A DNA stretch of 64,000 bases, from contig NZ_CP017305.1 of the NCBI RefSeq assembly GCF_001747405.1, forward strand, positions 2,560,001-2,624,000, read 5' to 3'. Source of the stretch: Chlorobaculum limnaeum. Its GTDB lineage: Bacteria > Bacteroidota > Chlorobiia > Chlorobiales > Chlorobiaceae. This document shows, one piece after another, positions 1 to 64,000 of this stretch. The notes below the pieces were generated by a model, which was given only the letters and a program-made list of their open reading frames with translations, had not been told where the DNA came from and ran no database searches. Position 1 is the stretch's first letter; each line of letters opens with the position of its first letter. The translations under genes and the position numbers were made by a program.

Positions 1-119
1 ATTTGGTGGACAATAATTACGAAGTCCCGGAGTTCTGTCCCAGAAGTCCCATTCGTCCCATTCTCGCCGGAAATGCTATCTTCCCTCACAGCTACTTACA
101 CACAGCAATCCCATTGTCA

Positions 120-989
120 ATGCAACCGCCGAAAACCCATAACCACATCGAACTCGCGTTCGAGATCGACAGCGACCTTTACGAAATCTATATCGCCCTG
201 CTTTCGCAGGAGGGCATCGAATATTTCCTCGAAGATGACCGCAAGCTGATGGCCTACCTTCCCGAAAGCGAGTGGAACGCCGCAAAGGAGGAGTCCATCA
301 AAACCCTCCTTCAGGAGACTTTCGGCTCCGTGCCGCACTTCACGGCGTCGTTCATGGCCGACCGGAACTGGAACGCCGAGTGGGAGGCGCACTTGCAGCC
401 GGTGGAAATCTCCGACCGCTTTCTCATCATCCAGCACCAGAAGGAGTACGCCGTCAAACCGGGGCAGATCGTCATCGCCATCAACCCGAAAATGTCCTTC
501 GGCACCGGCTATCACGCCACCACGCGCCTGATGATGCGCCAGATGGAGGAGCTTGACCTCGGCGACAAAAAGATCATGGACATCGGTACCGGCACCGGCG
601 TGCTCGCCATCGCCGCCCGCAAGCTCGGTAACAAAAATCCGATTCTCGCCTTCGACAACAACGCCTGGGCGGCGGAGAACGCTGTCGAAAACGTCGCCGA
701 AAACGACGTGTCCGACATTCGCGTGGAGCTGCTTGACGCCGAGGAGGAGCTGGCGGCGAACCTCGAAGAGGGGTACGACCTGATTCTGGCCAACATCAAC
801 AAGAACGTGCTCGACCGCATTTTGCCGGTCATCCGCCGCCACGCGCCAAAGGCGCAGGTGCTGCTTTCGGGCGTGCTGGTCTACGACGAGCCGTGGCTCA
901 AAAAGCTCCTCAAGCGCATCGACTACACCAACGTCAAAACCATCTACGAAGACGAGTGGCTCTCGGCCTTGATCGAACCCGCAAAGTGA
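120..989 (+). CDS. prmA: Ribosomal protein L11 methyltransferase
   Basis: SAM-dependent methyltransferase that methylates ribosomal protein L11 in the cytoplasm. The N-terminal part (residues about 1-120) is the substrate-recognition region. The Rossmann methyltransferase core follows, with the PrmA hallmark IAINPKMSFGTGYHATTR and SAM motif I MDIGTGTGVLAIAA. The substrate-site motif ILANINKNVL replaces the usual NPPY-type motif, as expected for PrmA. The frame is open back to position 3, but residues before 120 are not PrmA-like. I therefore start at the ATG at 120, giving 289 residues, normal for the family. The exopolyphosphatase gene follows 9 bases downstream on the same strand, so the two are probably co-transcribed. 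Confidence 0.93.
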   Translation: MQPPKTHNHIELAFEIDSDLYEIYIALLSQEGIEYFLEDDRKLMAYLPESEWNAAKEESIKTLLQETFGSVPHFTASFMADRNWNAEWEAHLQPVEISDRFLIIQHQKEYAVKPGQIVIAINPKMSFGTGYHATTRLMMRQMEELDLGDKKIMDIGTGTGVLAIAARKLGNKNPILAFDNNAWAAENAVENVAENDVSDIRVELLDAEEELAANLEEGYDLILANINKNVLDRILPVIRRHAPKAQVLLSGVLVYDEPWLKKLLKRIDYTNVKTIYEDEWLSALIEPAK

Positions 990-998
990 TCGACGATA

Positions 999-1946
999 AT
1001 GACAAACGCCACTGAACGCATCGCCTGCATCGACGTCGGCACCAACACGGCGCTCTTGCTCGTCGCCGACCTCGAACCCACGACCGGCAAGATCGTGACA
1101 GTCGATCACCGCCAGAGCATCGTGCGCCTCGGCCAGAACGTCGATGAGCGGCGCATTATCCGCCAAGAGGCGCTCGACCGGCTGGTCGCCTGCATGACGG
1201 CCTATCGCGACCTCTGCGGCGAACTCGGCGTGCAGCGCATCATCGCCGCCGGAACGAGCGCCCTGCGCGACGCGGCCAATCGTGACGAAATCATCGAGAC
1301 GGTGAAGAGCGCGACCGGCATCGAAATCCGCTGCATCAGCGGCGAGGAGGAGGCCGCGCTCACCTTCTTTGGCGCGGTGGCCGGGCTGGAGTCGGTGCCG
1401 GAACCGTTCACGGTGATCGACATCGGTGGCGGCAGCACCGAAATCATCATGGGCACGGTGGAGAAGGTCGAAAGCGCGGTCAGCATGAACATCGGCTCGG
1501 TGAGGATGACCGAGCGCTTCTGCACCTCGATTCCTCCATCACCGGAGGAGTTCGAGGCGGCGCGTCAGGAGATCGACAAGCATCTCGCCAAAAGCCTGCC
1601 GCCCTTCTTCGCGGGCCGCCAGCAGGTGTTCGGCGTCGCGGGAACCCTCACCACCATCGCGCAGGTGTGCCTCGGCGACAGGCAGTTCGACGCCGGGCGG
1701 GTGCAGGGCTTCCGGCTCGAATACGGTGCGGTGCACGAATTGCTCGACCGGCTCCGCGCGATGAGGCTCGACGAGATCATTTCGCTCGGCATTCCCGAGG
1801 GACGCGCCGACGTGTTTACGATGGGTACGCTGATTCTGCGCCAGTTCATGCGGATGCTCGGCGTCGGAGCGGTGACGGTGAGCATCCAGGGGCTGCGCTA
1901 CGGCATGGCGCAGCAGGAGCTTCAGCGGTTGCGGAATCAGAGCTGA
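999..1946 (+). CDS. Ppx/GppA family exopolyphosphatase
   Basis: Phosphatase of the ASKHA (actin/hexokinase) fold that removes terminal phosphates from polyphosphate or pppGpp. Visible motifs are the N-terminal phosphate loop CIDVGTNTALLLVAD (residues about 10-24) and the second phosphate-binding segment TVIDIGGGSTEI (about 138-149). The 315-residue length matches the short two-domain Ppx/GppA proteins that lack the C-terminal HD-like domain of E. coli Ppx. The preceding prmA gene ends 9 bases upstream, so the pair may be an operon. Polyphosphate versus pppGpp preference cannot be decided from sequence. Confidence 0.9.
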   Translation: MTNATERIACIDVGTNTALLLVADLEPTTGKIVTVDHRQSIVRLGQNVDERRIIRQEALDRLVACMTAYRDLCGELGVQRIIAAGTSALRDAANRDEIIETVKSATGIEIRCISGEEEAALTFFGAVAGLESVPEPFTVIDIGGGSTEIIMGTVEKVESAVSMNIGSVRMTERFCTSIPPSPEEFEAARQEIDKHLAKSLPPFFAGRQQVFGVAGTLTTIAQVCLGDRQFDAGRVQGFRLEYGAVHELLDRLRAMRLDEIISLGIPEGRADVFTMGTLILRQFMRMLGVGAVTVSIQGLRYGMAQQELQRLRNQS

Positions 1947-1954
1947 CGCGGCGA

Positions 1955-3154
1955 TTACGCCTTGCGGCACGAAAGCCAGATGAGGTCGCCCGAAGCATCC
2001 TTCGTGAAAAAGAGAAACCGCTCGCTGCTCTCTCCGATTTTGTACCGCTTGCGCAGCTCCTCGACCGACAGCGGAAAGTCGCGCCGTTGGACAGCGGCGT
2101 TCGTGATCTCCAGTTCAGCAAGCTCTTTCCGGAAGCTCTTCTGCCTGAACGGGCGGCACTCCTCGATCCGGAAGCTCCTGCCGGGAAATGGCTCCACGCG
2201 ATCTGCCGAAGTGAGATAATCGACTGTGCGGTTCAGAAATTCAAGCTGCATTTGCCGCGCAAGCTTGCCGGTGAGCCGCGCCTTGATGATGGCCGCGTCC
2301 GGCTCGTAAAGCCACGCGCCGGGCGTTTCCGCCACCGCGCGATCAGGCGGCTCACTTCCGGACGACACGATTTCGAATGTCTCCTTGCCGAGACACACAG
2401 CGCGGACTTTCGGCGTTTGTCCGGCGACATGCGCCCGGTCGAGCAACAGCAACACCTCCTTGCACTCGCCATCGACCGAGACGGCGATGATCGCCGAGAG
2501 CGCCGGAAGCTGCGTTTCGAGGCCGCTGATTTCGAGAGCGGGCGACGCCTTGATGCAGACTTTCGCGGCCTTGCGAAGCATGAGATCGTGCAGGCGCACC
2601 ACGTCGGGACTCGACTGCTGGAGTCCGGCGGAGCGCCCGCCATGCTCCCGCCGCGCCGGATCGACCAACACCCAGTCGAACGAGTCGTCCGCATAGTCCG
2701 CGAGAATCTCCTCGCTGTCGCCGATGCGCGTCTCGACGTTGGCGATACCCATCACGCGCCGGTTCGCCTCGGCCAGCCGCGCCAGAGCCTCGCTTCGCTC
2801 GCACGACACGACATGCTCGAAACGGCGGGCCAGAAACAGCGTGTCGATGCCGAGGCCACCCGTCAGGTCGATCGCCCGCCGCCCCTGCATGAGCGAAGCT
2901 TTCCACTCCGCCGCCCGCTCTCCCGAAGCCTGTTCGAGCGCGAGGCGGGTGTAAAGCAGCGGAAAGCGCGACAGCGACGGCAGCTTCACGGCGGCCTTTT
3001 TCCGGCACGCAATCTGCTCCGCTATCGCCCGCACCGGCAGATCGCTCCGCCCGTGAAAGCGCAACGCAAACGCTGCCGGATCGTCGCCCGCGTGAGCATC
3101 GATCAGCGCAAGCACCTGCGGATCGAAGAGGCTGTGGAGTTCGTCGAGGGTCAT
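1955..3154 (-). CDS. SAM-dependent methyltransferase with THUMP-like domain (PG_1098 type)
   Basis: Predicted cytoplasmic class I methyltransferase of the PG_1098/THUMP-like family common in Bacteroidetes and Chlorobi. An N-terminal helical region (residues about 1-90) precedes SAM motif I IDLTGGLGIDTLFLA (about 94-108). DSFDWVLVDPARREHGGR is the motif IV segment with a DPAR core. The C-terminal THUMP-like part suggests an RNA substrate, probably tRNA or rRNA, but the target is unknown. It is convergent with the exopolyphosphatase, ending 8 bases after that gene. The ATG at 3154 lies directly downstream of a small 9-base tandem repeat array. Confidence 0.82.
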   Translation of the reverse strand: MTLDELHSLFDPQVLALIDAHAGDDPAAFALRFHGRSDLPVRAIAEQIACRKKAAVKLPSLSRFPLLYTRLALEQASGERAAEWKASLMQGRRAIDLTGGLGIDTLFLARRFEHVVSCERSEALARLAEANRRVMGIANVETRIGDSEEILADYADDSFDWVLVDPARREHGGRSAGLQQSSPDVVRLHDLMLRKAAKVCIKASPALEISGLETQLPALSAIIAVSVDGECKEVLLLLDRAHVAGQTPKVRAVCLGKETFEIVSSGSEPPDRAVAETPGAWLYEPDAAIIKARLTGKLARQMQLEFLNRTVDYLTSADRVEPFPGRSFRIEECRPFRQKSFRKELAELEITNAAVQRRDFPLSVEELRKRYKIGESSERFLFFTKDASGDLIWLSCRKA

Positions 3155-3159
3155 GGGGA

Positions 3160-3204
3160 ATCAGGGACTTCATGGACAGCAAGGACAACAGGGACGAAGT
3201 GGAC
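3160..3204. repeat. 9-base tandem repeat array (GGAC/GTCC family)
   Basis: Five consecutive 9-base units, each ending in GGAC (minus strand: GTCC followed by five variable bases), run without a gap through the spacer between the Mrr gene and the methyltransferase. The same 9-base periodic GTCC family recurs at 59273-59290 and 62163-62198, so it is a dispersed repeat rather than gene-specific. Confidence 0.7.
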
Positions 3205-3213
3205 AGCAATGGT

Positions 3214-4131
3214 TCAGCCTTCTTCGAAATAGTCTGAATCGAGACGTTTCAGTTCGTAACTGCCTTCAGATGAAACACCAACCTCAAAATCGATCATGAA
3301 TTCGACCAACTGTCGTCCATCAACAAGAATAATCTTGCTCTCGATAGCTGAGACATACTCTCTGGCGCTTTTTGAGAAATCTGACGTAGTAATAAACACT
3401 CCCTTACGAGCACGTTTTCCCTGCAATGCCCCAGCAAATTTCTGTATTTCAGGACGAGAAACCGTCGAAGCCCAACGTTTTGCCTGAACGTAAATTACAT
3501 CGAGACCAAGACGATCTTCTTTGATGACGCCATCGATACCTTCATCGCCACTCTTTCCAGTCACTGCCGCCTCGACCTCTTTTACCGAACCACCATATCC
3601 CATTCTGACAAGAACATCGATAGCAACTTTTTCGAAAAAGGCTGGTGATGCTGCTTTTAGTTGTGATAGCAATTCCTCTGCAAGATTTGCCCGAAGAATC
3701 ATATAAGCCTCATCAAGGAGTTCTCTGGGGGTTTTCTTCTCCTGAATATCTTCATCATCTTCCCTGCTGCTCAGAGCTTTTTGCTGTTGCGAGATTCTGT
3801 TATCAGCAAATTCGGGAAACCGTCTCAAATAGGCCAAATTCAGTTTTTCAGGCTGCTCTTTCAGTACCCGTCGTCCTCTTTCGGTAATACGGAAAACTCC
3901 TCGGCGAGTATTTTCAATGAGAAGAGCCATTTTCAAATAGGCGCGAGCCCAGGCAATCCGGTTATCAAAAACACGCTGCCGACCACTTGGCAGATATTCT
4001 TTTTTCTCCTCCGGAGTCAATCTGAATTCGGATGCCAAGCACTCTACTGCATCTTTGTTTGTATGTTCCTTGCCATCCCCACAAAAGCGAAGTACCGGGA
4101 GCATAACGGACTGAAAATCCGGGATTGCCAT
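3214..4131 (-). CDS. mrr: Mrr-type restriction endonuclease
   Basis: Likely type IV (modification-dependent) or orphan restriction enzyme. The N-terminal Mrr_N winged-helix region (residues about 5-90) contains the typical ITERGRRVL strand-turn motif. A linker rich in charged residues follows. The C-terminal PD-(D/E)xK nuclease domain (about 160-290) includes ALDVLVRMGYGG, SGDEGIDGVIKEDRLGLDVIYVQAKRW and FAGALQGKRARKGVFITTSDFS. The catalytic core is D..G..(D)G(x)I.....(D)...VQAK. Length (305 residues) is normal. No methyltransferase partner lies next to it. A large palindrome occupies the region just upstream of its start. Confidence 0.9.
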   Translation of the reverse strand: MAIPDFQSVMLPVLRFCGDGKEHTNKDAVECLASEFRLTPEEKKEYLPSGRQRVFDNRIAWARAYLKMALLIENTRRGVFRITERGRRVLKEQPEKLNLAYLRRFPEFADNRISQQQKALSSREDDEDIQEKKTPRELLDEAYMILRANLAEELLSQLKAASPAFFEKVAIDVLVRMGYGGSVKEVEAAVTGKSGDEGIDGVIKEDRLGLDVIYVQAKRWASTVSRPEIQKFAGALQGKRARKGVFITTSDFSKSAREYVSAIESKIILVDGRQLVEFMIDFEVGVSSEGSYELKRLDSDYFEEG

Positions 4132-4142
4132 AACAAAGGGGT

Positions 4143-4197
4143 TCTAAGTTTACTTTCAGGCTCAAAAGTAAACTTAGAGATTTTTAAGTTTACTTTC
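4143..4197. promoter_or_regulatory. Palindromic element plus extra half-site upstream of mrr
   Basis: TCTAAGTTTACTTT at 4143-4156 is perfectly inverted at 4165-4178 across an 8-base spacer. A third half-site, AAGTTTACTTTC, lies at 4186-4197. The element sits between the 3' end of the acyl-CoA ligase gene and the start of mrr. There is no T-run typical of a terminator, so an operator (for example autoregulation) or a nuclease recognition site is the better guess; this is inference. Confidence 0.55.
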
Positions 4198-4227
4198 CTT
4201 CCATCTCCATCCATCTGCCTCCAACCC

Positions 4228-5910
4228 TCACTCGCCATTGTGCCGCTCCACGAGTACGCGCCGCAGCACCTTGCCTACTGCGGATTTCGGCAGCGAGTCG
4301 CAGTATTCGATGTGTTTCGGCACTTTGTAGGCGGCCAGCTCCTTGCGGCACCACGCCTTCAGGTCGGCGGGGTCGAGAGAACAGCCGTCGCGCAGCACGA
4401 TCCACGCCTTGACCGCTTCGCCCTGGTAGTCGTCGGGCACTCCGGCCACGCCGGTTTCGAGCACCGAGGGGTGGCGCGAAATCACCTCCTCGACCTCGCG
4501 CGGCCATATCTGGAAGCCGCTCGCCTTGACGACATCCTTCTTGCGATCCACCACGAACAGGTAGCCATCCTCGTCGAGATAGCCGAGGTCGCCGGTGTGA
4601 ATCCATCCGTCGCGCAGCACGGCGGCGGTCTCGTCGGGATTGTTCCAGTAGCCGCTCATATTCTGGGGCGAGCGGATGAGAATCTCGCCGACCTCGCCCG
4701 GCGGCAGCACGTTGTCGCACTTTTCGGCATCGACGATGCGGAGTTCGACGTCGGCGCCGGGCAGGCCGACGGAACCGCTCTTTTTCAGGCCTCGCGCCGG
4801 TGAAAACACCGGAGCGGCCAGCGCCTCGGTCAGGCCGTACGCCTCGATGATGCAGCCGCCGGTCAACTGCTCGAAGCGGTTCCGGGTTTCGAGATGCAGC
4901 GACGAAGCGCCGGAGACGATCAGCCGCAGGGAGCGCAGCGCTTTCGGGTCGCGCCGGAGCCGGGGGTGCGCGGCCAGCGCGTTGAAGAGCGTCGGCACGC
5001 CCGGCAGCATCTCCACCTTGCGGCGCTTGATGGTCGCGATGAGCGCGCCAATGTCGCGAGGATCGGGCATGAGCACCATCGGCGAGCGGCGGATGAAACC
5101 GCTGGCCATGACCGCCACCTGAGCGAAGACATGAAAAAGCGGAAGGTTGAGCATGATGACCGTCCTGCCGTTGCCCAGGGCGCTGTCGAACCATGCGTTG
5201 ATCTGCATTCCGGTCATGACGAGCGCTTCGTGCCTGCCGACGACGCACTTCGGGTTGCCGGTGGTGCCGCCGGAAAAGAGGAAAAGCGCCGGGTCTCCGG
5301 GCGCAACGGCGACCTCCGGCGATTGGCTGCCCGCATGGCTTTCGATCACGTCGGCCATCGACAAGTCGCCCGGCTTCAGGACGATCCGGTGCCCGTCGCG
5401 CCTCTCCTTCAGCACGGTGAAGAGCATCCGCTTGAGCGGCGGCAGATACTCCTTGATCGAGGTGACGATCACCCGCTTCAGCGGCGTGTTCGAGCGGATC
5501 CGGTTGATCTTTTCGTAAAACAGGGTCAGCACGACTGCCGTTTCGGCCTCGCTCTCGCGAATCGCGCGTTCGAGTTCCGGCTCCGTGTAGAGCGGATTGA
5601 GCAGCACCACGATGCCGCCCGTTTTCCATATGCCGAATTCGGCGACGATCATCTGCGGCGAATTGGGCATCAGCACCGCCACCCGGTCGCCCTTGCCGAC
5701 GCCTTGCGCTCGCAGCGCCGAGGCGAACGCGCTGCTTTTCAGCTCGAGCTCGCGCCAGGAGATCGAGCTTCCCATGAACAGAAAGGCCTCATCGCCGGGG
5801 CGCTCCCGTGCGCTGTCACGAAGAAGATCGAGCATGGTGATCACCGGATAGGGCGCGAGGGTATGCGGTACGCCATCATCGTAATGACGGAGCCAGGGCC
5901 GTTCGGACAT
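4228..5910 (-). CDS. Long-chain fatty acid-CoA ligase (AMP-dependent synthetase)
   Basis: Adenylate-forming enzyme that activates a fatty acid with ATP and CoA. The P-loop-like motif LFLFSGGTTGNPKCVVG (A3) is near residue 210. The A5 segment is EAYGLTEALAAPVF, A7 is WIHTGDLGYLDEDGYLFVVDRKKDVVKASGFQIWPREVEE, and the A10 lysine is in LPKSAVGKVLRRVL. The 560-residue length fits the FadD group. A green sulfur bacterium makes its own fatty acids, so the role is probably recycling or exogenous uptake. The gene is divergent from the methyltransferase at 6080, with about 170 bases between them. Confidence 0.88.
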   Translation of the reverse strand: MSERPWLRHYDDGVPHTLAPYPVITMLDLLRDSARERPGDEAFLFMGSSISWRELELKSSAFASALRAQGVGKGDRVAVLMPNSPQMIVAEFGIWKTGGIVVLLNPLYTEPELERAIRESEAETAVVLTLFYEKINRIRSNTPLKRVIVTSIKEYLPPLKRMLFTVLKERRDGHRIVLKPGDLSMADVIESHAGSQSPEVAVAPGDPALFLFSGGTTGNPKCVVGRHEALVMTGMQINAWFDSALGNGRTVIMLNLPLFHVFAQVAVMASGFIRRSPMVLMPDPRDIGALIATIKRRKVEMLPGVPTLFNALAAHPRLRRDPKALRSLRLIVSGASSLHLETRNRFEQLTGGCIIEAYGLTEALAAPVFSPARGLKKSGSVGLPGADVELRIVDAEKCDNVLPPGEVGEILIRSPQNMSGYWNNPDETAAVLRDGWIHTGDLGYLDEDGYLFVVDRKKDVVKASGFQIWPREVEEVISRHPSVLETGVAGVPDDYQGEAVKAWIVLRDGCSLDPADLKAWCRKELAAYKVPKHIEYCDSLPKSAVGKVLRRVLVERHNGE

Positions 5911-6079
5911 AGGAGCACTCTCCGGAAGTTATCGAGCGACTCATGGAATCACCCGAATCCACAAGGTCGCAGAAAATATACGGCTTTCATCCCGATTCAT
6001 CCCCGATGAGAGATGCGCTACATTTTTGTAACTTGCGCCTTCCGTTACGACTCTGGCCGATCATCCCGAATTTTTCATC

Positions 6080-6772
6080 ATGAGTGCAGACCCGATCACG
6101 ATCTTCCGCAAAACATGGGGAACCTATCAAAAAGTCATCAGCCACAACCTCATGTTTCACCGGGAGATAACAGCGGCGGTCGCCCAACATCTCGCCGCAA
6201 AGCCTGGCCCCTTGCGCCTGCTCGACCTCGGCTGCGGCGACGCCTCGCACCTCTCGAAAATCCTCCGGCCCGGCCAGCTCGCTGAATATTGCGGGTGCGA
6301 TCTCTCGCCGTTCGCCCTCGACGAAGCCCGGAAAAACCTCGAACCATTCGGCGGCGTTTCGGTCAACCTGTGCTGCGAGGATATGCTCGCCGTTCTGCGC
6401 CAGGCACCCGCAACCCATTTCGACATCATCTATTCCAGCTACGCCCTGCACCACCTGACCACGGAGGAGAAGCAGGTGTTTTTCGACGAATGCCGCCGCG
6501 CCCTGCGCGACAACGGCTGCGTGATTCTTGTGGATGTCATGCGCGACGAAGGACAGGCGCGGCAGGAGTATCTCTACAGTTACAACCGGACGGTGCGGAC
6601 GCAATGGGACGCGCTGAGCCTCGACGAACGGAACCAGGTGCAGGAGCACATCCGGAGCTGCGACTTCCCCGAAACCCCGTCCCTCCTCCAGACGCTTGCC
6701 CTGAGCGCAGGATTCACGACCTGCCGGAGGCTGGAAAAGCAAAGCTGGCACGAAGCGTGGCGCTACGAGTAG
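6080..6772 (+). CDS. Class I SAM-dependent methyltransferase
   Basis: Stand-alone methyltransferase with motif I LRLLDLGCGDASHLSKIL near residue 48. EYCGCDLSPFALDEARKNL is the acidic-loop region, and FDIIYSSYALHHLTTEEKQVFFDECRRALRDNGCVILVD the motif IV-post I region. This organisation is typical of the small-molecule Methyltransf_25/UbiE-like group. The substrate cannot be told from the sequence. It is a single gene divergent from the acyl-CoA ligase. The region downstream is gene-poor and precedes an IS insertion. Confidence 0.82.
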   Translation: MSADPITIFRKTWGTYQKVISHNLMFHREITAAVAQHLAAKPGPLRLLDLGCGDASHLSKILRPGQLAEYCGCDLSPFALDEARKNLEPFGGVSVNLCCEDMLAVLRQAPATHFDIIYSSYALHHLTTEEKQVFFDECRRALRDNGCVILVDVMRDEGQARQEYLYSYNRTVRTQWDALSLDERNQVQEHIRSCDFPETPSLLQTLALSAGFTTCRRLEKQSWHEAWRYE

Positions 6773-7150
6773 CCGAAAGGAATTGACGGCGCAGGTTTCC
6801 GGCATGACGAATGTCGAAACGCGGGAAAGCGACCGATAACGGCGTTAACCCCAACAGACGATGCCCCCGCATTCAACCGGCGAAAAGCCACCAGCTTCAG
6901 CAGCGTTCCAGAGTTCGGCGGACTCACCAGACCCGCCTGGCTGAACCAGCACATCGTCTTCGGCATCCTCTTCGCGCTGCCATCTTTTTGGCGTCAACCG
7001 TGAGCTGATTCTCTCATACCTGAAAAAGAGCGCCAGCCTGGAAGGAGCACGCCGCACGACAGCGAGCTACGCCTCGTGCCATTGAGGGGGGCGGCAGACA
7101 TCTCGGCAGAGAGGTGCTTCACAGGTAGTTCTTTACCTTCGCCGCATTCT
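6773..7150. other. Gene-free stretch before the IS, possibly a decayed reading frame
   Basis: No intact gene is visible. One plus-strand frame from about 6858 is protein-like for roughly 50 codons and then stops, and downstream stretches look coding-like in composition. This could be a relic of a gene lost near the IS insertion, but I cannot name it. Confidence 0.3.
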
Positions 7151-7156
7151 TAGTTA

Positions 7157-8779
7157 GGGTTTGCTGAAGAATTCAAGCCATCGCCCCGCGGCACTCAATC
7201 GCCGCTCGGGGAGGTGACCACGCGAACAAATTTCTGATTACATCAAGCTCCAAAAGGAGCCATTCAAACAGGCGCAAAAAAGGAGCGGCGAGCAGCCGGT
7301 CCAAGTTCATCACGAGGAACGTGATCGAGACCACACTCAGACTGCTCTCGGCAAGCCTCGCCATTACCCGGCCCAGCCCGTATCGGCGCTTCGCCTTACC
7401 GAACATGCCTTCGACGGCATTCCGGACTCCTTCGTCTTCCCTGATCTGCCGCCGGCGGGCCCGGTTCTTCTCAACATCCTTCGGGGGCCGACCGAGCGGC
7501 ACGCCGCTCAGCCGGATTCCTCGTGCCTTGCACCACATCCGGTTGGCCAGCGTCCGGTAGATCTTGTCGGCATGGACTGATTCGGGATAGTGCCCGTAGC
7601 GCTCGCGATATCGCTCGATATCCCGCACCAGGTCGCAGCCTTCGTTGTAGGCGTTCCAGCTCATCCGTTCCGGCAGGCTGATGCCGTCGACGACGCTGAT
7701 GGAGAGCTTCATGCCGAACTCCGTCCTGGCTGCGGCCTTGCCCCGTACGATCGGCCTGACATGGGGCTGGCTGATGCTGACGATTCGATCGCTGATGCTC
7801 TTCCTGTCACTCTTGTACATTTCCTGTTGCTGCCGATACAGCTCATCGATCACCAGCAGGTCGCGATACCGCGCTGTCGAGAGGACGGTCAGCGGTACAG
7901 CGGCGCTGAGCGCTTCGATATGCTTCAGGTTTCGACCGATGTACTGCAACTGCTGGCGAATGGCTCGACGAAGCGCTTTTTTCGACAGGTTCCGCTTCAT
8001 GATTGCCGAGAGAAACGCTTTCCTGGCCTTCTTGCGATACGTCCTCGGCTTGCCCAACTCCTGCGGAGCATTGGCACACAACTGGTCGATGATTTTCTCG
8101 GTCTTTTCCCGTGCTTCGTTGAGCAGACCAATATCCGTCGGATAGGCGATGTCTGCCGGTGCGCAGGTGGCATCAACGATGAGTTTGCCCTTGTTGCCGG
8201 AACCACCGTCTCCGTCGTCATTCTGGTTCCTTTCCTCAGCCTTCCTGCGCTCTTCAGCCAGATGGCGTTGCAGGAGTTCCTCCTGCAACGCGGCCAGATC
8301 GGTATGCTTCAGCCGCTTCCGAAAGTGGGTCAGCATCGAGGCATCGAAGGGCGCTGCATGCTGGTACGTTTCAAGACCGATAAAGAACTGGAGATACGGG
8401 TTCTCCTTGATCTGTTCGACCGTCTCGATATCCGAAAGGCCGAGCTTCTCCTTGATAATCAAGGACCCCAGCGCCATGCGAACCGTCAGTGCAGGAGCGC
8501 CCCGTTTCGACATGAAGTTTTTGGCATACATCGTCTCGGCGACGTGCCAGGGAATTACGTCGGCGAGCTTCACCCACCGGTTTTCCGGATCGAGTTTACC
8601 ACCAAACGGCAGATGGAAATTTTCGAACGTGAGCTGCTGAAACTTCGGCTGGTACATGAATCGGCGGTATCGAGGTGCAGGGTTTTTGGGGCTTTTTCAG
8701 GCTTTTCCTTGCATTCAAGATACAAAAATACCGCTTAATTCATTACCATAAAACAATTTAACCATTATTCAGCAGACCC
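7157..8779. mobile_element. Complete insertion sequence, IS5/IS1182-like
   Basis: A 1623-base element with terminal inverted repeats GGGTTTGCTGAA (7157-7168) and TTCAGCAGACCC (8768-8779), one mismatch in 12. It is flanked by a direct repeat TAGTTA (7151-7156 and 8780-8785), consistent with a target-site duplication. It carries one transposase gene. It has inserted into the outer arm of the palindrome that follows fic; removing the element and one TAGTTA copy restores a perfect stem of about 17 bases. Confidence 0.85.
7173..8657 (-). CDS. IS5/IS1182-like DDE transposase
   Basis: Transposase that moves the surrounding insertion sequence. Residues about 1-125 look like the DUF772/InsH N-terminal domain (ALTVRMALGSLIIKEKLGLSDIETVEQIKENPYLQFFIGL). 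The first catalytic acidic residue is in KGKLIVDATCAPADIAYPTD, the second probably in YPESVHADKIYRT. The C-terminal part is DEGVRNAVEGMFGKAKRRYGLGRVMARL, with the E in a VEGMFGKAKR context. The frame is intact for 494 residues, and both inverted repeats are present, so the element may still be active. Confidence 0.88.
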   Translation of the reverse strand: MYQPKFQQLTFENFHLPFGGKLDPENRWVKLADVIPWHVAETMYAKNFMSKRGAPALTVRMALGSLIIKEKLGLSDIETVEQIKENPYLQFFIGLETYQHAAPFDASMLTHFRKRLKHTDLAALQEELLQRHLAEERRKAEERNQNDDGDGGSGNKGKLIVDATCAPADIAYPTDIGLLNEAREKTEKIIDQLCANAPQELGKPRTYRKKARKAFLSAIMKRNLSKKALRRAIRQQLQYIGRNLKHIEALSAAVPLTVLSTARYRDLLVIDELYRQQQEMYKSDRKSISDRIVSISQPHVRPIVRGKAAARTEFGMKLSISVVDGISLPERMSWNAYNEGCDLVRDIERYRERYGHYPESVHADKIYRTLANRMWCKARGIRLSGVPLGRPPKDVEKNRARRRQIREDEGVRNAVEGMFGKAKRRYGLGRVMARLAESSLSVVSITFLVMNLDRLLAAPFLRLFEWLLLELDVIRNLFAWSPPRAAIECRGAMA

Positions 8780-8813
8780 TAGTTAAGGAAAAACTCTTTT
8801 CCTTAACTAAGAA
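8780..8813. terminator. Hairpin at the 3' end of fic, split by the IS
   Basis: TAGTTAAGGAAAA (8780-8792) and its exact complement (8797-8809) form a perfect stem with a 4-base loop. The fic stop codon (8803-8805) lies inside the stem. The outer bases of the arm (TTCT, 7147-7150) are now beyond the IS. No strong U-tract follows, so a stability or operator role is as likely as termination. Confidence 0.55.
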
Positions 8814-9936
8814 ACAGATTAAGGTAACGATCAAAAACATACACCCGCCCCCGTTGCTGACCTGTAATCTCTCTCAGGATGCCCTTGCCGATCAATGTTC
8901 GAATCAAGGCATTGGCTGTTGGAGTACTGACATGAATAGCCTGCTCGAGATCAGCCGCGGAAACAATGGGCTTGCGATACAGCAGGTTTAACGCCTGCCG
9001 CGCTGTAGGAGCGCGCTTCCCCATTGAGAGCAATGAGTGTTCGACCTCGGTACGAAGTGCTAAAATCTGCCGAAAAACATCCCGTCCCTTCGTTGCTGTT
9101 TGAGCTACGCCATTGAGAAAAAACCGTACCCAGTGAATGAGGTCATTGCTGACTCTGACCTTCATGAGCGCATCATAATAGCTGGATCGATTTCGCTCGA
9201 AAAAATCTGAAAGGTACAGCGATGGCTTTGCAAGCAGACCCTGGCTGACCAGACAGAGAGGAATGAGCAGGCGTCCGATGCGGCCATTGCCGTCCAGAAA
9301 AGGATGAATCGTCTCAAACTGGTAATGGCTGATCGCAATCCGCACCAAGTGAGGCACGACGATTTGAGTATTATGCCAGAACTTTTCCAGATCACTCATC
9401 AACTCAGCCACGCCTTCCGGGTGAGGAGGTATAAAGGTCGCATCGCTCAGGCTGGAACCGCCGATCCTGTTCTGGATGATTCTGAATTCACCCGGCTGCT
9501 TGCGTTCCCCGCGAACGCCATCCATCAAAATCGAATGGGTTTGCTTGAGCAAGCGATTGGACAGCGGCAGGGTAGTCAGGGATTCAATGGCGGTGTTGAC
9601 CGCCTCGATGTAATTCCGGACTTCACGCCAGTCATCCCTTTTTTCCGGAAGAATCTGCTCTTCAGGCAACAACGCCTCGTCGATACCGGTTCGGGTTCCC
9701 TCGATCTTGCTTGAAGTCTGTGCTTCCTTGACAACATGCATCTCGATAAAAAGGTCGATATCCGGGACAATCAGAGAAAATGCATTCAACTCGCCAAGAG
9801 CACGGGTCGCCTGCTCAAGCAGCGCGTTAATCGTCGGGTCTTCCCAGCTCCATTCATGATTGACAGGTACTGGCTCAAAGCTTTTATACTGATAGCGGGT
9901 CTCCCATCGACCGGCTATGAAAGATTCAAATTTCAT
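8803..9936 (-). CDS. Fic family protein, class II (self-inhibited AMPylase-like)
   Basis: Fic enzymes transfer AMP or related groups to target proteins. The core motif HPFLDGNGRIGR is complete (about residues 217-228). An N-terminal inhibitory helix motif TSSKIEGTRTG (about 74-84) matches (S/T)xxxE(G/N), which defines class II self-inhibited Fic proteins. The C-terminal about 90 residues form a winged-helix DNA-binding region (PTARQALNLLYRKPIVSAADLEQAIHVSTPTANALIRTLIGKGIL). The 377-residue length is normal. Its last codons lie in a palindrome into whose outer arm an IS has jumped; the coding sequence itself is intact. No separate antitoxin is seen, as expected for class II. Confidence 0.92.
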   Translation of the reverse strand: MKFESFIAGRWETRYQYKSFEPVPVNHEWSWEDPTINALLEQATRALGELNAFSLIVPDIDLFIEMHVVKEAQTSSKIEGTRTGIDEALLPEEQILPEKRDDWREVRNYIEAVNTAIESLTTLPLSNRLLKQTHSILMDGVRGERKQPGEFRIIQNRIGGSSLSDATFIPPHPEGVAELMSDLEKFWHNTQIVVPHLVRIAISHYQFETIHPFLDGNGRIGRLLIPLCLVSQGLLAKPSLYLSDFFERNRSSYYDALMKVRVSNDLIHWVRFFLNGVAQTATKGRDVFRQILALRTEVEHSLLSMGKRAPTARQALNLLYRKPIVSAADLEQAIHVSTPTANALIRTLIGKGILREITGQQRGRVYVFDRYLNLFLS

Positions 9937-9978
9937 AAAACGCCTCCCGATTTCAATTTACCGTTCATGCCTGCCACC

Positions 9979-10518
9979 TCACGCCCGGTACGCCTCGATC
10001 CGGTCAACCTCCAGCCGGAAAACCCCCTCCTGTTTATTCGAAATGAGCAGCCCGATCTGTGCAATGTTGGCGCTGTCGAGCGGCGGAACATCGACGAGCG
10101 TTCTGCCGCGGAATGTGGGAACGAAAGCTGAAAATGGCAACTCGATCTCCATCCACTCGTCAGGAACGGTGTCGAAGTCGAATTTATAGACGACCCCGTC
10201 GAATCGGTCGTCGTTTCTCGCCCTGAAGCTGTACCGCTTGCCGTCGCCCTTCACCCTGATCCGGAATCCGGCAAATCCGTCGTAATTCCGATGCTCAAGC
10301 ACCGTGCGCACCGAAGCGAAACCGCCGGAGTTTTCCAGCGACAGGTTGCCGCTGAAGGTCGCGCCTCCGTCGGGATTCAGCCGCATCGCGCTATCCGACA
10401 CGCCGCCCATCACGACGTCATCGACGTTGGCCCAGCTCAGGCAGGTAGTTTTGAAATCACAAACGAGCATGGTGGTAAGGGTGTAAATGTTGTCAAATTG
10501 CCTTAAGGGTTCAGTCAT
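9979..10518 (-). CDS. CIA30-like (NDUFAF1/complex I intermediate-associated protein 30) domain protein
   Basis: Single-domain protein of 179 residues with the galactose-binding-like beta-sandwich of the CIA30 family: WANVDDVVMGGVSDSAM near residue 30, FSGNLSLENSGGFASVRT near 55, and a C-terminal strand IGLLISNKQEGVFRLEVDRIEAYRA. No signal peptide is clear. Eukaryotic members assist complex I assembly; bacterial members are widespread with unknown role. The gene is 42 bases from fic and on the same strand. Confidence 0.82.
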   Translation of the reverse strand: MTEPLRQFDNIYTLTTMLVCDFKTTCLSWANVDDVVMGGVSDSAMRLNPDGGATFSGNLSLENSGGFASVRTVLEHRNYDGFAGFRIRVKGDGKRYSFRARNDDRFDGVVYKFDFDTVPDEWMEIELPFSAFVPTFRGRTLVDVPPLDSANIAQIGLLISNKQEGVFRLEVDRIEAYRA

Positions 10519-10587
10519 AGTAAACGCTCACTTTAGTATAGCAGCCCCAAGCCTCCATACTGAAGGTAGCCTTTAATATGGAGCACG

Positions 10588-11814
10588 TTACTTCCCGTCG
10601 CGTTGACCGCTATCCCTCTCTTGCAGAAGCTTCAGCAGCTCATCGATTTTCTCTGTTTGCTCCTTGATTGCGTTGGCTATTTTCTCCTCGCCACTCTGCC
10701 GTTTCGCCTCTTCAACGACATCGAAGACAATGGGCCGAAGAAAACCGAGCGACAGTCCAAAGAGCCATAAACACGCAACCACGAGCACCGGGATGAATGC
10801 ATACAGCGAATAGAGGAGGATTGGTGTTTGTTCAAAATTTTTCCAAGCGCCCGACAAAAAGAGTACAACAAGGAAGATGAATGGATGAAAGCTGAGGATG
10901 ATGCGGAGAATAATCGAGATGATTTTTGGCGCTATTCTCTTTTCATACTTTGAGAGAACCCAGGGAAACTGCCCGACCTTCATCGCAGAGTCCCGGCTGG
11001 TCAAATATTTTGTGCCATAAAGAGCTGCACCAAAAAAAATGGTGACAAACAGCATGAGTGTCGCCGAGATGATGACTGAAAGACCGGCGAAGGTGACAGC
11101 ATCGATGGGGTCCTTGATGATATTGAAAGGAACAGTGATTTTCTCTTGATGGAGCACAAAAGACAATAGCGTGACCCCTGCGAAAAGAAGCGAGATTGAG
11201 TGCAGCCGCCGTGCATGTTTGAGATTATCGAGAACCGCCTCAACGCTGGCCCCCTGCATCGAGTCCCCTTCGGGAGTCATATTCATCAAGGCTGCCGTTT
11301 TCGTCCCCTGAGAGTAAATGCCGTTAACGCCTCGGGTAATGCCTTTTGCTCTACGCAACTTTGTTTTTGAATCAATGACAGCGCCGGTCAGTGTGGTATA
11401 TAATAGACCAGCTCCCTTGAGATCAGCACCCTTGAGATTAGTACCCTTGAGATCAGCACCCTTGAGATCAGCACCCCTGAGATCACCAAATGCAAGCTTG
11501 ACTATACCAGCCCAATTTGTGGCAGTAGTCAAGCTAATCCACCAAAGTTCAGCACCCTGGAGATTAGCATTTGTGAGATCAGCTTCTAGAAGAATAGCAC
11601 TCACGAGATTAGCACCCAGGTCAGCACCCTTGAGATTGGCACCCTTGAGGTCAGCACCCTTGAGATCAGCACCCTTGAGGTCAGCACCCTTGAGATCAGC
11701 ACCCTTGAGATCAGCATTTGTGAGATCAATTTCTACGCTCGAGTTTTCCTCTCGCCACCGATTCCACCCGTCAACCCCTTTCTTCAAAATCTTCAGTTGC
11801 TCTTTATTCGCCAT
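10588..11814 (-). CDS. Pentapeptide-repeat membrane protein
   Basis: Residues about 29-150 consist of pentapeptide repeats A(D/N)L(K/Q)G that should fold as a right-handed quadrilateral beta-helix. A hydrophobic half follows with about four membrane segments (near LHSISLLFAGVTLLSFVL, AGLSVIISATLMLFVTIFFG, IILRIILSFHPFIFLVVLFL and LYSLYAFIPVLVVACLWLFG). The end is a charged coiled-coil-like tail (EKIANAIKEQTEKIDELLKLL). The function is unknown; a membrane-anchored repeat scaffold is all the sequence supports. The repeat part is nearly identical at DNA level in 15-base steps, so repeat number probably varies between strains. Confidence 0.8.
   Translation of the reverse strand: MANKEQLKILKKGVDGWNRWREENSSVEIDLTNADLKGADLKGADLKGADLKGADLKGANLKGADLGANLVSAILLEADLTNANLQGAELWWISLTTATNWAGIVKLAFGDLRGADLKGADLKGTNLKGADLKGAGLLYTTLTGAVIDSKTKLRRAKGITRGVNGIYSQGTKTAALMNMTPEGDSMQGASVEAVLDNLKHARRLHSISLLFAGVTLLSFVLHQEKITVPFNIIKDPIDAVTFAGLSVIISATLMLFVTIFFGAALYGTKYLTSRDSAMKVGQFPWVLSKYEKRIAPKIISIILRIILSFHPFIFLVVLFLSGAWKNFEQTPILLYSLYAFIPVLVVACLWLFGLSLGFLRPIVFDVVEEAKRQSGEEKIANAIKEQTEKIDELLKLLQERDSGQRDGK
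11405..11735. repeat. 15-base tandem repeats inside the pentapeptide gene
   Basis: Runs of a 15-base unit resembling CTTGAGATCAGCACC occur in two blocks (about 11414-11490 and 11620-11725), separated by diverged units. This is the DNA signature of recent expansion of the pentapeptide-coding region. Confidence 0.8.
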
Positions 11815-11853
11815 AGCCCATCTTTCTCCTAAAATTGGTTATCAAACGCATTC

Positions 11854-13275
11854 TCACTTCCCGATGCAGAATCGATCGAAAATCGTGTTCAGCACCTCCT
11901 CATTCACCACCTTGCCGGTGATTTCGCCGACGTAGTCGAGGGCGCTGCGGAGTTCGAAGGCGATGAGTTCGGTTTCCGACTCGTGGGCGATGAGTTCGAG
12001 GGCGTTTTGCAGGGCGTCCGAGGCGTTGCGCAATGCTTCGTAGTGGCGCAGGCTGGTGACGAGTACGCTCGCTTCGTGCAGTTTGTCGAGGTTTTTGACG
12101 AGATCGCCCATGTGCTGCTTGAGCGTGTCGATGCCGTCGCCCTTCAGCGCCGAGATGCCGATGACTTCGGTGCCGGTGCCCTCCGCGATGGCGCGGATAA
12201 GCGCGTCGGCGTTGTCGGCACGGTCGAGCTTGTTGGCGATGGCGAGGAACTTCGCGTCGGGATGGGCCGCCTTCAGCTCGCGAATTTCGCGGATTTCGTC
12301 GTCGAGCCGCTCCGCGCCGAGGTCGAGCATATAGAGAATGAGGTCGGCTTCGGCCATCTTCATGCGGCTGCGGCGGATGCCTTCGTGCTCGATCTCCTCG
12401 CCCGCTTCACGCAGGCCGGCAGTGTCGGTGAGGCGGAACATCGTCTTGTCGTGGATGAAGCACTCCTCAATGTAGTCGCGCGTCGTGCCGGGCATGTGGC
12501 TGACGATGGCGCGCTCCTGACCGAGTAACATGTTGAGCAGCGTGGACTTACCGGCGTTCGGCTTACCGGCGATGACCGTCGAGACCCCTTCGCTGACGAG
12601 CCGCCCGTGCTGGTAGGAGTCGATGAGCCGGTTGACTTCACCCCGCAGCGTTTCGACTTGCGCGGTCAGTTCGGCGCGGCTCTGGAACTCGACCTCCTCC
12701 TCGCCGAAGTCGAGTTCGAGTTCGATGAGAGCGCAGGAGCGGATGAGCTGCTCGCGCAACTCGCCGAGCCGCTTCGACAGGTCGCCCTTCATCTGGCTCA
12801 CCGCCGTGCGGTAGGCCGATTCAGTGCGGGCGTGGATCATCTCGCCGATCGCCTCGGCCTGCAACAGGTCGATGCGCCCGTTGAGGAAGGCGCGGCGGGT
12901 GAACTCGCCCGGCTCGGCGAGGCGGCAGCCGTGGTCGAGCATGAGCCGCAGCACACGCCCCACCACCACCGGCCCGCCGTGGCAGGTGAACTCCACCATC
13001 TCCTCGGCGGTGAAGGAGCGCGGCGAGCGAAAAACGAGCGCGATCACCTCATCGACCATCTCCTCGCCGTCGTGGAGTCGCCCGAAGTGCGCCGTGTAAC
13101 CGGCGGCGGCGGCGAGCTTGTCGCTGCCGTGCGCCTTGCGGAAGACGCGGTCGGCGATGTCGAGCACCCCCGCGCCGCTGATGCGCACGATGGCGAGCGC
13201 CCCGACGCCAACCGGCGTGGCGATGGCGGCGATGGGGTGGCCGGGAACGGGCAAGTGAAGATCGGAGGATGACAT
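11854..13275 (-). CDS. mnmE: tRNA-modifying GTPase MnmE
   Basis: With MnmG, MnmE forms the 5-carboxymethylaminomethyl modification on wobble uridine of certain tRNAs. The N-terminal folate-binding domain is PIAAIATPVGVGALAIVRISG. A helical domain holds an inserted G domain with P-loop GKPNAGKSTLLN, switch II DTAGLREAGEEIEHEG and the NKLD specificity motif. The C-terminal hallmark FCIGK is present with its essential Cys. The 473-residue length is standard. The partner mnmG is not in this window. Confidence 0.96.
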   Translation of the reverse strand: MSSSDLHLPVPGHPIAAIATPVGVGALAIVRISGAGVLDIADRVFRKAHGSDKLAAAAGYTAHFGRLHDGEEMVDEVIALVFRSPRSFTAEEMVEFTCHGGPVVVGRVLRLMLDHGCRLAEPGEFTRRAFLNGRIDLLQAEAIGEMIHARTESAYRTAVSQMKGDLSKRLGELREQLIRSCALIELELDFGEEEVEFQSRAELTAQVETLRGEVNRLIDSYQHGRLVSEGVSTVIAGKPNAGKSTLLNMLLGQERAIVSHMPGTTRDYIEECFIHDKTMFRLTDTAGLREAGEEIEHEGIRRSRMKMAEADLILYMLDLGAERLDDEIREIRELKAAHPDAKFLAIANKLDRADNADALIRAIAEGTGTEVIGISALKGDGIDTLKQHMGDLVKNLDKLHEASVLVTSLRHYEALRNASDALQNALELIAHESETELIAFELRSALDYVGEITGKVVNEEVLNTIFDRFCIGK

Positions 13276-13296
13276 AAGTCGATACGAGGTTATAAG

Positions 13297-13968
13297 TTAC
13301 AAAGGCCGGACAGTCATTTCATCGGGAAGCATTCCGTCGGGGAGCTGGACAAGTAAAACGATCAGCCGGGCAAGATCGCCTGGCTGCATTAACTTTTTCG
13401 GCTCGACACCGGCATGGTCGAAAAATTCGGTCATGACCGAGCCGGGGTTGAGGCACGCCACGCGGATGCCGAAGCCGCGCAGCTCCTCCATGAGCGATTC
13501 GGAGAAGCCGTTGACCGCGAACTTCGAGGCGCAGTAGGCGGTGCCGCCCTTGATGCCGCGCTTGCCCGCCACCGAGCCGACGTTGACGATCATGCCGCGC
13601 CCGGCCTTTTTCATCGCGGGCGCGACCTTGCGCGAGCAGAGGAACATGGCCGTCAGATTGGTGTCGATCAGCCGCCGCCACTCCGCCGGATCGATCAGCT
13701 CGATGTCGCGGAAAAAGCCGAACCCGGCGTTGTTCACCAGCAGATCGACGCGCCCGCGCTCCGCGAAAACGGCGTCGAACGCCCGGTCGATTTCGGCTTC
13801 GCGCGTCACGTCGGTCTTGAACCAGCGGAACCGCTCGTGCGCGACGGGCGTCTCCCGGCGGCTGAGGCCGAACACCACAGCTCCGGCGTCAAGCAGCGCG
13901 CGGCAGACGGCAAGTCCGATGCCGGAACTCGATCCGGTCACGACGGCGGTTTTCTCTGCGAGGTTCAT
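13297..13968 (-). CDS. Short-chain dehydrogenase/reductase
   Basis: NAD(P)-dependent oxidoreductase of the classical SDR fold. The nucleotide-binding motif TGSSSGIG is near residue 11 and NNAG near 80. The catalytic Ser is in VNVGSVAGKRGIKGG, and the YCASK motif gives Tyr and Lys. PGSVMTEF is the substrate-loop start. At 223 residues it is slightly short at the C-terminus but has all catalytic residues. The substrate is unknown. It lies 21 bases upstream of mnmE on the same strand. Confidence 0.87.
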   Translation of the reverse strand: MNLAEKTAVVTGSSSGIGLAVCRALLDAGAVVFGLSRRETPVAHERFRWFKTDVTREAEIDRAFDAVFAERGRVDLLVNNAGFGFFRDIELIDPAEWRRLIDTNLTAMFLCSRKVAPAMKKAGRGMIVNVGSVAGKRGIKGGTAYCASKFAVNGFSESLMEELRGFGIRVACLNPGSVMTEFFDHAGVEPKKLMQPGDLARLIVLLVQLPDGMLPDEMTVRPL

Positions 13969-14004
13969 GTTTCGTTTGTTATGGTGTCAAGAATCCTAAA
14001 CCCC

Positions 14005-14105
14005 CGTCATTGCGAGGAGCGTAGCGACGCGGCAATCCATGCGGAGTCAGCAAAGGCGCACAAGATGGATCGCCACGCCCCGACAGGTCGGGACTCGCGA
14101 TGACG
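14005..14105. repeat. Dispersed palindromic repeat
   Basis: Starts CGTCATTGCGAGGAGCG and ends CTCGCGATGACG, inverted ends enclosing about 75 bases that include GGCAATCC and GGATCGCC as a second inverted pair. The structure is that of the REP/MITE-like repeat widespread in many bacterial genomes. It lies in the spacer between the SDR gene and mazG. Confidence 0.65.
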
Positions 14106-14218
14106 AGTCTCCGTTATCATCTTTTAATACTGATAGCTTGATTCGTCCTCATTTCAATAGTAAGAATTCTGCACACGAAAGAGTAACTTTGGGCACATCG
14201 CAACAAGCCCCTGACATC

Positions 14219-15037
14219 ATGACGCACGAAGAACAGCAATCCATCGAAGCCCTCAAAGAGTCCGTCCTCAATCACAACGCCGTCACGCCTGCCGAGCACT
14301 TCGAGCGGGTGGTAAATCTGGTGCAGGTATTGCGGTCGGAGTGCCCGTGGGATCGCAAGCAAACGCCAGAGTCGCTCGCCCACCTGCTGCTCGAAGAGAG
14401 CTACGAGCTAATACACGCCATCGACGCAGGCGACGATCCAGAGCTGAAAAAAGAGCTGGGCGACCTGTTCCTGCACGTCTGCTTCCAAGTATTGCTGGCC
14501 GACGAGGCCGGGAAGTTCTCGTTTATCGATGTGTTCGAGGCGCTCTGCCACAAGCTCATCAGCCGCCATCCGCATGTTTTCGGCAGCGTGAAGGCCGACA
14601 CCGAAGAGGAGGTGCTGGGCAACTGGGAGAATCTCAAGATGAAGGAGGGGCGCAAAAGCCTGCTCGACGGCGTGCCGAAGGCGATGTCGGAGCTGCTGCG
14701 GGCCTACCGGGTGCAGAAGAAGGTGGCGGGCGTGGGCTTCGACTGGCCGAGCGACGAGGGGGTGCTCGACAAGCTCACGGAGGAGATCGGCGAGCTGCGC
14801 AACGCGGCGAGCAAACAGGAGCGCGAAGAGGAGTTCGGCGACCTGCTCTTCACCATCGTCAACTACAGCCGCTTCATCGACACGAACCCCGAAGACGCCC
14901 TGCGCAAGGCGACCAACAAGTTCATGGATCGCTTCCGCAAGGTCGAGGAGTCGGTGCTGTCGTCAGGCCGGAGCTGGCCGGAGTTCTCCGCCGACGAGCT
15001 GGACGAGCTGTGGAACGAGGCGAAGAAGGGAGGCTGA
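14219..15037 (+). CDS. mazG: Nucleoside triphosphate pyrophosphohydrolase MazG
   Basis: All-alpha NTP pyrophosphatase that hydrolyses NTPs to NMP and PPi (house-cleaning). Two MazG domains are present. The first has the signature LRSECPWDRKQTPESLAHLLLEESYELIHAID with the metal-binding EExxE pattern and ELGDLFLHVCFQ; the second has LTEEIGELRNAASKQEREEEFGDLLFTIVN. The open frame reaches back to 14039 through the dispersed repeat. The ATG at 14219, followed by MTHEEQQSIEALKE, gives 272 residues, the usual length, so I start there. Confidence 0.94.
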   Translation: MTHEEQQSIEALKESVLNHNAVTPAEHFERVVNLVQVLRSECPWDRKQTPESLAHLLLEESYELIHAIDAGDDPELKKELGDLFLHVCFQVLLADEAGKFSFIDVFEALCHKLISRHPHVFGSVKADTEEEVLGNWENLKMKEGRKSLLDGVPKAMSELLRAYRVQKKVAGVGFDWPSDEGVLDKLTEEIGELRNAASKQEREEEFGDLLFTIVNYSRFIDTNPEDALRKATNKFMDRFRKVEESVLSSGRSWPEFSADELDELWNEAKKGG

Positions 15038-15127
15038 GCCAATCAGGCTTCCATCCGATGCGTCAAACAACAATGATGAGGCGGTCTCAAAAGCAATCCA
15101 CAACAGTAAAGCAAGTCTGCATTTGAT

Positions 15128-15249
15128 TGTCATTCTGAACGAAGTGAAGAATCCAGTTTCTTTGAAGCCACCAGATAACAGAATAATGTAAAAAGCGTTA
15201 CAAACTTTTCTGGATTCTTCGCCCGACTGCGTCGGACTCAGAATGACAC
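15128..15249. repeat. Dispersed inverted repeat (second family)
   Basis: TGTCATTCTGAACGAAGTGA opens the element and TCAGAATGACA closes it. An inner pair GAATCCAG/CTGGATTC is also inverted. It occupies the convergent spacer between mazG and the esterase gene. It is related in style to, but different in sequence from, the repeat at 14005. Confidence 0.65.
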
Positions 15250-15274
15250 CAGAAGCAAACGGAACGCGTTCAAC

Positions 15275-15922
15275 TCAGACGAACTCCATCTCCGCCAGAA
15301 ACCTCCCCGCCGCCTCGAAATACTCGCCGGTCGGCCCGTGTCCCCCCCGAAAAAGCGTCATCGCCGGATCGAGGCCAGCCTGTCGCAACCGGATAATGTC
15401 GGCCTCAAAGCGCTTCTGCGAATAAAGACGGTCGCGCTCGCCCCGGCCAATGTGCACGGCTCGCATCCGGGCGAGATCGCCGAGTTCCGGCGGGATGTCG
15501 CCGCCGAGCAGCATCACGGCTGACACAGCGTGACGACCGAGCAGCGCCGCGCGGCTTGCCATGCCCGCGCCTTGCGAATAGCCGTGCATGACGAGGCGGC
15601 CATCGACCGGCAGCTCCGCCGTGACCTTGGCGATGACGGCATCGACGTAACGCACGTTTTCGGCAATGCGCAACTCGCGGTCGCGCCGCGTCATCCAGCT
15701 CGCGCCGGGCTGGCCTTTGGCGTTGATGAAGGGGTGAAGCGCTTCGATGGAGAGTCGAATCCATTTGCCCGATCCGGGAATATTCCGCAGCAGCTCCAGC
15801 TCGTCTTCGGCGGTCTGGCCGTAGCCATGGAATCCGGCGAGCAGCGGTAACGGGCCAACACCATCTGGCGATTCGACGAGGTAGCGCCCAGTGACCGTGG
15901 TTTCGAGGTGGTGTTCCTGCAT
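15275..15922 (-). CDS. Alpha/beta hydrolase (phospholipase/carboxylesterase type)
   Basis: Serine hydrolase of the Abhydrolase_2 type. The nucleophile elbow is GYSQG, in VMHGYSQGAGMASRAAL. The oxyanion region is LLAGFHGYGQTAEDEL. The catalytic His is probably in FRGGHGPTGEYF near the C-terminus, with Asp in IGRGERDRLYSQKRF. No signal peptide is seen, so it is probably cytoplasmic. The frame is open to 15952; the ATG at 15922 (MQEHHLETTV) is the more likely start. It lies just downstream of the trehalose/maltose genes on the same strand, but a functional link is only inferred. Confidence 0.8.
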   Translation of the reverse strand: MQEHHLETTVTGRYLVESPDGVGPLPLLAGFHGYGQTAEDELELLRNIPGSGKWIRLSIEALHPFINAKGQPGASWMTRRDRELRIAENVRYVDAVIAKVTAELPVDGRLVMHGYSQGAGMASRAALLGRHAVSAVMLLGGDIPPELGDLARMRAVHIGRGERDRLYSQKRFEADIIRLRQAGLDPAMTLFRGGHGPTGEYFEAAGRFLAEMEFV

Positions 15923-16000
15923 GGAGGTTTTCTTGAGAAAGGATGTTCGCACGCCCAGCCTCTCCTCTTGTGGCGAAGAGGCTGGCGGCGAATACGAAGG

Positions 16001-19327
<3,327 letters not shown>

Positions 19328-19351
19328 TGGTGCTTGAAAAATGAGTGTAGA

Positions 19352-21370
19352 TTATGATGGCAGATTGACCCTGAAAATATGCGCGGGCATCCGGTGCGGA
19401 TCCAGCTCGATGTAGTTCCACTCGCCGTTCCACTCGAAGGTGCGCCCGGAGAGCAGGTCTTCGACCGTGAAGCGCTCGGTGTGTGGCAACCCGAACTTTT
19501 CGAGCGGGAAGCGCAGCCAGCCGCCACGCGTGTTCCTGTCGTCGAGCGTGACCACGGTGAGAATGATGTTCGCGCCATCTGGCGAGCACTTGACGTAGCC
19601 GATGAGCTGGTCGTGCTCCTGACCCTGCGACACGTCGATCTTCACGAACGTAATGTCGTTAGTTTGCTGGAGCGCCGGATTGTTGTGGCGGATGCGGTTG
19701 ACCATCGCGATCTCCGAGCGGATATTGCCGGGACGGTCGAGATCCCACTGCCTGATCTCATACTTCTCCGAGTCGATGTACTCCTCCTTTCCGGGATAGG
19801 GCGCATTTTCGCACAGCTCGTAGGCCGGGCCGTACATGCCGTAGTTCGACGAGAGCGTGGCGGCGAGCACGAAGCGGATGATAAACTTCTCGCGACTGCC
19901 CCCCTGCAACTCCTCGTGCAGAATATCGGGCGTGTTGGGCCAGAAGTTCGGGCGCATGTACTCCCGCAGCTCGGTCTGGGTCAGCTCGGTGAGATACTCC
20001 TGAAGATCGTGCTTCGTATTACGCCAGGTGAAGTAGGTGTAGGAGTGGGTGTAACCTCCCTTGGCGAGACGCGCCATCAGCTTCGGGCGGGTGAAGGCCT
20101 CGGCGAGGAACATCGCTTCGGGATGCTGCTCACGGATCGAACCGATGGCCCACTCCCAGAAGGCGAACCCCTTGGTGTGCGGATTGTCCACGCGGAACAC
20201 CGTCACCCCCTTGCCGATCCAGAAGAGAAAAACGTCGCGCAGCGCGATCCAGAGATTCTGCCAGTCCGCTGACTCGAAGTCGATGGGCAGAATGTCCTCG
20301 TAGCGCTTGGGCGGATTCTCGGCGAACTGCACCGTGCCGTCGGGCCGCCAGCGAAACCACTGCGGATGCTCCTGCACCCACGGATGGTCGGGCGAGCACT
20401 GGAACGCGATGTCGAGCGCCACCGAAATGCCGTGCATCTCAGACTCCCGGACGAAGGCCTCGAACTCCTCCATCGTGCCGAGTTCGGGATGCACCGAGGT
20501 GTGCCCTCCGTCGGCGCTGCCAATCGCCCAGCAGCTTCCCGGATCCTCCGGCCCGGCGACGAGCGCATTGTTCTTTCCCTTGCGCTTGGCGAGACCGATG
20601 GGATGGATCGGCGGCAGGTAGATGACGTCGAAGCCCATCAGCGCGATGCGCGGCAAGAGCCTCATGCAGTCACGGAAGGTGCCGTGCCTGCCCGGCTCTT
20701 CCGACCACGAGCGGGGGAAAAATTCGTACCAGGTGCTGAACCCGGCGAGCTTCCGGTCGCACTGGAGCTGAAGCGCCTTTTCGTAGAGGCTCGCCATAGC
20801 CTTTTCGGGCGCTCGCCGCATCGCCGCCAGAAGCTCCTCGCCCAGCGCTGCTTCGACCGCCGCATCGCTCCCGCCGACCGAGAGCAGGCCGACGTAGTGG
20901 TGCAGCGTGCCCGCATCCTCGTCCGCCGCCCGCGCCGCGCCAAGCTCCACGAGCGTCGCGCCGATGCGCAGGTCGAGCGCCACATCCTGCCCCGCGTCGA
21001 GCTTCTTCTGCAACCCTTTGCGCCAGGTCTCGAAATGATCGACCCACGCCCGCACGGTATATTCATACATCCCCGGCTCGCCCACCACGAACGACGCCGT
21101 CCAGCGGTCGTTGCCGAGATCAGCCATCGGAACCGCGCTCCACTCCGCCTCGCCCTTGCGGCGATGGAGCAGCTCGGCCACAATGGTATCCGCGCCGTCG
21201 GTGAAAATATCGGCTTCGACCATCATCCGCTCGCCCTCGACTCTCTTGACGGGAAAGCGGCCTCCATCGATTTCAGGAAATACGCGGTCGATCACGACGC
21301 GGCGGCGGCCATCGAAAGGCCGATCCCGATCCGTCATGATTGGGGCAGGCGGAATAAACTCTGGTTTCAT
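19352..21370 (-). CDS. glgE: Maltose-1-phosphate maltosyltransferase GlgE
   Basis: Extends alpha-1,4-glucan by transferring maltosyl units from maltose 1-phosphate. The N-terminal beta-sandwich (residues about 25-130) is followed by a GH13_3 catalytic barrel. FSTWYEFFPRSW and VIYLPPIHPIG are the family signatures. The nucleophile Asp is in VTVFRVDNPHTKGFAFWEW and the catalytic Glu in FLAEAFTRPKLM. The 672-residue length is typical. With the downstream TreS-maltokinase fusion it forms the trehalose-to-glucan route. The branching enzyme GlgB is not in this window. Confidence 0.96.
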   Translation of the reverse strand: MKPEFIPPAPIMTDRDRPFDGRRRVVIDRVFPEIDGGRFPVKRVEGERMMVEADIFTDGADTIVAELLHRRKGEAEWSAVPMADLGNDRWTASFVVGEPGMYEYTVRAWVDHFETWRKGLQKKLDAGQDVALDLRIGATLVELGAARAADEDAGTLHHYVGLLSVGGSDAAVEAALGEELLAAMRRAPEKAMASLYEKALQLQCDRKLAGFSTWYEFFPRSWSEEPGRHGTFRDCMRLLPRIALMGFDVIYLPPIHPIGLAKRKGKNNALVAGPEDPGSCWAIGSADGGHTSVHPELGTMEEFEAFVRESEMHGISVALDIAFQCSPDHPWVQEHPQWFRWRPDGTVQFAENPPKRYEDILPIDFESADWQNLWIALRDVFLFWIGKGVTVFRVDNPHTKGFAFWEWAIGSIREQHPEAMFLAEAFTRPKLMARLAKGGYTHSYTYFTWRNTKHDLQEYLTELTQTELREYMRPNFWPNTPDILHEELQGGSREKFIIRFVLAATLSSNYGMYGPAYELCENAPYPGKEEYIDSEKYEIRQWDLDRPGNIRSEIAMVNRIRHNNPALQQTNDITFVKIDVSQGQEHDQLIGYVKCSPDGANIILTVVTLDDRNTRGGWLRFPLEKFGLPHTERFTVEDLLSGRTFEWNGEWNYIELDPHRMPAHIFRVNLPS

Positions 21371-21637
21371 AGGCTGTAATGAGTGGAACTTCGGATAGTA
21401 CCTCCGGAGGCCGGAAGCGCTGTTCGGGAAGAGGCCCAGACCATCGTCATACGGCAGACCGATGGCGGAAACCCCTGTTTTTCATCCATGAAAATATGAA
21501 ATGTACCACTCTTTCCCCCGCAGGGAAGCATCTTATTTACGCCGTCGCGAACTTCACACCCCGCCGGATTTGTTTTGATTGAAAAAAATGATTCTTTTCG
21601 TGAGCACAGTTTCAACCACAATCTGACTTTTACGACC

Positions 21638-22736
21638 ATGTTCGACCCTGAAAAAGATCGCCTGCACGCCATCAACCACCGCCTGGATCAGTTACGGGGG
21701 TATCTTTGACATCGATGAGCGCAAAGAAAAGATAAGCGACCTGGAGAAAATCTCGGCAGCGCCTGACTTCTGGAACGATCAGAAGGCGGCCAACGCCCTG
21801 CTCAAGGAGCTGAAAGATCACAAATCCTGGACGGAGGAGTTCGACCGCATCAGTGCCGAAGCGCAAAATGCCGCCGAGGAGATCGAAATCGCAAGCGAAC
21901 TCGAGGACGAATCGCTCGTCACCGACCTCGACGCCACCGTCGCAAGGATCGAAGAGGAGCTTGGGGCGATGGAGTTCCGCAAAATGCTCTCCGGCAAGGA
22001 CGATGCGGGCAACGCCATGATCGTCATCCACGCCGGCGCGGGCGGCACCGAGGCGCAGGACTGGGCCGAGATGCTCTACCGCATGTACATGCGCTGGGCC
22101 GAACGCAAGGGGTTCAAGGTCTTCACGGACGACTACCAAGAGGGCGACGGCGCGGGCATCAAGAGCGCAACGCTCGAAATCATCGGCCCTTACGCCTACG
22201 GCTATCTCAAGGCGGAGAACGGCGTGCACCGGCTCGTCAGGGTCTCGCCCTACGACTCGAACGCCCGCCGCCACACCTCCTTCGCAAGCGTCTTCACCTA
22301 TCCCGAAGCGCCGCCGGACGTCGAAATCGAGGTGCGCAAGGAAGACCTTGAACTCTCCACCTTCCGCAGCGGCGGCAAGGGCGGCCAGAACGTCAACAAG
22401 GTCGAAACCGCCGTGCGCATCAAGCACATTCCGTCGGGCATCGTGGTCGGCTGTCAGGAGGAGCGCTCGCAGCTCCAGAACCGTGAACGCGCCATGAAGA
22501 TGCTCATGGCCCAGCTCTACCAGCGCAGGCGCGAAGAGGAGGAGGCCCAGAAGCGGGAGATCGAAGGCAAGAAGAAGAAGATCGAGTGGGGCAGCCAGAT
22601 TCGCAGTTACGTGCTCGACGACCGGCGCATCAAGGATCACCGCACCAACTACGAGCGCTTCGATATCGAGAACGTGCTTGACGGCGACCTCGACGAATAC
22701 ATCAAGCGCTACCTCTCCGAATTCGGCGACGAATAA
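21638..22736 (+). CDS. prfB: Peptide chain release factor 2 (programmed +1 frameshift)
   Basis: Recognises UGA and UAA stop codons and releases the peptide. The first 23 codons (21638-21706) run into an in-frame TGA at 21707-21709. A +1 shift at CTT-T continues in the frame from 21708 to 22736, giving 365 residues in total. The peptidyl-hydrolysis motif GGQ is in [16 protein letters not shown]. The codon-recognition tripeptide reads SPY ([14 protein letters not shown]) instead of the common SPF. The frameshift implies autoregulation by RF2 level. Annotation that ignores the shift would truncate the gene to the internal ATG at 21969. Confidence 0.95.
21696..21710 (+). promoter_or_regulatory. 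prfB programmed frameshift site
   Basis: CGGGGGTATCTTTGAC: a purine-rich internal Shine-Dalgarno-like CGGGGG, three spacer bases and the slippery CTT-TGA-C. This is the classical RF2 frameshift signal, with UGA as the in-frame stop at 21707. Confidence 0.93.
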
Positions 22737-22740
22737 TGCC

Positions 22741-23574
22741 ATGAGCACGAGCGGAGAACATCCCCTCAAATTCGGCATCGTCACCGACATTCACTACAAC
22801 CCCGAAACCGAGACCGGCAACCAGACAGAAGCCGGTCTCGAACGGTGCATCGAGAAGTGGACGCGCGAGGGCGCGGAGTTCGTCATCCAGCTCGGCGACC
22901 TCATCAACCGCGAAGGCCCCGAAGCCGAGGCCGACCTCATCGCCGTGCGCGACATGCTCGCCCGCTTCCCCGGCAAAGTGCATCACGTAGCAGGCAACCA
23001 CTGCCTTGCCGTACCACCGGAGCGATACAAAGCCATCATGGGCCTCGACAGCCTCTACCACACTTTCGCCTCGCACGGCATTCGCTTCATCGCGCTCGAC
23101 GGCATGGATGTCTCCGCCATCAACGAACCCCAAACCGAAGCCGACCACCACCTGCTCGAATACTACCGCGACGTCGTCAAAGCCCCATTCTACTGCGGAG
23201 CCATCGGCGCGCGCCAGCTCGAATGGCTCGTGAGTGAACTCGACCTCGCCCTGAAAAACGAAGAACCAGTCATCATCCTCAGCCACTTGCCACTGCTCGA
23301 AGAGACCACCGACGAAAAGCACGGCCTGCTGTGGAACCACGAAGAGGTCGTCGCGATCTTGTCGCGCTATCCGAATGTCCGCGCCGTGCTGAGCGGACAC
23401 TACCACGCCGCTGCAAAAGCGGTGCGGGGCGGGATTGAGTTTGTGGTGCTGGCGGCGTTTGGGGGTGGCGATGGGGTGATGGATGGAGACTGTTTGATAG
23501 TAAAAGCGTCGGGAAACAGGCTCGTGTTCAGGTCGAGACAAGACGATATTCTACTCAATCTCGACAACACATGA
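22741..23574 (+). CDS. Calcineurin-like metallophosphoesterase
   Basis: Predicted phosphohydrolase with the five metallophosphoesterase motifs: FGIVTDIHYN (D-x-H), FVIQLGDLINREG (GD), HHVAGNHCLA (GNH), VIILSHLPLLEET (SH-like) and VRAVLSGHYHAAAK (GHxH). The 277-residue form starts at the ATG at 22741, which lies 5 bases after the prfB stop and suggests co-transcription. No signal peptide is seen. The resemblance is to the cAMP phosphodiesterase/ADPRibase-Mn-like group, but the substrate cannot be assigned. Confidence 0.85.
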   Translation: MSTSGEHPLKFGIVTDIHYNPETETGNQTEAGLERCIEKWTREGAEFVIQLGDLINREGPEAEADLIAVRDMLARFPGKVHHVAGNHCLAVPPERYKAIMGLDSLYHTFASHGIRFIALDGMDVSAINEPQTEADHHLLEYYRDVVKAPFYCGAIGARQLEWLVSELDLALKNEEPVIILSHLPLLEETTDEKHGLLWNHEEVVAILSRYPNVRAVLSGHYHAAAKAVRGGIEFVVLAAFGGGDGVMDGDCLIVKASGNRLVFRSRQDDILLNLDNT

Positions 23575-23673
23575 TCAGAGCGAAAACCAGAAATCTCTTA
23601 GTAAACCACATACATAAGGGCACCTCAAAAAACCTTTTTCCGCATCTTTGAGGATTTCGAGCACAACCATTCA

Positions 23674-23708
23674 AAAGGGTGCGGTTTATTCCTTCCCGCA
23701 CCCTTTTT
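23674..23708. terminator. Bidirectional rho-independent terminator
   Basis: Stem AAAGGGTGCGG/CCGCACCCTTT with an 11-base loop and T-runs on both strands. It lies between the phosphoesterase gene and the convergent small gene at 23722. Confidence 0.85.
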
Positions 23709-23721
23709 ACGCGAGGATTTG

Positions 23722-24054
23722 TTAATCATCAACCGTAGGCCCTGCTTTTACAACATATGTATAAGCTTCGTTTGGCGGCTCTTCAGCAACGATTGCACCA
23801 TACCAATTAGAACCCCAAAGTAAATCTGTTTGTGAAGAACCTGTTAGAGGATTAATCCAACATTGCCATTTTGGCGCGCGATCGCCCGGCTTGTTTGGAA
23901 ATGAATCAGCATAAATATAGCATTTGTCTTGTTGTGCTCTAAATGGAGCGTCTGTTGTCCATTTCACACAAAGCTTACCTTGATTTTCGTAAAGAGTAAG
24001 TTCCCAAGAATACGTTTTTTTACCAGTTACTGGTGTTTGAGTGATTTTTTCCAT
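23722..24054 (-). CDS. Small protein of unknown function
   Basis: 110 residues, rich in aromatic and polar residues (YSWELTLYENQGKLCVKW, WQCWINPLTGSSQTDLLWG), with no signal peptide or membrane segment. The pattern suggests a small beta-rich fold. I do not recognise the family. It is visibly more AT-rich than the neighbouring genes and is followed upstream by a 300-base AT-rich gap, which points to horizontal acquisition. It shares a bidirectional terminator with the phosphoesterase gene. Confidence 0.6.
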   Translation of the reverse strand: MEKITQTPVTGKKTYSWELTLYENQGKLCVKWTTDAPFRAQQDKCYIYADSFPNKPGDRAPKWQCWINPLTGSSQTDLLWGSNWYGAIVAEEPPNEAYTYVVKAGPTVDD

Positions 24055-24379
24055 AACACACCACCTTAATTTATATTATTAAATTTTCAACATTTAACAG
24101 GAATTCTATTATTCATGCCAAAAAGATAGCCACAAAAAAGAAATTCTATTAACAATAGCTTTTTCGTAAAACTTAGATCACTTCTAAAAAAGTCACAAAC
24201 ACCAGAATCCTATTTAAAAATATAGCCGTAATAATGATCACACTTTATCCTCAAATAATCCTCCACTTGTCAGTAGTTACACATAAACACCCCCTACAAT
24301 CAAAACAAACGAAGAATTCAGAGAATATGCAATCAACGTTTCCTCATATTTCCCGACAAGAAATAACAATCAGAAAATA
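24055..24379. other. AT-rich gap
   Basis: Strongly AT-rich spacer between the orphan small gene and the response regulator. No gene, tRNA or clear hairpin is visible. It probably holds the promoter of the small gene. Confidence 0.5.
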
Positions 24380-25120
24380 TCAGTTTTCGATTTCGATTTT
24401 TGCGGTAAAGATATAACCAGAACCGTTGACCGTTTTGATGGGCGTTTCGAGAGTTGGTGAATTTTTTTTGCGGAGACGGTAAATCAGCGATTCGAGCGAA
24501 CGGTTGCCGTGCTCGTCGAGGGTGTAGCCGAGCTCCTTAAGCAGAGTCGTCCGGGATACCGGCGCATTCGGCGTTTCGAGCAGCTTGTGAATAAAAGCAT
24601 ACTCCTTTCCGGTAAGATGCAGCTTTTCCCCCGAAGGGGTAACAAGCACCCAGCCTTCAGTAAGCAGCCTCCAGCTATGCGAACAGCTCTTTTCTTCCGC
24701 TTTGCTTGTGAGCACTTCAGACGAACCGTCAGCTTGTCTGGCGGCCCTCGCAATCAGGTTGGCAACCGCCGCATCCAGCAATCGAAAGTTGACAGGTTTC
24801 GTCAGAAACTGATCAGCACCAGCCTCATAGCCTTCGATCTTGGTTTCAGGCGATGTGTCGCCGGACAGCAGCAGGATTCTGGTCGATGAATTTTCGCGAA
24901 CATACTTTGTAAGCACCAAACCGCTTTGATCGGGCAAACCGACATCGATAATGGTGAGAGCGTACTGCTGCCGCTCGAATTCCCTGTAAAAATCAATGGC
25001 AGAACCAACTTCAGTAACCTGATAACCTTTTCTCTGAAGGTATTTCAGTATGACGGAACGAAATGACGGCTCATCATCCACAAAGATGATCCGACTGACA
25101 GATGTATCAGATTGGAACAT
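24380..25120 (-). CDS. OmpR/PhoB-type response regulator
   Basis: Two-domain transcription factor. The receiver domain (residues about 10-122) has acidic pocket FVDDE, the phospho-acceptor Asp in LTIIDVGLPDQSG, Thr/Ser in LLLSGDTSPE and Lys in QFLTKPVNF. The C-terminal winged helix (about 150-240) is of the Trans_reg_C type (LTGKEYAFIHKLLETPNAPVSRTTLLKELGY, SLIYRLRKK, IKTVNGSGYIF). No histidine kinase gene is adjacent, so its partner and targets are unknown. Confidence 0.9.
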   Translation of the reverse strand: MFQSDTSVSRIIFVDDEPSFRSVILKYLQRKGYQVTEVGSAIDFYREFERQQYALTIIDVGLPDQSGLVLTKYVRENSSTRILLLSGDTSPETKIEGYEAGADQFLTKPVNFRLLDAAVANLIARAARQADGSSEVLTSKAEEKSCSHSWRLLTEGWVLVTPSGEKLHLTGKEYAFIHKLLETPNAPVSRTTLLKELGYTLDEHGNRSLESLIYRLRKKNSPTLETPIKTVNGSGYIFTAKIEIEN

Positions 25121-25386
25121 TTTGCACTATCTCCCAAGAATAAATTCATGGAAAAAGTACTTCTTTATATAATAAAGCAATATTTAACCAGATCGAAAGA
25201 ACACGTTTTCTGATTTTTTCTCGTAAAAATAATTGTGGCCGCCTATCAGGAAAGCAGATACCATCCCGGTAATCCGAAAGCGAAGTAAGCCACTTTTTCA
25301 TATTGCTTTGCAGAAATAAGACCACGAGGGAACCGCTTGCCGATCCGTCAAACCAGGCTCGGCAAGCGACAACTAATTGAGACAGC

Positions 25387-26445
25387 TCACGCTCCCCGTT
25401 CGAGCACTTCGGCTACGCGCTTTGCTGCCGCGCCGTCCCATTTTTCGGGAATCAGGGTTTTTTCTGACTGCTTGCCGGAGAGAATGAGCGAGGCGCGTTT
25501 GAGAATTTCCTCTTCGTCGGGGGCAACCAACACGTTTGTGCCGATCTCGACGGTCGAGGGGCGGGCGGTGGTCGGACGCAGGGTGAGGCATGGGACGTTC
25601 ATCACGGTCAATTCGGCTTCGAACTCGGCGCTGTCGGTCAGCACGAACGCGGACTCCCTGAGCAGGCGCAGCATGTCAATGTAGCCCGGCATGTCGATCA
25701 TCCGCAGACCCTCAACGCCGCCGAGCGCCTCATCGGACGCCGAGCTGCCCGGCAGCAGCACCGTCGAGGAGGCGGCAAGCGATTCGAGCACCTTGCAGAA
25801 GAGGTCGCGATTGCCGGAGCTTTTCGGCTCGATCAGCACGGTGACGAACTTTTTCGGGGTGAGCGAGAGCGATTCGAGCACACTGGATTCGTTGGCCTGC
25901 TCCATCAGCGTCACGAGGCTGTCGATGGCGGTGTTGCCGACGAAGATGATGCGCTCGTCGGCGAAGCCCTCGTTCATGAGGTTGTAGATGCCGCTGTGCT
26001 CGCTGACGAAGTGGAGCGCGGCGACCGAGTCGATGACGAGGCGGTTGATCTCCTCCGGTTCGGCGCGGTCGTAGCTGCGCAGGCCGGCGTCGAGGCTCGC
26101 CACAGGAATGCCCATTTTTGCGGCGGCAAGCGCACCGGCGAGGCTGGCGCTGTCGTGGCCGCCGGGAATGACGAAATCGGGCGCGAGTTCGTTGAATATC
26201 CGCTCGAAGGCGAGCATGTACGACGCGGTTTCGCCAACCGGCGAACCCGGTTCTGTTTCGATGATACGCAGTTCATCCGGCGAACCGAACGCAGCGGCAA
26301 GCGCGTCGTGTTCTGCGCGGTTGCCAGGCGAGAGCACCCGGACGAGCACCGGCTCGAAGACGCCATTTTTGCGGAAAACATTGACAAGCGGGGCGACATG
26401 GAGAAACGCCGCGCGATCCTGGGCAATCAAGACTATTTTTTTCAC
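25387..26445 (-). CDS. wecB: UDP-N-acetylglucosamine 2-epimerase (non-hydrolysing)
   Basis: Interconverts UDP-GlcNAc and UDP-ManNAc for surface polysaccharide synthesis. KKIVLIAQDRAAFLHVAPLVNVFR is the N-terminal Rossmann strand. VIPGGHDSASLAGALAAAKMGIPVASLDAGLRSYDRAEPEEINRLVID matches the HxEAGLR-type region, although the usual H-x-E before AGLR is S-L-D here. FVLTDSAEFEAELTVMNVPCLTLRPTTARP matches the conserved GG-QEE/LRxTTERPE region, again diverged. The frame is open to 26580, but that overlaps the divergent gene. The GTG at 26445 immediately before KKIVLI is the likely start. The substitutions at active-site motifs mean the exact sugar substrate is uncertain. Confidence 0.75.
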   Translation of the reverse strand: MKKIVLIAQDRAAFLHVAPLVNVFRKNGVFEPVLVRVLSPGNRAEHDALAAAFGSPDELRIIETEPGSPVGETASYMLAFERIFNELAPDFVIPGGHDSASLAGALAAAKMGIPVASLDAGLRSYDRAEPEEINRLVIDSVAALHFVSEHSGIYNLMNEGFADERIIFVGNTAIDSLVTLMEQANESSVLESLSLTPKKFVTVLIEPKSSGNRDLFCKVLESLAASSTVLLPGSSASDEALGGVEGLRMIDMPGYIDMLRLLRESAFVLTDSAEFEAELTVMNVPCLTLRPTTARPSTVEIGTNVLVAPDEEEILKRASLILSGKQSEKTLIPEKWDGAAAKRVAEVLERGA

Positions 26446-26510
26446 ACCGGAAAGCTTTATTACATTAAGTGACTGAACGATAAACCTCTGAGACAAGCCA
26501 AACCAGCCGC

Positions 26511-27437
26511 ATGACAACAAGACGATCGATCTCGATAGCCGCATGGAGCCTCTTGCTGCCTGTGGCTTTATGGGTAACATCCCTGCCGGATAATACGGTC
26601 TCTGCGGAAAATAAGAAAACGGTGCTCGAACACGCCGACCAAATCGAGGGAGGAGAGGTGGCCAGTCCGTCAGGCGCGGTCACGCCTTACCGCTCGGCGG
26701 TTGGCAACGTCAAATTTCTGCACGGCGAAACGATCTTGCAGTGCGACCGCGCGACCGACTGGCCCGACAGCGAGCGCATCGACCTCACCGGACATATCGT
26801 CATCAAGGACAAAACCGTCGAAACGCGGGCCGACCGGGGCGTTTACCACACCGGCCAGGAAGCTGGCGAACTGTGGGGGAGCGTTCGCGGACGGGTGATC
26901 GATGACAGCCTGACCGTGAAATCGGCGCGGGCGACCTTCGACCAGAAAAAGAATGAACTCTGGCTGTTCGACGATGCCATAGCCTGGCAGCGCGGCCGCC
27001 AGCTCAGCGGCGACTCGATCCGGGTGCAAATCCGGGAAATCGCCGGAAAAAAGCGGGTTGATGAAATCCAGGTCTTCGGCCACGCCTTCCTTGCGGCCAG
27101 GGACTCTCTTTCGGGATCACCGGCGCTCCATGACCAGCTCTCCGGCAGACAGTTGACGGCAAACATGGACGAGCGCTCCCGCCTGCGGAAGGTCGTGGCG
27201 ATCAAAAACGCCCGAAGCCTGTACCATATTTATGACGGCAAGAATCAGCCCTCGGGGGTAAATTTCACCTCCGGCGACAGAATCCGCATGTTCTTCGCCG
27301 AAGGCAAGCTCGACCGGATACTCGTCACCGGCGGCGCGCTCGGCAAGGAGTACCCGAACGCCCTGCGCAACGACCCGGCAATCAATCTGCCCGGCTTCCG
27401 CTTGCGAGACAAGGAGAAGCCGACGTTCGCACCCTGA
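26511..27437 (+). CDS. OstA/LptA-like periplasmic protein
   Basis: Probable secreted protein of the OstA-like (LptA/LptC beta-jellyroll) group used in lipopolysaccharide export in Bacteroidetes/Chlorobi. The N-terminal signal peptide is about residues 1-32 (SIAAWSLLLPVALWVTSLP...VSA|EN). Successive beta-strand repeats follow (VGNVKFLHGETILQCDRATDW, LTGHIVIKDKTVETRADRGVYH, VKSARATFDQKKNELWLFDDAIAWQRG, LSGDSIRVQIREIAGKKRVDEIQVFGHAF). The divergent wecB also serves surface glycan synthesis. A terminator follows at 27563. Confidence 0.78.
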   Translation: MTTRRSISIAAWSLLLPVALWVTSLPDNTVSAENKKTVLEHADQIEGGEVASPSGAVTPYRSAVGNVKFLHGETILQCDRATDWPDSERIDLTGHIVIKDKTVETRADRGVYHTGQEAGELWGSVRGRVIDDSLTVKSARATFDQKKNELWLFDDAIAWQRGRQLSGDSIRVQIREIAGKKRVDEIQVFGHAFLAARDSLSGSPALHDQLSGRQLTANMDERSRLRKVVAIKNARSLYHIYDGKNQPSGVNFTSGDRIRMFFAEGKLDRILVTGGALGKEYPNALRNDPAINLPGFRLRDKEKPTFAP

Positions 27438-27483
27438 ACGCGAGACGCTTAACGCCCCGGTGCCAATAACGCCGAGGCATTGC

Positions 27484-27527
27484 GTTGTGGCGCTTCGCGA
27501 AGCGCCACAACAGGATCACCGATCCTG
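27484..27527. repeat. Perfect 28-base palindrome followed by a small hairpin
   Basis: 27484-27511 is a fully self-complementary palindrome centred on CTTCGCGAAG. Directly after it CAGGATC (27511-27517) is inverted as GATCCTG (27521-27527). It lies downstream of the OstA-like gene, ahead of the true terminator. Confidence 0.7.
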
Positions 27528-27562
27528 ATTTCGATTGCGAAGGGATTGCCGGAAACAGGCAT

Positions 27563-27597
27563 AAAAAAAGCCTTCCCGTTTTGCGAGAAGGCTTTTT
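27563..27597. terminator. Bidirectional rho-independent terminator
   Basis: AAAAAGCCTTC and GAAGGCTTTTT form the stem around a short loop, with A- and T-runs on either side. It terminates the OstA-like gene and, on the other strand, the FmdB gene. Confidence 0.88.
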
Positions 27598-27621
27598 CTG
27601 TTCTATGAGATCAGCGCGAGA

Positions 27622-27876
27622 TCACTTCGCGAAAGGGCAAGCGCCGGTGGAGCATCCGCCGCCGGACTCGGAGCCTTTGGACGACGATTTGCTGCCGCAG
27701 TAATCGGTGCTGTAGAAACCTGAGCCTTTGAGCACAAAGCCGCCTTCGGCACTGATAACGCGCTCGTAAGACTCTTGGCCGCACTTGGAGCACTTCGTAA
27801 GGCTATTGTCGGTCATGCGCTGAAAAACCTCTTCCTCGAATCCACAGCTGTTGCAGCGGTAATGATAGGTTGGCAT
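27622..27876 (-). CDS. FmdB-type zinc ribbon protein
   Basis: 84-residue protein beginning [19 protein letters not shown] with two CxxC pairs (CNSCG and CSKCG), the zinc-ribbon knuckles of the FmdB/CxxC_CXXC_SSSS family. The C-terminus is Ser/Gly/Cys rich ([19 protein letters not shown]). FmdB was first described as a putative regulator, and most members remain uncharacterised. It is a single gene bounded by a shared terminator. Confidence 0.88.
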
Positions 27877-27998
27877 ATTCTATTCCTCCGTTGAGAATCT
27901 GTTTCTTGGTATGTTTTTTGATAGATTCGGATCGTGAAAACCCGATAATGTTGGACGCTGTATATAACTATATTTAATTTCAAAAAAAAGTTTCACCG

Positions 27999-28778
27999 GT
28001 GATCGTAAAAACGCGCGCGGTCGTGCTCCGCGACATCAAGTATCGCGACCAGTCCAAAATCTGCCTGCTCTTGACCCGGGAGTACGGGCAGGTGTCGGTG
28101 ATCCTGAAAGGGGGGCGAAGCGCGAAGAGCCGCACCGGCCCGCTCTTTTCGCCGGGCAACGTCATCGACGCGGTGCTCTACAAGAAGGGCAATCGCGACA
28201 TCCAGCTCCTGAGCGACGCCAGCCTCGTGCTCAGCCCGCTCTCCGAATCGCCCGATCTCGAACGCTTCAGCGTGCTCTACCGCGTGCTCGACCTCGTTCG
28301 CTACGCTTCGACTCACGAAGAAAAAAACGTACCGCTCTTCACTATCGCGCACTCGGCCATCTGGAGGCTGTGCCATTCGGAGCGCAATTTCCAGACGATC
28401 CTCGCCTGGTTCCTGTTGCGCCTCGTCAGCGTGCTTGGCTTCGCGCCGTCGCTCGACCGCTGCGTATTCAGCGACAACGACCTCGTGAGCAGCATCGAGG
28501 AGATGAAGCTCGGCGAACTGCTTTTCGTGCACGATCCGGGCGGCTTCGCCCTGCCGGGAAGCGCCGTGCACCCCGGCGCCGCAATCCAGCGCGTGCCGGC
28601 GAGCCGCTACCGCTTCATCCGCGCCCTCGCCACCACCGGCAACGGGCACTGCCCCGACGCGCCGCCGGACGAGGTCTCCGCCGTCTGCGGCCTGTTGCAG
28701 GAGTACTGCTCCCGCCACCTTGACCGGATGCCCCACCGCAAGCATCTCGACATCGTCTCGCGGCTGATCTCGGCGTGA
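27999..28778 (+). CDS. recO: DNA repair protein RecO
   Basis: Recombination mediator that works with RecF/RecR to load RecA on SSB-coated DNA. The N-terminal OB fold begins with the family signature VKTRAVVLRDIKYRDQSKICLLLTREYGQVSVILKGGRS. The helical C-terminal part (FLLRLVSVLGFAPSLDRCVFSDND) contains a Cys but not the full four-Cys zinc site. The start is the GTG at 27999. The 259-residue length is normal. It precedes hemL by about 110 bases. Confidence 0.92.
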   Translation: MIVKTRAVVLRDIKYRDQSKICLLLTREYGQVSVILKGGRSAKSRTGPLFSPGNVIDAVLYKKGNRDIQLLSDASLVLSPLSESPDLERFSVLYRVLDLVRYASTHEEKNVPLFTIAHSAIWRLCHSERNFQTILAWFLLRLVSVLGFAPSLDRCVFSDNDLVSSIEEMKLGELLFVHDPGGFALPGSAVHPGAAIQRVPASRYRFIRALATTGNGHCPDAPPDEVSAVCGLLQEYCSRHLDRMPHRKHLDIVSRLISA

Positions 28779-28886
28779 GCGGCGACAAGCCTGAAGCCGG
28801 TTTTCAATCTTCGGGACTATTTTCTATCTTGACCAGTCATTCAGCAAATTATCACTCCTCGACTAATTCAAACCGAACGATTCGAC

Positions 28887-30182
28887 ATGCCTGTACTCAC
28901 CCGTTCTGCCGAGCTTTTTGAAAAAGCCAAAAAGTTCATCCCCGGTGGCGTCAACTCCCCGGTTCGCGCATTCAAATCCGTCGGCGGCACGCCTATCTAT
29001 ATGGCGACCGGCAACGGCGCTTACATGACCGACGTTGATGGCAACACCTACCTGGACTATGTCGGATCGTGGGGGCCGTTCATTCTCGGCAGCATGCACC
29101 CCCGCCTGACCGCCGCCATCGAATACACCCTGCGCAACATCGGCACCAGCTTCGGCACGCCGATCGAACTCGAAATCGAGATCGCCGAGCTGCTCTGCAA
29201 GATCGTGCCGTCGCTCGAAATGGTGCGCATGGTCAACAGCGGCACCGAAGCCACCATGTCCGCCGTCCGCCTCGCCCGCGGTTACACCGGCAAGGATAAA
29301 ATCATCAAGTTCGAAGGCTGCTACCACGGCCACGGCGACAGCTTCCTCATCAAGGCCGGTTCCGGCGTGCTCACCCTCGGCGCTCCTGACAGCCCCGGCG
29401 TCACCAAAGGCACCGCCAACGACACGCTGAACGCCACCTACAACGACATCGAGTCGGTCAAGGTGCTGGTCAACGAGAACAAGGGCGAAATCGCTGCGAT
29501 CATCATCGAACCGGTCGCTGGCAACACCGGCGTCATACCGGCAAAGAAAGAGTTCCTTCAGGCCCTGCGCGATCTTTGCGATGCAGAAGGCATCGTGCTG
29601 ATCTTCGACGAAGTGATGTGCGGCTTCCGCGTGGCCCTCGGCGGCGCTCAGGAGCTGTACGGCGTCACCCCTGACCTCACCACGATGGGCAAGATCATCG
29701 GCGGTGGCCTGCCTGTCGGCGCATTCGGCGGCAAGCGCGAAATCATGCAGAACGTCGCTCCGCTCGGCGCGGTCTATCAGGCAGGTACGCTCTCGGGCAA
29801 CCCGCTGGCTCTCACCGCCGGTCTCGAAACCCTGAAAATCCTCATCGAGGAGAATCCCTATCCGGAACTCGAAAGAAAAGCCGCGTTCCTCGAAGCGGGC
29901 TTCAAGGCCAACATGGACAAGCTCGGCCTGAACTACGTGCAGAACCGCGTCGGCTCCATGGCCTGCCTCTTCTTCACCGAGACCCCGGTCGTGGACTACA
30001 AGAGCGCTATCACGGCTGACTCGGCCAAGTACGGCAAGTACTTCCACTCGATGCTCGACCAAGGCATCTACCTCGCCCCGTCGCAGTTCGAGGCCATGTT
30101 CACCAGCTTCGTGCACACCGACGCCGACCTGGAGAAAACCGTCGCCGCCAACTACAACGCCCTCGTCGCCGCGCACCAGTAA
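28887..30182 (+). CDS. hemL: Glutamate-1-semialdehyde 2,1-aminomutase
   Basis: PLP enzyme of the C5 route that makes 5-aminolevulinate, the precursor of bacteriochlorophyll, heme and B12. SAELFEKAKKFIPGGVNSPVRAFKSVGG is the signature N-terminus. VNSGTEATMSAVRLARGYTG binds cofactor phosphate, VLIFDEVMCGFR carries the PLP-ring Asp, and DLTTMGKIIGGGLPVGAFGG holds the Schiff-base Lys. The length of 431 residues is standard. Its last 44 codons plus the terminator occur a second time at 31931, beyond the HipBST genes. The intact gene may therefore have received its 3' end during an insertion event. Confidence 0.97.
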   Translation: MPVLTRSAELFEKAKKFIPGGVNSPVRAFKSVGGTPIYMATGNGAYMTDVDGNTYLDYVGSWGPFILGSMHPRLTAAIEYTLRNIGTSFGTPIELEIEIAELLCKIVPSLEMVRMVNSGTEATMSAVRLARGYTGKDKIIKFEGCYHGHGDSFLIKAGSGVLTLGAPDSPGVTKGTANDTLNATYNDIESVKVLVNENKGEIAAIIIEPVAGNTGVIPAKKEFLQALRDLCDAEGIVLIFDEVMCGFRVALGGAQELYGVTPDLTTMGKIIGGGLPVGAFGGKREIMQNVAPLGAVYQAGTLSGNPLALTAGLETLKILIEENPYPELERKAAFLEAGFKANMDKLGLNYVQNRVGSMACLFFTETPVVDYKSAITADSAKYGKYFHSMLDQGIYLAPSQFEAMFTSFVHTDADLEKTVAANYNALVAAHQ

Positions 30183-30207
30183 GCTGCAAGAGGACGACAG
30201 ATACGAC

Positions 30208-30238
30208 AAAAGGGCTGCCCGAAAAGGCGGCCCTTTTT
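30208..30238 (+). terminator. hemL terminator
   Basis: AAAAGGGCTGCC and GGCGGCCCTTTTT form a strong hairpin ending in a T-run, 26 bases after the hemL stop. A near-copy lies at 32089. Confidence 0.88.
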
Positions 30239-30278
30239 GTTGGTGTGGATTTTGGATGAGAAGGTGGAGATGGAGCCT

Positions 30279-31235
30279 TTATGAATCCAGCCCAATCTGC
30301 CGGTATTTTTTCATAACAAGCTCTTTGTAGGCCAGCTTGAGTTCCGCATCAAGAAAGCTCTTGTCAATCAGCATTTCCAGAACCGGACGCGCCTTGCTAA
30401 ACTTCCTGAACATTCGATCCTGAACCACCTCGTCAATCGACGATGTTTTCAATGCTGCTTGAAAATCCTTGAACGTCAGCCGTTTTTTCTTGCCGTTCAG
30501 CGTCAGGGCAAGGTCTTCATCGTCGGATGGCATCACGAGCGCGGTGGAGACGAGATCATAAGCCGGAGCAAGGTTCAAGCCTGTTTTTTCAGGAATATCG
30601 ATCAACGAAAAATTTTTCAGATGCATGTCGGGATTGCCGGTCAGAAAGCAAAACAGCACTATCTCGAAAAAACTTATCACATCGAAACCCGGATTGACCG
30701 AAAAACGACGGATGGCTTTTGCGATCTGCTCATACGAACCGTCGTATTTGTTTTCCGTGAGACGTCCGGTAATCTGGCACATATCCTCCATGTGCAGCTT
30801 TCCCTTCTTCGTGCGGTCGATGCGGCGAGTCAGGTAGGCCAATGTTCCGGACTTCATGCGAATCAGGCAGTGCGGAACAGTTGCGATCCGCAACGCCTCA
30901 GCCATGTGCATCGTCAAATCCTCGATTTCAGGCAACTGCGGGAAGCGGGGTGATGGGGGTTTGAGAATATATCCGCCCCACAAGCCGACGATGGTGAAGC
31001 GTTGAGGCGAGCGGGTTTTTCCGTTGGACGCCAGATGCAGCGAAAGTTTGGGCTGTACACCGGTAATGGCGGTATGACTTCGCACGACCTCTAACGCAAG
31101 CTCATCGAGCTGGTTTTCGTCGTATGGCAATAGTGGTTGCGTGGCCGTTCCAAACATTTTCCGGCTGCATTTCGAATGAAAATCCGTTTCGCCGGATTCC
31201 AGCGGTTCGTAGCAATAGAGGCAACGTTGTTCCAT
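30279..31235 (-). CDS. hipT: HipT-like Ser/Thr kinase toxin (HipBST system)
   Basis: HipA-family kinase lacking the N-terminal subdomain, which here is a separate gene, as in HipBST systems. The N-terminus holds a small Cys/His cluster (CLYCYEPL, HSKCSRKM). The Gly-rich phosphate loop HTAITGVQPKLSLHL (residues 54-68) is where related toxins autophosphorylate; here it carries Thr55 and Thr58. The catalytic loop is NPDMHLKNFSLI and the metal site APAYDLVST. Known HipT phosphorylates a tRNA synthetase (TrpS in E. coli). The target here is not shown by the sequence. It is the third gene of a tightly packed operon, 3 bases after hipS. Confidence 0.88.
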   Translation of the reverse strand: MEQRCLYCYEPLESGETDFHSKCSRKMFGTATQPLLPYDENQLDELALEVVRSHTAITGVQPKLSLHLASNGKTRSPQRFTIVGLWGGYILKPPSPRFPQLPEIEDLTMHMAEALRIATVPHCLIRMKSGTLAYLTRRIDRTKKGKLHMEDMCQITGRLTENKYDGSYEQIAKAIRRFSVNPGFDVISFFEIVLFCFLTGNPDMHLKNFSLIDIPEKTGLNLAPAYDLVSTALVMPSDDEDLALTLNGKKKRLTFKDFQAALKTSSIDEVVQDRMFRKFSKARPVLEMLIDKSFLDAELKLAYKELVMKKYRQIGLDS

Positions 31236-31238
31236 AAC

Positions 31239-31562
31239 TCACTCCGAAAGAACAGGATGCACGCTTACCGCCCCGATGCAATCCGTGCAGCAGTTCATCA
31301 GAAGACCCATGCGATCTCGCGGATTGATTTTCCAGTTCCGTTCGGCAACATCGAGCAGCCAGCCTTCGGGAATCAGGCCATCAAAAAACGGAAACATGGT
31401 TTTGCTCGAATATAGCTCAGCTTGCAACGGCAGCGTCAAACTGACCGGCTTGGGATTTTCCGATTCGAGGTACGCCTGATCGTACAAGAAATGATAGCCC
31501 TCCTCATCCTGCACAAGCCAGCCCGCCGTTCGGTCAAGATATTTCACCTTGGCTTTCCGCAT
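31239..31562 (-). CDS. hipS: HipS-like protein (detached HipA N-terminal domain)
   Basis: 107-residue protein matching the Couple_hipA / HipA N-terminal subdomain-1: VKYLDRTAGWLVQDEEGYHFLYDQAYL, PVSLTLPLQ, FPFFDGLIPEGWLLDVAERNWKI, and the end GAVSVHP. In HipBST of E. coli the small HipS is the antitoxin of HipT, while HipB augments it. It lies between hipB and hipT with 3-base gaps on both sides, as expected for a tripartite operon. Confidence 0.87.
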   Translation of the reverse strand: MRKAKVKYLDRTAGWLVQDEEGYHFLYDQAYLESENPKPVSLTLPLQAELYSSKTMFPFFDGLIPEGWLLDVAERNWKINPRDRMGLLMNCCTDCIGAVSVHPVLSE

Positions 31563-31565
31563 GGC

Positions 31566-31784
31566 TTACTCCTCCCGCTCCTGCCTGACGGGGCCAAGCT
31601 CGTAACCGAACAGGGCGAGCACCTGGTTCACCTTGTCCATACGCAACGTCTTTTTCCCCTGCTCAAGATCACGGATAAACCGCAGCCCCGTCCCGGCCTT
31701 CTCCGCCAGCTCCGGCTGGGTCATACCCAGAGATTTGCGCCGGTTGCGAACAAATTCGGATAAAGCATTCATAAGCTTCGACAC
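31566..31784 (-). CDS. hipB: HipB-like XRE-family regulator
   Basis: 72-residue helix-turn-helix protein: VRNRRKSLGMTQPELAEKAGTGLRFIRDLEQGKKTLRMDKVNQVLALFGYEL is a complete Cro/C1-type HTH. As first gene of the operon it should repress transcription from the upstream region, where several TATACCCG-like half-sites lie. It probably also binds the HipS-HipT complex. Confidence 0.9.
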   Translation of the reverse strand: MSKLMNALSEFVRNRRKSLGMTQPELAEKAGTGLRFIRDLEQGKKTLRMDKVNQVLALFGYELGPVRQEREE

Positions 31785-31788
31785 ACTG

Positions 31789-31925
31789 ATCGGGTATAGC
31801 TGATATGACTTAGGATGAAGTTATACCATTACGGGTATAGATACAAGGAATTTTTAATAATTTATACCCGATCTGATATGATTTTTTCGACAAAGCCAGA
31901 ATTATACCCGTTCAGGGATAATTTC
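31789..31925 (-). promoter_or_regulatory. Candidate HipB operators
   Basis: At least four TATACCC/GGGTATA half-sites cluster here: CGGGTATA near 31791, TATACC-N5-GGGTATA near 31832-31849, TATACCCG near 31862 and TATACCC-N5-GGGATA near 31904-31921. Two of the sites form inverted pairs. Their position just upstream of hipB and the resemblance to TATCC-type HipB operators support autoregulation. Confidence 0.6.
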
Positions 31926-31930
31926 ATTCT

Positions 31931-32062
31931 ATGCTCGACCAGGGCATCTACCTCGCCCCGTCGCAGTTCGAGGCCATGTTCACCAGCTTCGTCCACACCG
32001 ATGAAGATTTGGAGAAGACCGTCAAGGCAAACTACAACGCCCTCGTCGCCGCGCATCAGTAA
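31931..32062 (+). pseudogene. Duplicated 3' end of hemL
   Basis: 44 codons including the stop that repeat the end of hemL (30051-30182), reading [20 protein letters not shown] and onward to LVAAHQ. I count about 13 differences in 132 bases, mostly silent; one Ala becomes Lys and one Ala becomes Glu. The similarity starts a few bases earlier (about 31922) and continues past the stop through the terminator to about 32118. The fragment cannot be functional alone. It marks the right boundary of the HipBST insertion. Confidence 0.9.
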
Positions 32063-32088
32063 GTCGCGAGAGGACGACAGATAAGACA

Positions 32089-32116
32089 AAAGGGCTGCCC
32101 GAAAAGGCGGCCCTTG
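32089..32116 (+). terminator. Second copy of the hemL terminator
   Basis: Hairpin AAAGGGCTGCC/GGCGGCCCTT, copied from the one at 30208. The T-run is interrupted (CCCTTGTTTG), so it may be weaker. Confidence 0.7.
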
Positions 32117-32310
32117 TTTGTTGTGGGGATGATTATCGCTTTTGGGTTGTCTTGGATGCAAAGTCAAGTCCAATTTTTCGGTTGGTATTGTCTGATTTTT
32201 GATTCCTGAAGCGAGATATATGCCTTTGCTATAAGCATATATGATTTTATATGTTTTACGGTTGTAAAATCAAAAAAAAACGTAATATCACTCACAAGTT
32301 CTTTGTGACG

Positions 32311-32551
32311 TTCCGGTGCCGGATGATTCCATCCGGGCAAAAGGGAAGTGCGTGAGAATCGCACACTGTACCCGCAACTGTAAGATGTTATACCGCAAGG
32401 TGATATGGGAGCTCTACCTTGTTCACTGCTGCGATTTGTGCCTGTCCACTGCGCCGACCTCTGATTACCACGGGGAAAGCTTGGGAAGGATGATGCACTA
32501 AAAAGCGTTGTGCGAGCGACGCAGCCGTCGGAGTCAGGAAACCTGCCGGAA
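32311..32551 (+). ncRNA. Cobalamin riboswitch, no gene directly downstream
   Basis: Contains the cobalamin aptamer landmarks in order. P1 arm TTCCGG (32311-32316) pairs with CCGGAA (32546-32551). GGTGCC with a small GGATG/CATCC stem and GGGCAAAAGGGAA come next, then a core TGCGTGAGAATCGCACACTG, the conserved CCCGCAACTGTAAG, a long variable arm and finally GGAGTCAGGAAACCTGCC. Known members sense adenosylcobalamin and repress B12 uptake or synthesis genes. Here about 640 bases separate it from the next gene, a small DUF2188 protein with a different kind of promoter region. The regulated gene therefore appears to be missing. Confidence 0.88.
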
Positions 32552-32845
32552 TGAAAGGCGTCGAGAGGCTTCGGGAAGAGAGCTTGGCGAACCTGTCAAT
32601 GATCAGTGATAGTGCAAACTATCAAAGTCTGATCCGTTATTCTATGGGGAGAATTTTTCGATTCGCACTAAGAGTCTGAGAGATGGAGTGTGTTACCACG
32701 TTGCACTTTACGCGAATAATATTGGGCATAATGTGAGTAAAAAACACAGGATAGCTGCAACTACCCTGTGCAATTAATCCTAAATGACAAAGGAGGTGGT
32801 AACTACAAGGCACACCGTTGATTTAGCGATCATAAGAAATTATTC

Positions 32846-32988
32846 GTTATTACTACGGCCATTATAACTCTTAAACAATTGCCCCGGGCTTTAGTCCGGG
32901 GTACGCAGCTAAAGCAATATAAATCATAGCTTTAGCCAAACCGTTTACAATGGGCGAAATTGCGATTTATTGTTGCCGGAGTAATAAC
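32846..32988. mobile_element. MITE-like element with IS630-type ends
   Basis: Begins GTTATTACTACGGCCATTATAA and ends TTTATTGTTGCCGGAGTAATAAC, an inverted pair matching the ends of the IS630 element at 41868-42981 (right end TTTATTGGCCGGAGTAATAA). At 143 bases without a transposase it fits a miniature element mobilised in trans. Confidence 0.6.
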
Positions 32989-33070
32989 CTGATTGCCAAG
33001 TCAGAACTTGCTGGCAACACAAATTAAATCAAAGACTTAGCAAAATTGATTGTCATTTTCGGATTGCGCT

Positions 33071-33093
33071 TTTTTGTGGCCGGAGCAATAAGC
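33071..33093. repeat. Isolated IS630-type end
   Basis: TTTTTGTGGCCGGAGCAATA resembles the right end of the IS630 element at 42961-42981. The bases before it (GGATTGCG) also resemble those before the MITE end at 32960. It is probably a remnant of a second miniature element. Confidence 0.5.
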
Positions 33094-33192
33094 TAAATAG
33101 TGACGCCTGAAAAACCAAAATGTTATACAAATGCATTCCGTATGTATGCGGAGGCGTTTAGTTATTTTATTTAACGAAAATCATTTAACTCT

Positions 33193-33435
33193 ATGAGTAA
33201 CAATCGAACTGTTTATCAACGAGCAGATGGCAAATGGGTAAATTTACTAAATGGAAATAACCGAGCCACCAGCTTGCATGACACTCAAAAGGAAGCCGCA
33301 ACTGCCGCAAAGGAAAACTTGAAAAATCAAGGTGGCGGCGAGCTTACGGTTGCTGGACGGGACGGTAAATTCAGAAGTAAAGATACCATTTCGCCGGGCA
33401 ATGATCCTTGTCCGCCAAGAGATAAGGAGCACTGA
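33193..33435 (+). CDS. DUF2188 domain protein
   Basis: 80-residue protein: residues about 5-66 follow the DUF2188 pattern (W.NLL..NNRATSLHDTQKEAATAAKENLKNQGGGELTVAGRDGKFRSKDTI), thought to be a small dsRBD-like fold. The function is unknown. The gene has its own strong terminator and lies in the AT-rich accessory stretch after the HipBST island. Confidence 0.8.
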   Translation: MSNNRTVYQRADGKWVNLLNGNNRATSLHDTQKEAATAAKENLKNQGGGELTVAGRDGKFRSKDTISPGNDPCPPRDKEH

Positions 33436-33447
33436 GTGATCAATCAC

Positions 33448-33483
33448 AAAAGTCCTCGGCAACCCGAGGACTTTTGTTTTTTT
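33448..33483 (+). terminator. Rho-independent terminator of the DUF2188 gene
   Basis: AAAAGTCCTCGG paired with CCGAGGACTTTT around a 4-base loop, followed by G and a run of T residues; 13 bases after the stop codon. Confidence 0.92.
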
Positions 33484-33600
33484 ACCCCATTTTTGGAATT
33501 CTCCATGCAATAATCCTCAGCGTCCAGAAATCAACTAGTAATTTAATCTGTACGTCGAAATAACGTCGCTGTTTCAAAGCAATGGCATCCTCAACTGCTC

Positions 33601-33936
33601 CTACGTCGTCCACTGCCGTACCGCCTCCCGCGTTACCAGCGCTTGCGCTCCGGCGTCGCGCAGCAGCGTCTCAACCACCGGCAAAAACTCTTCGATCTTT
33701 TCGGTGATGTCCAGGATTTCGATCACCATCGGTAATTCTCCGGCGAGTTCGAAGATTTTGGAGGTGTGCACTTTGTGGCGCAGGCCGAAGGAGAGGAGGC
33801 CGCGGAAAACCGTGGCTCCGGCCATGCCGCGCTCCAGCGCTTCGCTGACGAGAAGTTCGTAGAGAGGTCGGTGGTGCAGCTTTGCCTGCTCACCGACGAA
33901 AATCCGCAGAAGTTCCGATTCGATGAAGTTCATCAT
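33601..33936 (-). CDS. DUF190 (PII-like) protein
   Basis: 111-residue cytoplasmic protein with the DUF190 ferredoxin-like pattern: LLRIFVGEQAKLHHRPLYELLVSEALERGMAGATVFRGLLSFG, then H-x-SKIFELAGELPMVIEILD. DUF190 proteins resemble the PII signal fold and are frequently encoded beside crcB. Here the start overlaps the crcB stop by 4 bases, so the two are translationally coupled. A regulatory role for the channel is inferred only from context. Confidence 0.88.
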   Translation of the reverse strand: MMNFIESELLRIFVGEQAKLHHRPLYELLVSEALERGMAGATVFRGLLSFGLRHKVHTSKIFELAGELPMVIEILDITEKIEEFLPVVETLLRDAGAQALVTREAVRQWTT

Positions 33937-34310
33937 TGCCAGAGTTTTGCAAGGAGCGTTCCGGAAGCAAAACAGACCAGGCCGCCAACGAGACTGCCCG
34001 CGACGTACAGGCTGGCATAGAGCGCTTCGCCGTCGCGGAGGAGACCGCCGGTTTCGTACATCGCCGTTGAAAAGGTGGTGAAGCCTCCGCAGAAGCCGGT
34101 CGTCAAAAGCAGGCGGGTTTCGGGCGAAAGCAGCGTGGTCGAGAGCGCCAGCTCGCTGATGAAGCCGATGAGGAACGATCCCAGAAGATTAACCGCAAAT
34201 GTGGCAAAGGGAAAGCCGGTACCCGAAAAGGGCACGGCAAGCGCCACGAGATAACGCGCCACCGATCCGGCAAATCCGCCCGCGCCGACCAGCAAGACAT
34301 TCTTCATCAC
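33933..34310 (-). CDS. crcB: Fluoride exporter CrcB/Fluc
   Basis: Small fluoride channel (125 residues, four membrane helices) that works as an antiparallel dimer in the inner membrane. Signature residues are FAVNLLGSFLIGF with the pore Asn and GFCGGFTTFSTAMYE with the Phe-box and Na-site segment. The gene overlaps the DUF190 gene by 4 bases and lies 3 bases after a small membrane-protein gene. No fluoride riboswitch is evident upstream. Confidence 0.93.
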   Translation of the reverse strand: MMKNVLLVGAGGFAGSVARYLVALAVPFSGTGFPFATFAVNLLGSFLIGFISELALSTTLLSPETRLLLTTGFCGGFTTFSTAMYETGGLLRDGEALYASLYVAGSLVGGLVCFASGTLLAKLWQ

Positions 34311-34313
34311 CGC

Positions 34314-34550
34314 TCAGCACCCGCAACGGTCATGGCCGGTCTGCCGACCCTCGATGCGTTTGTGGGCACAGCACATCTCGTCGTGGATGTTCATGAGAAT
34401 GTTGAAAATACCGAGACAGATGATAGTTGGTGCCCAGAGTCCAATAAAGATCGCGACAAGCTGGCTGTTCGCCCATGTGCCGAAAATGAACACATAAATG
34501 GAGAGTATGATCGACAGGGCCGCAGCCACGAGGTAGTACATCGGCTTCAT
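34314..34550 (-). CDS. Small membrane protein of unknown function
   Basis: 78 residues with two predicted membrane helices (about 4-25 and 30-52) and a polar tail rich in Cys and His (DEMCCAHKRIEGRQTGHDRCGC), which could bind metal. I do not recognise a family. It lies 3 bases before crcB and about 57 bases after the zinc ABC permease, on the same strand, so it is probably co-transcribed with both groups. Confidence 0.65.
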   Translation of the reverse strand: MKPMYYLVAAALSIILSIYVFIFGTWANSQLVAIFIGLWAPTIICLGIFNILMNIHDEMCCAHKRIEGRQTGHDRCGC

Positions 34551-34607
34551 AACGGGAGCTGTTTGGTTGATCGGGTCTGTTCAGGAAATGTAACAATTTG
34601 GCGCTGT

Positions 34608-35426
34608 TCAGCACTCTGCCCGCCGTGCTTTTCCGGCGCCGAAGAGCGCGTTGGCGAGGAACACCAGCGCGGCGACGAGGATGATGGTCGCGCCGGAGGC
34701 GAGGTCGAAGACCCACGAGAGCCAAAGCCCCGCGATGCTGAAGAGGCTGGCGAAGAGCGTGCCCACGCCCATCATCCGGTAAAGATTGTGGCTGAAACTC
34801 CTGGCGACGGCGGCGGGAATCGTGAGCAGGGCGATCACCATGACGATGCCGACCACCCGCACCATGATCACCACGGTCAGCGCGATGAGACAGAGCATGA
34901 CAAGGTCGAGCGCGAGCGTTTTCAGGCCGGAAATCCGCGCGTACTCCTCGTCGAAGGAGATGGCGAGGAACTCCTTGTCGAACAGCCACACCACGGCGAT
35001 GATCAGAACGTCGAGGCCCGCGATGAGTTGCAGATCGGAGTTTGGTACGGTCAGGATGTTGCCGAAGAGATAGCTGAAGAGGTTCGGCGCGTAGCCCGGC
35101 GTGAGGCCGATCAGAATCACGCCGATCGACATGCCCGCCGCCCAGAATGCGCCGATGGCTGTATCCTCGGCGATCTTCGCTTTTCGCGACAGGAGGCCGA
35201 TGCCGATGGCCGCGGCGAGGCTGAAGGGGATGATGCCCGCGAGCGGATTCAGGCCAAGGTAGTAGCTGAGGCCGATGCCGCCGAAGGCCGTGTGGGCGAT
35301 GCCGCCGCTGATAAACCCCAGCCTCCGGACGACCACGTAGGCGCCGATGATGCCGCAGGCGACGCTCGACAGAATGGCCGCCAGAAAGGCGTTGCGCATG
35401 AACTCGAAGTGCAGGATGTCAGGCAT
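34608..35426 (-). CDS. znuB: Zinc/manganese ABC transporter permease
   Basis: Inner-membrane permease of the ABC-3 family with about eight helices. FLAAILSSVACGIIGAYVVVRRLGFISGGIAHTAFGGIGLSYYLG is the characteristic N-terminal signature. The open frame begins at 35522, but the ATG at 35426 (MPDILHFEFMRNAF) gives the standard 272-residue protein and an 8-base overlap with the ATPase gene. It forms znuABC with the two genes upstream. Confidence 0.9.
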   Translation of the reverse strand: MPDILHFEFMRNAFLAAILSSVACGIIGAYVVVRRLGFISGGIAHTAFGGIGLSYYLGLNPLAGIIPFSLAAAIGIGLLSRKAKIAEDTAIGAFWAAGMSIGVILIGLTPGYAPNLFSYLFGNILTVPNSDLQLIAGLDVLIIAVVWLFDKEFLAISFDEEYARISGLKTLALDLVMLCLIALTVVIMVRVVGIVMVIALLTIPAAVARSFSHNLYRMMGVGTLFASLFSIAGLWLSWVFDLASGATIILVAALVFLANALFGAGKARRAEC

Positions 35427-36189
35427 GGCGGTGATCCGGATGGGTTTCGTGGCTGCGAGGAGCGCGATGCTCGACCACATCGACCGGATAACCGTAGAGG
35501 CTGTCGAGAGCCGAACGGCCAAGCGTCGAGCCGGGTTCGTGCATGTCGAGCGTACAGTTCAGGCAGGCGATGCGCGAGATGTGCCGCCCGATGGTGCCGG
35601 TGTCGTGCGTGACCAGCACGATGGTGTGGCTCTTTCTGAGCTGGTCGAGCAGGTCGTAGATGGTGGTTTTCATCTCGGGATCGACGCTCGCCGTCGGCTC
35701 GTCGAGCAAGAGCAACTCCGGCTCTCCGGCCAGCGCCCGCGCGATGAGCACGCGCTGAAGCTCGCCGCCCGAAAGCGCCCCGATGCGCCGCCGGGCGAGC
35801 GCCGAGAGGCCGGTGGTTTCGAGCGCGTCGAGCGCCTTCCGGCGATCTTCGCGCCCGTAGCGCTGGAAGAGCTTTTTGCGCGACAGGCGGCCCATCAGCA
35901 CCACCTCCATCGCGCTGATCGGAAACGAGCGGTCGAAGTCGAGCCGCTGCGGCACGTAGCCGAGCCGACCGGCGGCGCGGCCCGGCTCCTTGCCAAACAC
36001 TTTGACGCTGCCGGAGGTGGGTTTGACGAGGCCGAGCATCACCTTGAGGAGCGTGGTCTTGCCGCCGCCGTTCGGCCCGAGCACGGCGAGGAAGTCCCCC
36101 TCGTGCACCGAGAGCGACAGCCCGTCCAGCACCTTCGCGCCGCCGAGTTTGACGCAGAGCTTGTCGCACGAGATCAGCGTCTCCTTCAT
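35419..36189 (-). CDS. znuC: Zinc/manganese ABC transporter ATP-binding protein
   Basis: ABC ATPase of 256 residues: Walker A VLGPNGGGKTTLLK, Q-loop YVPQRLDFDRSFPISAMEVV, signature ALSGGELQRVLIARAL, Walker B ELLLLDEPTASVD and H-loop IVLVTHD. Its start overlaps the stop of the substrate-binding protein gene by 4 bases, and its stop overlaps the permease gene. Confidence 0.93.
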   Translation of the reverse strand: MKETLISCDKLCVKLGGAKVLDGLSLSVHEGDFLAVLGPNGGGKTTLLKVMLGLVKPTSGSVKVFGKEPGRAAGRLGYVPQRLDFDRSFPISAMEVVLMGRLSRKKLFQRYGREDRRKALDALETTGLSALARRRIGALSGGELQRVLIARALAGEPELLLLDEPTASVDPEMKTTIYDLLDQLRKSHTIVLVTHDTGTIGRHISRIACLNCTLDMHEPGSTLGRSALDSLYGYPVDVVEHRAPRSHETHPDHRHA

Positions 36190-37103
36190 TGCATACTCCT
36201 TGCAAACGCGGTTGCCGCCTTGCGGAGATTTTCCGCGTAGTCGCGCGCGAGCGGATCGACCGTCACGCTCTGGCCGCCAATGTCCCGCGCGATGGCATCC
36301 GCCTGCGCCGAGCTGAACTGCGGCGCAACGAACACCACCCGGATACCCGCGCTCCGCGCCTGCCGGATCACCCGCTCCATCTGGCGCGGCGTCAGCGTCT
36401 TGCCCTCCTCTTCGGCGGCGATCTGCTCCAGACCGTACTCGTGGGCGAAATAACCCCAGGCGGGATGGAAGACGAGGAACCGGCGGCTCTTCACCCCCTT
36501 CAGTTGCCAGCGAATCTCGCCGTCGAGCGCTTGCAGCTCCTTGTCGAGCACCGCCGCGTTGGCCGCGAAATACGCTTTACCGGCAGGATCGACCGCCGCG
36601 AGCGAGCGCTCGACGTTCACCGCGATGAGACGCGCGTTTGCCGGAGAGAGCCAGAAGTGCGGGTCGAAGTGGCCGTGCTCGTGGCGATGCTCGCCAGTTT
36701 CGGATTCGTGCTTGTGCTCCTCCTCGCCCATCGGCAGCAGCGTGACGCCCGCCGAGGCGTTGCACACCGCGATCTTGCGATTGAGCGCGAGCAGGCGATC
36801 CATCCAGTCAAGCTCGAACTCGACCCCTGACCCGGCCTTGACGAAGAGCGCCGAGCGGCTGACCTCCGCCATCTGCTGCGGTGTCGGCTCGTAGGTGTGC
36901 GGATTGCCGCCCGACGGCACCATCACCGACACGGCAACCCGCTCGCCGCCAATGCGCTCCGCGAACCAGGCGAGCGGCTCGATGGAGGCGATCACCTGAA
37001 TCTTGCCCGATTGCGGCTGCCTGGCGGCGCATCCCGGCAGCAAAACGGCGCAAAGCAGCAACAGCAGCGCGAGAATTCGGGCGGAGCAGAAAGCGTGGTT
37101 CAT
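36186..37103 (-). CDS. znuA: Zinc-binding ABC transporter lipoprotein
   Basis: Periplasmic metal-binding protein (cluster A-I). A lipoprotein signal peptide ends LLPGC|AAR. Metal-ligand regions are GGNPHTYEPTP, FDPHFWLSPANARL, FHPAWGYFAHEYGL and VTVDPLARDY. A His/Glu-rich loop (EEEHKHESETGEHRHEHGH) is typical of zinc-specific ZnuA proteins. The ATG at 37103 gives a proper signal peptide; an upstream ATG at 37124 is in frame. A Zur-type operator was not identified. Confidence 0.92.
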   Translation of the reverse strand: MNHAFCSARILALLLLLCAVLLPGCAARQPQSGKIQVIASIEPLAWFAERIGGERVAVSVMVPSGGNPHTYEPTPQQMAEVSRSALFVKAGSGVEFELDWMDRLLALNRKIAVCNASAGVTLLPMGEEEHKHESETGEHRHEHGHFDPHFWLSPANARLIAVNVERSLAAVDPAGKAYFAANAAVLDKELQALDGEIRWQLKGVKSRRFLVFHPAWGYFAHEYGLEQIAAEEEGKTLTPRQMERVIRQARSAGIRVVFVAPQFSSAQADAIARDIGGQSVTVDPLARDYAENLRKAATAFARSMQ

Positions 37104-37213
37104 TTGGCTTGGCCTGATCGTCATGCCGGATCTCCGGATTCGTTGTGAGAGATGCGGAAAGGATGTCTCTGTAAAGATAGGGGAAGAGTGGAAAATCCAA
37201 AAAAGAGGGGTTT

Positions 37214-37245
37214 GGCGGGAGGCTTCGGATGGGCCGCCTCCCGCC
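37214..37245 (-). terminator. leuA terminator
   Basis: Ten-base perfect stem GGCGGGAGGC/GCCTCCCGCC directly after the leuA stop, followed on the minus strand by a T-rich run (about 37200-37206). Confidence 0.8.
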
Positions 37246-37253
37246 GTGACCTT

Positions 37254-38942
37254 TCAGCTCCGCCTGAAGCGATTCAGGCCGCTGACAATCGCCTTGATCG
37301 AGGCGAGGCTGATGTTCGAGTCGATGCCCGAACCGCAGACCAGCGCGCCGTCATCGAAGGCGAGACGGATGTAGGCGATGGCGAGCGCGTCGGAGCTGTG
37401 GCCGATGGCGTGCTCCGTGTACTCGTCCACGTGGAAGCCGATGCCGATATGGCTCACCATGCCGCGCACGAAGGCGTCGAGCGGCCCGTTGCCCTTGGCC
37501 TTGAAGCTGAACTCACCATCGGGGCCGACCATCGAGGAGCTGATGATCGTCGCCACCTCGTCGTTCTTCTCCGGGTCTTCATCGCTCCAGCTGATCGTGC
37601 ACTTTTTCATGAGGTACGGCTCCGAGCAGGCGATATACTCTTTCTGGAACAGCTCGTGAATCTGCTCCGCCGAAAGCTCGTCGCCGGTACGGTCGGTCAC
37701 CGTCTGCACGACGCCGCCAAAATCGGGCTGCATCCACTTGGGAATCTGGATGCCGTACTCCTTTTCGAGCAGATAGGCAATGCCCCCCTTGCCCGACTGG
37801 CTGTTGATCCGGACGATGGCCTCGTAGTTGCACCCCACATCTTCGGGATCGATCGGCAGATAGGGCACGTCCCACACGCCGTCGGCAGCCCGCTGGTGCG
37901 CCTTCATCCCCTTGCTGATCGCGTCCTGGTGCGAACCGGAGAAGGCCGTGTAGACCAGATCTCCCGAGTAGGGATGGCGCGGATGCACCGTCATGCGGGT
38001 GCAGCGGCTGTAGACCTCCCTGACGTGCGGCAGGTTGGAAAAGTCCAGCTTCGGATCGATGCCCTGCGTCATCAGGTTCAGCGCCATGATGATGATGTCC
38101 ATGTTGCCACACCGCTCGCCGTTGCCGAACAGGGCACCTTCGATGCGATCGGCTCCGGCCATCACCGCCAGCTCGGAGGTCGCCACCGCCGTGCCGCGAT
38201 CGTTGTGGGCGTGCACGCTGAAGAGCACCGCGTCACGATCCTTGATGTGGCGGCAGAACCACTCGATGCGGTCGGCATAGACGTTCGGCGTCGAAAGCTC
38301 GACCGTCGAGGGCAGGTTCAGGATCACCTTGTTGGTGGCCGATGCGCCCCACTCGTCCATCACCGCATGGCACACGTCGAGCGCGTAGTCCAGCTCGGTG
38401 CCGGTAAAGCTTTCGGGGCTGTACTCGAAGCGGATACCCGGATTGCCGCTTTCTTCCTTCAGCTCGCGAACCAGGCGCGTACCGGCCACGGCGATGGAGA
38501 TGATCTCCTCGCGGCTCATGCGGAACACCTGTTCTCGCTGCTGACGCGAGGTGGAGTTGTACAGGTGCACAATGGCATTCTTCGCCCCCTTGATTGCCTC
38601 GAAGGTGCGGCGGATGAGGTGCTCGCGCGACTGCGTCAGCACCTGGATGCTCACGTCGTCGGGGATGAGATTGTTCTCGATCAGCTTGCGCACGAAGGCG
38701 AACTCCGTGGCTGACGCGGAAGGGAAGCCCACCTCGATCTCCCTGAAGCCGACAGAGACCAGCAGTTTGAAAAATTCCACCTTCTCATCGACGCTCATCG
38801 GAATCGGCAGCGCCTGGTTGCCGTCGCGAAGATCGACGCTGCACCAGATCGGCGCTTTGGTGATAGTCTTGTCGGGCCAGGTTCTGTCTTTCAGCCCGAC
38901 CGTCGGATAGGATGCATATTTCTTATAATTCATTGTACTCAT
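37254..38942 (-). CDS. leuA: 2-isopropylmalate synthase
   Basis: First committed step of leucine synthesis: acetyl-CoA plus 2-oxoisovalerate. The TIM-barrel domain (residues about 30-310) has WCSVDLRDGNQAL at the catalytic start, IEVGFPSASATEF, and the metal-binding FSVHAHNDRGTAVA. The C-terminal LeuA dimer/allosteric domain (about 430-560) is expected to bind leucine. The 562-residue length fits the long-form LeuA. The upstream minus-strand leader carries a leucine-rich peptide and a terminator, indicating attenuation. Confidence 0.95.
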   Translation of the reverse strand: MSTMNYKKYASYPTVGLKDRTWPDKTITKAPIWCSVDLRDGNQALPIPMSVDEKVEFFKLLVSVGFREIEVGFPSASATEFAFVRKLIENNLIPDDVSIQVLTQSREHLIRRTFEAIKGAKNAIVHLYNSTSRQQREQVFRMSREEIISIAVAGTRLVRELKEESGNPGIRFEYSPESFTGTELDYALDVCHAVMDEWGASATNKVILNLPSTVELSTPNVYADRIEWFCRHIKDRDAVLFSVHAHNDRGTAVATSELAVMAGADRIEGALFGNGERCGNMDIIIMALNLMTQGIDPKLDFSNLPHVREVYSRCTRMTVHPRHPYSGDLVYTAFSGSHQDAISKGMKAHQRAADGVWDVPYLPIDPEDVGCNYEAIVRINSQSGKGGIAYLLEKEYGIQIPKWMQPDFGGVVQTVTDRTGDELSAEQIHELFQKEYIACSEPYLMKKCTISWSDEDPEKNDEVATIISSSMVGPDGEFSFKAKGNGPLDAFVRGMVSHIGIGFHVDEYTEHAIGHSSDALAIAYIRLAFDDGALVCGSGIDSNISLASIKAIVSGLNRFRRS

Positions 38943-38983
38943 GACTGAGTCTCCATTTAAATCGCTTGATAGTAAAGTCTCTT

Positions 38984-39023
38984 AACGAAAAAAAGCCGCT
39001 TACCCTGAGAGGATTGCGGCTTT
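38984..39023 (-). terminator. Attenuator terminator upstream of leuA
   Basis: On the minus strand AAAGCCGC (39016-39023) and GCGGCTTT (38992-38999) form a stem followed by a T-run, about 45 bases before leuA. Loop bases AGGGTAAG (38999-39006 complement) can instead pair with CTTACCCT inside the leader peptide gene (39096-39103). CTCAGG pairs with CCTGAG at 39069-39074. Mutually exclusive structures of this type are the hallmark of transcription attenuation. Confidence 0.8.
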
Positions 39024-39052
39024 GAAAATCGGATTCCGTGCAGTCAACGAAA

Positions 39053-39130
39053 CTACAATGCGCTCCCCCTCAGGCAAGTAAGGCCCGTTAGCGATAGGGT
39101 AAGACGCAGCATGTTGTTGACCGTGTTCAT
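39053..39130 (-). CDS. leuL: Leucine-rich leader peptide (leu attenuator)
   Basis: A 25-codon reading frame from ATG 39130 to TAG 39053 encodes MNTVNNMLRLTLSLTGLT and then CLRGSAL. Seven of 25 residues are leucine, at positions 8, 10, 12, 14, 17, 20 and 25, and two use the codon CTA. It ends about 30 bases before the terminator stem in front of leuA. When charged tRNA-Leu is scarce, a ribosome stalled here should prevent the terminator from forming. The Leu content, position and pairing segments make chance unlikely. No strong ribosome binding site is visible. Confidence 0.8.
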   Translation of the reverse strand: MNTVNNMLRLTLSLTGLTCLRGSAL

Positions 39131-39298
39131 ACAAGATAATGTACCGTTAAAATCGGCTGTACGAAAAGTTGGGATAATATAAACAATTCTTTCCCGTCTG
39201 CAACGCCCTTGCGCCAGCCGATGGTGATGATGCGGGCATCTGGCAAAGGAACAGCGAACCGGTCCCGGAGGTTCCCCGCCGCGCCCTGCACGCCCGCG

Positions 39299-39736
39299 TC
39301 AGCGAGACGGAACCGCCATGAAGCGCAGTGTCTCACGCCCCAGGCGGTCATACATTGTCAACCGGCGACCTCTGACGACATAGCTGTCAGCCTTGCGCAG
39401 CGCCGCGATGAACGCCTGTTCCCGCAACATCACCGCCGGCTGGCACATCATCTTCGACGAAGCGATCGCGCCGAAACGGATACTGCCCGGCGAGTGAATG
39501 AACGAGCCGCTGATCTGGTTACAGCCGCCCGAACCAACCATTTTGCGCGAAGCGTACAGAATAATATGCATGTCCCGCCTCTGCCCTCGAATGAACTCCG
39601 CTTTCCGTCCATCAATCTCCTCCACCCGCCACCAGCTACTGAACAGCGTCGAAGTCTTGGCATCCGGCTGCGTCGCAGAACGAGGCGAGCAAGCGGCAAG
39701 AGTTGCAATAAGAACAATGAAGAAAAATCGGATCAT
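39299..39736 (-). CDS. META-domain (HslJ-like) lipoprotein
   Basis: Probable outer-envelope lipoprotein of 145 residues. The signal peptide FFFIVLIATLAAC has a lipobox LAAC. A META domain follows: WWRVEEIDGRKAEF, MVGSGGCNQISGSFIH, SIRFGAIASSKMMC, AFIAALRKADSYVVRGRRLTMYD. Related HslJ proteins are linked to heat or novobiocin resistance, but a function is not known here. The ATG at 39736 gives the signal peptide; a longer open frame upstream does not. Confidence 0.82.
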   Translation of the reverse strand: MIRFFFIVLIATLAACSPRSATQPDAKTSTLFSSWWRVEEIDGRKAEFIRGQRRDMHIILYASRKMVGSGGCNQISGSFIHSPGSIRFGAIASSKMMCQPAVMLREQAFIAALRKADSYVVRGRRLTMYDRLGRETLRFMAVPSR

Positions 39737-39857
39737 GACGAAATATATCTGAATCGTGAATGTAATCTGTGGTTCCGAATGCAACATATAACAAGGAAAA
39801 AAGCTTTCGGGTTCACTCCTGAATCAGGGTCAAGCCCGGCACACCCAGAATCGCGAA

Positions 39858-41027
39858 CTATTCGCTTGCAGCATTCCGATGAGCGCTCAAGGCTCCAATC
39901 TCGCCAAGAATGCTCATCAACGGCGTTCCGGCCAAATGGTCAGAAAACGCGAACCCTTCCTTCCCAAGCTCTTCAAGCACCCCGTATGCCGTGCTGATGG
40001 CCGCCCTCTCAGAAGCGCACAGAAAAGGGCCGGGCATATGATAGTCACCCGTGGCATGAAAGTTCGTGCAGCCACACCAGTACATGCAGTACGGAAACAA
40101 GGAACAACTGGCGCACGCCTCGTGCCCGCTCCGCTCCGAGTCGTGGCTGCAACGGCGCGACAATGGCGTGTCATCATGAACATTGCCCAGGCAATGCGTC
40201 CCTCCATCACCTGATCTGATAAGGCGCTCGCAGGGATAGATATTGCCAGACGGTGAAAAAGCAAACTCACCTTTCCCCATCCGGCACTTCTCGGCAGGCT
40301 CGTAGCCACCGCGAAGCAGCACCACAATTTTGCTGTCAACGAGACTGATATGCATTGGCGAGCCTGCGCGGTAAAACTCAATATACCGCCGTCCAATCCG
40401 GTCGTACACCTCTGGAAGCAGCAAAGCATCCGCATCGCTCCAGGTCGCCGTGATGTCGGGGTTGAGATAGAGGTTTCTGACGCCCAAATCCGCGAAGTAA
40501 TCGATTATTTTCGGCAGGGCGGTCAAGCTCTCCGGACGGTAAACCGCGTTGACGGGCATAAAAGGAAAAAAGCGCAGGGCTTCCTGTATGGAAGAAGAGA
40601 CTTGCGCAGAGCTGCCGCTCCCGTCCGGGAATACTCTCGACCGATCCTGAATCTCCGGCGGCCCGTCGCAACTGATGCCGATCGAAACGCCGTATCGCTC
40701 GAGCTTCCGGGCCGCCTCTTCGGTGAAAAGCGTACCGTTCGAAACCACGGAAAACAGCACCTTTCTGCTGCCGAACTCATCGTGCTTTTTTACGAGATCG
40801 ACGATTCGTCCAAGCAGATCCAGTTCAAGCAACGGCTCACCGCCGAAAAACCCGATATCCATCGTTTCCCTGGGAGGCGTCGCCCGGTACATGAAACCGA
40901 CGATCCGCGCGGCGGTCTCCAGGCTCATGGTCAACGGGTTTTTCTCGATGTAACAGTACCGGCAGGCAAGATTGCACTGCTGGGTAATCGCAAGAGTGTA
41001 TTTCATTGGCAACAGGGAAGGAATCAT
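39858..41027 (-). CDS. Radical SAM/SPASM peptide- or protein-modifying enzyme
   Basis: The radical SAM cluster motif CNLACRYC lies just after the start, followed by IGFFGGEPLLELDLL. The C-terminal SPASM region has extra cysteines for auxiliary clusters (CRMGKGEFAFSPSGNIYPCERLI; CASCSLFPYCMYWCGC). Such enzymes usually modify ribosomal peptides or mature enzymes (anaerobic sulfatase or quinohemoprotein maturases). The ATGs at 41027 and 41006 are both plausible; the frame is open to 41144 but then overlaps the neighbour. The small upstream protein is the natural candidate partner. Confidence 0.82.
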   Translation of the reverse strand: MIPSLLPMKYTLAITQQCNLACRYCYIEKNPLTMSLETAARIVGFMYRATPPRETMDIGFFGGEPLLELDLLGRIVDLVKKHDEFGSRKVLFSVVSNGTLFTEEAARKLERYGVSIGISCDGPPEIQDRSRVFPDGSGSSAQVSSSIQEALRFFPFMPVNAVYRPESLTALPKIIDYFADLGVRNLYLNPDITATWSDADALLLPEVYDRIGRRYIEFYRAGSPMHISLVDSKIVVLLRGGYEPAEKCRMGKGEFAFSPSGNIYPCERLIRSGDGGTHCLGNVHDDTPLSRRCSHDSERSGHEACASCSLFPYCMYWCGCTNFHATGDYHMPGPFLCASERAAISTAYGVLEELGKEGFAFSDHLAGTPLMSILGEIGALSAHRNAASE

Positions 41028-41073
41028 CTGCGGAAAGCGTTTTGACGCCTTCCGCAGGTATTGGAAGAACAGC

Positions 41074-41463
41074 TCAGTGAAGCGCGCTTGCCGCTTCAGC
41101 GACATCCAGGAGGTTATCGAAACTGATCGCATTGGCACCCGCAATCTGCTTGCTTAACTCTTTCATCACAGGAGCGGCAAACGTCTGCCATTGTTTGGCA
41201 TCGAGCAGGTAAAGTTCCCCTTTGTAATGAAGATGCGGAGTCTTTCGGCCACCACGAATGTTGATGATGTAATCGATGCTTACAGCCTTTCCCGTTCCAA
41301 CAGTCGGTTTTGCATCGACACGAAGGGATTCGTGCGCTACCGGTTTAATCTTGTTGGCCTTGATGAACTCGCCGATGGCCGCCTCCTTCACGATCCAGAA
41401 ATCGGCAGGAATGCCGATCCGCCACCTCAGGTTCTCGATCATAGATGCTGATAATTCTGCCAT
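41074..41463 (-). CDS. Unknown protein beside a radical SAM enzyme
   Basis: 129 residues from the ATG at 41463 (MAELSASMIENLRWRIGIP). The middle contains IRGGRKTPHLHYKGELYLLDAKQWQTFAAPVMKEL. There is no Cys-rich, leader-core or membrane pattern. The gene ends about 47 bases before the radical SAM gene on the same strand, so the two are probably co-transcribed. A substrate or accessory of that enzyme is possible, but the length and lack of a clear core peptide make a classical RiPP precursor uncertain. I do not recognise the family. Confidence 0.65.
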   Translation of the reverse strand: MAELSASMIENLRWRIGIPADFWIVKEAAIGEFIKANKIKPVAHESLRVDAKPTVGTGKAVSIDYIINIRGGRKTPHLHYKGELYLLDAKQWQTFAAPVMKELSKQIAGANAISFDNLLDVAEAASALH

Positions 41464-41867
41464 GACCTTCTCCGTTAGATTAGAATGACGATCCCGGTAT
41501 CGAATCATAAAACTATCCGGGTTTGCAGAAGAAACAAAGAATTCTTCACAGCCAAGTTAGCAAATAATTTCGTGAATTAATGTGTAAGCATGCATGAAAT
41601 TGCCGTCATTCGGCACCGTTATCGAATCGATTTTCCTGACCAAACAAGCCTCGGTATTCCGTAAAAAACGCAACCGGGCATTCCGTCTTTTCGAGGCTCG
41701 ACTCCAGACATCGGCGTTGTTTCGACGAGATAGCTACACACCACCGACAAAGTGAAATAAACGAATATATGCCCACATTTGTCACGAATTCGCCATCGAA
41801 ATCATCTTGGCGATAGAGCCTGTATTCATATGTTCCCAACTCTCTTCGGAGGCCGGGCGGCCTCCAC
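41464..41867. other. Spacer before the IS630 element
   Basis: About 400 bases without a convincing gene. A 77-codon minus-strand frame (41606-41839) has no recognisable features. A GGAGGCC/GGCCTCC hairpin (41848-41865) lies against the left end of the IS. Confidence 0.45.
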
Positions 41868-42981
41868 TTATTAATCCAGCCAATAAAACTCGCAAATATA
41901 TTATATTGCGGGTATGGAAAAAATCGATATTAGAAAAGTCTCTGACCGGGAGCGCGCTTTATTGCGCAACCAGGTGATTCGCTTGCGAAAGCAAGGCAAA
42001 GGCAACAATGAAGTTGCCGAACTCTTGGGGTTGTCCCCTGAAACAACGAGTCGTTGGTGGCAACGATACCAGCGAGAAGGCCAGTCCATGCTTGCGGAGC
42101 CAAAACGGGGTCGAAAACATGGAGAACAAAGGAGTCTGAATCCTGAACAGGAAAAGAAGATTCAGAAAATGATTGTCGATCATTACCCTGAACAACTGAA
42201 ACTGCCATTCGCGCTTTGGGATCGTCAGGCAATCCAACTCCTGATTCTTCAGCAGTTTGGCATCAACATGCCGATTCGCACGGTTGGCCACTACCTGTCA
42301 CGCTGGGGCTATACACCGCAACGTCCGATCAGGAAAGCCTATGAACAGCGTCCAGCCGAAGTCGAGCGCTGGATGCAGGAGTCCTATCCAGCCATCAAAG
42401 CGAAGGCAAAGACTGAAAATGCCGAGATTTACTGGGCTGACGAGACCGGCATCGCAACCAATGGCAACCTGGTCAGAGGCTATGCTCCTGCCGGAAAAAC
42501 GCCTGAGTTACGACTGAATGCGCGCAAGGAGCACATCAGCATGATTTCAGCGATCAACAACCAGGGCAAGCTTCGTTTCATGCTCTATGAAGATGCCATG
42601 AACAGCAAACGACTCATCGAGTTCATGAAGCGTCTGGTCAAGGATGCAGGCCGAAAAGTGATCCTCATTCTGGACAATCTGAAAGTGCATCACAGCAAAC
42701 CGGTCAAAGAGTGGCTGGGAAAGCATACGGAAAAGATCGAGGTGTTTTATTTACCGTCCTACTCACCGGAATTGAATCCAGACGAATATCTGAACAACGA
42801 TTTGAAACACGCCGTGCATGGCAATTATGGTGGAGTAGCCCGATCAAAAGCGGCAATTCACGACAAGACGATTTCGCATATGAGACATCTTCAGAAAAGT
42901 CCTTGCAAAGTCGAAAAACTGTTTGATCATCCCAATGTTCGCTATGCCAAAAATTGATACCTTTATTGGCCGGAGTAATAA
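41868..42981. mobile_element. IS630-family insertion sequence
   Basis: A 1114-base element. The left end TTATTAATCCAGCCAATAAA and the right end TTTATTGGCCGGAGTAATAA are inverted with few mismatches. One transposase gene is intact. IS630 elements insert at TA; the TA-rich ends prevent exact placement of the duplication. It separates a minus-strand radical SAM region from the decayed membrane protein gene at 43030. Confidence 0.82.
41914..42957 (+). CDS. IS630-family transposase
   Basis: 347-residue DDE transposase of the Tc1/mariner relative IS630. Helix-turn-helix N-terminus (VIRLRKQGKGNNEVAELLGLSPETTSRWWQRYQREG), then the DDE core with first Asp in AEIYWADETGI, second in KVILILDNLKVHHSKPV and the Glu or equivalent in YLPSYSPELNPDEYLNNDLKHAV. 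The frame is complete and the ends are present, so the element may be active and could mobilise the miniature copies at 32846. Confidence 0.92.
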   Translation: MEKIDIRKVSDRERALLRNQVIRLRKQGKGNNEVAELLGLSPETTSRWWQRYQREGQSMLAEPKRGRKHGEQRSLNPEQEKKIQKMIVDHYPEQLKLPFALWDRQAIQLLILQQFGINMPIRTVGHYLSRWGYTPQRPIRKAYEQRPAEVERWMQESYPAIKAKAKTENAEIYWADETGIATNGNLVRGYAPAGKTPELRLNARKEHISMISAINNQGKLRFMLYEDAMNSKRLIEFMKRLVKDAGRKVILILDNLKVHHSKPVKEWLGKHTEKIEVFYLPSYSPELNPDEYLNNDLKHAVHGNYGGVARSKAAIHDKTISHMRHLQKSPCKVEKLFDHPNVRYAKN

Positions 42982-43029
42982 CCATGAGAATCATACATCA
43001 GTACACAACACGATAAAATAGCTCACGTT

Positions 43030-44190
43030 ATGCCCATGCGTAAAAACCTCGGAGAAACCTAATCTCCACTCTACTTTCTGGCAGCTCTCGGCAATGGAGG
43101 CCTCGTCGTCGCTTTTTTCATGTTCATCATGTTCATGCTCCCTCATAAAGGCTATCCGATACCGGTGTTCGAACACATCGTCGCCGGGCTCCAAGGACCT
43201 TCTTGGCAGCAGGGGCCGGTCGTTTTCAGCCTTGCAGGCATCATCTGGCTCTCCATCCAGCACATCCGCCTGCTGGCATGAAACATCAGCGAGTATCTCG
43301 GCTTCAGAAAAACGCCCGCCTTTGAACAGCTCAAGGCCAGCAATGCCGAACCGCTCACCTACGCGATGACCATCAATGTCATGTTCATTCTCGGCGGCCT
43401 GTTCGTGCCCGGCTTATGGTCGTTGGTCGAGTACCTGTTCCCGATCGCTCTGGCGGCGTTCCTCGCCGTAGGCCTCTATGCCGGCTATATTTTCCTCTTG
43501 TTTTTCGCCAGAGTGATCGCTTACGGCAACTTCGACTGCGAGCGCAACAACAGCCCGAGCCAGATACTCTCGATTTTCACCTTCTCGATGGTGGCCGTGG
43601 GCATGTCCGCGTCAGGAGCGACGAGCCACAATCCGGTCTCTTCGGGCATCGGGATCATCCTTGCCGTGTATTTCACCGCCATGGCCGACACCCTCGGCAT
43701 CATCAAAATCGTGCTCGGCTTCCGTTCGATGCTGGCCAACGGCATCAACTACGAGACATCCGTCTCGCTCTGGATCGTCATTCCGATTCTGACGCTGATC
43801 GGCATCACGAATTACCGCGTGTCAATGGGGCTTTCGCATAATTTCCACGCCGCCATTCACCCCTGGTTCCACGTGATTGTCTTCACCATGTTCCTCTCCC
43901 TCCAGGTGCTGTTCGGGCTGCTCAGCTACAGAGTCATGAAGCAGCTTGGTTATTTCAGGGATTTCATTTCGGGCGAAAAAAAGAGCGTCGTGACCTATGC
44001 CGCCATCTGCCCCGGCGTGGCCTTCGTCGTCCTCGGCAACTTTTTCATCAACAACGGCCTGGTCAATGCCGCCGTTACCGGAAAGTTCTCGATGACCTAT
44101 TTCCTGCTCTATGCGCCGCTGATTCTGGTTCAGTTCCAGACCAACATCGTCATGCTCAAGCTCAACAGAAAACTGCTCCGCGAAGGATGA
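43030..44190 (+). pseudogene. Multi-spanning membrane protein, TsoY-like, with two in-frame stops
   Basis: Read through in one frame, 43030-44190 gives a continuous protein of about 385 residues with about eight to ten membrane helices (for example YFLAALGNGGLVVAFFMFIM and SLWIVIPILTLIGITNYRV). It resembles TsoY-family proteins of anaerobic sulfur bacteria. The frame is broken by TAA at 43060-43062 and TGA at 43279-43281. An ATG-initiated open frame survives only from 43366 (274 residues). The IS630 element ends 48 bases upstream and has probably removed the promoter. TsoY-like proteins have been described as sometimes selenoproteins. The extra TAA and lack of a clear SECIS favour decay over recoding. 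Confidence 0.7.
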
Positions 44191-44265
44191 CCGACACCAA
44201 GCGAGCCTGATTTACGCCATCAGACACAGCACGGCGTAATCCCAGGCATCCGACAGGTATCGAAT

Positions 44266-44304
44266 AAAAAAGGAAGCGCACCGCAATCGCAGGCGCTTTC
44301 TTTT
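44266..44304. terminator. Terminator after the membrane-protein pseudogene
   Basis: AAAAGGAAGCGC and GCGCTTTCTTTT form an imperfect stem with A/T runs on both sides, serving both strands between 44190 and the GIY-YIG gene. Confidence 0.7.
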
Positions 44305-44337
44305 ACTATTTCTCTGCGATAAAAGCTCGACGGTTAT

Positions 44338-44601
44338 TCAGGACAAGCGCTTCTCTCCCCCGATCAGCCCCTCCCGGCTCTTCCAGCCTTGGGCCGTTGT
44401 CTCGGCAGCATGAGCTTCGGCTTTTGATGGAGACTCTTTGGTAAACACGATGCGCCAGGGACGATATCGGGAGGTAAACCCCTTCTCGAAGCTGTTGTGG
44501 TAATCCAGACGGCGGCGCGGGTTCGACGAGATGCCGACATAATAACGGTCAGCCGTCCCGGATTTGAGGATGTAAAGGTAATGTGGCTCTGCGTTCTCCA
44601 C
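44338..44601 (-). CDS. GIY-YIG domain protein (UPF0213-like)
   Basis: 87-residue single-domain nuclease-fold protein: YLYILKSGTADRYYVGISSNPRRRLDYHN carries the GIY-YIG equivalents (LYI...YYVGIS) and the catalytic Arg region (NPRRRLDYHN), and ESPSKAEAHAAETTAQGWKSREGLI the Glu region. UPF0213 proteins of this size are common and mostly uncharacterised; DNA repair or structure-specific cleavage is the usual guess. It is a monocistronic gene between two terminators. Confidence 0.85.
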   Translation of the reverse strand: MENAEPHYLYILKSGTADRYYVGISSNPRRRLDYHNSFEKGFTSRYRPWRIVFTKESPSKAEAHAAETTAQGWKSREGLIGGEKRLS

Positions 44602-44632
44602 GGCATCAGGGGGATGGTGGACAAAACGGCAT

Positions 44633-44674
44633 AAAAAAAAGGAAGCGCCGCGTACTCAAGCACTTCCTTTTTTT
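44633..44674. terminator. Bidirectional terminator
   Basis: AAAAAAAGGAAG and CTTCCTTTTTTT around a short loop, lying between the GIY-YIG gene and the tRNA region. Confidence 0.75.
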
Positions 44675-44681
44675 AGACTTT

Positions 44682-44742
44682 GCGATCAGGATTCAAACCT
44701 GCATCACGACGAATCGGGATAACAGCCGAATACTTTATACGC
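44682..44742 (-). pseudogene. Decayed tRNA-Asn copy
   Basis: On the minus strand, ATTCGGCTGTTATCCCGA matches the anticodon arm (GTT) of the intact neighbour. GCAGGTTTGAATCCTG matches the T arm and GATCGCA resembles the acceptor strand. The D arm is largely lost. It lies 10 bases downstream of the intact tRNA-Asn. It is probably a degenerated tandem duplicate or a relic of an integration event. Confidence 0.7.
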
Positions 44743-44752
44743 TTTTTTTTTG

Positions 44753-44824
<72 letters not shown>

Positions 44825-44992
44825 ATGCGACTCTTCTTGATCGAAGAGATGCAAATATAAGGCTGTGCATCGAATTTCCAAACCGGCGTGAGCATTTTTT
44901 AATAATTTTTCCGCTTGACTGATGGGGTCAGGGCTTTCTTTTTCGAATATTATTTTTGTACATTGATGCTCTTTTATGGAAAAGAGGTGGTT

Positions 44993-45520
44993 ATGTCCAA
45001 GGAAAAAGCGCTGATTGAAATCCGCCTGGCCGGTCTTTCCACAGGTACGCACGAGTTCGAGTTCACCTGCTCTGCGGCTGATTTCGCGGATCAGGCTCTC
45101 GTCGAGGCGGGTTTTTCGAAGGAGATTTCGGTCAAGGTGACTGTCGAGAAGCTGGAGGGCGAGATGATCGTCACCCTGAAGACCTCGGCGATTGCCGGGC
45201 TGACCTGCGACCTGTGCCTTGCGCCGATCACCACCGAGCTGAACGGTTCGTACCGTATCTGGTATGGTTACGATCAGGCTGGCGAGCCAGAGGAGGAGCG
45301 CGACGAGGAGTATCGCCTCATCGACCGAAACACGCTCTCGCTCGATCTTACCGAAGATGCCCGGGAGACGCTGCTGCTCTCCGTCCCGATGAAAGTCACC
45401 TGCACGGACAATCCCGATTGCCGAGTGTTCCATCAGGTAGAAAACGAGCCGCATGAAGACAACCTGCCCGACAGCACCTGGCAGGAGTCGCTCGAAAAAC
45501 TGAAAAACAAGTATCGTTAA
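44993..45520 (+). CDS. yceD: YceD/DUF177 family protein
   Basis: 175-residue protein upstream of rpmF, the standard position of YceD, which is linked to 23S rRNA/50S ribosome maturation. The conserved CDLCLAPI...Y and YRLIDRNTLSLDLTEDARETLLLSVPMKVTC...C segments contain the paired Cys. An earlier in-frame ATG at 44915 exists, but the ATG at 44993 (MSKEKALIEIRLAGL) follows AAAGAGGTGG, a good ribosome binding site. It starts the lipid-synthesis cluster. Confidence 0.88.
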   Translation: MSKEKALIEIRLAGLSTGTHEFEFTCSAADFADQALVEAGFSKEISVKVTVEKLEGEMIVTLKTSAIAGLTCDLCLAPITTELNGSYRIWYGYDQAGEPEEERDEEYRLIDRNTLSLDLTEDARETLLLSVPMKVTCTDNPDCRVFHQVENEPHEDNLPDSTWQESLEKLKNKYR

Positions 45521-45546
45521 CCGTTGATTCTAAATTGATATAGATT

Positions 45547-45738
45547 ATGGCCAACCCGAAAGCCAAGATGTCCAAGTCCAGAAGGGACAAGAGGAGAGCA
45601 CAGTTCAACGCCCGTACAAAGGCTACCGTTACGGTTGTCTGCCCGAACTGCGGCGAGCCGACCCTTCCGCATCGCGCTTGCCGTCACTGCGGCCACTACA
45701 AAGGCCGTCAGGTCACCGGCAAGATCGTCGTCGCCTAA
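45547..45738 (+). CDS. rpmF: 50S ribosomal protein L32
   Basis: 63 residues: [20 protein letters not shown] is the canonical L32 start, and the [25 protein letters not shown] zinc ribbon has all four cysteines. It lies 26 bases after yceD and 30 before plsX, the usual ribosomal-lipid arrangement. Confidence 0.97.
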
Positions 45739-45768
45739 GCAGTTTGAAGTAAACAGGACGGCACCGCC

Positions 45769-46788
45769 ATGTTAACCATTGTCGTGGATGCCATGGGTGG
45801 CGACAATGCACCCGCGTGCGTTGTCGAGGGCGTAATCGATGCCCTCAGAGAGAGCGGAAACCGCTTCGAAATCCTGCTGATCGGTCAGGAGGAGAAGGTC
45901 ACGCCTCTCTTGCAGCAGCATGATACCGTGAATCTCAACCTCCGCTTCATGCATGCCTCAGAGGTTATCACCATGGAGGATGTTCCCGCCACCGCCGTCA
46001 AGGCAAAGCAGGAGTCTTCGCTTGTCCGTGGCCTGAAGCTCTGCAAGTCGAAAGAGGCGGACGCTTTCGTGAGCGCTGGCAATACCGGCGCGATGATGGC
46101 GGCGTCGCTTTTCGTGCTTGGCCGTCTTCCCGGCGTGCTGCGACCAACCATCTACGCCTACTTCCCGCGACTCGGCGAGGGGCTGACCAACATTGTCGAT
46201 GTTGGCGCGAACGTTGACTGCAAGCCGGAAAATCTGGTGCAGTTCGCCGAAATGCTAACCATCTACCAGCGTTACGCAGCAAAGATCGAAAATCCCTCGG
46301 TCGGCCTGCTCAACATCGGAGAGGAGGAGGGCAAAGGGCCCGACTATCTCAAACAGTCCTGGAAAATGTTGCAGGAGGCGCACGAGCAGGGAAAGATCAA
46401 CTTCATCGGCAACATCGAAGGTCACGATATTCTTGCCGGTAAAGCCACCATCGTCGTCTGCGACGGCCTTGTCGGCAACACCATCCTCAAGTTTGGCGAG
46501 AGCATTCCGCATTTTCTCGGTGCGCTCTTCAAACCCGCACTCGAAAAGCTGGTCATGGCGGGCAAGCTCGACCAGAACTCGGCGGCGCTGGCAGGCCAGG
46601 CGTTCAAGGGGATTTTCGAGCCGTTCGATGTCGAAAAGTTCGGCGGCGTGCCGTTCCTCGGCGTCGATGGCATATCGATTGTCGGCCACGGGCGATCGTC
46701 GTCGCGTGCCATCAAGAACATGATCTACATGGCGGAGCACATGATCGAGCAGCGCGTCAACGAACGCATCGCGGAAATGCTCGCCTGA
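45769..46788 (+). CDS. plsX: Phosphate acyltransferase PlsX
   Basis: Makes acyl-phosphate from acyl-ACP for phospholipid synthesis, at the membrane surface. [16 protein letters not shown] at the N-terminus and [30 protein letters not shown] in the centre are family signatures. [29 protein letters not shown] follows. The length of 339 residues is standard. Fatty acid synthesis genes follow. Confidence 0.96.
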
Positions 46789-46908
46789 CGCCCAGGTGAA
46801 GACCAGCGATATGCCGACCCGACCCCTTCAAGCCACACTGGCGTTGCAAGAACGAGAGATTCCGCAAAATCCGCCATACCCGTTCGCTCATCAATGGAAA
46901 ACCACAAC

Positions 46909-47898
46909 ATGAAAGCAGCCATAACGACGACCGCCAAGTACCTGCCTGAAGAGGTGCTCTCCAATCAGGACCTCGAGCGCATTCTCGATACCAACGATGA
47001 GTGGATAACGACTCGCACCGGTATCAAGGAGCGGAGAATTCTCAGGGATCCCGAAAAGGCCACGTCGTACATGGCGACCGAGGTTGCCCGCCAGTTGCTC
47101 GAAAAGCGGGGCATCTCCGCCGACGAGATCGACCTGATTATCGTGGCGACCATGACTCCCGACATGATCTTTCCATCGACGGCGTGCCTGGTTCAGGGAA
47201 ACATCCAGGCCAAAAACGCTTGGGCGTTCGATCTTTCCGCCGCCTGTTCAGGCTTTGTCTATGGCCTCTCCACCGGCGCGCAGTTCATCGAATCGGGCAA
47301 CTGCAAGAAGGTGATGGTGATCGGCGCGGACAAGATGTCCTCCATCATCGACTATACCGACCGCTCGACGGCGATTCTTTTCGGCGACGGCGCGGGCGGC
47401 GTCATTCTCGAAGCAGCGCAGGAAGAGGGGTACGGCGTTCTCGACGCTCGTCTCTACTCCGACGGCGCAAACGGACAGAATCATCTGCTGATGCCTGGCG
47501 GCGGAAGCCTTCATCCGGCCTCGCATGAAACGCTCGATCAACGGCTGCACTTCATCCGGCAGGATGGCAAGCAGGTGTTCAAGGCAGCGGTCATGGCGAT
47601 GGCCGATGTCGCCGAAGAGATCATGCAGCGCAACAATCTGACCTCCGATACCATCGACTGGCTCGTGCCGCATCAGGCCAACCAGCGAATCATTCACGCT
47701 ACCGCGGAGCGCATGGGCATCACCGGGGAGAAGGTGATGATGAACATCGCACACTATGGCAACACGACCGCAGGCACCGTGCCGATCTGCCTGGCCGAGC
47801 TGGACGAGCAAGGCAAATTGCACAAAGGCTCGAACCTCGTGCTGGTGAGCTTCGGAGCGGGCTACACTTGGGGCGGCGTTTACGTCCGTTGGCAGTAA
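46909..47898 (+). CDS. fabH: 3-oxoacyl-ACP synthase III
   Basis: Initiates fatty acid synthesis by condensing acetyl-CoA with malonyl-ACP. The catalytic Cys is in [15 protein letters not shown], His in [12 protein letters not shown] and Asn in [21 protein letters not shown] is the N-terminal signature. An ATG at 46894 is in frame; the ATG at 46909 ([14 protein letters not shown]) is more family-like. The enzyme's C-terminus [15 protein letters not shown] is complete. Confidence 0.95.
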
Positions 47899-47926
47899 GC
47901 GCAACCATTCAAAGGAATTACAGAAT

Positions 47927-48844
47927 ATGAAAGCATTTGTTTTCCCCGGACAGGGTTCCCAGTACTGCGGCATGGGACGCGATCTTTACGAACGCTTTCC
48001 GGAGGCGAAGTCGCTGATGGACAAGGCCGACGAACTGCTCGGCTACCCGATCACCAATATCATGTTCAACGGCAGCGAGGATGAGCTGAAACAGACGCGA
48101 TACACCCAGCTCGCCATCTTCCTGCACAGCTACGCGGCGGCAACGCTGCTCGGACGCGACGGCGTCGAGATGGCGGCGGGCCACAGCCTCGGCGAATATA
48201 CCGCGCTCTGTTTTGCGGGCGCGATCTCCTTCGATGATGCGGTGCGGCTCGTGGCCAAACGCGGCGAGCTGATGCAGAACGCCGGACAGCAGAATCCCGG
48301 CACGATGGCCGCGATCATCGGCATGGCGGACGAGGCGCTCGACGCGCTCCTGCAGGAGGCCAGCGCTTGCGGCACCGTGCAGGCGGCGAACTTCAACTCG
48401 CCCGGCCAGATCGTCATCTCCGGCGACGTCGCTGCGGTGAAGAAAGCAGTCGAACTCGCTCCGTCGAAAGGTGCGCGGATGGCCAAGGAGCTGGTCGTCT
48501 CGGGCGCGTTCCACTCGCCCCTGATGAAGCCTGCCGAGAAAGAGCTTGCCGAAACGCTCGACACCATCGCGATCCGCGACGCCGAGATTCCGGTCTGCAT
48601 GAACGTGGTGGCAAAGCCCGTCACTTCGGCGGCGGAAATCCGCGCAAACCTCATCAGCCAGCTCACCAGCTCCGTTCTCTGGAGCCAGTCGGTACAGGCA
48701 ATGGCGGACGCGGGCGTCACCGAATTTGTCGAAGTCGGCCCGCAGAAGGTATTGCAGGGCCTCATCAAAAGAATCAGCAAAGCCGCCGTTTGCGCGGGAG
48801 TCGATACCGCCGACCAGGTGGATGCGATGCGCAATCCGGCATAA
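47927..48844 (+). CDS. fabD: Malonyl-CoA-ACP transacylase
   Basis: Loads malonyl groups onto ACP. The N-terminal [12 protein letters not shown] and nucleophile motif [16 protein letters not shown] (Ser in GHSLG) are present, followed by [12 protein letters not shown] and the catalytic His region [14 protein letters not shown]. Length 305 residues is normal. It follows fabH by 28 bases. Confidence 0.96.
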
Positions 48845-48866
48845 GCAAAACGAAAGGATAGAAATT

Positions 48867-49610
48867 ATGACCATGTTCACAGGAAAAACCGCCATCGTCA
48901 CCGGCGCGGCGAGAGGCATCGGCCAAGCCATCGCCCTCGATCTCGCCGCTAAAGGCGCTGATCTCGTCATCGGCGACCTCAAGGCGGAGTGGCTGACGGA
49001 AACCGAAGAGGCACTCAAGCAGCTCGGCGCGAAAGTGACCTGCAAGGAGCTCGACGTCACCAGCACCGACGCCTGCCAGAAGGTTTTCGACGAAGTGGCT
49101 AAAGAGAATGGCCGCATCGATATTCTCGTCAACAACGCGGGCATCACCCGCGACGGCCTGTTGATGCGCATGAGCGAAGAGGACTGGGATGCCGTACTGA
49201 CCGTGAACCTCAAAGGGGTGTTCAACTGCACCAAGGCCGTGACGCGCATCATGATGAAGCAGCGTTCCGGCTCGATCATCAATATCGCCTCGATCATCGG
49301 TCTCATGGGCAACGCCGGGCAGGCCAACTACGCGGCCTCGAAAGGGGGCGTCATCGCCTTCACCAAATCGATTGCCAGGGAAATTGCCTCGCGCAACGTC
49401 CGGGTCAACGCCATCGCACCAGGGTTCATCACCTCGAAAATGACCGACGCGCTTTCGGAAGAGGTTCGCCAGAAAATGCTTGAAGCAATTCCGCTCGGCG
49501 TTTTCGGCACGCCCCAGCATGTGGCCGACGCGGTGGCATTTCTCGCCAGCGACCAGTCCGCTTACATCACCGGACAGGTGCTGAGCGTCAACGGCGGCAT
49601 GTACATGTAA
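48867..49610 (+). CDS. fabG: 3-oxoacyl-ACP reductase
   Basis: NADPH-dependent SDR that reduces 3-oxoacyl-ACP. [12 protein letters not shown] binds the cofactor. [19 protein letters not shown], the catalytic Ser in [22 protein letters not shown] for Tyr/Lys and PGFITSKMT are all FabG-specific. The frame extends upstream into fabD, but the ATG at 48867 follows AGGATAG and gives 247 residues. Confidence 0.96.
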
Positions 49611-49675
49611 CCGTAACCCGTTGAGAATCGATGACTTGGCAGAGCCGAAGCGCTTTGTGAAAGTCACCGGTTCTC

Positions 49676-49712
49676 AAGCCGGAGCGCAGCTTTGCCCGGC
49701 GGCTTTTTCTTT
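49676..49712 (+). terminator. Terminator between fabG and acpP
   Basis: AAGCCG (49676-49681) paired with CGGCTT (49700-49705) and followed by TTTCTTTTT. It suggests that acpP is transcribed mainly from its own promoter in the AT-rich stretch at about 49710-49760. Confidence 0.65.
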
Positions 49713-49770
49713 TTATATTTACAGACTCGCATTTTTTTGTTTTTAAACCACAAACCCGGAGAACAGTGCC

Positions 49771-50010
49771 ATGAGCGCAGCCGAAATCAAAGATAAAGTG
49801 TACGATATCATCGTCAGCAAGATGGGCGTCAACAAGGATCAGATCAAGCCGGAATCGAAGTTTGCCGATGACCTTGGCGCCGATTCGCTCGACACGGTCG
49901 AACTGATCATGGAGCTCGAAAACGAGTTCGGCGTTCAGATTCCTGATGAAGATGCCGAGAAGATCGGTACCGTGCAGCAGGCCATTGACTACATCGTCAA
50001 CAAGAAATAA
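49771..50010 (+). CDS. acpP: Acyl carrier protein
   Basis: 79-residue acidic carrier. The phosphopantetheine-attachment Ser is in [20 protein letters not shown]. Shuttles acyl intermediates between Fab enzymes. It lies between fabG and fabF, as usual. A terminator upstream and an AT-rich promoter region allow higher expression than the flanking enzymes. Confidence 0.98.
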
Positions 50011-50073
50011 GCGAAAGGCATTTTCTTCGGGCAGGGCGCGTCCCTGCCTGAAACCAACGTAAAATCTGAACAG

Positions 50074-51327
<1,254 letters not shown>

Positions 51328-51344
51328 CCGGAAATGGCCCGACG

Positions 51345-52175
51345 ATGGCGCACCTGTGGCAAAGACTGATGTCACTCCCGTTCCTTCGTTCCGAAGCGTC
51401 CGACGATGCCGCTGGCTCTTCGGACGCAAGCCATTCTGACCTTCTTCTCGCCACGCAAACGGCAACTCATCTCGAACGCCTTACCGCTCGACCGTGCAAC
51501 CGGCTGATCTACCGCACCGCCCTGACGCACCGCTCCGTGCTGCACGACCATCATGGCGATGCTGACCGGCCAGAGTCGAACCAGCGTCTCGAATTTCTCG
51601 GCGACGCGGTGCTCGACCTCCTGATCTCCGAGCACCTCTTCAAGCAGTTTCCCCAAAGCGACGAAGGGCACCTGTCGAGTAACCGCGCCAAGATCGTCAA
51701 CCGCAAATCCCTCGCCGCATTCGCCCGCGAGCTGCAACTTGGCGAACACCTCTTCATCGGAGAGTCCGCCGACAAGCAGAAGATACGCGACAGCGAATCG
51801 GCGCTTGCCGACGCCTTCGAAGCGCTGGTCGGCGCGATCTACCTCGACCAGGGGCTGGCTGGAGCCGAGCGATTCATCATGAACCACGTTATCGCCAAGG
51901 TCGATCTGCGCAAGCTGGTGGAAGCGGAGTACAACTACAAAAGCCGCCTGATCGAGTACACCCAGTCGCGCCAGCTTCCGCCGCCGCTCTACACGGTCAT
52001 CGCCGAAGAGGGGGCGGAGCACGAAAAGCACTTCACCGTCGAGGTCTCCTGCAACGGTCTCTCTCTCGGACGCGGAACTGCGCCAAGAAAGAAGGATGCC
52101 GAGCAGCTCGCCGCCAGGGAGGCGATGATCCTGCTCGACAGCGCGGATCCGTTCAAGCCGTCTGCGGAGTCCTGA
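51345..52175 (+). CDS. rnc: Ribonuclease III
   Basis: Double-strand-specific endonuclease for rRNA and mRNA processing. The catalytic signature QRLEFLGDAVLDLLISEHLF is near residue 84 and ESALADAFEALVGAIYLDQG near 147. A C-terminal dsRNA-binding domain (KSRLIEYTQSRQLPPPLYTVIAEEG...KKDAEQLAAREAM) follows. A longer than usual N-terminal extension of about 45 residues is present. The position after fabF matches the conserved acpP-fabF-rnc order. Confidence 0.95.
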   Translation: MAHLWQRLMSLPFLRSEASDDAAGSSDASHSDLLLATQTATHLERLTARPCNRLIYRTALTHRSVLHDHHGDADRPESNQRLEFLGDAVLDLLISEHLFKQFPQSDEGHLSSNRAKIVNRKSLAAFARELQLGEHLFIGESADKQKIRDSESALADAFEALVGAIYLDQGLAGAERFIMNHVIAKVDLRKLVEAEYNYKSRLIEYTQSRQLPPPLYTVIAEEGAEHEKHFTVEVSCNGLSLGRGTAPRKKDAEQLAAREAMILLDSADPFKPSAES

Positions 52176-52190
52176 ACCGGAGCCAGCGCC

Positions 52191-52910
52191 ATGTCATTCT
52201 ATTCGAAATTCTCGGAATACTATGAGCGGGTCTTCCCGTTCAGGGAGGAGGTCTGGCAATTTCTGAAAGGATATGCCGGAAGTCCCGGCAATGCGCTGCT
52301 CGACGTAGGATGCGGGCCGGGCCACTACTGCGGACATTTCGCCAGCGAGGGGTTCAGCGCACTCGGCATAGACCTCGACGAAGCGATGATTGCCAAAGCG
52401 CAGCGCCGCTATCCCGAAGTAGAATTCCGCTGCCTCGACATGCGGCGGGTCGATGAAGCCGGAGGGCAATTCGGCTGCATCTGGTCGATCGGCAACGTTC
52501 TGGCGCACCTTCCCGGCGAGGAACTCGCCCCGTTCATCTCGAAAATCAACACGCTGCTCGAACCGGGCGGCTGCTGGATCATGCAGGTGATGAACTGGGA
52601 CGCCCTCACCGGATTGACAGCATACGATTTTCCGTTGCGCACCATCACCGCCGACAACTCGACAGCCTCTTTCCACCGGCGCTATTCTTCAATCACGCCA
52701 GCGTCGCTGCGCTTCACCTTCTCGCTCCGGCAAGATACCACAGTACTTTTCGAAGAAACGGTAACGCTCTATCCGGTCGGCAGGGAGCACTACCTGTCGC
52801 TGCACGAAACCGCCGGATTCAAGTGCGAAGGCATCTTCTCGGATTTCAGCGGCAATCCGTTGCGGCACGAACCCGGTACTGGCGCTGTGCTGGTGTTCAG
52901 AAAAGGATGA
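52191..52910 (+). CDS. Class I SAM-dependent methyltransferase
   Basis: 239-residue methyltransferase: motif I LLDVGCGPGHYCGHFASEG, ALGIDLDEAMIAKAQRRYPEVEFRCLDM, and FGCIWSIGNVLAHLP as the post-motif region. The substrate is unknown. It follows rnc by 15 bases. The relic of a second copy of its 3' end lies about 0.9 kb downstream. Confidence 0.82.
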   Translation: MSFYSKFSEYYERVFPFREEVWQFLKGYAGSPGNALLDVGCGPGHYCGHFASEGFSALGIDLDEAMIAKAQRRYPEVEFRCLDMRRVDEAGGQFGCIWSIGNVLAHLPGEELAPFISKINTLLEPGGCWIMQVMNWDALTGLTAYDFPLRTITADNSTASFHRRYSSITPASLRFTFSLRQDTTVLFEETVTLYPVGREHYLSLHETAGFKCEGIFSDFSGNPLRHEPGTGAVLVFRKG

Positions 52911-53813
52911 CGGAGTCAGCGGCACTTACTCTTCACGCTATGTTCCGCGGCGCTCAGTTGCAAAATAACGCTCAATAAAAAAAGAGGTTACGCACGCCAA
53001 GGAGAATTTATGGCAACGCATCAACGCCCCTGCCTTCCCTTGATGATGGACTGTTTTATTGAGATCAAAACTGGTTGGAAACGACAACCTTTGGTCAGCG
53101 CTTAACGTATCTATCCGGGATGATCGAACCTGATAGATACGTTTACCGAAGAGAATCGAGAAGAATATCGAGGAATTTAAAAAAACGCTGGCTCGTAAAG
53201 ACATTGACTCACGAGCTTCTGTTCCGGCTGGCGATAAGCAGAAGAGTATTTTACTGATTTAATAACAGCCGGCGTTTCTGTCGATATGCCTCATGGCCAT
53301 CCATATCCCGAGCATCCCCAGCGCAGAAACCGCCATGACCTGCATTGTAAGAGGTAAGCTCGTCACTTCATTCAGCAGTGGTGTGATTATCTGCTCCATG
53401 ATTACTTATCGTTTTTTGTGTTAAACTATTTTCTCAAAACACTACACCTGACATATATACACAGAGTGGTAACCGGTCAGGCTTGGTTTGGTTTGTCTCG
53501 TAATTTCATTGTAAAGTATACGTAAAATCGCAAGTCATTCCAAAAAGTTCCAATAATTGCATAGGATGCCATTCATATTTCCTATAAATACTTGTTATGA
53601 GTGGAGTTAGGCTGTGCAAAAAAGATCGTTAAGACCGTCCAGGCAATGCATCAGTCGATTTTCTTGCTCTCAATCAAAAACGATGTAGAAATGAGATATT
53701 ATAGATACGCGTAATTTTTAAGAATATTAATCAAAGCACGGCATTATCACTTTTTTATAAAAAAAGACGCCTTAGCATAATGCAATAATCCGCTGCGCCG
53801 ACTCGCTGACGAG
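52911..53813. other. Gene-poor, AT-rich stretch
   Basis: Nine hundred bases between the methyltransferase and its relic copy. Apart from one short minus-strand frame (53259-53399), no gene-like sequence is visible; other open frames here have no recognisable features. The composition changes to AT-rich after about 53270. Confidence 0.5.
53259..53399 (-). CDS. Possible small single-span membrane protein
   Basis: 46 codons from ATG 53399: an amphipathic start MEQIITPLLNEVTSL, a hydrophobic helix PLTMQVMAVSALGMLGIWMAM and a basic polar tail RHIDRNAGCY. One membrane span with a charged end is a plausible protein. No strong ribosome binding site or neighbour supports it, and I cannot assign a family. 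Confidence 0.35.
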   Translation of the reverse strand: MEQIITPLLNEVTSLPLTMQVMAVSALGMLGIWMAMRHIDRNAGCY

Positions 53814-53930
53814 CTGCCACTGCATGAAGCTGCAGGATTGATGGATGAAGGAATTTTCTGCGATCTCAGCGGCGCGATGTTGAGAAGCGATCTCGGCTCG
53901 GACGTGGTGCTGGTGTTTGGGAAGAGTTGA
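53814..53930 (+). pseudogene. Relic of a methyltransferase 3' end
   Basis: 39 codons reading LPLHEAAGLMDEGIFCDLSG to LGSDVVLVFGKS and a stop. They match the C-terminus of the methyltransferase at 52191-52910 (LSLHETAGFKCEGIFSDFSG to AVLVFRKG) at about half the residues. No 5' part is found upstream, so this is the remaining tail of a diverged tandem paralogue. Confidence 0.75.
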
Positions 53931-54314
53931 ATTTGCCGTGGTGTCTCAAGGCCATTCTATGACGCAACAACCTGATAGTTACAGGATTGTCCGGCAATAT
54001 TCATAGCTCCGCTTACTCAAGATTATTCATGATTGTCAAACCCAGACAAAGTCTCATTTTTCAGCCGTTGACCAGAAATTCGGAAATATTCCCTCATCCT
54101 TGAATATTAGCGTTAAACAGACGCTCCGGAAAGTCCACGCCAACCGCTTCGCCCCCCAAAATCTCCCCCTGCCCCCCTCTTTACACGCGCGCCAAAATGC
54201 GTATATTGGAAATCTTCCGGCCAGACTGTTCGACCGGGAACACCTTTAATCCATGCGCGTTGCGGCGCTTTGCGCTGGCGATGCACTGAAAGCCTACCAT
54301 AACAAGGCCTGTCC
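53931..54314. other. Upstream region of gcvPB
   Basis: About 380 bases without a gene. It should hold the gcvPB promoter. I see no riboswitch; in particular there is no tandem glycine-riboswitch pattern. Confidence 0.45.
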
Positions 54315-55775
54315 ATGAAAGAACAACTGATCTTTGACCTTTCCCGCAGCGGTCGCAAAGGCTACTGCCTCTCGCCGCTCGACATTCCCGCTCGCCCGGC
54401 GGAGGAACTCGTGCCGTCGAAATTCCTGCGCAAAGCGCCCGCCGAGTTGCCGGAGATGCCGGAGAGCGAGGTGGTGCGCCACTTCGTGCGCCTCTCGAAC
54501 CTCAACTACCACGTTGACAAGAACATGTACCCGCTCGGGAGCTGTACGATGAAGTACAATCCCAAGATCAACGACTACACCAGCGACCTGCCGGGCTTCG
54601 CCTCGATGCACCCGTTGCAGCCGGAGTCAACGTCGCAGGGGGCGTTGCAGCTCATGTATGAGCTGGCCGAGATGCTCAAGGAGATCGCGGGCATGGCGGC
54701 GGTGACGCTGCAACCGGCGGCGGGCGCACATGGCGAGCTGACCGGCATCCTGCTCATCAAGAAGTACCACGAAAAGCTCGGTAACTCCCGCCACAAGCTG
54801 CTCGTGGTCGATTCGGCCCATGGCACCAACCCCGCCTCGGCGGCGCTCGGCGGCTACGAGTGCGTCTCGGTCAAGTGCGACGCTTCGGGCTGCACCGACA
54901 TGGATGACCTTCGCGCCAAACTCGACGGCGAGGTGGCCGCGCTGATGCTCACCAACCCGAACACGGTCGGCATCTTCGAGAAGCAGATTCCCGAAATCGA
55001 GAAGCTGGTGCACGGCAACGGCAGCCTGCTCTACATGGACGGCGCGAACATGAACGCCCTGCTCGGCATCGCCCGCCCCGGCGACATGGGCTTCGACGTG
55101 ATGCACTACAACCTGCACAAAACCTTCTCCGCGCCCCACGGCGGCGGCGGCCCCGGCAGCGGCCCGGTCGGCGTCAGCGAGCGGCTCGTGGAGTTCCTGC
55201 CGGTTCCGGTGGTCGAGAAGTACGAGGAGAACGGCCAGACCCGCTACCGCCTGAACGCCGGGAAACCGGACAGCATCGGACGCATGATGAACTTCTACGG
55301 CAACTTCTCGGTGCTCGTACGCGCCTACACCTACATCCGGATGCTCGGTGCCGAGGGACTGCGCCGCGTGTCGGAGAACGCCATCATCAACGCCAACTAC
55401 CTGCTCCAGCGCCTCGTCGAGCACTACGCACTGCCCTACCCGCGCCCGGTGATGCACGAGTTCTGCCTGTCGGGCGACCGCCAGAAGAAGGAGCACGGCG
55501 TCCGCACGCTCGACATCGCCAAGCGGTTGCTCGATTACGGCTACCACGCGCCGACGGTCTATTTCCCGCTCATCGTCAGCGAGGCGCTGATGATCGAGCC
55601 GACCGAGACCGAGGCCAAAGAGACGCTCGACGCCTTCGCCGACGCCATGATCGCCATTGCCGAAGAGGCCAAAAACACTCCGGAGGTGATCCTCGCCGCA
55701 CCGCAGACCACGCCGGTCAAGCGCCTCGACGAAGCACAGGCCTCGCGCCAGCTCAACATCTGCTGCCAGCACTGA
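54315..55775 (+). CDS. gcvPB: Glycine dehydrogenase (decarboxylating) subunit 2
   Basis: C-terminal half of the split P-protein of the glycine cleavage system; it needs GcvPA, not present in this window. [24 protein letters not shown] and [15 protein letters not shown] are signatures. The PLP Lys is in [25 protein letters not shown]. The length is 486 residues, normal for the two-subunit form. A strong terminator follows. Confidence 0.95.
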
Positions 55776-55791
55776 AAAGCTGCTTTTCCGC

Positions 55792-55829
55792 AAGGCTGTT
55801 CCGGGACAAAACCGGAGCAGCCTTGTTTT
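55792..55829 (+). terminator. gcvPB terminator
   Basis: AAGGCTGTTCCGG and CCGGAGCAGCCTT form a long stem, followed by GTTTTG; 16 bases after the gcvPB stop. Confidence 0.85.
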
Positions 55830-55928
55830 GCCCCGTGCTCCCGCGTGATCGGTCAGATCAGCAGCAGCGAAATGTCCCCGTTTCGGTCTCAGGAATATGT
55901 TTCATAGATTGCCCCCTGAAGCACCGTA

Positions 55929-57737
55929 ATGTTCAGCCAGCCGAAAGGCCCGGCTTCCAAACCTGTACTCGCCATGCGACCTTGCCATACACCGTTCATA
56001 GCGCTCCTCCTCCTTTCGCTCTTCGCCGCCTGGCCTCGACCGGTGATGGCCAACGGAGTCGATTCGGCGGAAAACCTCCGTCGAAAGCCCTGGTCCGCCC
56101 AAGCCGTTTTTTCGAGCAGAGACCCGTGGATCGAGCGTACGCTGCGCAAAATGACCATCCGCGAAAAGGTCGGCCAGATGATCGTGGCGAAGGTGGATGC
56201 TCGCTATAACGGCGACTCGGATGCTCAATATCAGCTCATCTCGCGCCTCGCCGCCGAGGGAAAAATCGGTGGTATCATGTTCCTGAAGGGGGACATCCAG
56301 AGCGCGGGCACGCTGGCCAACCGTTTTCAGGAGGTCTCGAAGGTGCCACTGCTCGTCAGCGCCGACATGGAAAAAGGCGTGGCGATGCGGCTCGAAGGGG
56401 CGACGCAATTCTCGCCAGCCATGGCACTCTCCGCCGCTGGCGATCCGGCGCTGGCCCGGCGCATGGCCGAGATCGTGGCTGTGGAAGCTCGGGCGGTCGG
56501 CATCCATCAGAACTACGCGCCGACGGTCGATCTGAACATCAACCCGGCCAATCCGGTCATCAACACCCGCTCCTTCGGCGACCGCATCCCGCTGGTCAAC
56601 GCCATGTCGGCGGCGGTGATCGACGGGCTGCAATCCAGCGGCGTCGCGGCCACGGTGAAGCACTTTCCAGGCCACGGCGACGTGACGGTTGACAGTCATT
56701 ATGCCCTGCCTGTGCTCGAAGGCGACCGCAGGCGGCTCGAACGCTACGAGCTGCAACCATTTCGCGCAGCCATCTCGCAGGGCGTGCTGAGCGTCATGGT
56801 GGGCCATCTGGCCGTACCGAAGCTCACCGGCACGATGGAACCGGCCTCGCTCTCCAGAACAATCGTCACCAGTCTGCTTCGGGACGAACTTGGTTTCAGG
56901 GGGCTCGTCGTGACCGACGCGCTGAACATGAAGGCGCTGCACAATGGCCAGACGGATGGGGATATTGCCATCAGGGCCGTGCACGCGGGCAACGATATAC
57001 TGCTCTATCCCGAAGAGCCGGAGGTGATTTTCGAGGCGGTGTGCGCCGCCGTGGAACGGGGGGACATTCTGGAAAGCCGACTCGACCATTCGGTGCGGAG
57101 GATTCTCCAGATGAAGCGCTGGCTCGGACTCGACCGCCAGAAGCTCGTCGATCTGTCGCGGCTGAACGAACTGGTCGGCACTCCAGCAAACGAACGTGTC
57201 GCCGATAAAATCGCCGCGGAGTCGCTCACGCTCATCCGTGATCGCAACCGGAACCTGCCGCTTCGCCTTCCGAAAAAAGGCGCGCTGGTCAACATCATCC
57301 TGAATGACCGCCCCGGCCAGAGCGTAGGTCGCGATTTCGCCGATTCACTTCGAACCCGCTACAACGTCACCACGTTCCGGCTCACCCCCGCGAGCAAGCC
57401 CGAGTTTTTCCGGAAGGCCTCCAGGGCGGTCTCCGGCGCCTCCGCTGTGATTCTGACCACCGGCATCCAGGCCTGGTCGCGCTCCATGCCGTCGAAACTC
57501 AGCGAAGAACAACGCGATTTCGTCCGCAGCCTTCCCTCGATGACAAAAGCGGGTGCGCCGGTGCTCTTCATATCGTTCGGCACGCCCTACATCCTCGACG
57601 CATTCCCGGAGATCGGCTCCGCCCTGTGCGCCTACAGCGAAAACGACCAGACGACATCAGCCCTGCTCGAGGTACTGAACGGCGAACTCGTTCCGAAAGG
57701 CCGACTTCCGGTATCGCTCGATGGAGTCGCCCCTTGA
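55929..57737 (+). CDS. Glycoside hydrolase family 3 (beta-N-acetylhexosaminidase)
   Basis: NagZ-like GH3 enzyme, probably acting on peptidoglycan fragments. An N-terminal signal-like segment (TPFIALLLLSLFAAWPRPVMA) suggests export, unlike the cytosolic NagZ of enterobacteria. The TIM barrel carries the His-Asp dyad KHFPGHGDVTVDSHYALP and nucleophile Asp in LVVTDALNMKAL. A C-terminal alpha/beta domain follows (about residues 420-602). A downstream ATG at 55974 could be the true start; the signal segment is retained either way. Length resembles the two-domain GH3 form. Confidence 0.88.
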   Translation: MFSQPKGPASKPVLAMRPCHTPFIALLLLSLFAAWPRPVMANGVDSAENLRRKPWSAQAVFSSRDPWIERTLRKMTIREKVGQMIVAKVDARYNGDSDAQYQLISRLAAEGKIGGIMFLKGDIQSAGTLANRFQEVSKVPLLVSADMEKGVAMRLEGATQFSPAMALSAAGDPALARRMAEIVAVEARAVGIHQNYAPTVDLNINPANPVINTRSFGDRIPLVNAMSAAVIDGLQSSGVAATVKHFPGHGDVTVDSHYALPVLEGDRRRLERYELQPFRAAISQGVLSVMVGHLAVPKLTGTMEPASLSRTIVTSLLRDELGFRGLVVTDALNMKALHNGQTDGDIAIRAVHAGNDILLYPEEPEVIFEAVCAAVERGDILESRLDHSVRRILQMKRWLGLDRQKLVDLSRLNELVGTPANERVADKIAAESLTLIRDRNRNLPLRLPKKGALVNIILNDRPGQSVGRDFADSLRTRYNVTTFRLTPASKPEFFRKASRAVSGASAVILTTGIQAWSRSMPSKLSEEQRDFVRSLPSMTKAGAPVLFISFGTPYILDAFPEIGSALCAYSENDQTTSALLEVLNGELVPKGRLPVSLDGVAP

Positions 57738-57787
57738 CCTTTGAGCACAATATTGTATAAATTACGCGCCTCACCCGCACGTTGCGG

Positions 57788-59230
57788 ATGAGTTTCGATC
57801 AACCCAGCTTACGCCCTCCGAACATGGCAAAAACCATCCGGGACGAATCCACCGCAAGCGCCTACTGGGCGGCGGTCAACACCTTCTGCGCACTTGAGGA
57901 CGTCCATGTCATCGCCGACGCGCCCGTGGGGTGCTACAATCTGGCTGGCGTGGCGGTCATGGACTACACCGACGCCCTGCCCTACCTCGAAAACCTCACG
58001 CCGACCAGCCTCACCGAGCGCGAAATCGCCTCGTCGGGCAGCTCGGAGATCGTGCAGGAGACTATCGAAAAGCTGAAGGAGACCGGCAAGCAGCTCATCC
58101 TCGTATCGAGCGCCGAAAGCGAGATGATCGGCAGCGACCACCAGAACATGCTGGCGATGAAGTATCCCTCGGTGCGCTTTTTCCCGTCGAACTCGCTGGG
58201 CGAGAACGAGTGGCAGGGGCGCGAACGGGCGCTCTCGTGGCTTTTCGACCAGTTCGATGATGGACGTCCTGCAGAAGTCGAGCCGGGTACGGTGAGCATC
58301 ATCGGCCCCACCTACGGCTGCTTCAACAGCCCCTCCGACCTGGCGGAGATCAAGCGCCTCGTCGCGGGCGCGGGCGGCTCGGTGCGGAACGTCTATCCGT
58401 TCGAGTCGAAGGCGGCGGACGTCTCCATGCTGAAAAACTCGGCGGCGATTGTGGTGATGTACCGCGAATTCGGCGCGGCGCTCGCCGCAAAGCTCAAGCG
58501 CCCGGTGCTCTACGCGCCATTCGGCATCGAGGAGAGCGACCGCTTCATCGAAGAGATCGGGCGACTTGCCGGATCGCCGGAAGAGGCGGCGCAGTTCATC
58601 GCCGAGGAGAAGCGCACGACGCTCAGGCCGCTCTGGGATTTGTGGCGCGGGCCGCAATCGGAGTGGTTCCCGACCATCCGCTTCGGCGTCGTGGCGAGCA
58701 AAAGCTATGCCGACGGCATCCGGCGCGTACTCGCGGACGAGCTGGGGATGCAGTGCCTCTTCAGCCACGACTCGGCGGAGGCGGACAACGCTGCCGTGCG
58801 CGAGGAGATCGCCAAAACGCAGCCGCAATTCCTGTTCGGACGGATGCCCGACAAGATTTACCTGGCCGAACTCGACGCCAAAAGCCGCTTCATCCCGGCG
58901 GGCTTCCCCGGCCCCATCGTGCGCCGCGCGCTCGGTACGCCGTTCATGGGCCACAGCGGCGTCATCTGGCTGGTGCAGGAGATCGTCAACGCGCTCTACG
59001 ACACACTTTTCAACTTCCTGCCGATCACGAAGCGGCAGCAAGCGGCAGCCCCGGCAACGCCGCTCAAATGGACGCCCGAAGCCAACGCTATTCTTGACGG
59101 CATCGTCCAAAAAGCCCCCTTCATCAGCCAGATATCCTTTGGCCGCGACCTCAAACGCAAAGCCGAAACCCTCGCCGCCAGCCGAGGCGCGGACACCGTA
59201 ACGCCGGATATTCTCAAGCAGCTCGCCTAA
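57788..59230 (+). CDS. bchZ: Chlorophyllide a reductase subunit Z
   Basis: Nitrogenase-like beta subunit that, with BchX and BchY, reduces the C7=C8 bond of chlorophyllide in bacteriochlorophyll a synthesis. VIADAPVGCYNLAGVAVMDYTDALPYLENLTPTSLTEREI carries the cluster Cys. GPTYGCFNSPSDLAEIKRLV and GTPFMGHSGVIWLVQEIVNALYD follow. The C-terminus (WTPEANAILDGIVQKAPFI...RDLKRKAETLA) is a PCP_red domain. Possible starts are TTG 57782, ATG 57788 and ATG 57824 (MAKTIRDESTAS); I chose 57788 without a clear ribosome-binding site. It identifies the host as phototrophic. Confidence 0.93.
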   Translation: MSFDQPSLRPPNMAKTIRDESTASAYWAAVNTFCALEDVHVIADAPVGCYNLAGVAVMDYTDALPYLENLTPTSLTEREIASSGSSEIVQETIEKLKETGKQLILVSSAESEMIGSDHQNMLAMKYPSVRFFPSNSLGENEWQGRERALSWLFDQFDDGRPAEVEPGTVSIIGPTYGCFNSPSDLAEIKRLVAGAGGSVRNVYPFESKAADVSMLKNSAAIVVMYREFGAALAAKLKRPVLYAPFGIEESDRFIEEIGRLAGSPEEAAQFIAEEKRTTLRPLWDLWRGPQSEWFPTIRFGVVASKSYADGIRRVLADELGMQCLFSHDSAEADNAAVREEIAKTQPQFLFGRMPDKIYLAELDAKSRFIPAGFPGPIVRRALGTPFMGHSGVIWLVQEIVNALYDTLFNFLPITKRQQAAAPATPLKWTPEANAILDGIVQKAPFISQISFGRDLKRKAETLAASRGADTVTPDILKQLA

Positions 59231-59239
59231 CCCGCCATT

Positions 59240-59327
59240 CCCCGTAGGGGCAGGCCTCGCGCCTGCCCTCTTGTCCACCCCGTCCACAGCATTACCAGCA
59301 GGGTAACCGCAAGGGTTACCCCTACAA
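59240..59327. repeat. Composite dispersed repeat, left of the TIR-STAND operon
   Basis: Includes GTAGGGGCAGGC with the inverted GCCTGCCC, two 9-base GTCCAC units (59273-59290) and AGCAGGGTAACCGCAAGGGT with inverted GGTAACC/GGTTACC arms. Very similar sequences recur at 62163-62300 on the other side of the operon. Confidence 0.7.
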
Positions 59328-59402
59328 AGCCCCCACACACGCATTTCCAAAATTTTTCACCAAATTACGAAGTGCGCGCGTCACGCCAACCAACCCCCTG
59401 CC

Positions 59403-59969
59403 ATGCGAAAAATCAGAATATTCCTCGCCTCGTCCAGCGAGCTGACGGCCGACCGGGAGTCGTTTGAAATTGAAATCAATCGCAAGAACAAGCTTCTTGC
59501 GGAGAAAGAGGTTTTTCTCCATCTCGATATCTGGGAAGACCTTCCCGCTCAGATGACGCAGACTCGCTCGCAGGATGAGTATAACAAGCAGATCAAAGCG
59601 GCGGATCTGTTCGCGTTGCTTGCCTGGAACAAGGTTGGCAAATACACCGAAGAGGAGTTCGATGTCGCTTACCGCTTGTTCAAGAGCAAGAAAAAACCGG
59701 CGATTTTCACCTGGTTCAAAGAGCCTCCGCAAGCTGCCGAGCCAAGCCTCGATCAGTTCAAGAAAAAGCTGGCCGGGATGGGGCATTTTCCTGCGTTCTA
59801 TAAAGAAGCTGACGATCTCTGGAATCAGTTCAACAAAGAGCTGGACCGGCTCGACCTTGCAAGCATGGGGAAGATCGACGATGCTCGCGGAATCTATGTT
59901 GACAACCGGGGCGCGAACATCAAGACTCAGATTAACGACGCGATCATCAACAACCCGACATTTCAGTGA
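59403..59969 (+). CDS. TIR-like effector protein with C-terminal signalling motif
   Basis: 188-residue protein of the TIR/DUF4062-like superfamily. RIFLASSSELTADRESFEIEI forms the first strand and helix. DEYNKQIKAADLFALLAWNKVGKYTEEEFDVAYRLF holds the conserved G-x-YT-x-EEF segment with the putative catalytic Glu (residues 83-85). IFTWFKEPP resembles the fourth-strand region. TIR effectors of this kind usually degrade NAD+ when activated. The last 16 residues, IKTQINDAIINNPTFQ (173-188), match the first residues of the adjacent STAND ATPase. The two genes are 8 bases apart and clearly co-transcribed. Confidence 0.82.
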   Translation: MRKIRIFLASSSELTADRESFEIEINRKNKLLAEKEVFLHLDIWEDLPAQMTQTRSQDEYNKQIKAADLFALLAWNKVGKYTEEEFDVAYRLFKSKKKPAIFTWFKEPPQAAEPSLDQFKKKLAGMGHFPAFYKEADDLWNQFNKELDRLDLASMGKIDDARGIYVDNRGANIKTQINDAIINNPTFQ

Positions 59970-59977
59970 GGCGCATA

Positions 59978-62149
59978 ATGACTGACGTTCACAATCAATC
60001 GGATGTTGGCAATCAATTCAACGCCTCGACGCTGAACAATCCGGTTTTTCTCTACGGCGAAAAGAAGATTGCCAAATATCTCGGCATTCTGCCGGTTATT
60101 CCGGAGGTGTTCATCGGTCGTGACGATGAACTTCAGTCTGTGCACGACGAGTTGTTCGATGGCGACAATCTTTTGTTGCTGGTCAATGGCGAGGGGGGCA
60201 TCGGCAAGACGACGCTGGCGGCGAAGTATTACCAGCGCTACTTTGAGGAGTACGCGCATCTTGGCTGGGTGTTTGCCGAACGGAGCCTCGGCGACGCCAT
60301 GCTGACGCTTGCCGATCCGCTGAAGGTGGAGTTCGCGCCGACCGACTCCGCCGACGTGCGCCGCGAAAAGCTGCTCCGCGAAATGGCCGGGCTGAAAAAG
60401 CCCTGCCTGCTCGTGATCGACAACGCCAACGACCTCGACGATCTTGCGGCGCACTACCTCGAACTGCGCAGGTGCCCGAATTTCCACATCCTGCTGACCA
60501 CGCGCATCACGGAGTTTTCGCACGCCAGAACCTGCCGCGTCGGCCATCTCGACGAACCGACGGCCATCCGGCTTTTCACGACGCACTATCCGGCGCACGA
60601 CCGCGCCGAGGACGAGCTGCTGAAAGAGCTGCTGCGAGCCATCGGCTACAACACCCTCGTCATCGAGCTGCTGGCCAAAAACCTCGACACGCTCAACCAG
60701 TTCCGCACCGGCTACCCGCTTGCGCAGATGCTCGACGATCTGCGGCATCGCGGCCTGTTCGGCCTGACCAAAAGCGAAAAAGTGCTGATAGCCTACAATC
60801 CCGGCAACTTCAAGCTTAAAGAGGAAAACCCTGAAACGGTGATTGCCGCCATGTACGACCTTGCAAAGCTCGAACCGGGCGAGGAGCAGCTTCTGTGCGT
60901 CTTTTCAGTGCTGCCCGCCGAACCGATAGCCTTTGACACGCTCGAAGCGCTGCAACCCGGAAACGATCAACTCGAAAGATCACTCCGCGCCCTCGTCAAG
61001 AAAGGGTGGATCGAGTACAACGCCGGCGCGAAACAGTTCAAATGCAGCCCGGTCGTTCAGGCGGTAGCACGGTTGCAGGTCCGCGACCGCCTCTTCGAGC
61101 AGTGCGAAACGCTGGTCAACGCGCTGATCGAAATGCTTGACTACGAACCTAACACAGGTCATCTGCTCAATACAGATTACTTGTCCGGCGCTCTGTACGC
61201 ACGCTATGCCGGAAGCGTTGTCGAGTATCTCGAAAAGCGGTATGAAATATCGATACTTGTGAATTGTATCGGTTCTTTTTACAGTACAACAGGTGATCTC
61301 GCAAAAGCCGCGAGTTATTTTGAGAAGTGTACAAGATTGAGTGAAGAGCTGTACGAGGCGAACACAACAAATGTCAGTTTCAAATACGGACTGTCAGTAT
61401 CTTACGAAAAACTCGGAAATACCTACACCACGTTGGGCGACTTGCAAAAAGCCTTGAGCTTTTTTGAAAAGGAAACCGAGCTGTTTGAAGCGCTGTACAA
61501 GGCCTATCCGGATAATGTCAGCTTCAAAAACGGACTGGCAATCTCCTACGAAAAACTCGGAGACACCTACACCACGTTGGGCGACTTGCAAAAAGCCTTG
61601 AGCTTTTTTGAAAAGGAAACCGAGCTGTTTGAAGCGCTGTACAAGTCAGATTGTTCAAATGTGAGCCTCAAATATGGATTGTCAGCATTGTACGACAGGC
61701 AGGGAGATGCATACCGTTTGTTGGATCAACCGGAGAAAGCATTGAACTTTTTTGAGAAGTGCAATCAATTACTTGAAGAGCTGTACGAGTCGAACCGGGC
61801 AAATGTAGAGTTCAAAAACGGATTGGCAATCTCTTACTCAAAACTGGGAGTTACCTACACCACGTTGGGCGACTTGCAAAAAGCCTTGAGCTTTTTTGAA
61901 AAGGAAACCGAGCTGTTTGAAGCGCTGTACAAGGCCTATCCGGATAATGTCAGCTTCAAGAACGGACTGGCGATTTCGTATGCAAACCTGGGTGTTTTCA
62001 GCCGCGATCAGCGTGGCGACAGGGCGGAAGCGCGCCGCTGGTTCGAGAATGCGGAGGCGCTCTGGGCGAAATTGGTCAATGACTCTCCAGCGTATGCCGA
62101 GTTTCAAAACAACTTGGCGTGGGTGAAAACTGCGCTGGCAGCGTTGTAA
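59978..62149 (+). CDS. STAND ATPase sensor: NB-ARC-like domain with TPR repeats
   Basis: 723-residue NLR-like protein. Residues about 10-24 (VGNQFNASTLNNPVF) repeat the motif at the effector's C-terminus. The NB-ARC-like ATPase (about 40-350) has IGRDDEL at entry, Walker A GEGGIGKT (71-78), Walker B CLLVIDN (about 143-149) and LLTTR (172-176). GYNTLVIELLAKNL is the GLPLA-like helix, and a winged-helix-like region follows. C-terminal TPR-like repeats start near residue 430, with a 48-residue period. GTG 59966 overlaps the effector stop, but the ATG at 59978 is preferred. It is probably the sensor of a defence system; ligand unknown. Confidence 0.85.
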   Translation: MTDVHNQSDVGNQFNASTLNNPVFLYGEKKIAKYLGILPVIPEVFIGRDDELQSVHDELFDGDNLLLLVNGEGGIGKTTLAAKYYQRYFEEYAHLGWVFAERSLGDAMLTLADPLKVEFAPTDSADVRREKLLREMAGLKKPCLLVIDNANDLDDLAAHYLELRRCPNFHILLTTRITEFSHARTCRVGHLDEPTAIRLFTTHYPAHDRAEDELLKELLRAIGYNTLVIELLAKNLDTLNQFRTGYPLAQMLDDLRHRGLFGLTKSEKVLIAYNPGNFKLKEENPETVIAAMYDLAKLEPGEEQLLCVFSVLPAEPIAFDTLEALQPGNDQLERSLRALVKKGWIEYNAGAKQFKCSPVVQAVARLQVRDRLFEQCETLVNALIEMLDYEPNTGHLLNTDYLSGALYARYAGSVVEYLEKRYEISILVNCIGSFYSTTGDLAKAASYFEKCTRLSEELYEANTTNVSFKYGLSVSYEKLGNTYTTLGDLQKALSFFEKETELFEALYKAYPDNVSFKNGLAISYEKLGDTYTTLGDLQKALSFFEKETELFEALYKSDCSNVSLKYGLSALYDRQGDAYRLLDQPEKALNFFEKCNQLLEELYESNRANVEFKNGLAISYSKLGVTYTTLGDLQKALSFFEKETELFEALYKAYPDNVSFKNGLAISYANLGVFSRDQRGDRAEARRWFENAEALWAKLVNDSPAYAEFQNNLAWVKTALAAL
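61412..61987. repeat. Four 144-base repeats encoding the TPR region
   Basis: Units at 61412, 61556, 61700 and 61844, each 48 codons. Units 1, 2 and 4 share about 75 identical consecutive bases (ACCACGTTGGGCGACTTGCA and onward); units 1 and 4 match over nearly their whole length. Unit 3 has diverged. This shows recent duplication or gene conversion in the sensor domain. Confidence 0.85.
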
Positions 62150-62162
62150 TCGCGCTTCTCCC

Positions 62163-62300
62163 GTCCACTTCGTCCACCAAGTCCACAACGTCCATGGCGC
62201 TCCCAGCAGGGTAACCGCAAGGGTTGCCCCTACAACCCAAACACACCAACGTCCACGGCATTACTAGCAGGGCGGGCATAAAACCCGCCCCTACAGGAAA
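62163..62300. repeat. Composite dispersed repeat, right of the TIR-STAND operon
   Basis: Four 9-base units GTCCACTTC, GTCCACCAA, GTCCACAAC and GTCCATGGC (62163-62198), then AGCAGGGTAACCGCAAGGGT, a further GTCCACGGCATTACTAGCAG (62252-62271) and GGGCGGGCATAAAACCCGCC with inverted arms. It corresponds to the repeat at 59240-59327. Confidence 0.7.
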
Positions 62301-62533
62301 AAACCACCCACAGCATTCCCTTCTTGGAGATTTCCTGAATTTTTTGCATTATGCCCGACTTCTTATCGGTACGGGGATTAAGACACGCCGCTGGTTTTCA
62401 GCACGGCGTCGAGAACAGCCCTCCCGTCCGGCGAATACTGACAAAAAGCGGCTGTCACGATTTTTCCCCCAAACGGGGAGGGGCTGGCGTCAAGACCTTT
62501 GCCCCGGCAACATGATTATTGACGAAAAATTCA
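62301..62533. other. Upstream region of thrS
   Basis: About 230 bases without a gene. It contains small inverted repeats (GCCGCTGG...CACGGCG; CCCCAAACGGGG), possibly a thrS leader, but no T-box pattern is recognisable. Confidence 0.35.
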
Positions 62534-64000
62534 ATGTCTGAAATAACGGATAACCGCGAGCAGGTGATCGTCACCTTGCCCGACGGTTCTGAAAGAACCT
62601 ACACCTCCGGCGTCACCGGTCTCGAAATCGCGGCCTCCATCGGCAAAAAGCTCGCCCAGGCGGCGCTCGCCATCACCATCGACGGCAAGCCGCGCGACCT
62701 CGACACGCCCGTCACCGAGAACGCGAGCGTTTCGATTGTCACCTTCGACTCCGCCGAGGGCAAGGAGATTTTCTGGCACAGTTCGAGCCACCTGATGGCC
62801 CACGCCATCGAGGAGCTGTTCGACGGCGCTAAGTTCGGCGCTGGCCCGGCCATCGAGCAGGGCTTTTACTACGACATCGCCTGCGAGCACCGCTTCAACG
62901 AAGACGATCTCCGCCAGATCGAGGCGAAGATGCTCGAAATCAGCCAGCGCGACCTCGCCATCACCCGCGAGGAGATGCCGCGCCTGAAGGCGATCGACTA
63001 CTTCGCCAACACGCGCAAAGACCCGTACAAGGTTGAAATTCTCGAAGACACGCTGAAAGAGGTCGAAACCGTGTCGGTCTATCATCAGGACGGATTTGCC
63101 GACCTGTGCAGCGGCCCGCACCTGCCCTCGACCGGCAAGGTCAAGGCGGTGCTGCTCACCAATATTTCGTCCTCCTACTGGCGCGGCGACTCGTCACGCG
63201 AAACGATGCAGCGCATTTACGGCATCACCTTCCCCTCCGACAAGTTGCTCAAGGAGCACGTCGCCCGGCTGGAGGAGGCCCGCAAGCGCGACCATCGCAA
63301 GCTCGGCGCGGAGCTTGGCCTCTTCATGCTGACTCCCGAAGTGGGCAGCGGCCTGCCGATCTGGCTGCCGAAGGGCGCGATCATCCGCAACGAACTCGAA
63401 ACCTTCCTGAAGGGCGAGCAGCGCAAGCGCGGTTACGTGCCAGTCTACACGCCGCACATCGGCAACATCGAGCTGTACAAGCGTTCGGGCCACTATCCCT
63501 ATTACAGCGATTCGCAGTTCCCGCCGCTCACCTACAAGGACGAGACCGGGCGCGAAGAGCAGTATCTGCTCAAGCCGATGAACTGCCCGCATCACCACCT
63601 GATTTACAGCCAGACGTTGCGGAGTTATCGCGATCTGCCGATCCGGCTCACCGAGTTCGGCACGGTCTATCGCCACGAGCAGTCCGGCGAGCTGAACGGT
63701 CTGGTGCGCGCGCGCGGCTTCACGCAGGACGACTCGCACATCTACTGCCGTCCCGACCAGCTCGTTGACGAAATCTGCAACGCCATCGACCTGACCCGCT
63801 TCGTCTTCAACACGCTCGGCTTCGACGACGTCGAAACCCGCCTGTCGCTGCACGATCCGGCCAATCAGGCCAAGTACGGCGGCACCGCCGAGGTGTGGGA
63901 GCAGGCCGAGAAGGATGTGAAGGAGGCCGCCGACCGCATGGGCATCCGCTACTTCATCGGCATCGGCGAGGCGAGCTTCTACGGCCCGAAGATAGACTTC
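62534..64000 (+). CDS. thrS: Threonine-tRNA ligase (runs off the window)
   Basis: First 489 codons of class II threonyl-tRNA synthetase. The TGS domain is residues about 10-70. The editing domain contains HSSSHLMAHAIEELF with the HxxxH zinc/editing motif and DLCSGPHLPSTG. The catalytic core has GLPIWLPKGAIIRNELE, LLKPMNCPHHHLIY (zinc Cys) and FGTVYRHEQSGELNGLVRARGFTQDD, which includes class II motif 2. The remaining C-terminal anticodon-binding domain lies beyond position 64000. The start is the ATG at 62534 (MSEITDNREQVIVTLPDG). Confidence 0.96.
   Translation, partial: MSEITDNREQVIVTLPDGSERTYTSGVTGLEIAASIGKKLAQAALAITIDGKPRDLDTPVTENASVSIVTFDSAEGKEIFWHSSSHLMAHAIEELFDGAKFGAGPAIEQGFYYDIACEHRFNEDDLRQIEAKMLEISQRDLAITREEMPRLKAIDYFANTRKDPYKVEILEDTLKEVETVSVYHQDGFADLCSGPHLPSTGKVKAVLLTNISSSYWRGDSSRETMQRIYGITFPSDKLLKEHVARLEEARKRDHRKLGAELGLFMLTPEVGSGLPIWLPKGAIIRNELETFLKGEQRKRGYVPVYTPHIGNIELYKRSGHYPYYSDSQFPPLTYKDETGREEQYLLKPMNCPHHHLIYSQTLRSYRDLPIRLTEFGTVYRHEQSGELNGLVRARGFTQDDSHIYCRPDQLVDEICNAIDLTRFVFNTLGFDDVETRLSLHDPANQAKYGGTAEVWEQAEKDVKEAADRMGIRYFIGIGEASFYGPKIDF

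Follow-up and report, generated by a model that had tools for sequence, protein, structure and literature searches.

The leuA gene of a 64,000-nucleotide stretch of Chlorobaculum limnaeum DNA, here termed the window, is in our judgment preceded by a classical ribosome-mediated transcription attenuator, a reading that we hold with high confidence. Green sulfur bacteria thus very probably switch on leucine synthesis when a lack of leucine stalls a ribosome, just as E. coli does. The parts of this device that emerge from the comparison of related sequences are a leader frame with conserved Leu codons and a marked enrichment in CTA, a terminator, an alternative helix and a promoter motif. The window belongs to a 2.8 Mb genome comprising a single contig, and its leuA has its nearest named relatives in Chlorobaculum. 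The product of this gene, a member of the long PRK03739 family, scores 853 bits against the NCBIfam 2-isopropylmalate synthase profile, whose cut-off is 455. Along the minus strand transcription would pass in order through a promoter-like motif, the leader frame, 29 nt of spacer, a hairpin with a T run and finally leuA (Table 1). Further upstream of leuA, at 39858-41144 on the same strand, the window also encodes a radical SAM/SPASM protein that is closest to the PapB ranthipeptide maturase family, albeit with a score below the cut-off.

Table 1. Features of the leuA locus, in order of transcription, with positions in the window
Feature	Position	Strand	Basis
Predicted sigma-70-type promoter: -35 TTGCAG (39198-39203), 16-nt spacer, -10 TATATT (39176-39181)	39176..39203	-	sequence and relatives
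Leader peptide gene, 25 codons, MNTVNNMLRLTLSLTGLTCLRGSAL, stop TAG	39053..39130	-	ORF; homologues in relatives
Helix P1 5' arm GGTCAAC, leader codons 3-6	39116..39122	-	pairs with 39042-39048 in the minimum-free-energy fold
Putative control codons: Leu codons 8, 10, 12 and 14, with CTA at 12 (39095-39097) and 14 (39089-39091)	39089..39109	-	CTA enrichment; synonymous variety
CCTGAGGGGG, the 5' arm of the antiterminator, shared with leader codons 19-22 and coding for the conserved C-terminal peptide segment	39065..39074	-	duplex and alignment
Helix P1 3' arm GTTGACT, directly after the leader stop codon	39042..39048	-	fold and alignment
Antiterminator 3' arm TCCTCTCAGG, within the terminator loop	39004..39013	-	duplex and alignment
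Intrinsic terminator: stem 39016-39023 / 38992-38999, T run 38988-38994	38988..39023	-	sequence; conserved
leuA Shine-Dalgarno sequence GGAG	38951..38954	-	sequence; SD-like 4-mer before leuA in 65/70 relatives
leuA, 2-isopropylmalate synthase of 562 aa, the predicted target of the regulation	37254..38942	-	NCBIfam profile

The leucine-rich leader frame and its start

The first-pass annotation of this DNA had described a frame of 25 codons, seven of them for Leu (CTA in two cases), lying before a T-tailed hairpin and leuA, and all of these statements agree with the sequence. With Leu at 9.8% locally, a frame of 25 codons would contain at least seven Leu by chance with p of about 0.009, and conservation among relatives argues for a Leu-rich leader far more strongly than this value. 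Among 74 distinct Chlorobiaceae leuA upstream regions gathered for the comparison, 70 contain an ATG-started Leu-rich leader. The four from which none was recovered comprise one that is cut by a contig end (L008), two that keep the terminator (L071 and L084) and one with neither leader nor terminator (L079). One of the two that keep the terminator, L084 / L114, comes from a Chlorobium chlorochromatii-like MAG (G022).

Leu accounts for 27% of the residues of the leaders, compared with 9% and 6% when the two alternative frames are read, and when the leaders are aligned on their stop codons it is most frequent from -20 to -12. Each of the Leu columns at -14, -13 and -12 is written with four to six different synonymous codons, indicating that selection acts on the amino acid. 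CTA makes up 84 of the 513 Leu codons of the leaders (16.4%) as against 9 of 2514 (0.4%) in the leuA genes of the same genomes, where it is the rarest Leu codon; this amounts to a 40-fold enrichment, and 45 of the 84 leader CTA codons cluster at -14, -13 and -12. In the window the two CTA codons occupy -14 and -12, and no Leu codon follows them ahead of the switch point seen in the ribosome simulation described below. Outside the Leu run the peptide varies freely, save for a conserved C-terminus. The frame is hence of the kind expected in an attenuator, being short, translated-looking and rich in codons for the pathway's own amino acid.

One feature that we counted against an attenuator is the Shine-Dalgarno sequence of the leader, which is missing in 66 of 70 genomes: an SD-like 4-mer precedes the leader ATG in just four, and the leuA genes of the same genomes have one in 65 of 70. 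Such a sequence is the usual, though not the sole, sign of ribosome loading, and the retention of Leu through synonymous codons in the alignment argues for a translated leader. One possibility, admittedly speculative, is that the CU-rich Leu codons would capture a Shine-Dalgarno sequence by base pairing. Upstream of the leader the motif TTG[CA][AT]-N14..20-TAT[ATC]TT is found in 52 of 70 relatives, with about 1% expected from shuffles, and where it is present its -10 element mostly lies 38-50 nt ahead of the leader ATG. This conserved motif is predicted to be a promoter placed upstream of the leader frame. The first-pass annotation had named two observations as incompatible with its reading, namely a transcription start downstream of position 39000 and a failure of the Leu codons and stem pairing to be conserved; the predicted promoter lies on the other side of the leader frame, and both the Leu codons and the pairing are conserved in close as well as distant relatives.

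Mutually exclusive RNA structures and the modelled ribosome

The terminator consists of AAAGCCGC, a 16-nt intervening segment and GCGGCTTT followed by TTTT, and ends 49 nt before leuA. Our mechanical terminator scan overlooked this hairpin because its loop exceeds the 8-nt limit of the scan. It was nevertheless recovered in nearly all regions, 88.4% of its cells are paired in the alignment of relatives, and an intrinsic terminator stands between the leader and the first structural gene. As for the alternative structure, two pairings had originally been proposed. Of these, CCTGAG:CTCAGG is real and forms part of a 10-bp helix CCUGAGGGGG:UCCUCUCAGG. The other, CTTACCCT:AGGGTAAG, is present in the window but not conserved; since CTTACCCT occurs in only 3 of 19 aligned Chlorobaculum leaders it is probably incidental, and we rejected it as the working antiterminator. 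That role belongs instead to the helix of CCTGAGGGGG, which extends into the terminator's 5' arm.

Nearly every leader-bearing region allows the last part of its leader frame to pair with the terminator loop and 5' arm. The Chlorobaculum version is CCTGAGGGGG:TCCTCTCAGG, and Chlorobium has a longer one, such as CTCTAAGGGGAGGTGCGTTTT with AAAGCCGCC..CCTCTTAGGG. The duplex of the window has a computed energy of -23.0 kcal/mol and reaches on into the terminator 5' arm at 39014-39023. Over 69 relatives 80.9% of antiterminator cells are paired, as against 46-63% in slid versions, a control that tends to favor a structure derived from a single aligned sequence, and double-changed cells number 42 against 25.4 in shuffles. 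Cognate duplexes are stronger than non-cognate ones (a result equalled in 3 of 10,000 permutations), with -19.5 kcal/mol against -15.2 in shuffles. On the leuA tree, compensatory changes falling on the same branch number seven, whereas random re-pairing gives a mean of 2.7 (15 of 2000). Tree-based covariation taken alone is only moderate, however, because the version slid by +2 reaches six. The leader peptides end in RGGAF or RGSAL because it is the RNA pairing, rather than the peptide, that is conserved.

A further helix, P1, joins the start of the leader frame to the segment after the leader stop codon. It appears in the minimum-free-energy fold of the window as GGTCAAC:GTTGACT and has a Chlorobium equivalent AACGAAC:GTTCGTT, with 83.8% of cells paired. 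The whole leader of the window folds better than its dinucleotide shuffles (z = -2.17). Consensus folding of the alignment returned the terminator only, because the terminator and the alternative structure are mutually exclusive.

We modelled the switch by stepping a ribosome footprint codon by codon along the window leader and folding the remaining RNA. With the simulated ribosome on codons 8-14 the terminator has a probability of about 0.00-0.01 and the antiterminator of about 0.97, while with the ribosome at the stop codon, or with none at all, the terminator probability is about 1.0. When full-length equilibrium folding was extended to 70 leaders, 16 of them flipped in this way, against 1.8% in the control. 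Equilibrium folding of the full-length RNA invariably prefers the terminator in most Chlorobium species, which means that antitermination in them must be kinetic; because terminators of such stability make the equilibrium test uninformative, we turned to the nascent transcript. At the stage when the 3' arm has yet to be transcribed, the terminator 5' arm has a family-wide mean probability of upstream pairing of 0.74 with the ribosome on the Leu run and of 0.36 with it at the stop codon; a control with shuffled leader codons stays flat at 0.48. Comparison and modelling are the two lines that point to a mutually exclusive antiterminator freed by a stall on the control codons.

On this model RNA polymerase would start about 39 nt ahead of the leader frame and a ribosome would translate the Leu-rich leader. 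Scarcity of Leu-tRNA would stall the ribosome within the run of Leu codons 8-14, with the rare CTA codons 12 and 14 as the chief stalling sites, leaving CCTGAGGGGG, just ahead, to pair with the terminator loop and 5' arm; this pairing would block the terminator and allow leuA to be transcribed. With plentiful leucine the ribosome would reach the stop codon and cover CCTGAGGGGG, whereupon the terminator would form and transcription would end some 49 nt before leuA. If no ribosome loads, P1 and the pairing inside it would hold CCTGAGGGGG, making termination the default. By its anatomy the locus belongs with the attenuators, and its predicted function comes from sequence and models; it is on this footing that we infer that the leader is translated, that ribosomes stall on it, that transcription terminates and that the system responds to leucine.

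Distribution in Chlorobiaceae and alternative explanations

A covariance model composed of P1 and the terminator was searched in the 394 genomes of the phylum set. Strong matches (E below 1e-4) were obtained at leuA in 79 of 86 Chlorobiaceae genomes, along with one weak match; the strong ones adjoin leuA, usually one per genome. Weak matches outside Chlorobiaceae, the best with E of about 1e-5, were taken for generic terminators and set aside. Among the Chlorobiaceae genomes with no match, G062 and G031 have a tRNA-Asn gene in place of the leader and keep the terminator, G085 has unrelated sequence, G081 ends at a contig edge, and in G056 and G082 no orthologous leuA was found. In two species (L061 and L069) the leader is kept and a tRNA-Asn gene stands immediately before it, and in two others (L071 and L112) such a gene occupies the place of the leader, the terminator being kept; these cases form an apparent series of promoter capture and loss of attenuation. 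The conservation of leader, terminator and alternative helix across Chlorobiaceae supports the classical attenuation design suggested in the first-pass annotation.

The same comparison bears on simpler accounts of the locus. It is very improbable that the hairpin is merely a constitutive terminator of the upstream gene (39299-39787), with a chance short frame beside it and the leuA promoter located after the hairpin. That gene does share the strand of leuA, and a weak promoter-like match does follow the hairpin at 38932-38961, but this match overlaps the leuA start codon and a conserved promoter motif sits between the upstream gene and the leader. Moreover, the nearest upstream frame varies in family and strand across genomes while leader and terminator stay, so that the hairpin is not simply a neighbor's terminator, and conservation of both the Leu codons and the antiterminator argues against a chance frame. 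Precedents can be cited for a leader that acts by translation or reinitiation, or through its peptide in trans, with the hairpin presenting only a mild block: trans-acting leader peptides exist, as in peTrpL (PMC7298713), leader genes may enhance downstream translation (PMC4833913), and the LEU element of actinobacterial leuA has no terminator and mutations that are inconsistent with attenuation (PMC1262725). In the window, however, some 110 nt that include a strong T-tailed hairpin separate the leader stop codon from leuA, and the leader peptide is free to vary outside the Leu run, the conserved C-terminus being accounted for by the RNA pairing; we consider this alternative highly unlikely.

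Control of the terminator by a protein or a leucine-binding riboswitch, with the leader frame incidental, is a further reading to which we give very little credence. Helix P1 and the family-wide conservation of the RNA could look like an aptamer, but there is neither an Rfam family match nor a conserved unpaired core, and Leu kept via synonymous codons together with the 40-fold CTA enrichment is a signal readable by translation alone. The Rfam search of the whole window returned only a tRNA and a cobalamin riboswitch (RF00174, 73 bits, at 32297-32564 on the plus strand), both located away from the leader, with no match to the leader at the gathering score; even at E up to 10 the leader retrieved nothing relevant, including from the Leu_leader and T-box families.

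Relation to other leaders and significance

No attenuator was recognized in the trpE, hisG and leuS upstream regions of the window genome. At ilvD we observed a second leader frame conserved across Chlorobiaceae, both in the same genome (C1:1768152, L115) and in relatives (L121-L160). It is mostly 40-75 codons long and has an Ile/Val/Leu-rich end, such as LLSGILLTVSVPLVHVRIIVA; in Chlorobaculum conserved GCCTTTCCCAAG and CTTCGGGACAGGC segments come after it. Its appearance is that of an ilv attenuator, but no standard terminator was obvious in the ilvD leader regions.

The leuA locus resembles the leuL system of Salmonella typhimurium and E. coli in having a short Leu-rich frame, CUA control codons, an antiterminator and a T-tailed terminator before leuA. 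According to Carter et al. 1986, as cited in PMC1183508, changing three CUA codons to CUG in S. typhimurium made regulation less sensitive. The case described here differs in lying in another phylum and lacking a match to an Rfam leader family, in its leuA being of the long PRK03739 family with ilvD about 0.8 Mb away in the genome, and in its leader having no Shine-Dalgarno sequence and bearing an antiterminator arm inside its coding end. With the actinobacterial LEU element it shares a run of leucine codons in a leader frame upstream of leuA; that element, however, is a pseudoknot that pairs the leucine codon run with the leuA Shine-Dalgarno box and has no obvious terminator, whose mutations are inconsistent with classical attenuation (PMC1262725), whereas the Chlorobi locus has both an intrinsic terminator and an antiterminator. 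The ilv-leu attenuator of Staphylococcus aureus, which has genetic support, similarly combines a leader rich in branched-chain amino acids with a downstream terminator and an alternative antiterminator, but it precedes ilvD, has a ribosome binding site and is predicted to form its antiterminator with the poly-U tail (PMC5794164), unlike that of Chlorobi, which pairs with the terminator's 5' arm. The first-pass annotation did not know of such a system as established for Chlorobi. The open literature searched contains no report of a Chlorobi leuA attenuator; as far as checked, this is a classical leader-peptide attenuator in a phylum new for it.

More tentatively, and with less than even confidence, we suggest that translation-coupled attenuation might be general for the branched-chain genes of green sulfur bacteria (leuA and, through a separate leader rich in Ile, Val and Leu, ilvD), with leaders regularly started without a Shine-Dalgarno sequence. 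If so, RNA polymerase and the leading ribosome would be coupled in this phylum and leader initiation would follow a route unlike that of enterobacteria. The leuA locus itself extends the textbook leader-peptide attenuator to Chlorobiaceae and offers a complete, directly testable model, Chlorobaculum tepidum TLS being open to genetic manipulation. Its CTA bias repeats the codon choice of the enterobacterial leu leader and supports the view that control codons are chosen for starvation sensitivity. A working example would be evidence for transcription-translation coupling in these bacteria close enough that a stalled ribosome controls RNA polymerase.
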